Below, in pieces: positions 1-64,000 of a DNA stretch of 64,000 nucleotides. The DNA is from Dictyostelium firmibasis. Lineage: Eukaryota; Evosea; Eumycetozoa; Dictyosteliales; Dictyosteliaceae. The position numbers were made by a program, and so were the translations under genes. The notes below the pieces were generated by a model. That model did not search any database. It was given only the letters and a program-made list of their open reading frames with translations, and was not told where the DNA came from. The stretch covers positions 1,718,501-1,782,500 of the forward strand of contig CM069769.1 in the NCBI GenBank assembly GCA_036169595.1, in the 5' to 3' direction. Position 1 is the stretch's first letter. Each line of letters starts with the position of its first letter.

Positions 1-10
1 GTATTTCCTA

Positions 11-265
11 TCAGAGGGTTTGATAGCCGGTTTGGTTCCATGCGAAACCTGTATTGTTTGATTTTTCCAGTATTTTATCTATTATTTCTTGCGTTTTTTT
101 TAGGTGGGAGTTACATTTGAAAAATATGTGTTCTGCTGTTTCTTCTTGGTTGCAGAATACACAGGGTTTACCGTATAACTTGGGGAGGGCTTTGGGTAAG
201 TATCTCCAGATTAAGTCTCTGCCTTTGATAGACATTAGTCTTTTTGCTTCTAAGAATGGTACCAC
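11..265 (-). mobile_element. TRE-type LINE ORF2 C-terminal fragment
   Basis: An 84-residue open stretch matches the C-terminal zinc-knuckle region of the complete TRE ORF2 found at 56078-59755: GKPCVFCNQEETAEHIFFKC has the same C-x2-C...H-x4-C spacing as that element's CPMC...GHLFFSC. Sequence identity is low, so it comes from a different TRE family, possibly a TRE5 type. It runs antisense to tRNA-Lys and is followed, toward the tRNA, by module-like repeats (280-905). It is a remnant with no start or catalytic domains. The element may continue left of the window. Confidence 0.7.
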
Positions 266-279
266 GTAAAGGGGAAATA

Positions 280-905
280 ATGTGTCTTTATCTGGCTGGT
301 AACATTTGGTGTTAATTACAAACAGTGATATTTGATACTTGTGTTAACATTCAAACCAGCACCTTTTTGAATTGATACTTTGGGGTTGATATTTTTTTTT
401 TGATATTTTTAGTTTGATATTTTAATTTGATTATTTTTTTTTAATTATTTTTCATTTTTTTTTTTGATTTTTTTTTTTTTTTTTTTTTTTAAAAGCCGGA
501 TTTTTTTTGCAAAATTTCCTTTATTCTAAAAAAAAAAGAGTATCAAAATGAATTTGAAAAAATGAATTGTTGATAGTTGTTTGTAATCTGTACACAAATG
601 AGAAATAATGTGTCGTGTGGTTGGTGATTTTTGATGTTAATTACAAATAATGATATTTGATACGGGTGTTAACATTTGAAAGTGGCACAACGAAAATGAA
701 AAAAAACTGCGTTTTTTTTCATTTGGTCGATATTTTTTAATTATTTATTATTATTTTTTTTTTATTTTTTTTAGAAATAAAAAGTGATAGTTGTTTGTAA
801 TCTGTACACAAATGAGAAATAATGTGTCGTGTGGTTGGTGATTTTTGATGTTAATTACAAATAATGATATTTGATACGGGTGTTAACATTTGAAAGTGGC
901 ACAAC
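280..905. repeat. Tandem module repeats, TRE5 5'-module-like, upstream of tRNA-Lys
   Basis: Two direct copies of a 121-bp unit at 571-691 and 785-905 are identical by eye and spaced 214 bp apart. A third, diverged copy lies at about 280-355. All share the core AAATAATGTGT and GATATTTGATAC...GTTAACATT. The last copy ends 51 bp before tRNA-Lys. TRE5 elements are known to carry tandem 5' modules and to insert about 50 bp upstream of tRNA genes, so a TRE5 remnant is the likely source; the module assignment is inference. A similar single unit is at about 16895-16965. Confidence 0.6.
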
Positions 906-956
906 CTTCTTTTATATATTGTGGATCGGCTAAAAAAAATTTTTTTTCATCATTCA

Positions 957-1029
957 GCCCAGATAGCTCAGTCGGTAGAGCGCAAGGCTTTTAACCTTGT
1001 GGTCGGGGGTTCGAGCCCCCCTTTGGGCG
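957..1029 (+). tRNA. tRNA-Lys(UUU)
   Basis: 73-nt cloverleaf without intron. The acceptor stem GCCCAGA pairs with TTTGGGC (one G-U), anticodon stem CAAGG/CCTTG encloses loop CTTTTAA with anticodon TTT, and the T arm is CGGGGGTTCGAGCCCCC. The discriminator is G1029. It is flanked upstream by TRE5-like modules (51 bp away) and downstream by an external B box and a TRE3 fragment, the usual surroundings of Dictyostelium tRNA genes. Confidence 0.95.
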
Positions 1030-1061
1030 TAAATTTTATGTAAGTCCCATATGTGGACACA

Positions 1062-1072
1062 GGTTCGAATCT
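1062..1072 (+). promoter_or_regulatory. External B box of tRNA-Lys
   Basis: GGTTCGAATCT matches the polymerase III B-box consensus and lies 33 bp past the tRNA. External B boxes downstream of tRNA genes are a described Dictyostelium feature. The target duplication of the adjacent TRE3 fragment (AATCTCTAC) starts inside this box. Confidence 0.75.
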
Positions 1073-1076
1073 CTAC

Positions 1077-1637
1077 CTTCCTTCTCCCTTCATAACAACA
1101 AACTCACACCAATCTTCAATCCACCCTCCATCCCAGACACAATTATACATGGATACTACCACACGATAGAAGACTTCAAATGGTCCTACCGCGACATTAA
1201 CCTAGACCTCCATAGAACCGAAGCATATCGTAACTACATATCCATAATACTACACAACATCTGGACTTGGATTTGCAAAATAACCTTCGACCACTCGAAT
1301 TCCATTCAAGAAAAAGAACTGATCAAATCCCAGCAAATGAACTATGAAATAGTCAACTCTCAATGGACAAAACTTATCAACATGGAATACTCCAAGATCG
1401 CTCTCTCACTCAACACCCATGCAATCAAAACTGGCCTCACAACAACCACTCACAACACCATATGGAAAAAAAAAATCTCAAACTTAAATCACATATGGAA
1501 CTGCCACCACATCCCAATCACAAAACCACTAACATTCTACTAAAAAAACCCCTCTAAACATATACTAAAAACATATAAAAAATAAATAAATAAACATTTT
1601 ACAAATAGCGTATTGCTATATAATAAAAAAAAAAAAA
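1077..1637 (+). mobile_element. 5'-truncated TRE3 copy downstream of tRNA-Lys
   Basis: The insert carries decayed ORF2 C-terminal sequence (for example QWTKLINMEYSK against KWHQLASMEYIK in the full element) and an oligo-A end at 1625-1637. It is flanked by the 9-bp target duplication AATCTCTAC at 1068-1076 and 1638-1646. Downstream position and sense orientation to the tRNA are what TRE3 elements do. Its 3' end (ACAAATAGCG...TAATA then A-run) is shared with the copy at 17579-17776 but not with the full-length element, so at least two TRE3 subfamilies are present. Confidence 0.8.
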
Positions 1638-1650
1638 AATCTCTACACCA

Positions 1651-1862
1651 CCGGGGGCTTAGCGTGGTGGTTCCACGCTGAATCACAAGCCTCCGTGGTC
1701 AAGACCTTGGGTTCGAGTCTTGGTCATACCACGAAGTAACGTGGTCATAATTAAACCCTCATTATTGGAGGCTATACGTAGTGGTTCTGCGCTGAATCAC
1801 ACAGTCTCCGTGGCCTTGGTTCGAGCCTTAGGTCATACCACGAAGTAACGTGGTCATAAATA
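1651..1862 (+). mobile_element. tRNA-like dimeric retroposon, family D, copy 1
   Basis: Two head-to-tail tRNA-like units start at about 1653 and 1766. Each has an A-box-like segment (TTAGCGTGGTGGTT; TACGTAGTGGTT), a B box (GGTTCGAGTCTT; GGTTCGAGCCTT) and the terminal hairpin CCACGAAGTAACGTGG. The arrangement is almost base-for-base that of 20780-20990. No clean 3' tail is visible; it runs into more TRE3 debris, so this copy is incomplete or rearranged. There is no coding capacity. Confidence 0.65.
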
Positions 1863-1872
1863 ACACCAGGTA

Positions 1873-1976
1873 TATTATAAACACATGGACAAAACTCATC
1901 AACATGGAATTTGCCAAGTCGGCCTCTCTCAACAACATTTTCAACCAAAACCAACCTCAAAAACATAGGAAATCAC
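1873..1976 (+). mobile_element. TRE3 ORF2 3' debris
   Basis: ATGGACAAAACTCATCAACA and the following bases repeat the sequence at 1361-1420 in the preceding TRE3 copy with many substitutions. It is a second, older TRE3 fragment, cut off on both sides. Confidence 0.55.
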
Positions 1977-2304
1977 TTATCTTCACCTCTTATGGGAATT
2001 CAACTTTCTTAATTTTTAGTTAAAAATCCAAAAATTTATTCAAGAGAATGTATTTTTTATTATTATATTTTTTTGAAAAAAAAACTATTTTTTGCAATTT
2101 AAAAATATTTCATTTAATTCTTTTCTTTTAAAAAATTCATTCAAATTATTATTTTTTAGGTTCAAAATTAAAATTGAAAAATTAACTAAATAAAATAACC
2201 ATAATACTATAAATAAATAATATATTTTCATATAAAAAAAAAAAAAAATTTATGTTAATTTTAATTTTTCTATATATGTTAGAAATTTTAAAAAAAAATT
2301 TTTA
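1977..2304. other. A/T-rich intergenic, nothing recognised
   Basis: Mostly A and T runs with no open frame of note. It separates the tRNA-Lys repeat cluster from the 3' end of the FNIP gene. Confidence 0.5.
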
Positions 2305-3342
2305 TTATATTCGATTATTACCAATAAAAAGAGAGGTTACAGTAGTCGGTATATGTGATTTTGACAAACTTTGTGAAAATCTACGGCCGAATCTCAAGAT
2401 AGTAACAGACTCTGGAATTGTTCCCTGTGGTATTGGTTTATCATAGTTTTTATTGAATTCTACCGTTTTTATATTGTTTGGAAGTGTACCAGGTTCAATT
2501 GTTTGATTAAAAGAGATACCAAAAGTTAGGGTTTCAACATTTGAAGGAATTGAATTTGGTTCAATTGGTTGATTAAATGATGAGGATAATTTTAAAACCT
2601 GAACTGATAAAGGAATATCACCAGGCTTTAGAGGATAGTTAAAGTCAGAGCCAAACTCTAAATATTTTACAAAGCAAGGAAAAGAAAATTTGGAAATTGG
2701 TTGTAAAGAGTCATAAAAATAGTTTTCAACAGTAACAGGTATTGAACCCCCAACCAATATTTGATTATAAAATTTACCAAGTTTAAAGTTTTTAATTGAT
2801 TGAGGTAATAGATATGGTGGTAATAGTTGATTGAAACTATCACCAAATAATAAAGTAGTAACAGAGTTTGGTATTACATCAATTGTTAGTGGTTGATTAA
2901 ATAATTTACCAAATTCTAAATATTTTACAGTGTTTGGAATTGATCCAGGAAATAAAGGTTGATTAAAGTCATTACCAAATTGAATGGATGTTAATGATGA
3001 GTTTGTTAAGACACCAGGTAATATTAATTTGTTCCATTGATCTCCAAATTTTAATGTGGTAATCAATGGTGGTAGTAAAAAGTCTGATGGAATATTATAT
3101 CTACCAATACCATTAATACAAACACTTGATAAATAATCCCTATAGGGGTATATTAAAAATGATATTAAATCATCAAATGTTTTTTCACCACTCTTTAATT
3201 GATTATTAAAAATTTCTAAATGGTACATTATTATTTTCCTTATATAAATATTCCTCCAAACTTTAAAAAATAAATTATTAAAATAATTTTCATTGACATT
3301 GAAATTATCTATAACTTTATAAATTATTAATTTTTTATTCAT
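2305..3342 (-). CDS. FNIP repeat-containing protein
   Basis: Single-exon 345-residue protein of the Dictyostelium FNIP-repeat family. About nine 22-residue repeats begin near residue 85, with the pattern FNQPL.PGSIPN.V..L.FG, for instance FNQPLFPGSIPNTVKYLEFG and FNQPIEPNSIPSNVETLTFG. The N-terminal 60 residues (VWRNIYIRKIIMYHLEIFNN) look like the F-box-related head common in this family. FNIP repeats are thought to fold like leucine-rich repeats and act in protein binding, so a substrate-adaptor role is possible but not shown. The start at 3342 is the first ATG after stops and an A/T-rich leader. A (GTT)n tract lies just upstream of it. Confidence 0.88.
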   Translation of the reverse strand: MNKKLIIYKVIDNFNVNENYFNNLFFKVWRNIYIRKIIMYHLEIFNNQLKSGEKTFDDLISFLIYPYRDYLSSVCINGIGRYNIPSDFLLPPLITTLKFGDQWNKLILPGVLTNSSLTSIQFGNDFNQPLFPGSIPNTVKYLEFGKLFNQPLTIDVIPNSVTTLLFGDSFNQLLPPYLLPQSIKNFKLGKFYNQILVGGSIPVTVENYFYDSLQPISKFSFPCFVKYLEFGSDFNYPLKPGDIPLSVQVLKLSSSFNQPIEPNSIPSNVETLTFGISFNQTIEPGTLPNNIKTVEFNKNYDKPIPQGTIPESVTILRFGRRFSQSLSKSHIPTTVTSLFIGNNRI

Positions 3343-3357
3343 TATTATTATTAGGTT

Positions 3358-3414
<57 letters not shown>

Positions 3415-3511
3415 ACTTTTTTTGGATTGAGTTTTAAATATTTTTCCTTTTTTTTTATTTATTTTTAAAAAAAAAAGTGGAGATGGATAAAATTATTATT
3501 TTACTAATAAT

Positions 3512-3561
<50 letters not shown>

Positions 3562-4398
3562 AATTAATTATTTTTTTTATTATATAGTTGATATTAAATA
3601 CAAAAATTTTTATACATTAAATTTTTTTTGAAATTGGTTTAATATTTTTTTTTTTTTATTTTTTGGAATAAAAATAAAAAAAAAATAAGATAAGATATTT
3701 AATTTTTATTATTTTTTTTAGTTGTTTAAAAAAATTAAAAAACTAAAAGACACTTGGTAAGATTTCATTTTTATATTGTTAAAAAAAAAATAAAAAATAA
3801 AAAAAAATAAAAAAATAAAAAAATAAAAAAAATAAAAAATATAAAAATAAAAAAAAAAAGAGTGAGGATTAACGACATTTTTTTTTGTTTTCATAACAAA
3901 AAAAAAAAAAAATTCCATTTTACTATTGTATATAGATTTAACCAGAGATTTTTCTTTTTTTAGAAAAAAATATGGCAGATTTATCCAAATAAAGAATTTC
4001 ATGTTCAGTTGGATCAAACTTTTTTAGTTCAACTTTTTTATAATATTGATTTTGGTAATATATGGTATTGATTATGAGAACTTCAAAATAGATTCATTGA
4101 ACTTATTCGAAATGGTAATAAGGAAAATAAATTATTATTTTTGGAAAATTATAAATAATTAATAAATTAAATATTTTTTATTTTTATCTTTTTTTATTTT
4201 TCTTTTAAAATTATCTTTTTTTTATTGTATTGCATCATGTTTATTTAAATGAATCAAAATGAAAAAAAAAATTATATTTTAAAAAGTTATTTTTGTTCAA
4301 TATTGTCTCATTTTTAATTATTGGTTGTCAGAAAATAAAAAAAAAAATAAAAAAAAAATAAAAAAAAAATTATTATTTCATATTTAAAAAAAACATTT

Positions 4399-4451
<53 letters not shown>

Positions 4452-4542
4452 TTTTTTTTATTTTCAAATTTTTTTTTTCTTTTTTGTTTTTTTAAATAAA
4501 TTTAATTGGTGGAAATCATATGTTTTTTTATGAGAAAATGAA
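3343..4542. other. Intergenic between divergent genes, with microsatellite
   Basis: Holds a (GTT)n tract at about 3358-3413 beside the FNIP start, long T runs, and a decayed coding piece at 3967-4158 (listed separately). No other gene is seen. Confidence 0.5.
3967..4158 (+). pseudogene. Decayed coding fragment, unknown family
   Basis: One frame reads IWQIYPNKEFHVQLDQTF and on through VQLFYNIDFGNIWY, then two close in-frame stops, then ELQNRFIELIRNGNKENK and a terminal TAA at 4156. Amino-acid composition is that of Dictyostelium coding DNA and unlike the flanks. The segment is preceded by a TTTTTTAG acceptor-like site. No family recognised. Confidence 0.4.
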
Positions 4543-6889
<2,347 letters not shown>

Positions 6890-7143
6890 AATACCAAAAT
6901 CAATAAACTACCCTGACATTTTTTAGTTTCATTCATTTTTTTTTACCAAATTTTTCAAATTTTAAAACTTTACTTTCCATTTTTTTTTTTTTTCGATTTG
7001 AGAAAGTTAAATAATAAAATAATTAAATATAATAATCAATGAAAAATTATCCATACCACCATCAAATAAGATCACTGTCAAAAAAGTACAAAAATCAAGA
7101 AAAATTAAAAACAACAATAAAACTTAATGAAAGATATCGATAA

Positions 7144-7314
7144 CTATTAAACAACCTTTTGAATATTGTTAACCTATTAGCAATTGAAAAATCAAAGGAG
7201 TTAAATTGTTTAGATTTTATTGGTTCATTATATAGATTATATGTAGACTCTATGGTCAGAAAGACAAAATCTTCAGACTTTAAAAATGTGCGGGTTGGCC
7301 AAAAGACTGGATAG
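7144..7314 (+). pseudogene. Short coding-like remnant, unknown
   Basis: A stop-to-stop frame of 56 codons without ATG reads LLAIEKSKELNCLDFIGSLY then RLYVDSMVRKTKSSDF. Its base composition is clearly richer in G and C than the flanks and codon choice is Dictyostelium-like. Probably an exon-sized relic. An internal exon of an unrecognised gene is less likely because no splice partners are visible. Confidence 0.3.
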
Positions 7315-7639
7315 ATATTAATATTGACAATGGAAAGCAATTGTTTTATCCTGAAATCTTACTAATGTTTTTACAAATAAAAAGTAAAAAAATTTTAAAT
7401 AAAAAAAAAAGAAAAATCAATAAATTGATATTTGCCCTCAACAAAATAAAAACCATCTAAAAAAGGATTTTTTATAATTAAAACAAAATTAAAAATAAAA
7501 TTAAAAATAAAAATAAAAATAAAAATAAAAATAAAATTAAAATTAAAAATAAAAATAAAAATAAAAATAAAAATAAAAATAAAAATAAAAATAAAAATAA
7601 AAATAAAAATCATAAAAAATAAAAGGGGTTCGCAATGGC

Positions 7640-7689
7640 ATTTTTTAGGTTCAAAGAATAATTTTACCCAAAGGTGATTTAGATAACAT
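7640..7689 (-). pseudogene. Degenerate duplicate of the small ORF at 8035-8169
   Basis: On the minus strand, ATGTTATCTAAATCACC and the next 25 bases align with the start of the 44-residue ORF at 8169 (ATGTCATCCACTTCGCC), including the stretch AAAATTATTCTTTGA against AAATATTCTTCAAAT. It stops after 12 codons. The A-rich leader is also similar, which points to a local duplication. Confidence 0.35.
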
Positions 7690-8034
7690 TTTAACCTTTT
7701 TTTTTTTTTTATTTATTTGTAAAACTTTAAAATTATTACAAAAAAAAAAAAATAATAATTATGTTGTAAAAAAAATCCTGGAAGATATTTATAAAAACAC
7801 TTTTTAATCAAATAAACCTAACCTTAAAAAATTTCCAAATTTATTTATTTAAAAAAATAATAATTCCATGTAAAATGAATAGTTTTCTACAAAATGATTT
7901 TAATGATTCTTTCAAATAAATTAATTTTTCTTTTTTTTTTTTTTTTACGGAAAATTAATAAACAATTCTTATTATTATTATTATTATTATTATAAATAAT
8001 TCTTTATGAATTATTATAATAGAGTCCTCTTTAA

Positions 8035-8169
8035 TTATTTTTTTAGGGCTGGTTTTTTATTTTGTTGATGATGTTGTTGTTGTTGTTGAGTAGAAGGAGG
8101 CTGAGCTAATGGGTTCATATTAGCGTTTGGATTTGAAGAATATTTTTCCCAAGGCGAAGTGGATGACAT
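8035..8169 (-). CDS. Small Gln/Pro-rich ORF, 44 residues
   Basis: Reads MSSTSPWEKYSSNPNANMNP, then LAQPPSTQQQQQHHQQ and a Lys-rich end. Codon use is Dictyostelium-like and an A-rich leader precedes the ATG. It may be a complete micro-gene, or the first exon of a gene whose remaining exons I cannot see. No family recognised. Confidence 0.35.
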   Translation of the reverse strand: MSSTSPWEKYSSNPNANMNPLAQPPSTQQQQQHHQQNKKPALKK

Positions 8170-8868
8170 TTTATAAACTATAATTTTCTTTTTTTTTTTT
8201 TTTTTTTTTGATTTTATTTATTTGAAAATTAAAAAATATTACAAATAAAGGAGTTTTATAACTTGAAAGTTATTGTTTCAGAGTTTTTGACAAATTGATT
8301 TGATGAAAAAAAAATGGTTAATATAAAAAAATTAAAAAAATTAAAAAAAAAAAAATTTAATTTTGAAAAAATCTTGAAAATTTCAAAAATTAAATTTAAT
8401 TCAAATAAAAAAACCCATCAATTTTGCTATGTTTTCAAAAAAAAAAAACTCATTCAAAATAAGTAACCTTATTTAAAAAAAAAACAAAAACAAAAACAAA
8501 AACAAAAAAATAAAAAAATAAAAAATAAAAAAATAAAAAATAAAATAATTTAAGAATATTAATTGGATTATGAAAAAAAAAAAAAAATAAAATAAAAAAA
8601 AAATATATATAAAATGTTGTTATAATAATTATAACTTTCATACCTCGCCCCCCCCCCCAAGGTTTTTTTTTTTTTTTTTTTTTTTTCAACAATAAATTTT
8701 TATTAAACACCCACTATTTTGATGTTTTGATATCACTCTCGATCCGATTTCAGTTGGATTTTTGTTTTAACATTTTTGTGGCATAACTTTTTTTTGTGTA
8801 AGTTGAAAAAATCTTTTTTTTTTTTAACTTTTTTTTAATTTTTTTTTATTAAATTAAATTTTTAATTG

Positions 8869-8902
<34 letters not shown>

Positions 8903-8969
8903 AAAAAAGAATTATTTTTTATTTTCATTCCAATTTAATACTCTCTTCTCATCAAACCATATCAACAAA
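8170..8969. other. Intergenic upstream of annexin VII
   Basis: Long A and T runs, an (AAAAAC)n-like tract at about 8480-8510, and a rare run of ten C residues at 8649-8658. The last 100 bases hold the annexin leader. No gene is seen. Confidence 0.5.
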
Positions 8970-9395
8970 ATGTCATATCCAAACCAAGGGTTAGTATAAT
9001 TGTTTCCCACCACTCATATTCAAAGAGTGACATCACTCACCCATATTAATTTTTTTTTTTTTTTTTCAATACACATTTGTTCTTTGTTTCACTTTTGATC
9101 ACAAAAACAAATAATTAAAAACCTCAAAAAAAACATCAGTTATCCACAACAATCATATTCACCACAACCAGGCCAATATGGTGCACCACAACAACAAGGA
9201 TATCCACCACAACAAGGATATCCACCACAACCAGGCCAATATGGTGCACCACAACAAGGTTATCCACCACAACAAGGGTTTGTATTTACAATATTTGCAT
9301 TCAATTATTACCAACTATAATATTCAATTATAAATATTTCCAGCTTTAATATACTATAATTATTTATTTTTTATATTCACTATATTATAATTATA

Positions 9396-9428
<33 letters not shown>

Positions 9429-10743
9429 TTTATTTTTATCCATTATTATGTCTATTACATTTATTTAAGTCATTTGAAATTATTAATTTTTTTTTTTTTC
9501 TTCAAATAATATATTAATTTTTTTTTTTTTTCTTCAAATAACAATTAGTTATCCACCACAACAAGGTTATCCACCACAACAAGGTTATCCACCACAACAA
9601 GGTTATCCACCACAACAAGGCTACCCACCACAACAAGGTTACCCACCACAACAAGGTTACCCACCACAACAAGGTTACCCACCACAACAAGGTTATCCAC
9701 CACAACAAGGTTACCCACCACAACAAGGTTATCCACCACAACAAGGTTATCCACCAGTTGGTGTTGCACCAGTTGGATTTGTACCAGGTTTTGTAGTTGG
9801 ATATAATCAAGGTTATTTTGTTGGTGCAATCACTCATGATTGTAAACATGACGCAGAAGTATTAAGAAAAGCAATGAAAGGTATTGGTACAAATGAATCT
9901 GATTTAATCAAAGTTTTAGCCAATAGAAATTGGGCAGAGCGTGAACAAATCAAGAGAGAATTCTCTGCCAAATACAGCAAGGATTTAATTCACGATATTA
10001 AATCTGAAACCAGTGGTAACTTTGAGAAATGTTTAGTTGCCCTCTTAACCGAACCAGCTCACTTTGATGTTGAACAAATTCACGGTGCTTGTGCCGGTGC
10101 TGGTACCAACGAGAATACTTTGATTGAAATTTTAATCACTCGTAATAACGCTCAAATGGAATACATCAAACAAATCTTCAAGACTAAATATGGTAAATCA
10201 TTGAAGGATCGTCTCGAATCCGAAGCAAGTGGTGACTTTAAGAAATTATTAGAGAAGATCACTGAACCAAGAGATGAATCACCTGTCATCAATCCAATGC
10301 AAGTTTCAAAAGATGCTGAAGATCTCTACAAAGCAGGTGAAGGTAAAATCGGTACTGATGAAAAGGAATTCATCAAGATTCTTACCAATCGTTCATTACC
10401 ACATATTGCAGCCGTCGCTGGTGAATACATTAAACATCACAAGAAACACTCACTCATTAAAGCAATCGATTCTGAATTCTCTGGTTCAATTAGAACTGCT
10501 TTAATTGCTATCGTTTCATATGCTCTCAATCCATATGGTTATTTCGCTGAAATCTTAAACAAATCAATGAAAGGTGCTGGTACAAATGATAACAAACTCA
10601 TTCGTACTGTTGTCTCTCAAATGCATAACATGCCACAAATTAAAACAGCATATTCAACTATCTTCAAGAATTCATTATCTCATGATATTCAAGCCGATTG
10701 TAGTGGTGATTACAAAAAATTATTATTAGATATTATTTCTTAA
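8970..10743 (+). CDS. nxnA: Annexin VII (synexin)
   Basis: Three exons: 8970-8989, 9140-9277 and 9549-10743, giving 450 residues. The head is a long [14 protein letters not shown] repeat region as in annexin VII. Four annexin repeats follow with type-2 calcium loops KGIGTNE, GAGTNEN, GKIGTDE and KGAGTND. The protein binds acidic phospholipid in a calcium-dependent way and acts in membrane aggregation and calcium homeostasis; D. discoideum annexin VII is the well-known single classical annexin. Both introns fall inside Gly-Tyr codons of the repeat head (..CAAGG|T TAT..), so exon 2 is a 138-bp in-phase unit whose skipping keeps the frame. That fits head-length isoforms. Codon use is strongly biased to favoured codons, as in abundant proteins. 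Confidence 0.95.
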
Positions 10744-10974
10744 ATTAATTTTAAAAATAATATTTTTTAAAAAAAAAAAAAAATCACAATTATTTATTAA
10801 ATAAATTGTATTTTATATTCTCGTTTATTTGTATCCATATAATTTTCTTTTTTTTTTTTTTTCTCTCTCTAAATAAAATAATATTACCACTAAATTAATA
10901 GGAAATGATATTTTGGTGAAAAAAATAAAAAGAGAGAGTGGAATTGATTGAAAAAAAAAAAAGGTTTCATTTTT

Positions 10975-11006
<32 letters not shown>

Positions 11007-11037
11007 GTTTCGTTTGTTGATATTAAAAAAAAAAACG

Positions 11038-11507
11038 ATGGACACCAACACACTTTTATATATTGTAGTATTTGTTGCAATTGCCTATGCAATTAAAACA
11101 TATATCTTACCAGAACCAGTAAAACCAGTTAAAAAACCAACTGTTGTAAAAGCACCAAAAAGACAACATAAAAAAAGTACTGATGGTTCACCAGTTTATT
11201 ATACTGCTGAAGAAGTTTCAGTACACGATAAAGAAGATGACTTATGGTTAATTATTGATAAAAAGGTATAATGTTTAATTAAATTTTATTTTTTATTAAA
11301 TTGTTTTTATTTCTAATATGTTTATAAAAAAAAAATAAAATAAAAAAGGTTTATGATGTCACAGATTATGTTGATAAACATATGGGTGGTTTAGCAATTA
11401 TGAGAAATGCAGGTAAAGATTCAACTGAAGGTTTTAATGGTGAACAACATCCAATTAAAGTTAGACAAGTTTTAGAAGAATATTATATTGGTGAATTAAA
11501 ACAATAA
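11038..11507 (+). CDS. Cytochrome b5-fold, membrane-anchored (MAPR-like) protein
   Basis: Two exons, 11038-11265 and 11349-11507, encoding 128 residues. An N-terminal hydrophobic segment (TLLYIVVFVAIAYAI, about residues 5-19) should anchor it in the membrane. A Pro/Lys linker is followed by a cytochrome b5-like domain: YYTAEEVSVH, DLWLIIDKKVYDVTDYV, then HMGG and GEQHP at the positions of the two haem-ligand regions. A membrane anchor placed before the b5 domain is the layout of membrane-associated progesterone receptor proteins and small outer-membrane b5 relatives. The start at 11038 is chosen because the sequence just upstream is pure T-run leader. Confidence 0.82.
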
Positions 11508-11571
11508 ATATTTACATATACATAAATTTTTTTTTTCTCAATTTTATCTCTATTATTTTATTGGTTTTTTT

Positions 11572-15318
<3,747 letters not shown>

Positions 15319-15548
15319 TTACATTATGCGATGGTGGCCAGCAAAGCTCCAAACATATTTTCAAAAAAAAAAATAAAAAAAAAATGAAAAAAAATAAAAA
15401 AAATTGTTGGAATTTGATTTTTTATTAGAAATTAAAAAAAAAAAAATATATTTTCAGTAAAATTTTTTTATTGACACTTATTTGTAAAAACAAAAACAAC
15501 TATTATTTAAGGGGCTTCTATTTTAAGGTATTATCTCTTTTTTTTTGT

Positions 15549-16406
15549 TTAAAGAAATTGTAAAGTTTTAGAATTTCTAAAAACTCTAATTGAATTTTGA
15601 ATTATTAGATTGGTTAGAGAATCTTTTTTCTCTGAATATTTTTTATCATGATCTGATAGTATTGAATTATATTCTAATTTTGAATTATAAAAAGGTACAG
15701 GCGAAGGAAAATCAAAAGAGAATAATAGAAATTGAACCAATAGTAAAGCCATTCTACCATTACCATGTTCGAATGGATGAATTAGTGTGAATGAATGTAA
15801 GAACCAAGCTATTACACTGTAGATTGGAGTTTTAGCATTCAATAGATAATCTTGATGACGACTATTGAATTCTTTTACTAAATTACCAAGTTTAGATCTA
15901 ATTTCTTTTGGTTCAACAAATATTTGATCATCGGATGATGCCCATTTATCTCTAAAGTCTTTAAATCTCTTTGGTCCAACCATTACCTCAGAATGCCATA
16001 GTATAATTTGTTCAATGGTTAAAAGTTGATTCTTCTTTTTATACATATCTTTCAAAACATTAAAGATATTTATAATTTCTTGGGTTTCTGATCTCTCCTT
16101 ATTATCAGAGATTTGATCGGTTGTTGCCATATGTAATCCATGTGTGGTATGATCAAATATGATTTCGCTAACATTGTTTCCACTAATTTTACTAAAATTC
16201 AGATTGGAAAGTTTAATCAATCTAACAATGAATTGACATGCTGATGCATACCAAAACTCATTTGTTACAGACTTTTTAAATGGTTCATATGCTTCATTAT
16301 ATTCAACATTCTTTGGGAAAGAATAATTTTCCATTTTTGATTTTGCACTTAGTGTGACAAAATTATAAAAAACTGATGGTTGTTGTGATGAAGATTGAAA
16401 ATCCAT
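15549..16406 (-). CDS. Fic-domain protein with altered active-site motif
   Basis: Single exon, 285 residues. The Fic core motif is HPFEHGNGRMAL at residues 210-221, following a hydrophobic helix (YSVIAWFLHSFTLI). Fic enzymes usually transfer AMP from ATP to hydroxyl side chains using HxFx(D/E)GNGRxxR. Here catalytic His210 and the GNGR loop are kept, but the acidic metal-binding position is His214 and the last Arg is Leu221. No signal peptide or membrane segment is seen, so it is probably cytosolic. The substitutions suggest altered nucleotide binding or another donor. The start at 16406 follows an unbroken A/T leader. Confidence 0.85.
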   Translation of the reverse strand: MDFQSSSQQPSVFYNFVTLSAKSKMENYSFPKNVEYNEAYEPFKKSVTNEFWYASACQFIVRLIKLSNLNFSKISGNNVSEIIFDHTTHGLHMATTDQISDNKERSETQEIINIFNVLKDMYKKKNQLLTIEQIILWHSEVMVGPKRFKDFRDKWASSDDQIFVEPKEIRSKLGNLVKEFNSRHQDYLLNAKTPIYSVIAWFLHSFTLIHPFEHGNGRMALLLVQFLLFSFDFPSPVPFYNSKLEYNSILSDHDKKYSEKKDSLTNLIIQNSIRVFRNSKTLQFL

Positions 16407-16546
16407 TTTTTTTTTTTTTTTTTATTAATTAATATATATAATTTTAAAAAAAAAGTTTATTTATTGATTTAATTTCCAAAAAAAAATAATAATAATAATA
16501 AAAAAAATAAAGGAAATTTTTAGTAGATTCACTTTTCAATTTATAA

Positions 16547-16579
<33 letters not shown>

Positions 16580-17023
16580 TAGAAAATTATATTGTTTTAT
16601 TGCCTAAAAAAGAATTTAGAATTAAAATATTAAAATTTCAAAACCCTTTTAGTTTTTATTAAAATTGATGTCAATAATTTCAAAAAATAAAAATAAATAG
16701 TATTTTTTTTTAAAATTTTTACTATCTTTTTTTTTTTTTCACAATATTTACCACACAAAAAAAACATTTACAGAATAATTGGACTCAAATAATTGTAAAA
16801 AAAATACTTTCACTATTAAACTATTTTTTTTATAATTTTGGTCTTTATTGTTTCAGTATTAATTTTTTGAAACCGGTTTAATTTGATAGTTCAACACCAA
16901 TGGGAAATAATGTGTTGTTTATTAGAAATAGTGATTTTTGATACAGATGTTATCATTTACCAAACGTTCACCGTATTGATATGATATTTTTGGTTTCTTA
17001 AAGTTTGGTATTTTTTTACCTAT
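16407..17023. other. Intergenic with one TRE5-module-like relic
   Basis: A/T runs, then at about 16895-16965 a diverged copy of the module seen at 571-905 (GGGAAATAATGTGTTG...TTTTTGATACAGATGTTATCATT). It lies about 440 bp upstream of tRNA-Gln copy 1, with two family-U retroposons between. Confidence 0.5.
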
Positions 17024-17037
17024 AAAGTATTCAAATT

Positions 17038-17177
17038 TTTTTTAATAACTTCATCCATTAGGATGTGTTCGAATCATGTTTTTATTTTTATTAATTATTT
17101 TAATATAAATTTTATTTTCTGTGACCACGTTATTTCTTAGTATGAACAAGACTTGAGCCAAGGCCACGGAGGCTGTG
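17038..17177 (-). mobile_element. tRNA-like retroposon, family U, copy 1 (5'-truncated)
   Basis: Read on the minus strand it has CACAGCCTCCGTGG, a B-box-like CTTGGCTCAAGTCTTG, the end-hairpin region ACTAAGAAATAACGTGG, an A/T-rich body, then ATTCGAACACATCC and a poly-A end (T-run on plus). The head is missing before CACAGCC. It is flanked by AAAGTATTCAAATT (17024-17037) and AAAGTATTAAATT (17180-17192), a near-perfect target duplication. Confidence 0.75.
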
Positions 17178-17190
17178 AAAAAGTATTAAA

Positions 17191-17362
17191 TTTTTTTTTT
17201 AATAACCTCATCTAATTGGATGTGTTCGAATCTAGTTTTTATTTATTAATTATTTAAATTCAAATTTTTTTTCTGTGACCTCGTTAATTTGTGGTATGAC
17301 CAAAACTTGAACCAAGGCCATGGAGGCTGTGTTATTCTGTGTGAACAACTAAGCTATCACTC
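17191..17362 (-). mobile_element. tRNA-like retroposon, family U, copy 2
   Basis: Fuller copy directly behind copy 1: minus-strand A box TAGCTTAGTTGTT, B box GGTTCAAGTTTTG, hairpin CCACAAATTAACGAGG, body, ATTCGAACACATCCAATTAG and A-run. The distal flank AATATTCAAATTA (17363-17375) is the third version of the same target sequence. The head end lies about 41 bp upstream of tRNA-Gln copy 1, in antisense orientation to it. Confidence 0.78.
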
Positions 17363-17403
17363 AATATTCAAATTAGAGCTGTGATATTCATGAAAAATAT
17401 TAA

Positions 17404-17476
17404 GGTTTTATAGTGTAATTGGTTAGCACCCAGGACTTTGAATCCTGTAATCTGAGTTCGAGTCTCAGTAGAACCA
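17404..17476 (+). tRNA. tRNA-Gln(UUG), copy 1
   Basis: 73-nt cloverleaf. GGTTTTA pairs with TAGAACC, anticodon stem CAGGA/TCCTG holds loop CTTTGAA (anticodon TTG), and the T arm is CTGAGTTCGAGTCTCAG. A T7 terminator follows directly. Identical by eye to the copies at 20558 and 24259. Confidence 0.95.
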
Positions 17477-17505
17477 TTTTTTTAATGAGATTAATAAAGA
17501 TCGCG

Positions 17506-17516
17506 GGTTCGAATCT
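17506..17516 (+). promoter_or_regulatory. External B box of tRNA-Gln copy 1
   Basis: GGTTCGAATCT, 30 bp past the tRNA. Its last two bases overlap the target duplication of the 42-bp insertion that follows. Confidence 0.7.
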
Positions 17517-17525
17517 GGTAGTGAG

Positions 17526-17567
17526 TAACACCACCGATGCGTCTAATAATAGGTAAAAAAAAAAAAC
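17526..17567 (+). mobile_element. 42-bp retroposed 3' end with target duplication
   Basis: TAACACCACCGATGCGTC...AATAGGT followed by an A-run is bracketed by the exact 11-bp repeat CTGGTAGTGAG (17515-17525 and 17568-17578). A related 3' end occurs at 23266-23312 on the minus strand (AACACCGCCGAT...GCGTCTTATCATAGGT, A-run). It is the extreme 3' tip of a poly-A retroelement distinct from the TRE3 and U/D families. Confidence 0.7.
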
Positions 17568-17578
17568 CTGGTAGTGAG

Positions 17579-17776
17579 CACCAGTTCTTCAAACTCATTA
17601 GGAACTTCATATTATGTTAATGGGCTTTGAATGTGCCAAGAAAGCCCTTTCTCAAAACACCACATACTAGACCTATGAAATTGCAAACATATCGCATACA
17701 AAACCCTTATCCTTGTGCTAAAACCCAAAAAATAATTAAATAAACATTTTACAAATAGCGAATTGATAAATAATAA
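17579..17776 (+). mobile_element. TRE3 3'-end fragment downstream of tRNA-Gln copy 1
   Basis: GAATGTGCCAAGAAAGCCC aligns with GAATACTCCAAGATCGCTC in the TRE3 copy at 1077-1637, and the end AATAAACATTTTACAAATAG...TAATA plus A-run is the same 3' terminus. Strongly truncated and decayed. Confidence 0.65.
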
Positions 17777-17823
17777 AAAAACACAACCCCATCATTTTAA
17801 TTTTTTATTAATAGTTTTTATCA

Positions 17824-19706
17824 TTAAAATAATCTGACTTTCTTCTTTAAAATCAATTTAAGAGAATCTAAATGTTCATAAGATTTGAATACTGAAGATA
17901 ATTTAGGAGATTCAAGTAAAACAGTACCAGTTTCTTTTGTAATTCTCCAATCATCGGCATTCATATTAGAACCAATTTCATTTATTAATCTAAATTTTAA
18001 TTCTGAGATAGTTTCATCAAGAGATGCTTCAATCTCAAATGATGTAAAGACAGTTTCTTTTGAGTCTGGTACAACATCAATGATTACATTAATTCTATGT
18101 GGTGATTTTTGGGCTTGTGCTGGTGATGCAGATATTGAATTTGTGAAAGAGGATTCACCGTCAAGAATTGATTGATTTTTAATAGGTGTCTTAGAAAAAC
18201 TATCGACATTGTTGATTGATAAACTTTTTAATTTATCCATAAGTTCCTTTTCTTTTCCAATTTTACATAGTTGAACAGCCTTTGTTAGTAATCTAAGATA
18301 TTGAACATCTTTAGTGATATCTCTATGAGTTTCTTTTTCAGTGTAGTTATTGATGATAAATATATTAGAATCTTGAACCGATAGATTGAAAGGTTTGGCC
18401 CTCATGATATCTTGATAATGATTTATAGTGATAGTATCAACAAAAGTAATGGCCAACAAAGGAGTAATACCAAGATCAATAACTTCCATAATCTTTTTTT
18501 CTATTTTCGTCAATGCATTAATTTCAGCGAAATTTATAATGGAGACAACAAAAATGAAACAATTGATACGATAGCAATCCAATGGTTGTTGAATTATACA
18601 TTTATCTTTTGATACGCCATGATAAAGTGTTCCATCAGCTTTATATTTCAATGAAATGTCAGAATCGGTGAAGCCCCAGCTATCACACCATGCGATATCA
18701 AAATCGTGGAAAGATTGTTGAAGAGGATGAATATCTTGTTTCGACGAGAGGATTTCCTTCAAGGAAGTATTGCTAAATGATGTAGTTACATGAGTACCGA
18801 TTGAACGATTTGTAATGAAATATTCCTCCAATTCATTGGTTGGGTTGAAAAGATTAACAAAGCCATTTAACAAAGTACTCTTACCATTACCAATACCACC
18901 TTCTACACCAATACAACATCTAAACTTTGATTTTAATTCACCTAAAAAATAAGAGATATTCAAAGCGACATGACCTTCATGAAGATTATCTTTATCATTT
19001 GCAATTTGGATGGTAAAGTTGATCTTTGATGGAAAATTTTCAATTTGACCTTTTTTAAACTCTAATATAATGGTCTCTTCATATGGTTCACCAAATACTA
19101 AATCATCTTTCAAATTAATTGTATAGCCAGAATAATATTTACTTGAACAAAATGTAACTTTAGTACCTGCTGGAATTAGTGATGCATTACCATCTGGTTT
19201 TATAACAACATCTAATAAAAGATTATTTTTAATTGAACTAGTTTCATTTGAATGGGGATAAACTTCAATATTTATTGGACAATTTGTTGGTAAAATTTTA
19301 GCATCATCTCCAATAGTATTGTTATTATAACCACTGCCTATTAATTTTTTAAAATCTTGACTTAGATTTTTACTTAATGGAATTACTTTTTGATCTGGTA
19401 AGAGTAATTGTAAATATTTAACAGATTCTTCAACATTAATACCACCAGCTAAGCCAAAGATTTCAATGTTATCCAAGCTTAAAATATCAACCAACTCATC
19501 ACCTGATTCATCGGTTGATTCACCCGAACTAAAAATAATAATTTTTGAAATAATATCAGTTGACCAATCTGCTTCAATATTACTACAACATATTTTCAAT
19601 GCTTCTCCTAATTTTGTTTCTTGATTATCTTTTGAAAATTTGACTAAATAAAATTAAGAATAAAAAAAAAGAAAAATTTTCAAAAATAAAAAAAAATTGT
19701 ATTAAT

Positions 19707-19754
<48 letters not shown>

Positions 19755-20074
19755 TTTTTTTCAAAAAGTAAATAAATATATATTAAAAGAGATAACCTAC
19801 TTTCTTTTAAACTTTCTTTAAAAATATTTGGATTAGATTCAAATTCAAATATTGTATTTACATTATCATCATAGGTAATAATTTGAATTTGATTGCTTTT
19901 ATTTGTTTTTTGAAGTTGGGTAACAAATGTTTTAATGATTAAATTATATGGCGACATTGTTGAAGATGTTTCAATTAAAATTGAATAATAAATTATATTA
20001 CTAATAGGAGAAGAACATGTTTTAATTTCAGTTTTAAGAGCTTGTCTTTGAATTTTCGGAATATCTTTTAACAT
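17824..20074 (-). CDS. vWA-like, P-loop NTPase and ubiquitin-like protein
   Basis: Two exons, 20074-19801 and 19643-17824, coding for 697 residues. Residues 1-190 look like a von Willebrand A fold with a weak MIDAS (IETSSTMSP; ETKLGEALKI; IIIFSSGEST). Next is a beta-rich segment that ends near NFTIQIANDK. A P-loop GTPase-like domain follows with GVEGGIGNGKSTLLNG, a Thr-containing switch (SIGTHVTTSF) and a DxxG-like WCDSWGF; a standard NKxD is not seen. The last 90 residues (VIIDVVPDSKETVFTSFEIE onward) resemble a ubiquitin-like fold. Probably cytosolic; I know no established function for this combination. It lies intact between two tRNA-Gln retroelement clusters. The start is the first ATG after a poly-T/A leader. 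Confidence 0.78.
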
Positions 20075-20370
20075 TTTTTTTTTTTTAATGTTATACTTTA
20101 TTTTTTTGGATTGAAAAAAAAAAAAAAAAAAAAAATTATCTATTTATTTATTTTGAAAAAAAATTAAAATTTTACGTCATTGTTGTTCAAACTTAAAAAA
20201 ATTAATAAAAAGATGTAAAAAACTGAGCCATTGACATAAAAAATAATTTTTTTTTTTTTTTTTGACAGGCGTTTATACGGGAATAAAAATTCTTTTAAAA
20301 TTTTGAGTTTTTATTTTTTTATTTTTTTTTTTTACTTTTATTAATTATTGCCTCCAACAAATATATTTTA

Positions 20371-20394
20371 GCGGTCGTATAGTGTAGTGGATAT
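20371..20394 (+). pseudogene. tRNA 5'-half relic
   Basis: GCGGTCGTATAGTGTAGTGG and the next four bases look like the acceptor and D-arm half of a tRNA (A box TATAGTGTAGTGGATA), then break off into (GATAAATA)n. No anticodon or T arm follows. The identity of the parent tRNA cannot be told from this half alone. Confidence 0.5.
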
Positions 20395-20557
20395 TTAAAA
20401 AGATAAAAAGATAAATAGATAAATAGATAATTTTTATAAACATATATTTTAAATAAAGAGATGATTATCGATATTTAATTTGTAGTGGAGGATGGACCAA
20501 AATTAAATGTTAACTTAATATTGAACTCTAGCTATTTTTTTTTGAAAAAATATAAAA

Positions 20558-20630
20558 GGTTTTATAGTGTAATTGGTTAGCACCCAGGACTTTGAATCCT
20601 GTAATCTGAGTTCGAGTCTCAGTAGAACCA
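20558..20630 (+). tRNA. tRNA-Gln(UUG), copy 2
   Basis: Same 73-nt sequence as the copy at 17404, anticodon TTG, followed by a T5 terminator. Confidence 0.95.
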
Positions 20631-20661
20631 TTTTTCAAAAAATCTTTAAAGTAAGATCGCG

Positions 20662-20672
20662 GGTTCGACTCT
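20662..20672 (+). promoter_or_regulatory. External B box of tRNA-Gln copy 2
   Basis: GGTTCGACTCT, 32 bp past the tRNA, within the shared segment GATCGCGGGTTCGA also found after the other two tRNA-Gln copies. Confidence 0.7.
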
Positions 20673-20674
20673 TT

Positions 20675-20699
20675 CGAACTCAGATTACAGGATTCAAAG
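20675..20699 (-). other. Inverted 25-nt piece of tRNA-Gln
   Basis: Minus-strand CTTTGAATCCTGTAATCTGA and five further bases are identical to the anticodon-loop-to-T-stem segment of the tRNA-Gln gene 45 bp upstream. A read-through transcript could pair this piece with the tRNA body. It is absent after copies 1 and 3. Confidence 0.7.
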
Positions 20700-20779
20700 A
20701 GTCTTGACCATGTTAACAACACTGACATCTTCGCGACCACCAACAACCTCAGAGGGACCCATTAACTACAATATCAGAT

Positions 20780-21089
20780 CCGGGGGGCTTAGCGTAGTGG
20801 TTCCACGCTGAATCACAAGCCTCCGTGGTCAAGACCTTGGGATCGAGTCTTGGTCATACCACGAAGTAACGTGGTCATAATTAAACCCTCATTATTGGAG
20901 GCTATACGTAGTGGTTCTGCGCTGAATCACACAGTCTCCGTGGCCTTAGTCCGAGCCTTAGGTCAGACCACGAAGTAACGTGGTCATAAATAACACACCT
21001 CATAATCAACCGGAAAAAAGCTCGACTTCCAAAAAAAAAACAACAACAAAAAAAAAAAAACATGGTGATTAGAAATTCTAATCCCAATA

Positions 21090-21126
<37 letters not shown>
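20780..21126 (+). mobile_element. tRNA-like dimeric retroposon, family D, complete copy
   Basis: A 347-bp insert is bracketed by the exact 15-bp repeat ACTACAATATCAGAT (20765-20779 and 21127-21141). It begins with a G-run and two tandem tRNA-like units (A boxes TTAGCGTAGTGGTT and TACGTAGTGGTT; B boxes GGATCGAGTCTTGG and AGTCCGAGCCTTAG). Next come the hairpins CCACGAAGTAACGTGG, a short body, the near-palindrome GATTAGAAATTCTAATC, AATAATATT and a 35-nt A-run. No reading frame. A G-run head, poly-A end and long target duplication are signs of LINE-driven retroposition. Confidence 0.85.
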
Positions 21127-21129
<3 letters not shown>

Positions 21130-21167
21130 ACAATATCAGATAGTATCCATAAACCATACTTCACTCT

Positions 21168-21209
21168 GGGGGCTTAGAGTAGTAGTTCCACGCTGAACCA
21201 CAAGCCTTT
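21168..21209 (+). mobile_element. Family-D head fragment
   Basis: GGGGGCTTAGAGTAGTAGTTCC and ACGCTGAACCACAAGCCT repeat the first 40 bases of family D with substitutions, then stop at TTTGCAAAC. A 3'-truncated head is unusual for a retroposon and may reflect later deletion. Confidence 0.55.
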
Positions 21210-21656
21210 GCAAACAATAATGTATCACATTTTTCATACTACAGTAAAATCAAAAAAATCAAAAACAGAATAGCAATCAAATACTGTATCCTTAGAAAAT
21301 CACTTTTTAATAATGTGATGGTAGACTTTTTCATATAAAATTAAAATTTCATAAAAGAAAAATAATAATCACTTAAAAAAAAAAAAAACCTTTGGTTTTA
21401 CAACCTTTACATAAATTGAAAGGGCCAAAAAAGGAAATTAGTATTTTAAAATAACAAAAAAAAAATAAAATTTTTTTTGCCTTTTTATTTTTTTATTTTA
21501 TTTTTTTATTTTTTTATATATTTTTTTTTTATAATTTTTTTATTTTTTTTTTTTATTTTATAAATATAAAGCCAATAGCTATTATTTCTCATAAATATTT
21601 ATTCATTTAATTTATTTATTTATTTTTATATATAAATTATTATTAATAATTTCGTA

Positions 21657-23130
21657 ATGGGGGATATAAAATTCAAATATTTAAATCAGTGGAATGAACG
21701 ACTCAAAAGAACCAACTCTTTAGTGAGTTGAAAAGATAATGAATCAAAAGGATTAATAAATCAGATGATTCAAGTAATAGGGTGGGTTATATAGACAAAA
21801 GTGATCCTTTGAAATCACTCAGTCAGAGTAGATGATTTAATAAGATGGGAAGAAATTTTCAATTAAAGGTCCAGTTAGAGAATGTAAGAAAATCGCTGTG
21901 ACAAAGATAGATCTTGGGGTATCAGAAACAAAAAAAACGAATAGATATATTTGTTTAGAATGAAGTAATTGAAATCAACGAGCTAAATTGGGCTATAATA
22001 AAGGAGCTGGACTCTTCCACTAGCGCAGATCATATCATGTTTAGAGATGAGTAGATCAAAATTATCATTCAATGAAAGATTAAATATGTGGTGGTCAATA
22101 AGGTTTAAGACCAGATCATGTTTAGAGTCTAGTAGATTGAAGTTTTCATTCAATGAAAGACTAAACAAGAATTAGAGGATCAGATAGATAATCGCTCTAA
22201 TTAATTCAGGATGTTTGCATAGCATCATCAATAGTGAACAAGAGTTGGAGGAAAGAGAATTGCAATGTTATGGTAACAAACACAATTGGTCCTTCAAGAA
22301 TCAAATGTTCATCAATAGTCGATGTTGAAATTTAGTTCACATCGAAACAAGAATGAGTCATAATGAAAGGTGAAGTTTCATGTTTTAGACCCATATAAAT
22401 AATAGAGTTAGACTTTCTTTTTAGGATCGTTGAGATTCAAGGGTGAGGAAGAGAAACTGTCAATTATCAATACAGTACACCAAAGTTCAAGAACACACAG
22501 ATCATGTTTGGATTCTAGTAGATTGAAATTGTCATTCAATAAAAACTTAACATGAGGATGTTGGTAGGTCTAACAAGGTTCAAGAACGGATAGATCATGT
22601 CATGTTTGGAGTCTAGTAGATTGAAATTGTCATTCAAATTAAAGATTAAACATGAGGATATTGGTGAAAAAATATGGCGTAAGAGATACAGATGCTTGCA
22701 TAATATCATCAATAGTGAACAAGAAGTTGAAGGAAAGAGAATTGCAATGTTATGGTAACAAATGCAATTGATTCTTCAAGGATCAAATGTTCAATCAATA
22801 GTCGATGTTGAAATTTGGTTCGCATCGAAACACGATTTAAAATGTAAGATACAGTTTCACATTTTAGATTCAGTTCAAAATTGATTATAGGGTTAGACTT
22901 TTTAGGATCGTCGGATATTTGGTTTGAAAGAAATACAATTAGTAAGAGATTCAAGGTTGAAGAAGATAAACTCTTATCATATGGTCTGATAATACCATTG
23001 GTCGATTATCAGTATAATGGAACAGAGTTCAAGAATGCACAAATCTTATCATACTTGGAGACTAGTGATTTGAAATTATCGCTCAATGAAAGTTTAAACA
23101 TGAGGAAGATATTGGTGGGAACTCAACACA
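21657..23130 (+). pseudogene. Array of decayed, duplicated gene pieces
   Basis: Unlike the flanks, this stretch has near-coding composition. It starts like a gene (ATG at 21657, MGDIKFKYLNQWNERLKRTN) but meets stops soon after. Two long units repeat each other: about 22225-22450 and 22710-22960 both contain AGAGAATTGCAATGTTATGG and AGTCGATGTTGAAATTTRGT. A short motif, L(E/D)(S/T)S.LKLS.NE.LN, recurs at about 22035, 22120, 22510, 22600 and 23055. The longest open piece is 22881-23135. This is a degenerate tandem array of an unrecognised family. Confidence 0.6.
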
Positions 23131-23158
23131 AATAAGGTTTAGAAGTTCGAAATAAATT

Positions 23159-23265
23159 AAAGTCAAAAATGAATTCTAATAATAGTAATAGTAATAATAG
23201 TAATAATAATAGTAATAGTAATAGCAGTAATAATAGTAATATTAATAGTAGTAATACCATTACTT
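23159..23265 (+). repeat. Interrupted (AATAGT)n simple repeat
   Basis: AAT and AGT triplets alternate over about 90 bp, ending in CATTAC and a T-run. Confidence 0.8.
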
Positions 23266-23312
23266 TTTTTTTTTTACCTATGATAAGACGCAAGGTCTAT
23301 CGGCGGTGTTAA
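23266..23312 (-). mobile_element. Retroelement 3' tip, same type as 17526-17567
   Basis: Minus strand: AACACCGCCGATAGACC, TTGCGTCTTATCATAGGT, then an A-run. It shares the CACC.CCGAT, GCGTCT and ATAGGT-polyA elements with the 42-bp insertion downstream of tRNA-Gln copy 1. Its 5' limit is not defined. Confidence 0.5.
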
Positions 23313-23508
23313 TTAAATAAATTATCTTTATTGTTTACTTTTTAAATTTTTATATATTTGTGTTGGTTATAATTTGGGTATAACCATTTGTTATTGTTTT
23401 TGTTATTATTTTTTTTTTTAAAGCTTCAATGTTGTTTCTATTATAGAATTGGAATTGGATTCGTTGGACTTGGCCAAGAATTGTTGAATTTGATTTTAAA
23501 AGATTTAT

Positions 23509-23509
23509 G

Positions 23510-23542
<33 letters not shown>

Positions 23543-24062
23543 ATTAATGATTATTGTTTGACCTTAGTCTTTAACAATAATAAAGTTTATTATTTTTTAA
23601 TAGTTAATTTAATTAATGTTCATTATATGATGCTTTTACATTTATATGAAAAAGTCAACAATCACATTATTAGGGAGAGATTTTCTTAATATACAGTATT
23701 TTTTTGAAATCCTGTTTTTGATTATTTTTATATTATTATTATAAGAGTTGATATCATTAAATCTTTCTGGTTCTTTGGCCATCGATAATTTATATTCTTT
23801 TAATAATTTGATGTATTCCATAGAAGCTAGTTGGTGCCATTTGTTTGTTAGCATTTCAAAATCCAGATTGGTATCTTGTAGCTCTTTGTTACCATACAAT
23901 TGATTACAAATCCATATCCATATGTGATGCATGATTAATGCTATTACATTATTGTATGCATATGATCTGTTTAAGTCATAATTAATGGCTTTATAACACC
24001 ATGTGAAGTAAGGCTTGTGGAAGTCTACCTGTTGTCACAAAGACGAAATTTTTTAGTTTGTT
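23509..24062 (-). mobile_element. 5'-truncated TRE3 copy with internal deletion
   Basis: The open 96-residue piece 23932-23642 is residue-for-residue the C-terminus of ORF2 at 56078-59755, and the 3' UTR and poly-A match too, so insertion was recent. Compared with the full element, about 122 bp (equivalent to 59253-59374) are missing at a TT/TTC microhomology. The target duplication AAAAGATTTAT stands at 23498-23508 and 24063-24073. It lies 125 bp downstream of tRNA-Gln copy 3 in the same (minus) orientation, as expected for TRE3. Confidence 0.88.
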
Positions 24063-24146
24063 AAAAGATTTATCTTGTTGTTGTTAAGGTTTACGTTTTG
24101 TTTAAATCGTGGTATGGCCTAAGTATTTATCTTTGGATTTTTAACC

Positions 24147-24157
24147 AGAGTCGAACC
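24147..24157 (-). promoter_or_regulatory. External B box of tRNA-Gln copy 3
   Basis: Minus-strand GGTTCGACTCT, 30 bp past the tRNA 3' end, in the shared GATCGCGGGTTCGACTC context. Confidence 0.7.
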
Positions 24158-24186
24158 CGCGATCTTTATTGAACTCTTCTAAAAGA

Positions 24187-24259
24187 TGGTTCTACTGAGA
24201 CTCGAACTCAGATTACAGGATTCAAAGTCCTGGGTGCTAACCAATTACACTATAAAACC
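24187..24259 (-). tRNA. tRNA-Gln(UUG), copy 3
   Basis: Same 73-nt tRNA on the minus strand, anticodon TTG. Its 5' side faces a family-U retroposon 40 bp away; its 3' side has the external B box and a TRE3 insertion. Confidence 0.95.
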
Positions 24260-24299
24260 TTTTATATATTTTAAAAAAAAAATAGCTAAAATTTGATAT

Positions 24300-24476
24300 G
24301 GGGTGGGGGCTTAGTGGTTTCACACAGAACAACACAGCCTCCATGGCCTTGGTTCAAGTCTTGGTCATACCACGAATTAACGTGGTCACAGAAAAAAAAA
24401 TTTAAAATAAAATAATTAATAAATAAAAACATGATTCGAACACATCCAATTGGATGAGGTTATTAAAAAAAAAAAA
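24300..24476 (+). mobile_element. tRNA-like retroposon, family U, copy 3
   Basis: Full-length element with a G-rich 5' end, GGGGGCTTAGTGGTTTCACA, B box GGTTCAAGTCTTGG, hairpin CCACGAATTAACGTGG, A/T-rich body, ATTCGAACACATCC, palindrome ATCCAATTGGAT, GAGGTTATT and A-run. The flanks TTGATAT (24293-24299 and 24477-24483) are a likely short target duplication. It lies 40 bp upstream of tRNA-Gln copy 3, antisense to it. Confidence 0.8.
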
Positions 24477-24520
24477 TTGATATTGAAAGGTCAATTTAAA
24501 AAAAAAAAAAAATATTGGAA

Positions 24521-24626
24521 GGTCATACGAAGAATTAAGGTCAAAAAAAAAAAAATTAAAATAATTAATAAAAATATAAACATTATTCGAACACATCCAA
24601 TTGCATGAGGTTATCATAAAAAAAAG
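24521..24626 (+). mobile_element. Family U, copy 4 (5'-truncated)
   Basis: Begins at GGTCATACGAAGAATTAAGG (the B-box 3' side and hairpin) and runs through ATTCGAACACATCCAATTGC to an A-run. ATATTGGAA flanks it exactly (24512-24520 and 24627-24635). 5' truncation with a target duplication is typical of target-primed reverse transcription. Confidence 0.8.
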
Positions 24627-24689
24627 ATATTGGAATTTAAAAAATATAAATATAAAAAAGATCACCCAATTTTAAAAAAAAGAAAAATA

Positions 24690-24840
24690 GAAGGAGCTGG
24701 AGTTATGGGCATTCCATTTTACATAGTAAGTCAGTGGTTAAATGTACCTGAACTTTAGTTCAACAGTACCTCATCATTGAGAGGAAGAGTTGAGAGCAGA
24801 CACGGTCGATTCTTTAAAGGTTCCCAGTGAGATGTTTCCC
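24690..24840 (+). other. Structured, G+C-richer island, candidate non-coding RNA
   Basis: About 150 bp of much higher G+C than the surroundings with no usable frame. It contains a strong stem-loop at 24744-24769 (GTACCTGAACT, TT, AGTTCAACAGTAC) followed by GAGAGGAAGAGTTGAGAGCA. It begins about 20 bp after ATCACCCAATTTT, which loosely resembles the CCCA-containing upstream element described for Dictyostelium small RNA genes. It could equally be debris of a retroelement. Confidence 0.25.
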
Positions 24841-26282
<1,442 letters not shown>

Positions 26283-26551
26283 ATGTCTCTTTTTAGTAAG
26301 TGTAAAATAAATAATAAAAAAAAAAAAAAAGATATATTAACATTTTTATTATTATCTTAAAAATAGAATGTTTGCAATCACTAAATTATGATAAATCTTT
26401 TATAAATGATAATTTAACTAAATATAATGATTCAATTAATATTATTGAATATAATCAAAATGAAATTAATGGTACCTATGTTAAAAATCCAAATAGTAGA
26501 TGGATTGGTTGGTCAATTTGTCCAACAAAAACATTTGAAAGAAAAAGATGA
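26283..26551 (+). CDS. Small spliced gene, 65 residues, unknown
   Basis: Exon 1 is 26283-26295 (13 nt, MSLF plus one base) with a perfect GTAAGT donor. Exon 2 is 26367-26551 after AAAATAG. The product reads MSLFKCLQSLNYDKSFINDN, then an Asn/Ile-rich middle and the end NPNSRWIGWSICPTKTFERK R. No signal peptide and no family recognised; the end has an aromatic/Cys cluster (RWIGWSIC). The splice restores a clean frame and the codon choice is Dictyostelium-like. Confidence 0.6.
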
Positions 26552-26753
26552 AAAAAAAACAAAAAAAAAAAAAACCACTTCAAGAACAAAATATTTAAAA
26601 AAAAAACAACAATTATAATAATAAAAAAAACAATTGATAATTTTTATATACAGTAATACTATTTTTTTTTATTTTAATTAATTTTAAAAAAATAATAATA
26701 AAAAATCTTTTTTTTTTTTTAAATCTATTTTTTTTTTTTTTTTTTTTTTAAAT

Positions 26754-27821
26754 CTAAAGAATACCTTTTTCTGTGAATTGTTCTTTTGAAACCCAATTAT
26801 CAGTTGTAGTAATTGATTTTGATGCACCAAACCAATTTGAATGTTTACGGTCTTTTGAGCAAATTATATTGATTTTATTATTTGATGTATTTAATTTTGA
26901 AATTTCTGATTCAAGACGTTCTTTGATACCATTGAACATTGAAGAACCACCTGATAAGATAATATTTGAAAATAAAGATTGATGATGTTTTTCATCGCAT
27001 TTCATAATTGATGAATAAGTAGAATTACAAAGACTATCAGTTGAATCGAAACCAATTAAAGATGGTCTAAAGAGTGGTTCTGGACAACCGTATAAGTAAC
27101 GTGCATCGATTTGAATATCAGATAAGCCAGGATATGAAAAGGATTGTTTTTTTGTGTTTACGGGCTTATCATAATCCATTTCAATGAATGAGTGTTTCTC
27201 TTTAATTTGACGTACTATTTGATGATCTGCAACAGTCGAAAAACTATAACCGTTTTGAAATAACAATGCTGCAAGGTACCCTGTTAGATTACGACCACCA
27301 AAGTCAACGGTAACAACAGAGTCTTTAATTATTGTACCATCAACGAATGGTACTATATTAATTGAATCATCACCCATATCTACAATTGTACCAGTTTTAT
27401 TACTTGGAGATAAATGGTCAAATGATAGCTTTTGTTGATTTGCAATCTTTATAGATGGTATATCATAAGTTTCAAACATAATCTCTGCCATTTTATTTCT
27501 ATTTTCATTGGTATTCATTGTTGTCTCTGTTAGAAATACCGAATGATATTGTGGTTCAACTCTTAATTTATAATAAAATGTATTTTCTATAAACTTCTCC
27601 ATATCTTCCCAATTACAAACTATGCCTGACTTTATTGGATATACTAATTTAGATGTACTAAATCTAGCAACTGCTTCTTTACCATAAAACAATTTATTAT
27701 CACCTTCTTTATTTGGATGACCAACAATTGTTAAACATTCAACACTTGGTGTAACTTCTCCTTCAAAACCACATTTTGTCCATCCTGATCCAAAATCAAT
27801 TATAATTTTTTTATCTGCCAT
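26754..27821 (-). CDS. Divergent actin-family protein
   Basis: Single exon, 355 residues, 20 shorter than conventional actin. It starts MADKKIIIDFGSGWTKCGFE (the phosphate-1 loop has IDFGSGWTKCG in place of DNGSGMCKAG). The actin core is recognisable in ETTMNTNENRNKMAEIMFET. The phosphate-2 region GTIVDMGDDSINIVPFVDG has Asp where actin has Gly-Val, and ILSGGSSMFNGIKERLESEI matches actin subdomain 3. The canonical RKCF C-terminus is absent. The Dictyostelium genome has a set of numbered divergent actins; this is one of them (possibly act33, from memory of the neighbourhood only). ATP binding may be weakened. Confidence 0.88.
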   Translation of the reverse strand: MADKKIIIDFGSGWTKCGFEGEVTPSVECLTIVGHPNKEGDNKLFYGKEAVARFSTSKLVYPIKSGIVCNWEDMEKFIENTFYYKLRVEPQYHSVFLTETTMNTNENRNKMAEIMFETYDIPSIKIANQQKLSFDHLSPSNKTGTIVDMGDDSINIVPFVDGTIIKDSVVTVDFGGRNLTGYLAALLFQNGYSFSTVADHQIVRQIKEKHSFIEMDYDKPVNTKKQSFSYPGLSDIQIDARYLYGCPEPLFRPSLIGFDSTDSLCNSTYSSIMKCDEKHHQSLFSNIILSGGSSMFNGIKERLESEISKLNTSNNKINIICSKDRKHSNWFGASKSITTTDNWVSKEQFTEKGIL

Positions 27822-28775
27822 TTTGAAATTTTCAGTTTATTATTAAAATTATACTATTAATAATAATTAAATTAATTAATTAATTTTTATAAAATTATAA
27901 AATAAAAAAAAATATTTAAATAAAAAAATAAGAAAAAAGTAAAATATTAAAATTTGTATAAATGTTTATTTATTTGTGGATATGTGTTAATTTTAATAAA
28001 ATTAAAAAAAAAAAAAAATTTAAAAAAAAAAAAAAAAAAATAATAATAACAATAATAAAAAAAAAAAAGAACCCTTTTTAAAAAATTGTTTTTTTTTTTT
28101 TTTTTCTTATTTAAATAATAATTATTAAAAAAAAAAAAAAAAAAAGGTGAATAAATCTTTTTCAATCTCAACAGAATTTTTTTTTTTTTATATAACCATC
28201 AAAGTGGGTTTCATTAAAATATAATTTTTATGTGTATGAATGGATATATTTAACCATCACTTTATTAAAATAAAATAAAAAAAGAATATATTTTTGGTGT
28301 GTGTGGAGAGGGGGGGGGGTGTGTGGTGGTTTGTTTTTTTTAAATTTTAAATTTTTTTTATTTTTTTAATAATTTTTTTTTTTAAAAAAAAGTTTTTTAT
28401 TGATTATAATCATTAAAATCAATCATGATTCGAGAGTCTCAGGTGGTATTTTTAGAAAAAAACTATAACTACCAATTTTTTCTATTTTTTTCTCTATTTT
28501 TTTCTATTTTTATTTTTTTTGCAAATTTTTAATTTTTTTTTTTTTAAAAATTTTTATTTGTGTGGTAAAATCATAACCCCAAACAATGTAATAATATGAC
28601 CATAATGAATTGTTCTCTTTTTTTTCATCGTTTTAACTTTCAAAAAAATTTAAAATTCCACCACCTAATAATTTCAAAATAAAAAAAGCTAAATATTATT
28701 ATTATTTTTTTTTATATTTTTTTATTAATTATTTTTATTTTTTTTGAGTGTATTATTTTATTTTTATAATTAAAC
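27822..28775. other. Intergenic between convergent-side neighbours
   Basis: A/T runs only, apart from a GT-rich patch with a run of ten G residues near 28303-28318. No gene or RNA is supported. Confidence 0.5.
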
Positions 28776-30553
28776 TTAATCAAGCTTTGAATATAATTTT
28801 TTAATCTCTGCTTCAAAATGTTTTTTAATTTCATGTCTTTTTAATTTGAATGATGGAGTCAATCTAATAAAAAAAATAATGAAAAAATTAAATTGTCAGT
28901 AAATATAATTATGCAAAATGATTAAAAAAAAGTGATAAAAAAATAAATACAAATTATTTTGATCAGAGAAGGCTTCTGGTGTTAAATGAATTGCTTTTGG
29001 AATTTCAAAACCGTGAAGACCAGATTTTTTGCAATTTTTAATGATATCATCCAATACCAATTTGTTGAATTCTTCATTTTTACAAATTTCTCCGAGGTCC
29101 TTGTCTGTTTTCTTTGAACCTGCCCATTCATGGCATGACTCTGGGTGTGGATGAATGATTGCAATGACGCATGATTTTTGTGATTCACCATAAATGCAAA
29201 CTTGTTCAACGTATTCACTCTTTACAACGATTGTTTCAATCTTTTCAACTGCAACATATTCACCTTGTGATAACTTAAAGATATTTTTCTTACGATCAAC
29301 TAAGGTTAGATAATGTATGTGTTAGAATATCATATTTTATCTATTATTAATATTATTATTATTTTTTTTTTTTTTAAAAAAAAAACTTTGGTTTAAATGA
29401 TACGAACTAATACTGAGACTACCATCACGATTCCAACGACCAATATCACCGGTGTGGAACCATCCATCTTTGAATTCATCTCTAGTTTTTTCATCATCCT
29501 TATAGTAACCACTTGAGATACTTGGGCCACGAAGACATACCTCACCAGTTTGAACCTCACCATTACTATCGTAACCCAATTCTGGTACATCAACCAATTT
29601 AATTTCATTACTGGCAAATGGTGGCCCAATTGTACCAACTGACTCATCATCTAATCTTTTACATGCGTCACCACCACAACCTTCACTTGCACCATAACCT
29701 TGAACAACACAACAACACATTACACTTTATTTTTTAAAAAAAAGAAAAAAAACTTGTTAACAATTTAAAATAAATAAATCATTATATAAATTTCAAACAT
29801 ACACTCTTAAAAATACTTCGGTATCAAAACTTAATGGAGCTGAACCAGATAGAATAACTCTAACTCTGCCACCCAATGCTTGTTTCACCTTTGAAAAAAA
29901 TACAAGATCCAAAATCTTTTCAATGATTGGTAATTTAAAGCCATGTTGAATTGATAGATACTTTAAATTGTAGGCGGCATTAAATAATGTACGAAGTGCA
30001 ACTGGTTTTTTGTTAATCTCTTTAAATACATTAGTTTTAATTCTTTCAAATACTATTTTTTTTGAGAAAAAAAAAAAAAAAAAAAAAGAGTTAGTGCAAT
30101 TATTTTTTTTGAATAAATAAATAAATGGATGAATAAAGGATTGTTCTTACCCCTTGGTACACCAATGAATAATGTTGGTGATAATTGTTTTACTTCAACT
30201 AAAATATTTGCGATATCGCCAGAGAAAATACCAATAGCAGCTCCGAAATGGAAAGCAGCCAAGATTACAACTCTTTCCAATACATGGGCATATGGTAAAT
30301 ATGAGTAATGAACATCAGTATCATAGACCTTTACGAAATCACTAACTGCACAAACAACTGATGTTAAATTCTTATGAGTGATCATAACACCTTTTGGTGG
30401 TCCAGTTGTACCGCTTGTATACATAATAGTTGTTAACGTATCTTGAGTTGGTGGTGTATGTTTATGTTTACCATTTGCTTCTTTGCCCTATAAAAAATAA
30501 AAATTAAATAAATAAATAAATAAATAAATAAAAATTAATTTTAATATTAATTT

Positions 30554-30587
<34 letters not shown>

Positions 30588-31584
30588 CATAAGGCAACAA
30601 CTACCTTTTTCATAATTTCATCATAAGTATATAAGGTTACACCCAATTCTTTAGCAGTGTTATAATATTCTTTATCAATTGGATCAAAACATATGATAGT
30701 TTTTAAAATCTTTACATGTTTGGCAATATCTAATGTCTTTTGTAAAGTGTCAGCAGAACAAAATGCTAAACCAATCTCAGCGTGTTCAGTTACATATGCT
30801 AAACTTTCAACACCTAATGTTTCATAAAATGAAACGATACAATTTGATTGAAGAAAACTTGCACTATGAACAATTAACCATTCCAATCTATTCTTACTAA
30901 AAATACCAACTTTACTTTTCTAAAGAAAAATAAAATAAAACAAAATAAAATAAAATAAATTAATACCACAATTATTAGAAAAGTGTGATTATCTATATTA
31001 ATTTTAAAAGACACATACTGGCTTCAAACCAATTTCGCATAAACCTTGTTGAAGAAGTTCACATCTTTCCAAATAGGTATTATAACTAATCCATTGAAAA
31101 TCACCTAAATTACCATTTGAATCTTTCTTTCTTTCTCCAAAACATTTTCTTTCTCCATATTTTTTACATGATTTCCTGATTTATCCAAAAAAAAAAAAAA
31201 TTAAAAAAATTTAAAATAAAAGGTAAAAATGATGGTGAGTAAAACCATATATAAAAACCCAAAGGAATAAAAAAAAAAAAAAAAAAACATACACCAAAGA
31301 ATCATAAAGAGTATAAATCTCATCATCTTCTAAAAATGAAATTAAATGATCAGAACATGCTGAAGTTCTTCTTATTCTACCTCCGTTTTCTGGTTTTTCA
31401 CCAATTTCTACCGTTTGACCAAATGGATGTTTACGTTTCCTTTAAATAAAATTTATTTGATTAATCATTAGGGGGATTATAGAGAAAAAAAAAAGGATTT
31501 AATTAATAATTACCAATTAAAAGCTAATAAACCTGATACAACCAATAAACCAACTGCTAACCAATTGTTTATCATTTTTTGCAT
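28776..31584 (-). CDS. fcsA: Long-chain fatty acyl-CoA synthetase
   Basis: Nine exons on the minus strand: 31584-31514, 31439-31293, 31175-31019, 30919-30605, 30487-30151, 30052-29803, 29724-29408, 29299-28951 and 28863-28776. All phases close, giving 676 residues. Residues 4-22 (MINNWLAVGLLVVSGLLAF) form a membrane anchor. The AMP-binding motif is YTSGTTGPPKG; further family blocks are ILSGSAPLS, GYGASEG, TGDIGRWNRDGSLSI and DRKKNIFKLSQGEYV. It activates fatty acids to acyl-CoA with ATP. D. discoideum has fcsA and fcsB; the symbol is my best recollection and the sequence alone does not separate the two. Introns are all short and A/T-only. Confidence 0.9.
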
Positions 31585-32154
31585 AAATATAATTTGAAAA
31601 ATATTTATTCTCTTTTTATTTTTTCTATTATTATTATTGTTATTTTATTTATTTTTTTTTTTTTGTTTTTTTTAATTTGAAAAATTTTAAAAAAAAAGCT
31701 ATTAAATTTACAGATAATAGATAATACAATTGCTTTAAAATTTAAATAACAACTCTATGAACAACAATTTTATAAATGAAAAAAAATTGCAAATTTTGAA
31801 TTATTAAAAAATAAAAAAAAATTAATAAAAATAAAAATTAAAAAAAAAAAAAAAAAAAAATGAAAATGTGTGATTCCAATAATTTATAAATAATTAAATT
31901 AAATTAATGAACAATTATTATAAATTTTTGTGTGAAAAATGAAAAAAAAAAAAAAAAAACAAAAAAACAAAAAAATAAAAAAATAAAAAAATAAAAAAGG
32001 GAAAACGAAAAAAACATCAATCAACTTTTAAATTATTCTTTGTATTATTTGTTAATTTCCCAAATGTTGCGATAAAACAACCATTTATGGTTTGTAACTG
32101 ATGTCATAAAATTTCTCCTAATTCGAAATTCGAGCAGGTGTTTTTTTCAAAAAT

Positions 32155-32194
<40 letters not shown>

Positions 32195-32573
32195 AAAACC
32201 CAACACTTAAAAAAAGGTTGTAAAATAGTCATCAAAGATATATATATATGGAGTTTGTACAAATATAATTTTTTATTTTATTTTTTCACTTTTTTTTTTT
32301 TTATGAAAAAAAAAAAAAAAAAAAATATGTGCGTATCACACATATGGTTTTACATTTTAATGATTGACTGAAATTTTATATTATGATTATTTGCAATTAT
32401 TTTATTATTACTGTTGATTATTTATTTCTTATTACTAATTATTTGTTTATTTGTTTATCTATTTTTTTTTTTTGAGGTTGATTTACTATTTTTATTTTTT
32501 CATTTTTTTTTTTTTTTTTTTTTACTTTTTTATTTCTAAAGAAACCAAAAAAAAAATAAAGGGTTTATGGTTT
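31585..32573. other. Intergenic, homopolymer-rich
   Basis: A-runs and T-runs of 20-35 nt and no credible frame. Probably 5' flank of the acyl-CoA synthetase gene and 3' flank of psmB2. Confidence 0.5.
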
Positions 32574-33167
32574 CTATTGTGGGGCATTAAAAGGTAAAAT
32601 TTTAATACCTTCAGCTGAAACAAATTTAAGGGTGTATTTCCCAGAGACTAAGAAACGAGTTTTTAATTCAGTAGTACATAAATTCATTAAATTGATACCT
32701 TCTTCGAGGGAAAGATCACATTTGTGATGACGATCCAATAAACCCAATAAGAAATAACTTGCATAGCCGTGACAACCGAAATTCAACTTTTGTAATGATC
32801 CTAAATAATCCATATAATAGAGTGATGCACCACCCTCGACCTCTTTGTCATAACCAGCCAAAATTAAATTGATAGAGTATGGATGACTTCTGATGGAGGT
32901 TGCCAATTCATTACGAATAAAATTTGCTGCTGCTGGTGTTGACATTGGATAACCGTTACGAAGAGAGTATAATTTAATATTCTTTGATATATATTCAGTG
33001 AATTGAACACGATCACCAGCTTCACCGGCTGATAATAATAATTTATGTCCATCAATCTCTAAAATTTTATCTTCATCATCTTTCATCTTTACAATCGAAT
33101 GGTTAACTGATGAATCAGCTAAACATAATACTCCACCTTTTACTTTAAATGCTAATAATGTCTCCAT
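32574..33167 (-). CDS. psmB2: Proteasome subunit beta type-2
   Basis: Single exon, 197 residues, the length of eukaryotic beta-2-type (PSMB2) subunits. It aligns end to end with that family: METLLAFKVKGGVLCLADSS, IVKMKDDEDKI, LLSAGEAGDRVQFTEYI, NGYPMSTPAAANFIRNEL, LILAGYDKEVEG, ASLYYMDYLGSL. PSMB2 is a non-catalytic beta subunit of the 20S core. Consistent with this, there is no propeptide and no N-terminal Thr nucleophile. The start is at the first ATG and aligns with the family start. Confidence 0.94.
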   Translation of the reverse strand: METLLAFKVKGGVLCLADSSVNHSIVKMKDDEDKILEIDGHKLLLSAGEAGDRVQFTEYISKNIKLYSLRNGYPMSTPAAANFIRNELATSIRSHPYSINLILAGYDKEVEGGASLYYMDYLGSLQKLNFGCHGYASYFLLGLLDRHHKCDLSLEEGINLMNLCTTELKTRFLVSGKYTLKFVSAEGIKILPFNAPQ

Positions 33168-34698
33168 TCTTTAATTTATATGAAAAAAAAAATATTTGTA
33201 TGTGTGTAATTTAATAAAAAAAATTTTTTAATTTTAAAAAAAAAAAAAAAAAAAATTAATTGAACTGAAAAAAAAAAAAATTGAAAAAAATTAAAAAAAA
33301 AAAAAAAAATTAATTTTTAAACTGTGATGTTCACAAAAAAAAAAAAAAAAAAAATTCCAATTAAAAAAAAAAAAAAATAATAATTTAATTCTGAAAAAAT
33401 ATACAATTAAAGAAAAAAAAAAAAAAAAAAAATTTACAATATACAACCAAACTCGAGCTGTAATAATTTTTTTTTTTTCCTCAGAAATTTTATAACCTAA
33501 AAAAAAAAATAAAAAAAATAAAAAAACTTCCATAAATTTTTTTTACATATTTCTATATATACATATATTTATTTTTATTTTTATTTTTTATTTTATTTTA
33601 TTTTATTTTTTTAAAAAAAAAACAAAAAAAAAAAAAGATACAGAAAAAAAAGAAAAAGAAAAAGAGATAGAGAAAAAGATTAAGAAAAAAACAATTTAAA
33701 AAAACAGAAAGAATAATAGAAAAAATATGGGTTTTTTATTTTTTTTTATAACTTACATGTGATTACAATGGTGGTGTATCTTCCTCCTTTATGTTGAAAA
33801 TAGGTTCATTCTCAACTTCAAATTTTGAGTTATTTTAGTTGCCAATAATACTGGTTTTTCTTCAAAAGTGGTACAATAGCCAAATTTTTTGGTAATTAAA
33901 ACCAACCAAGAAACTTTTTCCTAATTTATTTGTTGAAATATTTCGAAAAAAATGGTAAGAAAGTTCAAGGGTATAGTTTTTTTTTTTTCGAAAATGAAGA
34001 TGAACACTTCCTCCTTTTTCCCCTATATATGGACGTTTTGTATTATGGTAGTCATTAACTTTTTATTTGGATAATAAAAATAAAGATTTACTCAACGCAA
34101 GCATCTTGGATTTAAATTTTACATGGCCTAAAAAAAAAAGGTGATCTGTTAAAGCTTTATAAAATGTAGCTCTTTACTAAAAAATAATAAAATTTGGCAG
34201 AAAACTAATTATTCAATACATTCTGTAATCCTTTTACATTAAAGTATCAACAAAAAAAAAAAAAAACACAAATTTTTTTTTCAAAAAAACGAAATTTGTT
34301 GGCATCTTAATCTTAGTTATTTTTTTTTATTTTTTTTTTTTAAAATTTAAAAAATAGAATTTCGGTTTTTTTTTTTTTTTATAGGTAATATTAAGGTTAA
34401 GATGCCAGCAAAAGAATTGATTTCATCACCCATGGAATTAAAGAATTTTTTTTTTTTTTTAATTTTTTTAATTTTTCATTTTTATTTAAAATTTTTTTTG
34501 ATCGTTTTATTGATTTTTTTTTTTTTCAAAATTTTGCATTTCACTCCCATTCGTTTTTTTTTTTTTTTTTCATTAAAAACTTATTTGTGTTTAATTAATT
34601 AATAATTTATTTGAATACTTAAAAAAGGAAAAAAATTCTAAAATTAGAATTATTAAATATTACTAAATAAACCAAATAAATATAAAAACAAAGATAAA
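33168..34698. other. Intergenic with a minus-strand coding-like scrap and a hairpin
   Basis: Mostly A/T runs. At 33768-33900 the minus strand shows FGYCTTFEEKPVLLATK and, in another frame, NNSKFEVENEPIFNIKEEDT ending PPL and a stop, which suggests a frameshifted relic. A long imperfect inverted repeat lies at 34294-34321 and 34382-34410 (see findings). Confidence 0.4.
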
Positions 34699-34876
34699 AT
34701 GGGTGGTGATCATGGACACAGTCATGGAGACGAAGGAGGTTCATTTTACGTTCATTTAATTGCAGGTGCAGCAGCTGGTTTTGCAGAACATTGCGGAATG
34801 TATCCAATTGATACTATTAAGGTAAGTTCTATTTTATTAAGATCGCATTGAAACTTAATCTTGGAAAGTCCTAAAG

Positions 34877-34909
<33 letters not shown>

Positions 34910-35865
34910 AAAATACCAACCTAAATCCAATCATGATTATACATTGTATAATAAATATTAGACTCATATTCAAGCAATTAAACCTGGTATGACACAATCA
35001 TCATCATTACAAATAACCAAACATATTATACAACAACATGGTGTAACTGGTTTATTTAGAGGGTTGACAGCAGTTGCCGCAGGTGCTGCTCCATCTCATG
35101 CTGTACATTTTTCAATATACGAATTACTTAAATTTAAATTCATTGGCTCTGATGAAGATCATCATCCAGTTAAAGTTGGTATTGCAGGTGCTATTGCAAC
35201 TGTAAGTATTGGTTTTTTTTTTTTATAATTTTTCAATTTAATCTAATTAATGTATATAATTCTAATAGATATTTTTTTTTTTTTTTTGTTTTATTATTTA
35301 GATGACAAGTGAAGCAGTTGCATCACCAATGGATGTAGTTAAACAAAGATTACAATTACAAATAACAGATTATAAAGGATTAACAGATTGTACAAAGAGA
35401 ATTTGGGTGAAGGAAGGTATTAGAGGTTTCTATTCAGGTTATACTACAACATTGGTTATGAATGTACCATACAACATTGTATATTTTGCATCATATGAAA
35501 GTTTGAAAAAGATAATTCACCCATGGTTTAATAATAAAAATCAATCAGAGAGATCCTATCAATTAATTGATAATTTAGTTGCTGGTGGTGGTGCTGGTAT
35601 GTTAGCAGCTGCAGTAACAAATCCATTTGATGTAGTTAAAACTAGACTTCAAACTCAATCGGATTTAATTGCAAGTTCTGCAATCAATTCCGCTCATACA
35701 ATTAAACGTTATGGTGGTATGATGGATGCAATGAAAACAATTTGGGTTGAAGAAGGTATGGAAGGTTACTTAAGAGGTATGAAACCAAGAATGGTTTTCC
35801 ATTCAATGAGTTCTGCTATAGTTTGGTCTGTTTATGAATATTTCAAATTTATTCTTGGAGAATAA
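34699..35865 (+). CDS. mcfF: Mitoferrin (mitochondrial iron carrier)
   Basis: Three exons, 34699-34821, 34962-35201 and 35302-35865, coding for 308 residues, the usual mitochondrial carrier length. Three carrier signatures are present: PIDTIKTHIQ, SPMDVVKQRLQ and NPFDVVKTRLQ (Px[DE]xx[KR]). Six transmembrane helices are expected in the inner membrane. The sequences FYVHLIAGAAAGFAEHCGMY, ASPMDVVKQRLQL and MNVPYNIVYFASYE match mitoferrins, which import iron for haem and Fe-S synthesis. The N-terminus has a His-rich patch (GGDHGHSHGDEGG) that could bind metal (inference). Donors are both GTAAGT. Confidence 0.92.
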
Positions 35866-36555
<690 letters not shown>

Positions 36556-36885
36556 TTAGCTTGGATTTAAAAAATTATCAATACTCTTATCTAATTCTAT
36601 ATTACGTTGTTCATCTGTAATAATGTTTGTATTATCAAAACTTGTATCTATTAAAGTATTATTACTATTATTTAAAATATCAATATTATTTGGTTTTGTA
36701 TTATTATTATTATTATTATTTCTTAATGTTGGTGTTAAACTTGCACTTGGAGAGGACGCTGAAACTGTAAGTGGTTGAGTTACAGATATTTTATTTCCTA
36801 TTTGTATTCCTGCAGGTGTTGGCGATTTATTGGGTGTAAGTGAAGAAGTTGATGATTTTAATGAGGTTGTTGTTGATTGTTGTTC

Positions 36886-36925
<40 letters not shown>

Positions 36926-37309
36926 AATAGTAGTAGTTGTTTTGATTGTAACATATAGGTATTTAATGAAAAATAACTATCTTCCTCTTCAGAGATACCT
37001 TCATCGAATGGTTTCTTCTTTGATGATAATTTATCGAATTGTGAATCTAATTCATCTAAAAAGTTTGTTGGTGATTGTGGTTGATTTTTTGTATCTGTGG
37101 ATTGATTAAACATTCCTTTGGATACTACTTGAATGTGTGTAAAATAAATCTTCCAAAATTTTTCATCATTCATCACTGATGGACACATTTGAAATCTTAA
37201 ATCATTTAATGGTTTAACTATTTCTAATATCTTTTCTACATGTTTTTTTTGAATTTTTGTCATTTTAAGTGCTAAATAATAGTATATACAATTAATTGGT
37301 TGGTGGTCA

Positions 37310-37355
<46 letters not shown>

Positions 37356-37531
37356 ATACAAGGATCTTTTAAAGTTTGAAAAGGAAAATCTTTAAAAGAT
37401 TCAGGGAATTTAGATATATTATCAACTAATTGTATTAACTCTTCTGTAATTCCTAATTCCTCTCTTTCTTTAGTTTCTTCATCATCATTATTTATTACTG
37501 GTGCCCATATCTTTTTAAATGCATTTAACAT
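36556..37531 (-). CDS. BSD-domain protein
   Basis: Two exons, 37531-37360 and 37271-36556, 295 residues. The BSD domain spans the splice: LGITEELIQLVDNISKFPES, FKDFPFQ in exon 1, then KKHVEKILEIVKPLNDLRFQ, MCPSVMNDEKFWKIYFTHIQ in exon 2 (the conserved FWxxYF is present). This start and spacing resemble the BSDC1/synapse-associated BSD group rather than the TFIIH p62 type. The C-terminal half is low complexity: poly-Gln from CAA repeats at 36884-36930, Ser/Thr/Pro and Asn. Binding partners are unknown. The donor is GTATGT. Confidence 0.83.
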
Positions 37532-38036
37532 TTTATTCTATTTATTTGATATTTGTTTCTCTCTTTTTTTATTAGAATAAATATCTTTGGCGTCTATAAA
37601 TAAAATAATGTGAAAATTAGTTTTATATATCTTATTTTGAAATTAAAAAACAAAAAAAAAAAAAAAAAAAAAAAATTATTTTAAATTTTTATTTTTTAAT
37701 TTTTCAATTTTGGAAAAAAAAATAAAAATTAAAAAAAATAATTATAAAAAAAAAAAGAAATCATATAGAAATAGGAAAAAAAAAAAACAAATAAATAAAT
37801 AAATAAGAGGAGGGTGTTATCTTTTATTTTTTCAATTTTTTTTATTTTTTTATTTTTTTGTATTATTTATTGATTTAAGGAATGATAGACACCTATTTTT
37901 ATTTTTTATTTTTTGAGTTTTTTGTTCGTTTTTTTTAATTTTTAAAAAAAATTTCAAGAAAAATAAAAAATTCAAAAACGAGTGTTTTTTTTTTTAGTAA
38001 ACAACCCCTGTATATATAAATAAAAAAAATAAAAAA
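37532..38036. other. Shared divergent promoter region
   Basis: About 500 bp of A/T runs between the minus-strand BSD gene and the plus-strand small basic gene, so it must hold both promoters. No specific site is recognised. Confidence 0.4.
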
Positions 38037-38435
38037 ATGGTAACTATTTCATAATTATTATTAAATACATTAGTTTTTTTTTTATTTTAAAAAAATTTCT
38101 TTTAAGATTAATTTCTAAATAATTAATGAATGTAATAGGCAAAAAAGAATTCATTAGCAGCACGTAAGAAACAGCACGCAGCTGATCTTGCAAAAGAAAA
38201 AAGAGAAACAGAAAAAGCAGAAATTAAAAGACAAAGAAGAATACAAAAGAGAAAGGTAAAAGGACAAATAAATAGATAAATAAGAAAAAATAGTTTTTGG
38301 ATTATTAATATATTTTTTTTAAAAAAAAAATAGGTTGAGGAAGAAAAAGTAAATAAAATTGTTTATGATGAAGTTGAGGATGAGGGAAATAAAAGAGGAA
38401 GAAAGAAAGTTAGACGTGAAGTTATGGAGGAATAA
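38037..38435 (+). CDS. Small basic coiled-coil protein; first exon is ATG only
   Basis: Exons 38037-38039, 38139-38255 and 38334-38435 give 73 residues: M, then AKKNSLAARKKQHAADLAKE, KRETEKAEIKRQRRIQKRK, and VEEEKVNKIVYDEVEDEG before a basic end. The start codon is a whole exon by itself, spliced at GTAACT to an acceptor AATAG. Without this splice exon 2 has no ATG. The product is very Lys/Arg-rich and helical, as in small nucleolar or ribosome-associated proteins, but no family is recognised. Confidence 0.7.
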
Positions 38436-38611
38436 AAAAATAAAATAAAATAAAATAAATCACTTTTAAATATAAATATTTTTTTTATTTTTTTTATCTA
38501 ACCAAAACGAAACATTTTGGAATGTTATTTTAAAAAGGTTAAAAAAAAAAAGAAAGTAAAAAACATCTTAAGACGAAAGAATAGGATTAGAAATAGTTAT
38601 TATTTTATTAT

Positions 38612-38647
<36 letters not shown>

Positions 38648-38696
38648 GAATGACAGTCTTTGATTTAAAAGAGAAAATAATATTCAAAGAATAAAA

Positions 38697-41600
38697 TTAT
38701 TTAATTAAAACAATTTCTGAAGGCGAACGACCAAAGGTTGCAGGACAATACATCTCTTCAATCTGAAAGTCAAAAAAAAAGAATTAGTTCAATGAAAAAA
38801 AAAGAAAAAAAAATTATTGTCCAAACTTACTTTTGCAGATGGTGAGATAAAAGTACCACGTGTAATTGCAATGGTTTGATATGAATAATTATAAACACCT
38901 GGATATAAAAGGTTTGAATAAATCTCAACACCATTTTCACGATTATTAACATGATCGAAATAATAACCATTGTAATAGTAGTTTGAAAGTAATGGTTCTA
39001 AACCACTTGGTAATCTATCTTTAATAACCAAAAAGCTTGAAACATTGTCAACTTTTATAGTCAAGCATACTTTAACTCTTGAGCCAGCTTTAATTTCAAT
39101 GGTTTGAGGTTTATCACTATTTTCGACAGTTGTTGGATCATGATAAATAACATCACCTGGATTTGAAACTGGACGATAAGTTCTTTTGATATAAAAGCCT
39201 CTATTAAAGACACCTTTGGAGATTGGGTTCAACGAACCATAGGAAAGATTTAAACTATAATAAAGAGTACCTTTTGTTTTTCTTTGAATTATTAAAGGTT
39301 TTTGATTCTTTAATATTTGAGAGAAAGGAATAGTGATTGTATAGTTTTCTGAATCACCAATGGTAACTCTTTTGTTTTCCAAATAGTGATTGCCCAAAAT
39401 GAGACTTGCATCCAATGTTGGATCCAATTTTTCACCACTGGAGACTTTCATCTTTTCATATTGAGAGATTGCAAAGATATTGAATGCGTTTGCTTGTGTG
39501 GTACTATAACGACCTTCTTTATTGGTGAAATGAGCTAAACCACTTATTAAACGTTCCAACAATGGATGTTCTTTACCAGTTGCTTTACCACTTTCTAAAA
39601 GTGAAAGAATTAAAATGGCTTGGGCACGAGTATTACCATAAAATCCAAAAATTGGGGTTGAATTAATGTAGGCCATAGTACCGGTGATAGTAATATAGTT
39701 TGCAATATTTTTGAAGTCAATATGACTTTTGTAGAATTGAGAGAGATAGACAAAGATCTCTTGATATTGATTATCTGGTAGATCGGATTTTGCAGTTTCC
39801 AAAATCTTTGAAATAAAGGCAGTGTGAGGTACTGGACTTTGTATAATAGTTCCATAGACAAACGATGCAAATGCTTTACTCAAAAGATATTGGAATTTAC
39901 CCTTTTCATAGGAATCCTTTTTGAATACCATTACATTGGAGGAGCCTGCAAAATAGGATGATGCATTTGCTGCCAATATTTTTGCTTCGTTTGAGATGTC
40001 AGAAATTTGATTCAATACAAAGTAAACAAACACGGAAACAAATTCATATGAACCACTCTTTTTATCATCGAAATAGGTGAAGGAATGGTCTGATGATTGA
40101 TAACGTTTCTTTAAAATAGCAACCATATCTTCCAAAGGTTTCTTATTAGTTTTAATATTTTGAAGACCCAATTCTTTTACGTCTTTATCTTCTAATAAAT
40201 GTTGATATTTAATAAAGACTGATAGGGCTAATAATTTAGAAGCCAATTGCTCTGAACATGAATACTCATAATGTAATAAATCTTTGATTGAACACGAAAT
40301 CTTTTGAATTTTTGTTTTTGACAATGTAATTGTTAAACCACCTAATTGTTGGTCTAAATCTTTCCAATTATCAAGTTTTAAGTTGTGACTTGAAATTTCT
40401 TTATTTGATTTTAGATTTACTAGACTATGATTAATCGTTGAGGATTCTAATACAGTCGAGGAATAAACTGGGAATTTAAATGAGACTGCATCACAAATCT
40501 CTTGTGAACGATCTAATAGTTGAGTCTTTGCAACAAACTGAAAATCCGCAATACAATTTGAAACCAATGCCTCAACATGAACAGGGAATATGATCCTAGA
40601 CTTTGCTGGGAGTATACCACTAAATCCTTTGGTTTCAATGTTGCAATTATTTGAACGAATTGCACCACTGAATAATAAATCACAATCTACGATTGATGAA
40701 ATTATGATTGGGAATATTGCCTTATCTTTGTGATTTAAGAAACGTGGTGGACTTGGGCGAACCATAATTGGTAATGATGAAATGAAAGAGTGCTCACAGC
40801 TACCAAATCTATCTTCACCATGATGAACCAAAGCCATAACTCTAAATGTTGAAAGATTGTCTGGAAGCTTATATGTAAATGTTATCTTGCCATCTTGTTT
40901 GGTATTTAAACTTCCAAAATAAGCCAATGGTATAAAGTTTGAACGTACTCTAATTGGTTTGTTTATATCTTGAGATGGATCTGGTTTATCAGATTCTACA
41001 GGGGTACTTGTCCCACCATGTAGACGAATTACTATATTCAGTGTTGCTTGATTAACAATTGAGAGGTCTCTAAGTTTCATTGTTGTTACTTGATCAATTT
41101 GTTTGTTTAAATAGAATAAACGTTGTGATGATGGTGGAAGTCCATCTCTATCCATAATCATTTGTTGAAGTTCACCTATTGTTGTCTCACTGGTTACTCT
41201 TAATTGAATGATTCTACCCGCCATATATTTAACACTAATGGTTTTTAATTCATTATCACCTTCGAAATCTTCAGTGTCCAATTCGACCATTTTAATTTCC
41301 TCTGGATCATTGTAAATGGTTTTATCTAATAGCGAGTTCATTCTATCTTTTCCAATGTAAAATGGATTAGTTTCAAAGTAAATACCGAATGGATTCCATG
41401 TAGTTTTAATAGAATGATTGGTTATATCTAAAACTGCTTGATCAACAATAGCTAATGAGACATGAGCATTCGAGATTGGATTTTCATTGCTATCCTTCAC
41501 ACTAATTGTAATCGTTGACTCTTCCGAAGGTGATTGGAATTTCTTACATGATTCAACCTCTACCTTTAATTGCTTTTCGCTATAATCAATTTTTACTGGT

Positions 41601-44600
41601 ATTTTTACAAAGGAGCTTGTTAAACGGTTTACTTTTTGGCCATTTACATCTACTAATAAATTACCTTCCAAATAAACGTAGAACGATGGATGGTAATAAA
41701 TCTTTTCAGTTATTTGGAATTCACATTGGTGTTGACCATCTACCAATTTAATTGGGAAAATGTTTACAATGGTATTCTCTTTGGAGCAACAAATGTAACC
41801 TTTAGCATTTAAAGACTTTGAGGAAATGCACATTTTAATAGAATCATTTAATCTATAGATCTCTTTATCTAATGAGCATTCAATATCAAGTTTTGGTTTG
41901 GTTCTAAATGTTTCTTTTCCTTTTGGTGATGATAGAGTTGTTTGTTTGACAGGTGCAGTGGACTCTTTGTATTCTAATTCTGCTTGAGATTGTTTACCCA
42001 ACACAAAGACTGAGACATTATGACATTGAGATAATTGTATACCATTACTATAGTTTAGTTTTATCTTATGGTGACCGGTTTCTTTGAATTGATAAGAGAA
42101 CTTCAATTGAGTGTCAGCTTGTGGTATAATAACACTTTGATGAACTTTCTCTGGTTTCAAATCTTCTTCGTAGGGAATCTTTTCAATCAATGCATCGATT
42201 TTACCTTCCAATGATTGTTGATTGTCATAGTGACATAATAACATATCGACATTAAAATCTTGACCGACATTGACTAAATGGGTAATATTTGAACTCTTTA
42301 AAATACCAAAATGAGTGAATTTAGTATTCTCTACAATGAATTCTTTACTAATCTCCTCTTGGTTGTTTGAAGCATCGGATACTATTGCATGAACTCTAAC
42401 AGTGCAACGAGTTGAACATTCTTGAAGAACCAAATCTAAATTATGTTTGCCAGTTATCGATCTCTTACCAGTGTATCTAAAAGTATCACCATAGATATAT
42501 TCACTGTCTCTTGAGTAGTGATAGTTGGTATTCAATTTCGAATAGTTTGGTAATTGAGGCGATACAGTAATCTTCCAATCGACTATTGTATTTGGTATAA
42601 TTTCATCAGTGTATGATTTTGCTAACAACCCAATTCCGAATGGTGTTTCTAATTCAAAAGTACCTTGGTTTGACTCTGTTGACATTGAACACTCTAATAA
42701 AAAGGTTTTCAATTTAAACTCTTGAACATTAATATCAGAGAATGAAAACTCTTCTTGACAATATTTATATGTCAATGAACAATTTCCTAAATTAATATCC
42801 GATGGTAGTTCTAATTTAAGATTGAAACAACCAAACTCATTCAATTTCGTGGTACCCTTGCAAACTTCTTTTTTCTTGGCATCTTTTAATGAATAAGCTA
42901 CATTTACCATATCATCATTTTCATAAACATCGATATAGTTCGAAAAAAAACTTTGATCTGGTAATATTACACCTTGATCGACTACAACTCTAATTGTACC
43001 TTTAATATTTACAGTATCACCTGGACGATTAATACCTTGTTGTACAAACATCATAGGGTTGAATATATATGGTTTCTTATTGAACTCTTTGATAGGGACT
43101 TTATGTAAACATTTGTTTTTACTATCCAATGTTGAAATGATCATGTGTGATCCAACTATTGATGATTTCTCCAACAATTGAATTGAATTTTTCAAAGCGA
43201 ACTCCTTGAATGAAACTTCTCCTTTGCTATTAAAACTACGTCCATCATAAACCTTTAGAGATAAATGCTTGAAGTTTTCTCCAGAGATTGAATCGGTAAC
43301 ATTTACAATGATTTGACGACCAACATCAAAAGAGTTTACATTCATTGATGTATATTGTAATATAAATGATTTTTTAGCGAGACTTTTATCTGAAATACCG
43401 AATATATCCACATTGGCAATAGATTTTCCACCAGAAAATGTAAAAAGAAGCAGCTGATATTTACAACTATGAACATTTCTTCCACCAAAGAAGCTTGATA
43501 AATCTAGTGTCGTCGTTGAAATTGGATCAAACTCTCCATTTTCATCCTTTATTCTATTCACATTAACTTTTAATGATCCAACTATCTTTTTTTTTTTCTC
43601 TAAAGTTTTCTTTGAAATTGTATGTGCTTTAATTACCAATTGTTCGGTACCTGTCGAATTAACTTTAAAAATTGGTCTATTTTTTTTTAAAAATAAATAA
43701 AATTAGTTTTTTTTTTTTTTAAATATAAATTAAATAAAATATACATACTGAGAAGTTGGATCTAAATTATAAAATGGACTATTTGAATATGGGGTTGTTG
43801 TTGGTGAAGTCCAAATTTCACATGGGATTGGAGGAAATGAAAAAATACCATTCGAAAAGGCAACTTGACCATGGATATCTTTAATGTCACGTATTGTGAC
43901 AGAATAGGTTTCAGAGTGTTTAAATTTGCCAAAAATATGAAGTGTTTTACCACTTACAGACACTGAAGTAATTTCAACAGTTGGTTTAACAAAAACATAA
44001 CTACCAAAATCTTTTGAAAGACAAGTATTATTTTCCAAAGGATTATTTGAAATAAAAACAACCTCAGTTGCCTTGTGTAATGCACGGGTTTGAAGTAGTT
44101 CAGGCTTTATACTAAGAATTGGTGGTGTTGAAAACCTTACAGTTACGTTCTTGGTTGGATTAAAATTTGTACCTTCCTTCGAAGCGATTGAACCAATTTT
44201 AACATCAACAACAATGGTACAATCATGTTTTACCATGTTTGTAGAGGTGATTAAAATGCAGAATATTTTATCTCTGGCCCTCTCATCAGTAATGGAACGT
44301 TGATCCAATTGTTTTTTCCAATGACATAATCCATCATTAGAGTCAAGTGGAACAAACTTTAAGGCTTTGAACGTTGGGTCAATTGTCGAATTAATTTTAA
44401 GATCAAATAAATTTGCAATGGCAGATGATCTACTCCAATCAATTGGTTGTGAAAATGTAAATTTAATTTGTGGTGACTTTACGTCATTATTAAAATCCCA
44501 GTTTAATAATGATTGTGGTCCGGTGGTGAAAGTAAACTCCAAAGGATCAATCTCTTCTTTGAAAAGTTTTTTAAAATTTTGACATTCAACCGATATCTTA

Positions 44601-45796
44601 TAGTTTGTTGATTGTGGGAAATAATTTGGTTGAGAATTTGACAAAGCCACACTAAAAACATCAGATAATGGTGTTTTTGGCTTAGATATTGGTAATTGGT
44701 ATCTAAAGGCAATACCATCAATTGAATGCCAAGTTGCACCTTTAATTGGTGGGTCTACTTTAATTGGGAGTTCAATTTCTTTGGTGCTGGTTAAATCCAA
44801 AAATGGTCTATTAAACATAATTGATATAGAGTTTGAAAATGAAACTTCACTAGTTGGTGAAAAATGTTCAATCTTTAATTTTGGTTTAATAATTTCTTGA
44901 TGTTCTTTTGTTTGTGTGGTAGTAGTAGTTGGTGAGGATGGGTTTAAAAAACCCAATCCATCTTTATTTGGGATATCATAAAGTGATAATCTATCTAAAC
45001 GAGTCTCCAATCTTGAATCATTCTCAGCTACTTTTGGTTGACTGAATGATTTATTTGTTGGTATTAAATTTACATTTGGTATTGTTTGTGATGCAGTTTG
45101 ATCTCTTTTTAAGTTTGGATCTTTAAATTCGTTAATTCTACTTAAAAGGTTAAATGTAGCTGAATCATCTAATCTCTCCAATTCATTTTTGGTTGCATTG
45201 ATTGATAATGATGAAGACTTAAACGATCTATCATTAACTGATAGTTTATAGTTTATTTTCTCCTCGACTGTACCACCAGCATATGTTAGATCTCTACGAG
45301 AAACACCGACGAACACAGTATCTGATTGATCTTGTTGATGATTTTGAGTTTTTTCATTTTGTTTCTTTTGATTTTGAAGGAATTGCTCTTCAATATTTAC
45401 AAGAAATGGCGATACAGCAACTATTATAGTAGAATCATTTTCAATTTTATTCTCTTCAAGTGTTGAAAAATTCTCTAATTGTTTACCAGAGAAAATGAAT
45501 CTAATTTGATGTGGATGAATAATTGATGAGTGTGCTCTTGTATAGTAATTTGCCTTCTCTTCAATAACCTTTTCATTGCTTTCATTAATATCTTTAAATT
45601 CAATATCTTTACCATTATTATTACTATTATTATTTAACTCTTCTTCATTCTCAATGAATACAGAGGATGGTAAAGGTAAATTATAAGAATGGTCTCTATA
45701 AAATTTTATTTTAAGACTATCAATTGTTGTATCTTTACTGAGATCACTGTATTTTGTTTTATAATTATTTGTTGCTAAAAAATTTATTGAAAACAT
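38697..45796 (-). CDS. Alpha-2-macroglobulin-like protein with ubiquitin-like domains
   Basis: Three exons, 45796-43749, 43676-38831 and 38762-38697, coding for 2,319 residues. Residues about 1-130 resemble a ubiquitin-like fold (RFIFSGKQLENFSTLEENKI). Macroglobulin-type beta domains follow, and the family hallmark YFGSLNTKQDGKITFTYKLP then DNLSTFRVMALV. The thioester motif C-S-E-Q is at residues 1823-1826 (Gly of animal GCGEQ is replaced, as in bacterial CxEQ forms). A second ubiquitin-like domain at about 1493-1571 (AGRIIQLRVTSETTIGELQQ ... LRDLSIVNQATLNIVIRLHG G) sits just before the hallmark. No signal peptide is seen, which is odd for this secreted family. The last exon supplies only 21 residues. 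Confidence 0.88.
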
Positions 45797-46482
45797 TTTA
45801 TTATTATTTTTTTTTTTATTTTTTATTATTTATTGTTATATTTAATTATTTTTATCAAAAATTTTTTTTTTCTTTTTTTTTCAGTTGCACTTTATTAAAA
45901 AAAAAATATTGAAATTTTTAATTTGGGAATTTTAAAAGAAAACAACCACACTTCTTTGAATTGCTTAATTTCAACCTACAAATAAAATATCCAGACACTT
46001 TTGACTGTTTTGAAAAAATTTGTGTGTCATTTCCTTTTTTACTGTTAGAGATGTGAAAATTTTAAATACAAAATAATTTAAAATGTGTTATTTTTTAGTT
46101 CCACACAACTGAATTATATGATTTATGTATTTATAAATTTGGTTAGAATTTTGATAGGGGGCACTTGAAATTTTTTCCATCAGTGGGAAAAACATACCAT
46201 TTTTATTTCTCTTTTATTAAAAAATAAAAAAAAAAGAACATAAATATGCTATGATGTTTTCAACACCTTTCTCACAATAATTGTTTAATTATAAATTTAT
46301 TTGAAATTATTTTATATCATTTGAAAAAAAAAAAAAATTTTGGCGCCGTCTCAAAAAAAAAATTTTTATTTTTTTTTAAATTTTTTTTTTTTTTTTCATT
46401 TTTTTTTTTTTCATTTTTTTTCATTTTTTTTTCATTTTTAACATCACTTGGTTTTTTTCATTCCAATCACAATTTTCTAAAG
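45797..46482. other. Divergent promoter region
   Basis: About 690 bp between the minus-strand macroglobulin-like gene and the plus-strand ELYS-like gene. A/T-rich with no coding or RNA signal seen. An upstream ATG at 46321 only opens a poly-Lys/Phe frame through homopolymer runs and is not used. Confidence 0.45.
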
Positions 46483-53056
<6,574 letters not shown>

Positions 53057-53235
53057 ATAAAATTTTAAAACATTCCCCTTGGTTTGTGTGGACATGTCGT
53101 AAATTATTATATTATTAAAGATTTTTTTTTTTTTTATCATTTTTGGTATTATAAGATCGGTATTCCTCTAATAATAATAACATTTTGGTGGTTGAATTTT
53201 CCATCAATTTAAAGTTCCAGGTATATCTGAATTGT

Positions 53236-53640
53236 CTAGTCCAATAAATATTTATCATTTTTCCCAAAAGCATCATTATTTTTTTGGGTAGTTTTATTTT
53301 TTGTTGGTTTATTATTTTCTATTTTATTTTGAATTAGAGGATTCTTTTTTTCCTCTAAACAAAAATTTTCTAATAATTTTTTTTTAATTTTTATTGTTGT
53401 ATGATCACAATCTATTTTTTTTTTTGAGTTTTCTGCATTTTTAATGATGCTATTAAAGGAGAATATCTTCTCTTATATCTGAGTATATTAATTCGATTCC
53501 AGATTTATTTAGAACCTCTTTCACAACTTCGTCTGAATATTTCCAATAAAATTTTCTTGGTTTTACTGGTTGTTTTATCCACCTTTCATATGAGATTGAA
53601 TTTTCCCATAATTATTTATACAGTTGCTTTTTAGAGAGTT
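53236..53640 (-). pseudogene. Frameshifted gene relic, unknown
   Basis: On the minus strand, one frame reads LWENSISYERWIKQPVKPRK then FYWKYSDEVVKEVLNKSGIE and LIYSDIREDI. After a frameshift near 53460 the next frame continues SIIKNAENSKKKIDCDHTTI to KNDKYLLD and a stop at 53236. The join in the middle of continuous coding sequence without splice signals marks it as broken. Family not recognised. Confidence 0.55.
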
Positions 53641-53863
53641 AAATTTACCTTCACTCTTTTTTTTTATTCTTTATTTGATCTATCTAATTGCTAATTTCTT
53701 CTTTGATTATAAAATCGCAGTTTTTTATTCTTTAATCAACTTCAGTGTTTACTATTTTTTAAAAAACATTGTGAATGATGTTTCCATTTTGAACTACTCT
53801 ATTTTAATATTTACAATTGAATTCTTAAAAGATAATCTGCAAATTTATTTTGAAAGGTTCACT

Positions 53864-54048
53864 CTTTTTTTTTTAATAACCCAATTGGATGTGTTCGAAT
53901 CATGTTTTTATTTTTTAATTATTATAATTTTAATTTTTTTTTCTGTGACCACGTTAATTCGTGGTATGACCAAGACTTAAACCAAGGCCACGGAGGCTGT
54001 GTAATTCAGTGAAACCACTATGCTAATTCAACCCCCCCCCCCCCCCCC
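53864..54048 (-). mobile_element. tRNA-like retroposon, family U, copy 5
   Basis: 185-bp element on the minus strand: a G17-18 run, TTAGCATAGTGGTTTCAC, B-box-like TTGGTTTAAGTCTTGG, perfect hairpin CCACGAATTAACGTGG, A/T-rich body, ATTCGAACACATCCAATTGG, GTTATT and A-run. It is flanked by AAAGGTTCACT at 53853-53863 and 54050-54060 (exact). It has no frame. Confidence 0.88.
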
Positions 54049-54060
54049 GAAAGGTTCACT

Positions 54061-54242
54061 TTTTTAATAACCTCATCCAATTGGATGTGTTCGAATCTAG
54101 TTTTTATTTATTAATTATTTTAATTTAAATTTTTTTTTATTCTGTGACCACGTTAATTCGTGGTATGACCAAGACTTGAACCAAGGCCATGGAGGCTGTG
54201 TTATTCTGTGTGAAAACACTATGCTAAGCCCCCCCCCCCAAA
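54061..54242 (-). mobile_element. tRNA-like retroposon, family U, copy 6
   Basis: Second, tandem copy with its own G10 head, A box TTAGCATAGTGTTTT, hairpin CCACGAATTAACGTGG, palindrome ATCCAATTGGAT and A-run. The outer flank AAAGGTTCACT at 54243-54253 repeats the same target a third time. Its head lies 44 bp upstream of tRNA-Trp, antisense to it. Confidence 0.88.
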
Positions 54243-54286
54243 AAAGGTTCACTCCTAAAGCTCTTTAATATTTTTTTAATCATAAG

Positions 54287-54373
54287 GACTCCTTAGCATA
54301 GTGGTTTATTGTAATTGTCTCCAAAACGTTAGAAGCAAGCAGTTGGTCCAGGGTTCAACTCCCTGAGGGGTCT
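54287..54373 (+). tRNA. tRNA-Trp(CCA) with 13-nt intron
   Basis: Acceptor GACTCCT pairs with AGGGGTC (one wobble). Anticodon arm ATTGT-CTCCAAA-GCAGT is completed only after removing the intron at 54325-54337 (AACGTTAGAAGCA), placed one base past the anticodon as in nuclear tRNA introns. The T arm is CAGGGTTCAACTCCCTG. The discriminator is T. Confidence 0.85.
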
Positions 54374-54403
54374 AGTTTTTCAAAGAAATATGTTAAGAGC
54401 GTG

Positions 54404-54414
54404 GGTTCGACTCC
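54404..54414 (+). promoter_or_regulatory. External B box of tRNA-Trp
   Basis: GGTTCGACTCC, a perfect B box 31 bp past the tRNA end, in the context GCGTGGGTTCGACTCC. Confidence 0.75.
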
Positions 54415-54836
54415 TGAAAAGGAGAAAATACATTCTTTCGAGAGGTTGAAAAAGGAGCAGATTGTGTTCAAGGAGCCAGCCAGGTGATCCTTATTGGTGA
54501 ATTGAGGTTAAACTTTATTACTGTTAAAGACTACGGTCAAACAATAATCATTAATATAAAAAAAAAAAAAAAATCATTATTAAAAACAGGTGTGAAAGTC
54601 CATATAATTTCAATCTTCTTATATTCCATCAGAATCCGATCAATCTTTGCATATTCCGATCAATCTCGCCGAGATATTCATTTTGGTATATCGCACGACC
54701 TTCAATCTCAACATCTCGACCCCAAAAAACATCCTCCAAGTTGGAAACTAATCCCGTACATTTACGTGATCCAACTCCATTCTAAATTTCTAATTTACGA
54801 ATTGGTCGCGTCTTCGACACCTGCTGACCTTCTCAG

Positions 54837-56078
54837 ATGAGTTACGCGGAAATTGTGACTATAAACAGTCCACCTCTCAATCACATTGATGAAGAAACGA
54901 CGAGCTTCATCGAATTATTAAAAACATCAAATGCCAAATACGAAAATTTCAACGACCGTCTAGAGGCGTATTCTAAGGAGATCGACAAATATTGCGAACT
55001 CATTAACGATGCCAACTTGACGGCCTACCAAAGGAACAATGACCATTTCCCAGTCACCTTTGAATTCCCGGGAGCCTCCAAAGAGGTGCTAGAGGCAAAA
55101 AAATTAGAATTATCAAAATTCAAAATTCCATTGGAGAACCTCTTCATATCGAAAGGCAAGAGAGCTAGAATACACGCTCTCATCAAGCACGAAAGCTCAT
55201 TAGCAGACGTGCTAGACAACAGAGCCAAACTCGGCTCCTTCTACACCTCCAGTAGAGACTTTCATGTGCTCACTGGTTCAATCAAAATCAAAGAGGAAAA
55301 GGTGGAAACAGTGAAAAAAACAATAAATGCTGTCACTCCTCTAAACACTCCCTTCTCCTTCTACCATTCAAAATACCTCAATGGCCACCTCTCAATATTC
55401 GGCCTAATAGAGTACAAAAGGGACGATAAAATCACCAATATAAACTCGTCCACTTACAACTTTAAAACATCAATAAGATGCGCCACCAGAGCCATCTACA
55501 ACGAAAAGAAATTCAAAGCCTCTTCAACCGAAAATGGCAAGGTCGAGATCAAAGCATCCGCCACAACAGCCGAAACAAAACCAGCTCACTCCGGTAAGAA
55601 AAAGGCTAACAAAAAGAAAAACAAAAAGGTGTCCCCAAGCGAGAAGGAGAGCTCGACTGTCATTACTCCGCCAGCACCTACCCAAGCACCCACCACCCAA
55701 AACACCTCTACTCAGAAGAACTCAAGCCAAATGGTTTCTGAGTCCATTCCTCCTACACTACTCTCAACCTTGGGCGATCTCATCGATTCCTGCGATACCG
55801 AAGATGAACAAACGAACCCGCAAACCTCGGGAACTACCACCTCTCAGGTAACAGATGGCCTCAAAAAAAGAGCATCACCAGAACTGCTGTCTGACGACAC
55901 ACCAAGAGCAGCACCTTACCATCCAAAAACGCCGGCAAACAATACCAATAGCACACCAATAGAATTCGAATTGGAATCTCCTTACACACCTCCCAGAAAA
56001 GATCTTGGCAACTCCAATCCCAAAGACAGTTCTGATAATTTGTTGGTGGCGATTCTCACTGCTAAGAACCAATCCTGA
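54837..56078 (+). CDS. TRE3 ORF1 protein
   Basis: 413 residues beginning MSYAEIVTINSPPLNHIDEE. No zinc knuckle or coiled coil stands out. A Lys-rich patch (SGKKKANKKKNKK, about residue 252 on) could bind nucleic acid, and the last third is Thr/Ser/Pro-rich. ORF1 products of LINEs usually package the element RNA; TRE3 ORF1 has no established fold that I can recognise. Its stop TGA overlaps the ORF2 start (TGATG). Confidence 0.85.
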   Translation: MSYAEIVTINSPPLNHIDEETTSFIELLKTSNAKYENFNDRLEAYSKEIDKYCELINDANLTAYQRNNDHFPVTFEFPGASKEVLEAKKLELSKFKIPLENLFISKGKRARIHALIKHESSLADVLDNRAKLGSFYTSSRDFHVLTGSIKIKEEKVETVKKTINAVTPLNTPFSFYHSKYLNGHLSIFGLIEYKRDDKITNINSSTYNFKTSIRCATRAIYNEKKFKASSTENGKVEIKASATTAETKPAHSGKKKANKKKNKKVSPSEKESSTVITPPAPTQAPTTQNTSTQKNSSQMVSESIPPTLLSTLGDLIDSCDTEDEQTNPQTSGTTTSQVTDGLKKRASPELLSDDTPRAAPYHPKTPANNTNSTPIEFELESPYTPPRKDLGNSNPKDSSDNLLVAILTAKNQS

Positions 56079-59000
56079 TGGGTCTCAAAATGACCATTAA
56101 CCAATGGAATGTCAGAGGGTGGAGTACTGACAGGTCATTTAGTCAAAAAACAAACCTTATCGAAATCCTTTCAGATAAGAACACTCCCACAATCACAGTA
56201 GTAAATGAACTAAACGCAGACTTTACAGCTGCCAATCTAAGCTTCCCCGGTTCAATTATTAGTGTCTCAAGCAGAGGTAACGGCATTGGCATCCTCAATC
56301 ACAACAACAACTCTATCAAAATCACACCCAAAATTATCATCGAAAGTAGAGCCATACTGGCAGAAATATGTGTTAATAGCCTCTCTATTTCAATACTCGC
56401 CATATATGCCCCGGCAAACCCAGAAAAAAGAAAGAGCTTCACAGAGGAACTCAGAAAAATTTATAACGACCTCTGCCTAACTATGACAGAAAAAATTGAT
56501 ATCATTGCAGGCGACTTCAATTGTCTAGATTTCAACGATCTAAACGAGGAAGGTCAATCTGAGAATCCAGACGAATTAGCTTCTCTCATCGAATCAATAA
56601 GATTTACGAATAACCTGCGAGATATGGACCCAGAAAAGAAACACACATTCTTGAGAATACACAAAGATCAAAACCAAGTAGTCACCAGAACAATCACAAG
56701 ACGATTGGACAGGATATACATATCAAACAGCCTTATCGATTTCGGTAACCTCAACTTCCAAAATATTATTCCTCCTTCAGTTGACGGAACCCCGTTGTCT
56801 GACCACAACTTCATATCCACTGGCCTCTTGCTAAACACTACTCTCCAATCATCTAAAAGGAACAGATGGAAATTAAAAAACACCTCTATCCTAGCCAATC
56901 CCATGCTGGCAAAAGTTGACTCAATTTTAAAAGACGCTAACCAACTCAACTCTGATTTTCCTGGCTCTTTTGGTTTCAATCAACTGCAATCTCTAATTTC
57001 GAGAATTAAATTGTTATACCAAGAATTTCAAAAACAAGGAGACTACAACGCGAAAGCCATCACAAATAATCTCAAAGACCTTCTTCAATCGGATTTAAGA
57101 GACTATGCATACAACGCACTTCTGGCAATCAAAGACTCAAAAAAAATCGATATGAAAATGAGATCAGATCTACGAAACTATTGCGAAGAAACCTCTCTTA
57201 AATACATCTCAGCAAAGATCAAAAAAAGAACTTTGGACTTCAAACTAGATGCCATTAAAAACGATGAAGGAGTCACCATTAGAGACCAAACGGGAATTGA
57301 AAATGAATTTTTCAATTTTTATAAAACTCTATATGATCTCAAACCAGATTCTCCAAGAGAACACATCGACATGCTAAAACATTGGAAATTTCAACAAGAT
57401 GAAAGTTGGACAGAACTAGATAAGGATTTTTCGGAGGAGGAAATTATCGAAGTTATAAACCAGCTGAATCCAAATAAATCTCCCGGACCAGATGGTATCA
57501 CCAATCTCTTCTTTATTACACACAAAAAGAAATTGGCACCCCTTTTAGCCTCAGCATTCAATGATTCACTAGAAAACCCTTTTAAAATCAATAAAAAACA
57601 TAAAGAAGGACTCATTATTACTATTCCAAAAAAAGGCGATCCAGAATTAATTAAAAACAGAAGACCAATTACTCTGGCAAACTGCATCTACAAAATCCAG
57701 TCAAAGACCATCAATAATAGATTAGTTAAGATTCTTCCCAAAGTAATCAACACCAATCAAAAAGGTTTTGTCCCAGGAAGATTTATTTTGGACAACATTT
57801 TTACTATCAATGAAACGATATCGTATTGTAACCAAAAGAATTTAAACGGGATAATAACTTTCTACGATTTCGAAAAGGCCTTTGATTCAATCTCTCACGA
57901 TTCAATCCTTAGAACACTACTCCATATTAATATCCCGTACAAAATAACCAATCTTATTATGAGTCTTTTAACAGATTCAGAAGCAAGAGTAGAAGTAAAC
58001 AACAACAAAACACAACCTTTCATTATTAAAAGGGGAGTAAAACAAGGAGACCCTTTATCACCGACCCTTTTCGTACTAGTTATCGAATCTCTGGCTAGAG
58101 TAATATTGGAAGATAACAACATAACAGGACTACCTTTAAACGATGGACCACAAAGAGAAAAATTCCAAGGCTTCGCGGATGATTCGACTTCTTTGGTAGA
58201 GAATAAAAATCAACTAAAAATGGTTCTTAAACACTTCAACACCTTTTGTAAAGCAACCTCCTCCAAATTAAATCTGGATAAATCAGCATCGATAGTTCTG
58301 GGTAATACAAACTACAATGGAATCGAGATTCCGGAGTCAAATAACCCAGAAAGATACCTTGGATACTTCTTCACTAAGAATGGTATCCACAGGAAAATGC
58401 CTGAAATTCTGAGATCAATTCGAGCATCTCTTTTACTTTGGAAAACAACAGGGACCACGGTAAAAACTAAAACTAGCATTCTTAAAGCCTTCGCATTATC
58501 AAAACTAACATACTTTTCATATATTGAAAAATACAATGAGAATGAACTGAAACAAATTAACAAAATAGTGGAATGGTTCCTTTCGGCCTCAAACTACAAA
58601 AACTCCACAGGATTCAATGTTATTAATCTCATGAGCGCAAGAAGATCAAGATACCCAATGGAACAAGGTGGGTGGAATATATGGGACATCGAACAAAGAC
58701 AAAAAGCCCAAAGACTGTGGATAATCAACGAATTCATCCACGCACAAGAAAACAATTCATTGTCATCAGCCACTCATAAAAGCTGGAACTTTCAATTAAC
58801 ATCAAATAGAATTACCTCACAATTTCTAAAGAGTAATATAGATGATTGGAACAAATGTAGAACTAAAAGAGGAATTTTCCGATTCGCCATTTCAATAAAA
58901 AATCAATCGGGTCTTCCCTTATCTCTATCTGAATGGTATAAAGAAATTGACTCCAAAGAGGAAAGAATACCTAAAACCTTTCTCCAAGATAATCTTTCTA

Positions 59001-59755
59001 TGAGAGGGTATAACTATAACTTCCTTTTCACCAACATACTAAATATCAAAGATCCAAAAACTAAAAACACAATGTTTAGATTTCATTCGAGATGCCTCCC
59101 TCTAAACTATCTCCACGAAAAACCATGCCCAATGTGTAATACTAACATGTCTATTGATCCATACGGTCACCTATTCTTTAGCTGCACAAAAACAAAAAAC
59201 TTCATAAATATTAACAAACTAAAAAATTTCGTCTTTGTGACAACAGGTAGACTTTCAAACTGGACGGTGGATAGAGCGATTGTAAATGGAAAACCAATTA
59301 TCAAAATATTTCCAAAATTCAATAACAATACTCCAACCGATAACCAAATCAATCCTGACTACGGAATAGAAGCCTTCCACAAGCCTTACTTCACATGGTG
59401 TTATAAAGCCATTAATTATGACTTAAACAGATCATATGCATACAATAATGTAATAGCATTAATCATGCATCACATATGGATATGGATTTGTAATCAATTG
59501 TATGGTAACAAAGAGCTACAAGATACCAATCTGGATTTTGAAATGCTAACAAACAAATGGCACCAACTAGCTTCTATGGAATACATCAAATTATTAAAAG
59601 AATATAAATTATCGATGGCCAAAGAACCAGAAAGATTCAATGATATCAACTCTTATAATAATAATATAAAAATAATCAAAAACAGGATTTCAAAAAAATA
59701 CTGTATATTAAGAAAATCTCTCCCTAATAATGTGATTGTTGACTTTTTCATATAA
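56078..59755 (+). CDS. TRE3 ORF2: endonuclease and reverse transcriptase
   Basis: 1,225 residues. The N-terminal apurinic-type endonuclease shows VNELNADF, IDIIAGDFNCLDFNDL and PLSDHNFIS. The reverse transcriptase shows KGFVPGRFILDNI, ITFYDFEKAFDSI, KQGDPLSPTLFVLVIES and catalytic FADD at 699-702. A C-terminal zinc knuckle has C1017, C1020, H1031 and C1036 (CPMC...GHLFFSC). It nicks the target and copies the RNA by target-primed reverse transcription. It is full length with no internal stop, so it may be active. ORF2 starts at the ATG inside TGATG, which implies reinitiation after ORF1. Confidence 0.95.
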   Translation: MGLKMTINQWNVRGWSTDRSFSQKTNLIEILSDKNTPTITVVNELNADFTAANLSFPGSIISVSSRGNGIGILNHNNNSIKITPKIIIESRAILAEICVNSLSISILAIYAPANPEKRKSFTEELRKIYNDLCLTMTEKIDIIAGDFNCLDFNDLNEEGQSENPDELASLIESIRFTNNLRDMDPEKKHTFLRIHKDQNQVVTRTITRRLDRIYISNSLIDFGNLNFQNIIPPSVDGTPLSDHNFISTGLLLNTTLQSSKRNRWKLKNTSILANPMLAKVDSILKDANQLNSDFPGSFGFNQLQSLISRIKLLYQEFQKQGDYNAKAITNNLKDLLQSDLRDYAYNALLAIKDSKKIDMKMRSDLRNYCEETSLKYISAKIKKRTLDFKLDAIKNDEGVTIRDQTGIENEFFNFYKTLYDLKPDSPREHIDMLKHWKFQQDESWTELDKDFSEEEIIEVINQLNPNKSPGPDGITNLFFITHKKKLAPLLASAFNDSLENPFKINKKHKEGLIITIPKKGDPELIKNRRPITLANCIYKIQSKTINNRLVKILPKVINTNQKGFVPGRFILDNIFTINETISYCNQKNLNGIITFYDFEKAFDSISHDSILRTLLHINIPYKITNLIMSLLTDSEARVEVNNNKTQPFIIKRGVKQGDPLSPTLFVLVIESLARVILEDNNITGLPLNDGPQREKFQGFADDSTSLVENKNQLKMVLKHFNTFCKATSSKLNLDKSASIVLGNTNYNGIEIPESNNPERYLGYFFTKNGIHRKMPEILRSIRASLLLWKTTGTTVKTKTSILKAFALSKLTYFSYIEKYNENELKQINKIVEWFLSASNYKNSTGFNVINLMSARRSRYPMEQGGWNIWDIEQRQKAQRLWIINEFIHAQENNSLSSATHKSWNFQLTSNRITSQFLKSNIDDWNKCRTKRGIFRFAISIKNQSGLPLSLSEWYKEIDSKEERIPKTFLQDNLSMRGYNYNFLFTNILNIKDPKTKNTMFRFHSRCLPLNYLHEKPCPMCNTNMSIDPYGHLFFSCTKTKNFININKLKNFVFVTTGRLSNWTVDRAIVNGKPIIKIFPKFNNNTPTDNQINPDYGIEAFHKPYFTWCYKAINYDLNRSYAYNNVIALIMHHIWIWICNQLYGNKELQDTNLDFEMLTNKWHQLASMEYIKLLKEYKLSMAKEPERFNDINSYNNNIKIIKNRISKKYCILRKSLPNNVIVDFFI

Positions 59756-59853
59756 ATGTAAAAGCATCATATAATGAACATTAATTAAATTAACTATTAA
59801 AAATAATAAACTTTATTATTGTTAAAGACTAAGGTCAAACAATAATCATTAAT

Positions 59854-59890
<37 letters not shown>

Positions 59891-59898
59891 ATTGAGGT

Positions 59899-60165
59899 AC
59901 AGGCAGTTAAGGTCACCTCCAATGATTTGGATTGGGATGAACATTTTGGAGATCATTACTTATCACCACCTTTGCTGAATATTAGCATAATGATTCAGTA
60001 GAAGATTCTCAAAGATTCAGAAAGACAATCACAAAAAGATTCCTTAGCACAAAGATTATTGTTGGTGACCATATTCATTTTTTCACAACTTTTGATTTAT
60101 CAGATTCATCGGATAGCTATGTAGATTTTGATACCACTACTACCACCACCAAAAAATAACTCATC
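59899..60165 (+). pseudogene. Coding relic split by the TRE3 insertion
   Basis: Downstream of the element one frame reads IEVQAVKVTSNDLDWDEHFG then DHYLSPPLLNI; another continues DSVEDSQRFRKTITKRFLST, KIIVGDHIHFFTTFDLSDSS to a TAA at about 60163. Frames are broken by a stop or shift near 59990-60002. The 5' flank (54440-54508) also reads as coding, so TRE3 landed in an already decayed gene piece. Family unknown. Confidence 0.4.
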
Positions 60166-60182
60166 CACAAACAGCAATAATA

Positions 60183-60398
60183 AAAAAAATTTGATAAAAA
60201 ATAAAACAAATAATTTTAAATAGAAAAAGTCACCTCTTTTTTTTTTGACTTAATTTAAAATTTTTTGCAAATTTCCTGCAAATTTCCTCTCATTAAAATG
60301 CAGCAATAATAATAATAAATTTTGAATTAAGTCAAAAAAATTGAGGCGATTTTTTTCTATTTAAAATTATTTGTTTTTATTTTTTATCAAATTTTTTT
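60183..60398. repeat. Fold-back element with ~85-bp arms
   Basis: The left arm 60183-60267 (AAATTTGATAAAAAATAAAA ... GACTTAATTTAAAATTTTTT) is the near-perfect reverse complement of 60310-60398 (GAATTAAGTCAAAAAAATTG ... TTTTTATCAAATTT), leaving a loop of about 40 bp. Differences are a handful of substitutions and single-base indels. No frame is present. Confidence 0.75.
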
Positions 60399-60509
60399 TT
60401 TTTTTTTTTACATTAGTTTTAATAATCTTATTGATAGGCAATTTTTAAATTTACTAAAATTTTAAAGTTGAAAATAAATATTCCAAAGACTGGTTCATAA
60501 TGATTGAAA

Positions 60510-60743
60510 TCAAATAATGGTTTTGGTTTGTTGTTGAATTCTTAAATCTAAGCAAATTGAAACTAAATCCTTTATCAATTGTTGAAGTTGAAATATCTCA
60601 TATCTTAATTGATTTAATTTATGGTCTATGACTTTATTGTTCTCTATTTCTTCACTTTCTTCAGTTTTTAATTTTTTAGATTGAAAAAATTCATCTTTTG
60701 ATACTTGGCTATATCTTTTTTTTAATACTATTTTAAAATGCAT
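60510..60743 (-). CDS. Small predicted coiled-coil protein, 77 residues
   Basis: MHFKIVLKKRYSQVSKDEFF starts a basic N-terminus, followed by an acidic linker (TEESEEIENN) and a heptad-like helix (LNQLRYEIFQLQQLIKDLV). Composition is Dictyostelium coding-like and an A/T leader precedes the ATG. No family recognised. It is short enough that chance cannot be excluded. Confidence 0.5.
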   Translation of the reverse strand: MHFKIVLKKRYSQVSKDEFFQSKKLKTEESEEIENNKVIDHKLNQLRYEIFQLQQLIKDLVSICLDLRIQQQTKTII

Positions 60744-61312
60744 TTTTATTTTTTTTTATTTAAAAAATTAATTATTATTGTTTTTATTAAAACCTTTTAT
60801 TGAATGAAAAAAAATGTTTCATTTTAAATTAAAAAAAAAACAAAGTGTGTCAGTCTTTTTAAAAAAAAAAAAACAAAAGTGTCAGTCTTTTTGAAAAAAA
60901 AAAAACAAAAAAAAAAAAGGAAATATCTGAACAATTTTCTAATAAAATAAATAAAAAATATCAATAGACTGACACTTTTTTTTGAATACATCTAAAAAAG
61001 ATTAAAATACATTTTCCTTTAAAAATGCACAAAATTAAAAAAAAAAAATTTTAAATAATAAAATTTAACCGATAATTATATATATGATGAAGACTCTAGT
61101 TCAATTGTGTTATTAATTGTCGAAATCTCCTTTTAAATAACTACCACAATTTGAATTGGGATGGGAATTAGTATGTACCCTACTCAATAAATTCTGGATA
61201 ATTACCAATGAAAAGGGGAAAGAGATTACTTAATGAGAGATCACAAGAAGACTCAGTTTAAAATAATCTTTATAAAATACCAAAAAAAGCAAAAAATAAA
61301 ATAAACTATTTC

Positions 61313-61355
<43 letters not shown>

Positions 61356-61597
61356 AGAAAACTAATAGAAAATTAATTTGGAGAAATTCTGACGAAAAAA
61401 ATACATTTAAATAAAATTAAAAAAGATTTTTTAAGTTTAATTAAAGACTAGAATTAGAAAAAAAAATCAAACATTTAGTTTTTTATATTTTTTTTTTATT
61501 TTGTTTTAATTTTTATTTTTAAAAAATTTTCATTTTTTGATTTTTTTTTTTTTTTTTTTCACAATTGTATTATTTTTAAAAATTAAATTAAAAAACA
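60744..61597. other. Intergenic with repeated GTGTCAGTC motif
   Basis: GTGTCAGTCTTTTT occurs at 60847-60860 and 60879-60892 and, inverted, GACTGACAC at 60967-60975. A less A/T-biased patch at 61080-61260 has no continuous frame. The final 100 bp are T-run leader of the TrpRS gene. Confidence 0.5.
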
Positions 61598-63001
61598 ATG
61601 ACCGAAACAACACCAACCGAAACAACACCAACCGAAACCAAAGAACAAGTTATCACACCATGGGAAGTTGAAGCAGCACCAGGAGGTAGTGTTGATTATA
61701 TGAAACTTGTTGATCAATTTGGTTCAACTGTTATCAGTGAAGAACTCATTGCTCGTTTCGAAAGAGTTACTGGCAAAAAAGCTCATCACTTTTTACGTAG
61801 AGGAATCTTTTTCTCCCATAGGTAATTTTCCAATGAATTCATTATAATTTAATATTACTTAGTACTAATGAATTATTACTATTATTACTATTATTATTAT
61901 TCATTATAAATTTATTATATTACAGAGATTTAAAAGAACTTTTAGATCATCATGAAGCAGGTAAAAAATGGTTTTTATATACAGGTAGAGGACCATCAAG
62001 TGGTAGTTTACATTTTGGACATTTATTACCATTTACATTTACAAAATATCTTCAAGATGCATTTAATGTACCATTGGTAATTCAAATGACAAATGATGAA
62101 AAGTTTTTATGGAAAGATATGACTTTAGAGGAATCAATTAAATATACTCATAACAATGTTAAAGATATCATTGCATTGGGTTTTGATATTCAAAAAACTT
62201 TTATTTTTTCAAATTTAGAATATATTCAATATCTTTATCCAAATGTACTTAAAATTGCAAGATGTGTTAATTTAAATCAAGTATGTTAAAATTAATTTTT
62301 ATATTATTTTATTTATGCTTTATGAGTTTAATATTTATTAATATTAATATAAAAAAAAAAAAAAAAAGATTCAAAATATTTTTGGATTTAAAGAATCAGA
62401 TGTAATTGGTAAATTTACATTCCCACCAGTTCAAGCAGCACCATGTTTCCCAGATTCATTCCCACATATTTTCTCATCAGATGATCCAGAGATTAAGAAT
62501 ATCCGTTGTTTAATTCCATGTGCAATCGATCAAGATCCATACTTTAGAATGACTCGTGATATTGCACATAGAATTGGTCATCAAAAACCAGCACTCATTC
62601 ATAGTAAATTTTTCCCAGCACTTCAAGGTCATAATACGAAAATGAGTGCCTCTGATGTAAACTCTGCAGTTTATCTTTCTGATACACCAGATCAAGTTAA
62701 GGATAAAATTAAGAAACATGCTTTCTCTGGTGGTGGTGCCACTAAAGAAGAACAAGAGAAAAATGGTGCAAACCTTTCCGTCGATATTACCTATGAATAT
62801 TTAACTTTCTTGTTGGAAGATGATGAACAATTAAAAGATATCGCTGAAAAATATTCAACAGGTATAATGATGACTGGTGAAATTAAACAAATTCTCATTG
62901 ATCTCATGAATAAAGTTATTGCTCGTCACAAAGAAGCAAGATCTAAAATTACTGATGAAGTTTTATCAAGCTTTATGTCCATTCGTAAATTAAATTTTTA
63001 A
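61598..63001 (+). CDS. trpS: Tryptophanyl-tRNA synthetase, cytosolic
   Basis: Exons 61598-61821, 61926-62280 and 62369-63001 give 403 residues. Class I signatures are [17 protein letters not shown] (HIGH-type, in which GHL is the core) and TKMSASD (KMSKS-type). [26 protein letters not shown] and [17 protein letters not shown] are typical of the eukaryotic cytosolic enzyme (WARS1). The reaction charges tRNA-Trp with tryptophan in the cytosol. The N-terminus carries a triple TETTP repeat and lacks the WHEP domain of vertebrates. By coincidence a tRNA-Trp gene lies 7 kb upstream. Confidence 0.95.
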
Positions 63002-63255
63002 AAAAAAATTTAAACAAATAAAAAAAAAAACATTAATACTCATTATGCCATCCATTAAAACGAGTGGACGAACCCCTTCACTTTTTTTTTGTAGTATGGC
63101 AATCAAAAAAGATATTTTTTTTTTTTCAAAAAAAAAAAATGATTGTTGGGGATCTTGTCGAATCGTCAAACTTTATTTCAAAAGAAATTACACCCATTTC
63201 TTTTTTTTTTTTTTTAATTAAAATTTTATTTTTTTTTAATTAAAAAAACTATGTT

Positions 63256-63290
<35 letters not shown>

Positions 63291-63370
63291 TTTTCCATTA
63301 ATTTTATTTATTTCTTTTTATTTTGTTTTTTTATTTATGACCAACTAATCTAATTTTAAAAAAATAAAAA
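63002..63370. other. Intergenic between TrpRS and desaturase genes
   Basis: 369 bp of A/T runs with one less biased patch (63036-63185) that has no frame. Holds the 3' end of the first gene and the promoter of the second. Confidence 0.45.
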
Positions 63371-64000
63371 ATGAACGATAAAATTTCAAGAAAAATATAT
63401 TCATGGAAAGAAATTTCAAAACATAATACAATTGAAAATGGAATTTGGATTTCGATTGATGGTTTAGTTTATGATATAACAAAATTTGTAAAACATCATC
63501 CTGGTGGTGAACAAGTTTTATTTTTAGCAGCAGGAAGAGATGTAACAAATCTATTTGAAAGTTATCACCCAATGACTGATTTACCAAGTAAATTATTAAA
63601 ATCTTATGAAATTGGTCAAGTTTCAAAAATGGAATTTCCAAAGTATGTTGAAAAGAGTAAATTTTATTCAACATTAAAAGAAAGAGTTAGGAATTATTTT
63701 GAAGAATCTAAAAAAGATTCAAAATTTGGATTTGGAATTATATTAAGATTAGTGTTTGTCTATTGGTTTTTATTTACAAGTTATTATGTAAGTCATTATT
63801 TATTCATTGAAAAATTTTGGTTGAATTGTTTATTAGCATTAGTTTATTCTTTGTCAAATAGTTTATTCTCTTTACATATGATGCATGATGCATGTCATTC
63901 AGCAATTTCACATAATCCAAAAGTTTGGAAATGGTTAGGTGCCACATATGATTTATTAATTGGTGCTTCATTCTTTTATTGGTGTAATCAACATGTTATT
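63371..64000 (+). CDS. Cytochrome b5-fusion fatty acid desaturase (partial)
   Basis: The first 210 codons are in the window and the frame is open at its end. An N-terminal cytochrome b5 domain has IDGLVYDITKFVKHHPGGEQ (haem-binding HHPGG) and SYHP as second ligand region. Then come membrane helices (FGIILRLVFVYWFLFTSYYV) and the first histidine box HDACH in LHMMHDACHSAISHNP. Fusion of b5 at the N-terminus is the front-end desaturase layout; D. discoideum has two such delta-5 desaturases (fadA, fadB) and this is probably one of them. Later histidine boxes lie beyond the window. It acts in the ER membrane on acyl chains. Confidence 0.88.
   Translation, partial: MNDKISRKIYSWKEISKHNTIENGIWISIDGLVYDITKFVKHHPGGEQVLFLAAGRDVTNLFESYHPMTDLPSKLLKSYEIGQVSKMEFPKYVEKSKFYSTLKERVRNYFEESKKDSKFGFGIILRLVFVYWFLFTSYYVSHYLFIEKFWLNCLLALVYSLSNSLFSLHMMHDACHSAISHNPKVWKWLGATYDLLIGASFFYWCNQHVI

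Follow-up and report, generated by a model that had tools for sequence, protein, structure and literature searches.

A tRNA-like SINE family of Dictyostelium firmibasis found mostly upstream of tRNA genes, with the 3' end of a TRE5-like LINE

Introduction

SINEs that share their 3' end with a LINE are well known, and so, in Dictyostelium, are LINEs that target tRNA genes. Among 98 reference copies of TRE5-A in D. discoideum, 59.2% lie at 47±3 bp, with the 5' end always facing the tRNA gene (PMC5391098). Its non-autonomous derivative TRE5-A.2 is reported to be mobilized in trans (PMC5391098, PMC5633606, PMC5006619); it is without ORF2 and keeps a part encoding ORF1, the protein tied to target detection (PMC5391098, PMC5911963). 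TRE3 elements use a window 40 to 150 bp downstream of tRNA genes, in the same orientation (PMC5911963).

Two groups of short elements also bear comparison. The tRNA-derived SINEs with a “stringent” partner LINE combine a tRNA-like head, an unrelated body and an A-tail with a 3' end that is identical to that of the LINE and able to fold as a stem-loop; in that account they are not described as aimed at a class of genes (PMC3747384). The R2 and R2/R1 SIDEs of Drosophila rDNA are short and non-coding and use both the machinery and the site of a site-specific LINE. According to their authors they are internally deleted LINEs, cotranscribed with 28S rRNA, and not SINEs (PMC3414825).

The assembly of D. 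firmibasis TNS-C-14 is described as totaling 31.5 Mb over 12 contigs, the main ones being 9.4 Mb long or shorter, and as carrying 379 tRNA genes (PMC11193728). Its transposable elements were found by tblastx against Repbase entries of D. discoideum, and the main text of that report does not contain the word “SINE” (PMC11193728); such a search is not expected to detect a non-coding SINE. Among the papers listed by our literature searches, neither a dictyostelid SINE family nor a SINE targeted to tRNA genes was found in titles and the openings of abstracts. A table from default RepeatMasker assigns 88 “SINEs” to D. discoideum and 57 to D. purpureum, in a passage without family names (PMC4683709), and the main text of a survey of dictyostelid tRNA-gene neighborhoods mentions neither SINEs nor D. 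firmibasis (PMC5006619).

Here we follow up a first-pass annotation of a 64-kb window of the D. firmibasis genome (the whole stretch of DNA that was analysed), which had proposed a mobile, tRNA-like SINE family. That proposal was supported: copies from across the genome conform to one consensus and stop at a fixed 3' end with poly(A), many carry target duplications, and some are truncated at the 5' end. We propose that the family, called U below, is a tRNA-like, LINE-dependent SINE of about 173 bp that borrows its tRNA-gene targeting from a LINE with the same 3' end, a reading drawn from sequence comparison to which we assign a probability of about 0.87. Two points go beyond the first-pass annotation: most U insertions appear to target tRNA genes, and we can point to a candidate partner LINE.

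Results

The U copies of the window

U copies occur in the window in three stacks, each with a tRNA gene on its head side that is its presumed target:

17036..17180, minus strand: U copy, 5'-truncated
17191..17356, minus strand: U copy without G-run, 47 bp from tRNA-Gln
17404..17476, plus strand: tRNA-Gln gene, presumed target of the 17-kb stack
24187..24259, minus strand: tRNA-Gln gene, presumed target of the 24-kb stack
24300..24470, plus strand: U copy, complete, head 40 bp from tRNA-Gln
24521..24626, plus strand: U copy, 5'-truncated within the hairpin region
53853..53863, no strand: target-site duplication AAAGGTTCACT, tail side of U copy 1
53864..54048, minus strand: U copy 1, complete, tRNA-distal in the stack, head expanded to 17 G, B box changed
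54050..54060, no strand: target-site duplication AAAGGTTCACT, between U copies 1 and 2
54060..54240, minus strand: U copy 2, complete, tRNA-proximal, head 45 bp from tRNA-Trp
54243..54253, no strand: target-site duplication AAAGGTTCACT, tRNA side
54286..54374, plus strand: tRNA-Trp gene, presumed target of the 54-kb stack, transcribed away from the U head

The two non-coding units that had been described at 54 kb were recovered, with the minus strand as the sense strand, together with the exact repeat said to flank them: AAAGGTTCACT occurs just three times in the 64-kb window, always at a unit junction. The four additional copies were likewise found at 17 kb (minus strand) and 24 kb (plus strand), and two of them, those at 17036 and 24521, are clearly truncated at the 5' end. 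Short direct repeats occur at these four copies too, although they are less exact than AAAGGTTCACT; those of the 17-kb stack are AGTATTCAAATT at 17026, AGTATTAAATT at 17182 and AATATTCAAATT at 17363, and that of the 24-kb stack is TTGATAT, at 24293 and 24477. A perfect hairpin and a B-box-like segment had been read in both 54-kb units. The full hairpin ATCCAATTGGAT stands at 54075 and is absent from the unit at 53864, whose B box is also altered, to GGTTTAAGTC. Expanded heads, with G-runs of 17 and 11, occur among the U copies of the window, and the gaps between stack and tRNA gene are 45, 47 and 40 bp at 54, 17 and 24 kb.

Abundance and structure of U

The genome searched comprised 31,455,843 bases in 12 contigs, the largest of 9.41 Mb. 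A 27-base hairpin pattern had 199 sites at up to 2 mismatches and its reversed control none, and U is a family of about 200 copies in the D. firmibasis genome. The 3'-end pattern had 238 sites at up to 3 mismatches. A first count of 303 B-box matches (up to 3 mismatches) was dropped as a copy number in favor of the hairpin count; it may include members of the family V described below, since the first unit of V differs from the pattern at two bases.

Individual copies were studied in a sample of the family. Its core was 100 listed exact matches to a 23-mer, in position order (64 on contig C1), and it was extended by regions around further U matches, by reverse-transcriptase loci and by the window; merged, these gave 110 stretches with 305,277 bases, in which 131 copies reach the tail and 104 have a full head, arranged in 92 stacks of one to four.

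A profile built from 94 complete copies yielded a consensus of 173 bases. In minus-strand reading in the window, U runs from a G-rich 5' end through an A box, a B box, a hairpin, an A-rich body and a 3' stem-loop to poly(A), and the consensus has, in this order, GGGGGG CTTAGCATAGTGG (A box), GGTTCAAGTC (B box), the hairpin CCACGAATTAACGTGG, an A-rich stretch, GATTCGAACACATCCAATTGGATGAGGTTATT and the A-run. The consensus boxes are TAGCATAGTGG (A box) and GGTTCAAGTC (B box), with segment conservation of 0.956 and 0.975 in 104 copies. GT stands ahead of the G-run in 70 of 101 copies, so that the element probably starts with GTGGGGGG, and the lengths of the run cluster at 5 to 6. Non-templated addition of G was set aside as the origin of the run on these two observations, and we take the run to be part of the element, expanded in a few copies. 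At the other end, 97 of 101 copies carry an A-run of 9 to 23 bases, and 27 of the 131 tail-reaching copies are without a full head. Divergence from the consensus has a median of 2.3% (range, 0 to 7.3%; 104 head-bearing copies), and the family therefore looks young.

Compared with 36 distinct tRNA sequences, the U head best matched tRNA-Trp, with 16 identical bases and a score of 32 against a maximum of 26 in 100 shuffles, which makes tRNA-Trp a weakly supported candidate for its tRNA of origin. Rfam at the gathering score returned only tRNA genes from 36 fetched loci and no family matching U. A TTTT, which is a possible stop for RNA polymerase III (Pol III), lies inside the element in 27 of 101 copies, and the absence of T-runs was for that reason not a clean sign of Pol III selection.

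Taken as an element, U is short, non-coding and dispersed in many copies (those sampled lie on contigs C1 to C6), with a 5' head bearing Pol III-type A and B boxes, target duplications, an A-tail, 5' truncation and a 32-base 3' end in common with a LINE whose ORF2 is 1159 aa long, all of which are properties of SINEs. It has no room in 173 bases for the ORF1 and ORF2 (endonuclease, reverse transcriptase, zinc finger) of a TRE5 element: U works like TRE5 but is not TRE5.

Insertion marks and stacking

Flanking duplications were scored when at least 8 bases remained after leading A's were dropped; as many as 6 additional bases were tolerated at the 5' junction. The first-pass reading presupposed consistent ends and target duplications across the genome, and both were found: the 3' end is fixed, and duplications, mostly 9 to 13 bases long, flank 59 of 101 head-bearing copies, compared with 3.6% when flanks were paired across different loci. 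The other 42 copies showed no duplication of 8 bases or more. A stricter first pass, with 3 extra bases, gave duplications of at least 9 bases in 42 of 101 copies versus 2.4%. Short variable stretches lie between the duplication and the U head, and they resemble the extra 5' bases of TRE5-A (PMC5391098).

Units within a stack follow one another head to tail with the same short repeat between them, an arrangement that would suit local tandem duplication, by unequal crossing-over through short repeats, instead of independent insertion. Stack neighbors are nonetheless no more alike than copies from different stacks (95.1% identity in 30 pairs within stacks versus 95.6% in 5326 pairs between stacks), and 1768 of 2000 permutations reach the observed within-stack mean. 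The members of some stacks are moreover truncated at different points, and sampled copies are spread over contigs C1 to C6, all of which makes tandem duplication a highly improbable origin. Because identity is no higher within stacks than between them, the stacks look like the product of repeated insertions at the same distance from a tRNA gene.

Position relative to tRNA genes

An antisense tRNA gene lies 38 to 70 bp from the U head in 56 of the 92 stacks; 54 of these genes were called by ARAGORN and 2 by eye, one with an apparent intron and one cut at the end of the fetched stretch. For a random point and strand, the chance of such a tRNA gene at that distance is 2.0e-4 (379 tRNA genes assumed). 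Eighteen further stacks have a head-side antisense tRNA gene at 71 to 7000 bp, 4 show another geometry, and for 14 no tRNA gene was found in the fetched DNA. Counted by the 100 listed places, 53 are in near stacks, 21 have the head-side antisense tRNA gene further off, 13 have none and 2 have another geometry; the remaining 11 were not assigned to a stack, and 8 of them have a head-side antisense tRNA gene at 33 to 554 bp and 3 have none. The measured near distances (n = 54) are tightly grouped, with 33 at 44 to 50 bp and 46 at 42 to 52 bp; they run to the first matched base of the profile, so that the true junction is a few bases nearer. Most stacks thus occupy the position of a TRE5 element, about 40 to 54 bp upstream of the tRNA gene and antisense to it, with the 5' end facing the gene.

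This distribution could also arise if insertion were random and copies survived only beside tRNA genes, the rest of a compact genome being intolerant of them, and the genome is indeed gene dense (70.6%; PMC11193728). Selection of that kind is not expected to produce one fixed orientation and spacing, whereas 68 stacks have an antisense tRNA gene within 1.5 kb on the head side and in 51 of them it lies at 40 to 58 bp, and the other geometries within 1 kb amount to the 4 stacks of 92 given above. We give survival without targeting very little credence and favor insertion aimed at tRNA genes.

The head sides of the off-pattern stacks were inspected by eye, and several enter the tails of other repeats, either T-runs followed by a LINE-like end or an LTR-like repeat. 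These foreign tails suggest later insertions between U and the tRNA gene. A repeat running from TGTAATGAACTGC to GAATTATCACA was seen on the head side of the stacks at C1:7792163, C1:9056254 and C5:215957 and near C1:935488; it looks like an LTR of the DGLT-A type.

At two loci U stands head to head with another U, 44 bp apart at C1:7786046 and 46 bp apart at C4:3154884. In both, the insertion lies inside the palindrome of a neighboring (third) U tail, and a tRNA gene in that geometry is absent; at the first, a second copy is stacked behind (C1:7786246). A search with a divergent-pair pattern at 45 to 75 bases found three loci, namely one U-U pair and two U copies facing a tRNA-Trp-like start, with none found at the control spacing of 76 to 106 and one match for the reversed control. 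A tail-junction pattern had 4 sites, and the two U-U loci account for 3. The U-U spacing suggests that U heads may bind Pol III factors. The same loci are also compatible with a preference for the palindrome, and the two readings are confounded here since, within a stack, the palindrome of the neighboring copy lies at or close to the point 45 bp upstream of a U head.

A candidate partner LINE

U and a TRE5-like LINE end in the same 32 bases followed by an A-run; GATTCGAACACATCCAATTGGATGAGGTTATT plus A-run closes the two long copies seen of this LINE, at loci L069 and L070, which are 99.5% identical over 5.5 kb. The L070 copy has an intact ORF1 of 414 aa and ORF2 of 1159 aa; in the other copy, at L069, ORF2 is split over several frames. 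ORF2 of L070 matches RVT_1 (E = 8.8e-35) and, weakly and below the Pfam cut-off, Exo_endo_phos (3.7e-4), with no zinc finger reported, and ORF1 of L070 matched no Pfam family. The LINE lies antisense and 46 bp upstream of a tRNA-Ile gene at L070 and 44 bp upstream of a tRNA-Glu gene at L069, flanked by the duplications TTATCTTTTAA at L070 and, less clearly, ATATCTAAA at L069. It therefore has the two ORFs, the reverse transcriptase and the position of TRE5. Its 5' UTR, in both L069 and L070, contains tandem repeats of about 182 bp.

The shared 32-base end folds into a small stem-loop (z, −2.0), and 5 of 200 shuffled sequences do so equally well. The LINE-specific 3' end has 4 sites in the genome, 3 exact and 1 with 3 mismatches, and with about 200 U copies the SINE outnumbers its presumed helper by about fifty to one.

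The first-pass annotation had named solo modules of a TRE5 element as an alternative, and the shared end would suit a U that is such a module, or an internally deleted TRE5 derivative, and not a SINE with its own promoter; non-autonomous TRE5-A.2 of D. discoideum (PMC5391098) provides a precedent. The alternative holds solely for that 3' end. The U head and hairpin have no match inside the LINE of L069 and L070 (E up to 1e-3), matching only outside it, in a comparison that covered these two copies. Both ends of a SIDE come from its LINE, and the U head is absent from this one. U also carries an A box as well as a B box, and its length leaves no room for a TRE ORF. An origin as a TRE5 module or by deletion from TRE5 is thus very unlikely.

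Whether the 1159-aa LINE is the main helper, or the sole one, is a separate matter. The 3' end of a second TRE5-like LINE, CTGTAATATCCAATTTAAAA, was seen in locus L015 at about 1200 to 1400; it is common and often lies between U and the tRNA side. The LINE-like end at C1:1898493 (L037) equals that of U with one substitution and follows a different coding end. Given this end and the common second tail, the helper may not be the 1159-aa LINE, or not that LINE alone. In L015, CTGTAATATCCAATTTAAAA follows, by position, a reverse transcriptase of a 1163-aa type, which accounts for 10 full-size matches among the matches listed; the tail adjoins several U stacks, and ATCCAATT is common to both tails. 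Among the LINEs seen with a reverse transcriptase, however, the whole 32-base end occurs only in the 1159-aa LINE, and the link of CTGTAATATCCAATTTAAAA to the 1163-aa type comes from one locus. We consider it unlikely that a different LINE, or several, is the main helper, and retain the 1159-aa LINE as the candidate partner.

The sister family V

Blast with U also found V, a dimeric relative composed of two tRNA-like units with a different tail, which has a stem-loop of its own (z, −4.0). Searched with up to 3 mismatches, the V hairpin gave 367 unit sites in the genome. In a sample of 20 exact sites on C1, of 421 bases each, 15 have a same-orientation tRNA gene upstream, no site has an oppositely oriented one, and the fetched bases of the other 5 lack a tRNA gene; in 14 of the 15 the head was located by script, and it starts 60 to 177 bp after the end of the tRNA gene. 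Two dimeric heads lie in the window:

1653..1856, plus strand: V dimeric head with an atypical tail, 623 bp downstream of tRNA-Lys (957-1029), same orientation
20782..20986, plus strand: V dimeric head, oriented like tRNA-Gln (20558-20630) and 151 bp downstream of it, with aactacaatatcagat on both sides

A V fragment was also noted near window position 21167. V resembles TRE3 in lying downstream of tRNA genes in the same orientation and differs from it in being non-coding and built as a dimer of tRNA-like units. Neither the LINE 3' ends examined nor a tail pattern yielded a partner LINE for V.

Two other repeats were seen. A TRE3-like LINE at window positions 54837-59755, with an ORF1 of 413 aa and an ORF2 of 1225 aa containing a reverse transcriptase, lies downstream of tRNA-Trp in the same orientation and has several near-identical copies in the genome. 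A third repeated tRNA-like unit, ending in GAGTTCGAACCCCATACGACTCGTTAGCATAAA beside A-runs, occurs at L137, L148 and L066 and partly at L143; it is perhaps another SINE.

Discussion

U resembles TRE5-A and TRE5-A.2 in where it inserts, about 47 bp upstream of a tRNA gene that its 5' end faces, and also in its poly(A), its target duplications and the additional bases at its 5' junction (PMC5391098, PMC5633606, PMC5006619). It differs from TRE5-A, whose promoter is the A-module, in having a tRNA-like promoter. It shares with the “stringent” SINEs the tRNA-like head, the unrelated body, the A-tail and the foldable LINE end, and differs from them in that most of its copies lie at tRNA genes. Like the SIDEs it is short, non-coding and apparently dependent on the machinery and site of a site-specific LINE; unlike them it has a Pol III-type head unrelated to that LINE.

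Our model for the movement of U is as follows. RNA polymerase III would transcribe U from its own A and B boxes into an RNA that ends in the same stem-loop and A-run as the TRE5-like LINE, an end that the two sequences do share. Proteins of the 1159-aa LINE would take up this RNA in trans and bring it to a tRNA gene occupied by polymerase III factors, where nicking of the DNA about 47 bp upstream would be followed by target-primed reverse transcription. Each later insertion would again land at this distance, on the tRNA side of the copy already present, and head-to-tail stacks would result. Because U encodes nothing, reverse transcription and targeting would both have to be supplied in trans.

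An extension of this model, which we offer tentatively and regard as possible though doubtful, is that the targeting machinery reads U copies themselves as Pol III genes, so that each would be a landing pad for its own kind. U and V would then form a matched pair of SINEs, one for each route to the tRNA gene, with targeting and copying provided wholly in trans.

U joins two known phenomena, the sharing of a LINE end by a SINE and the targeting of tRNA genes. If our reading is right, an RNA free of coding sequence can be given its choice of target, whereas TRE5-A.2 brings its own ORF1, and an RNA of 173 bases would represent a minimal substrate for insertions into safe sites of the genome. The reading would also account in part for the tolerance of a compact genome toward hundreds of SINE copies. 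Since TRE5 insertion depends on Pol III factors, the insertion sites of U may report the positions of these factors in living cells.
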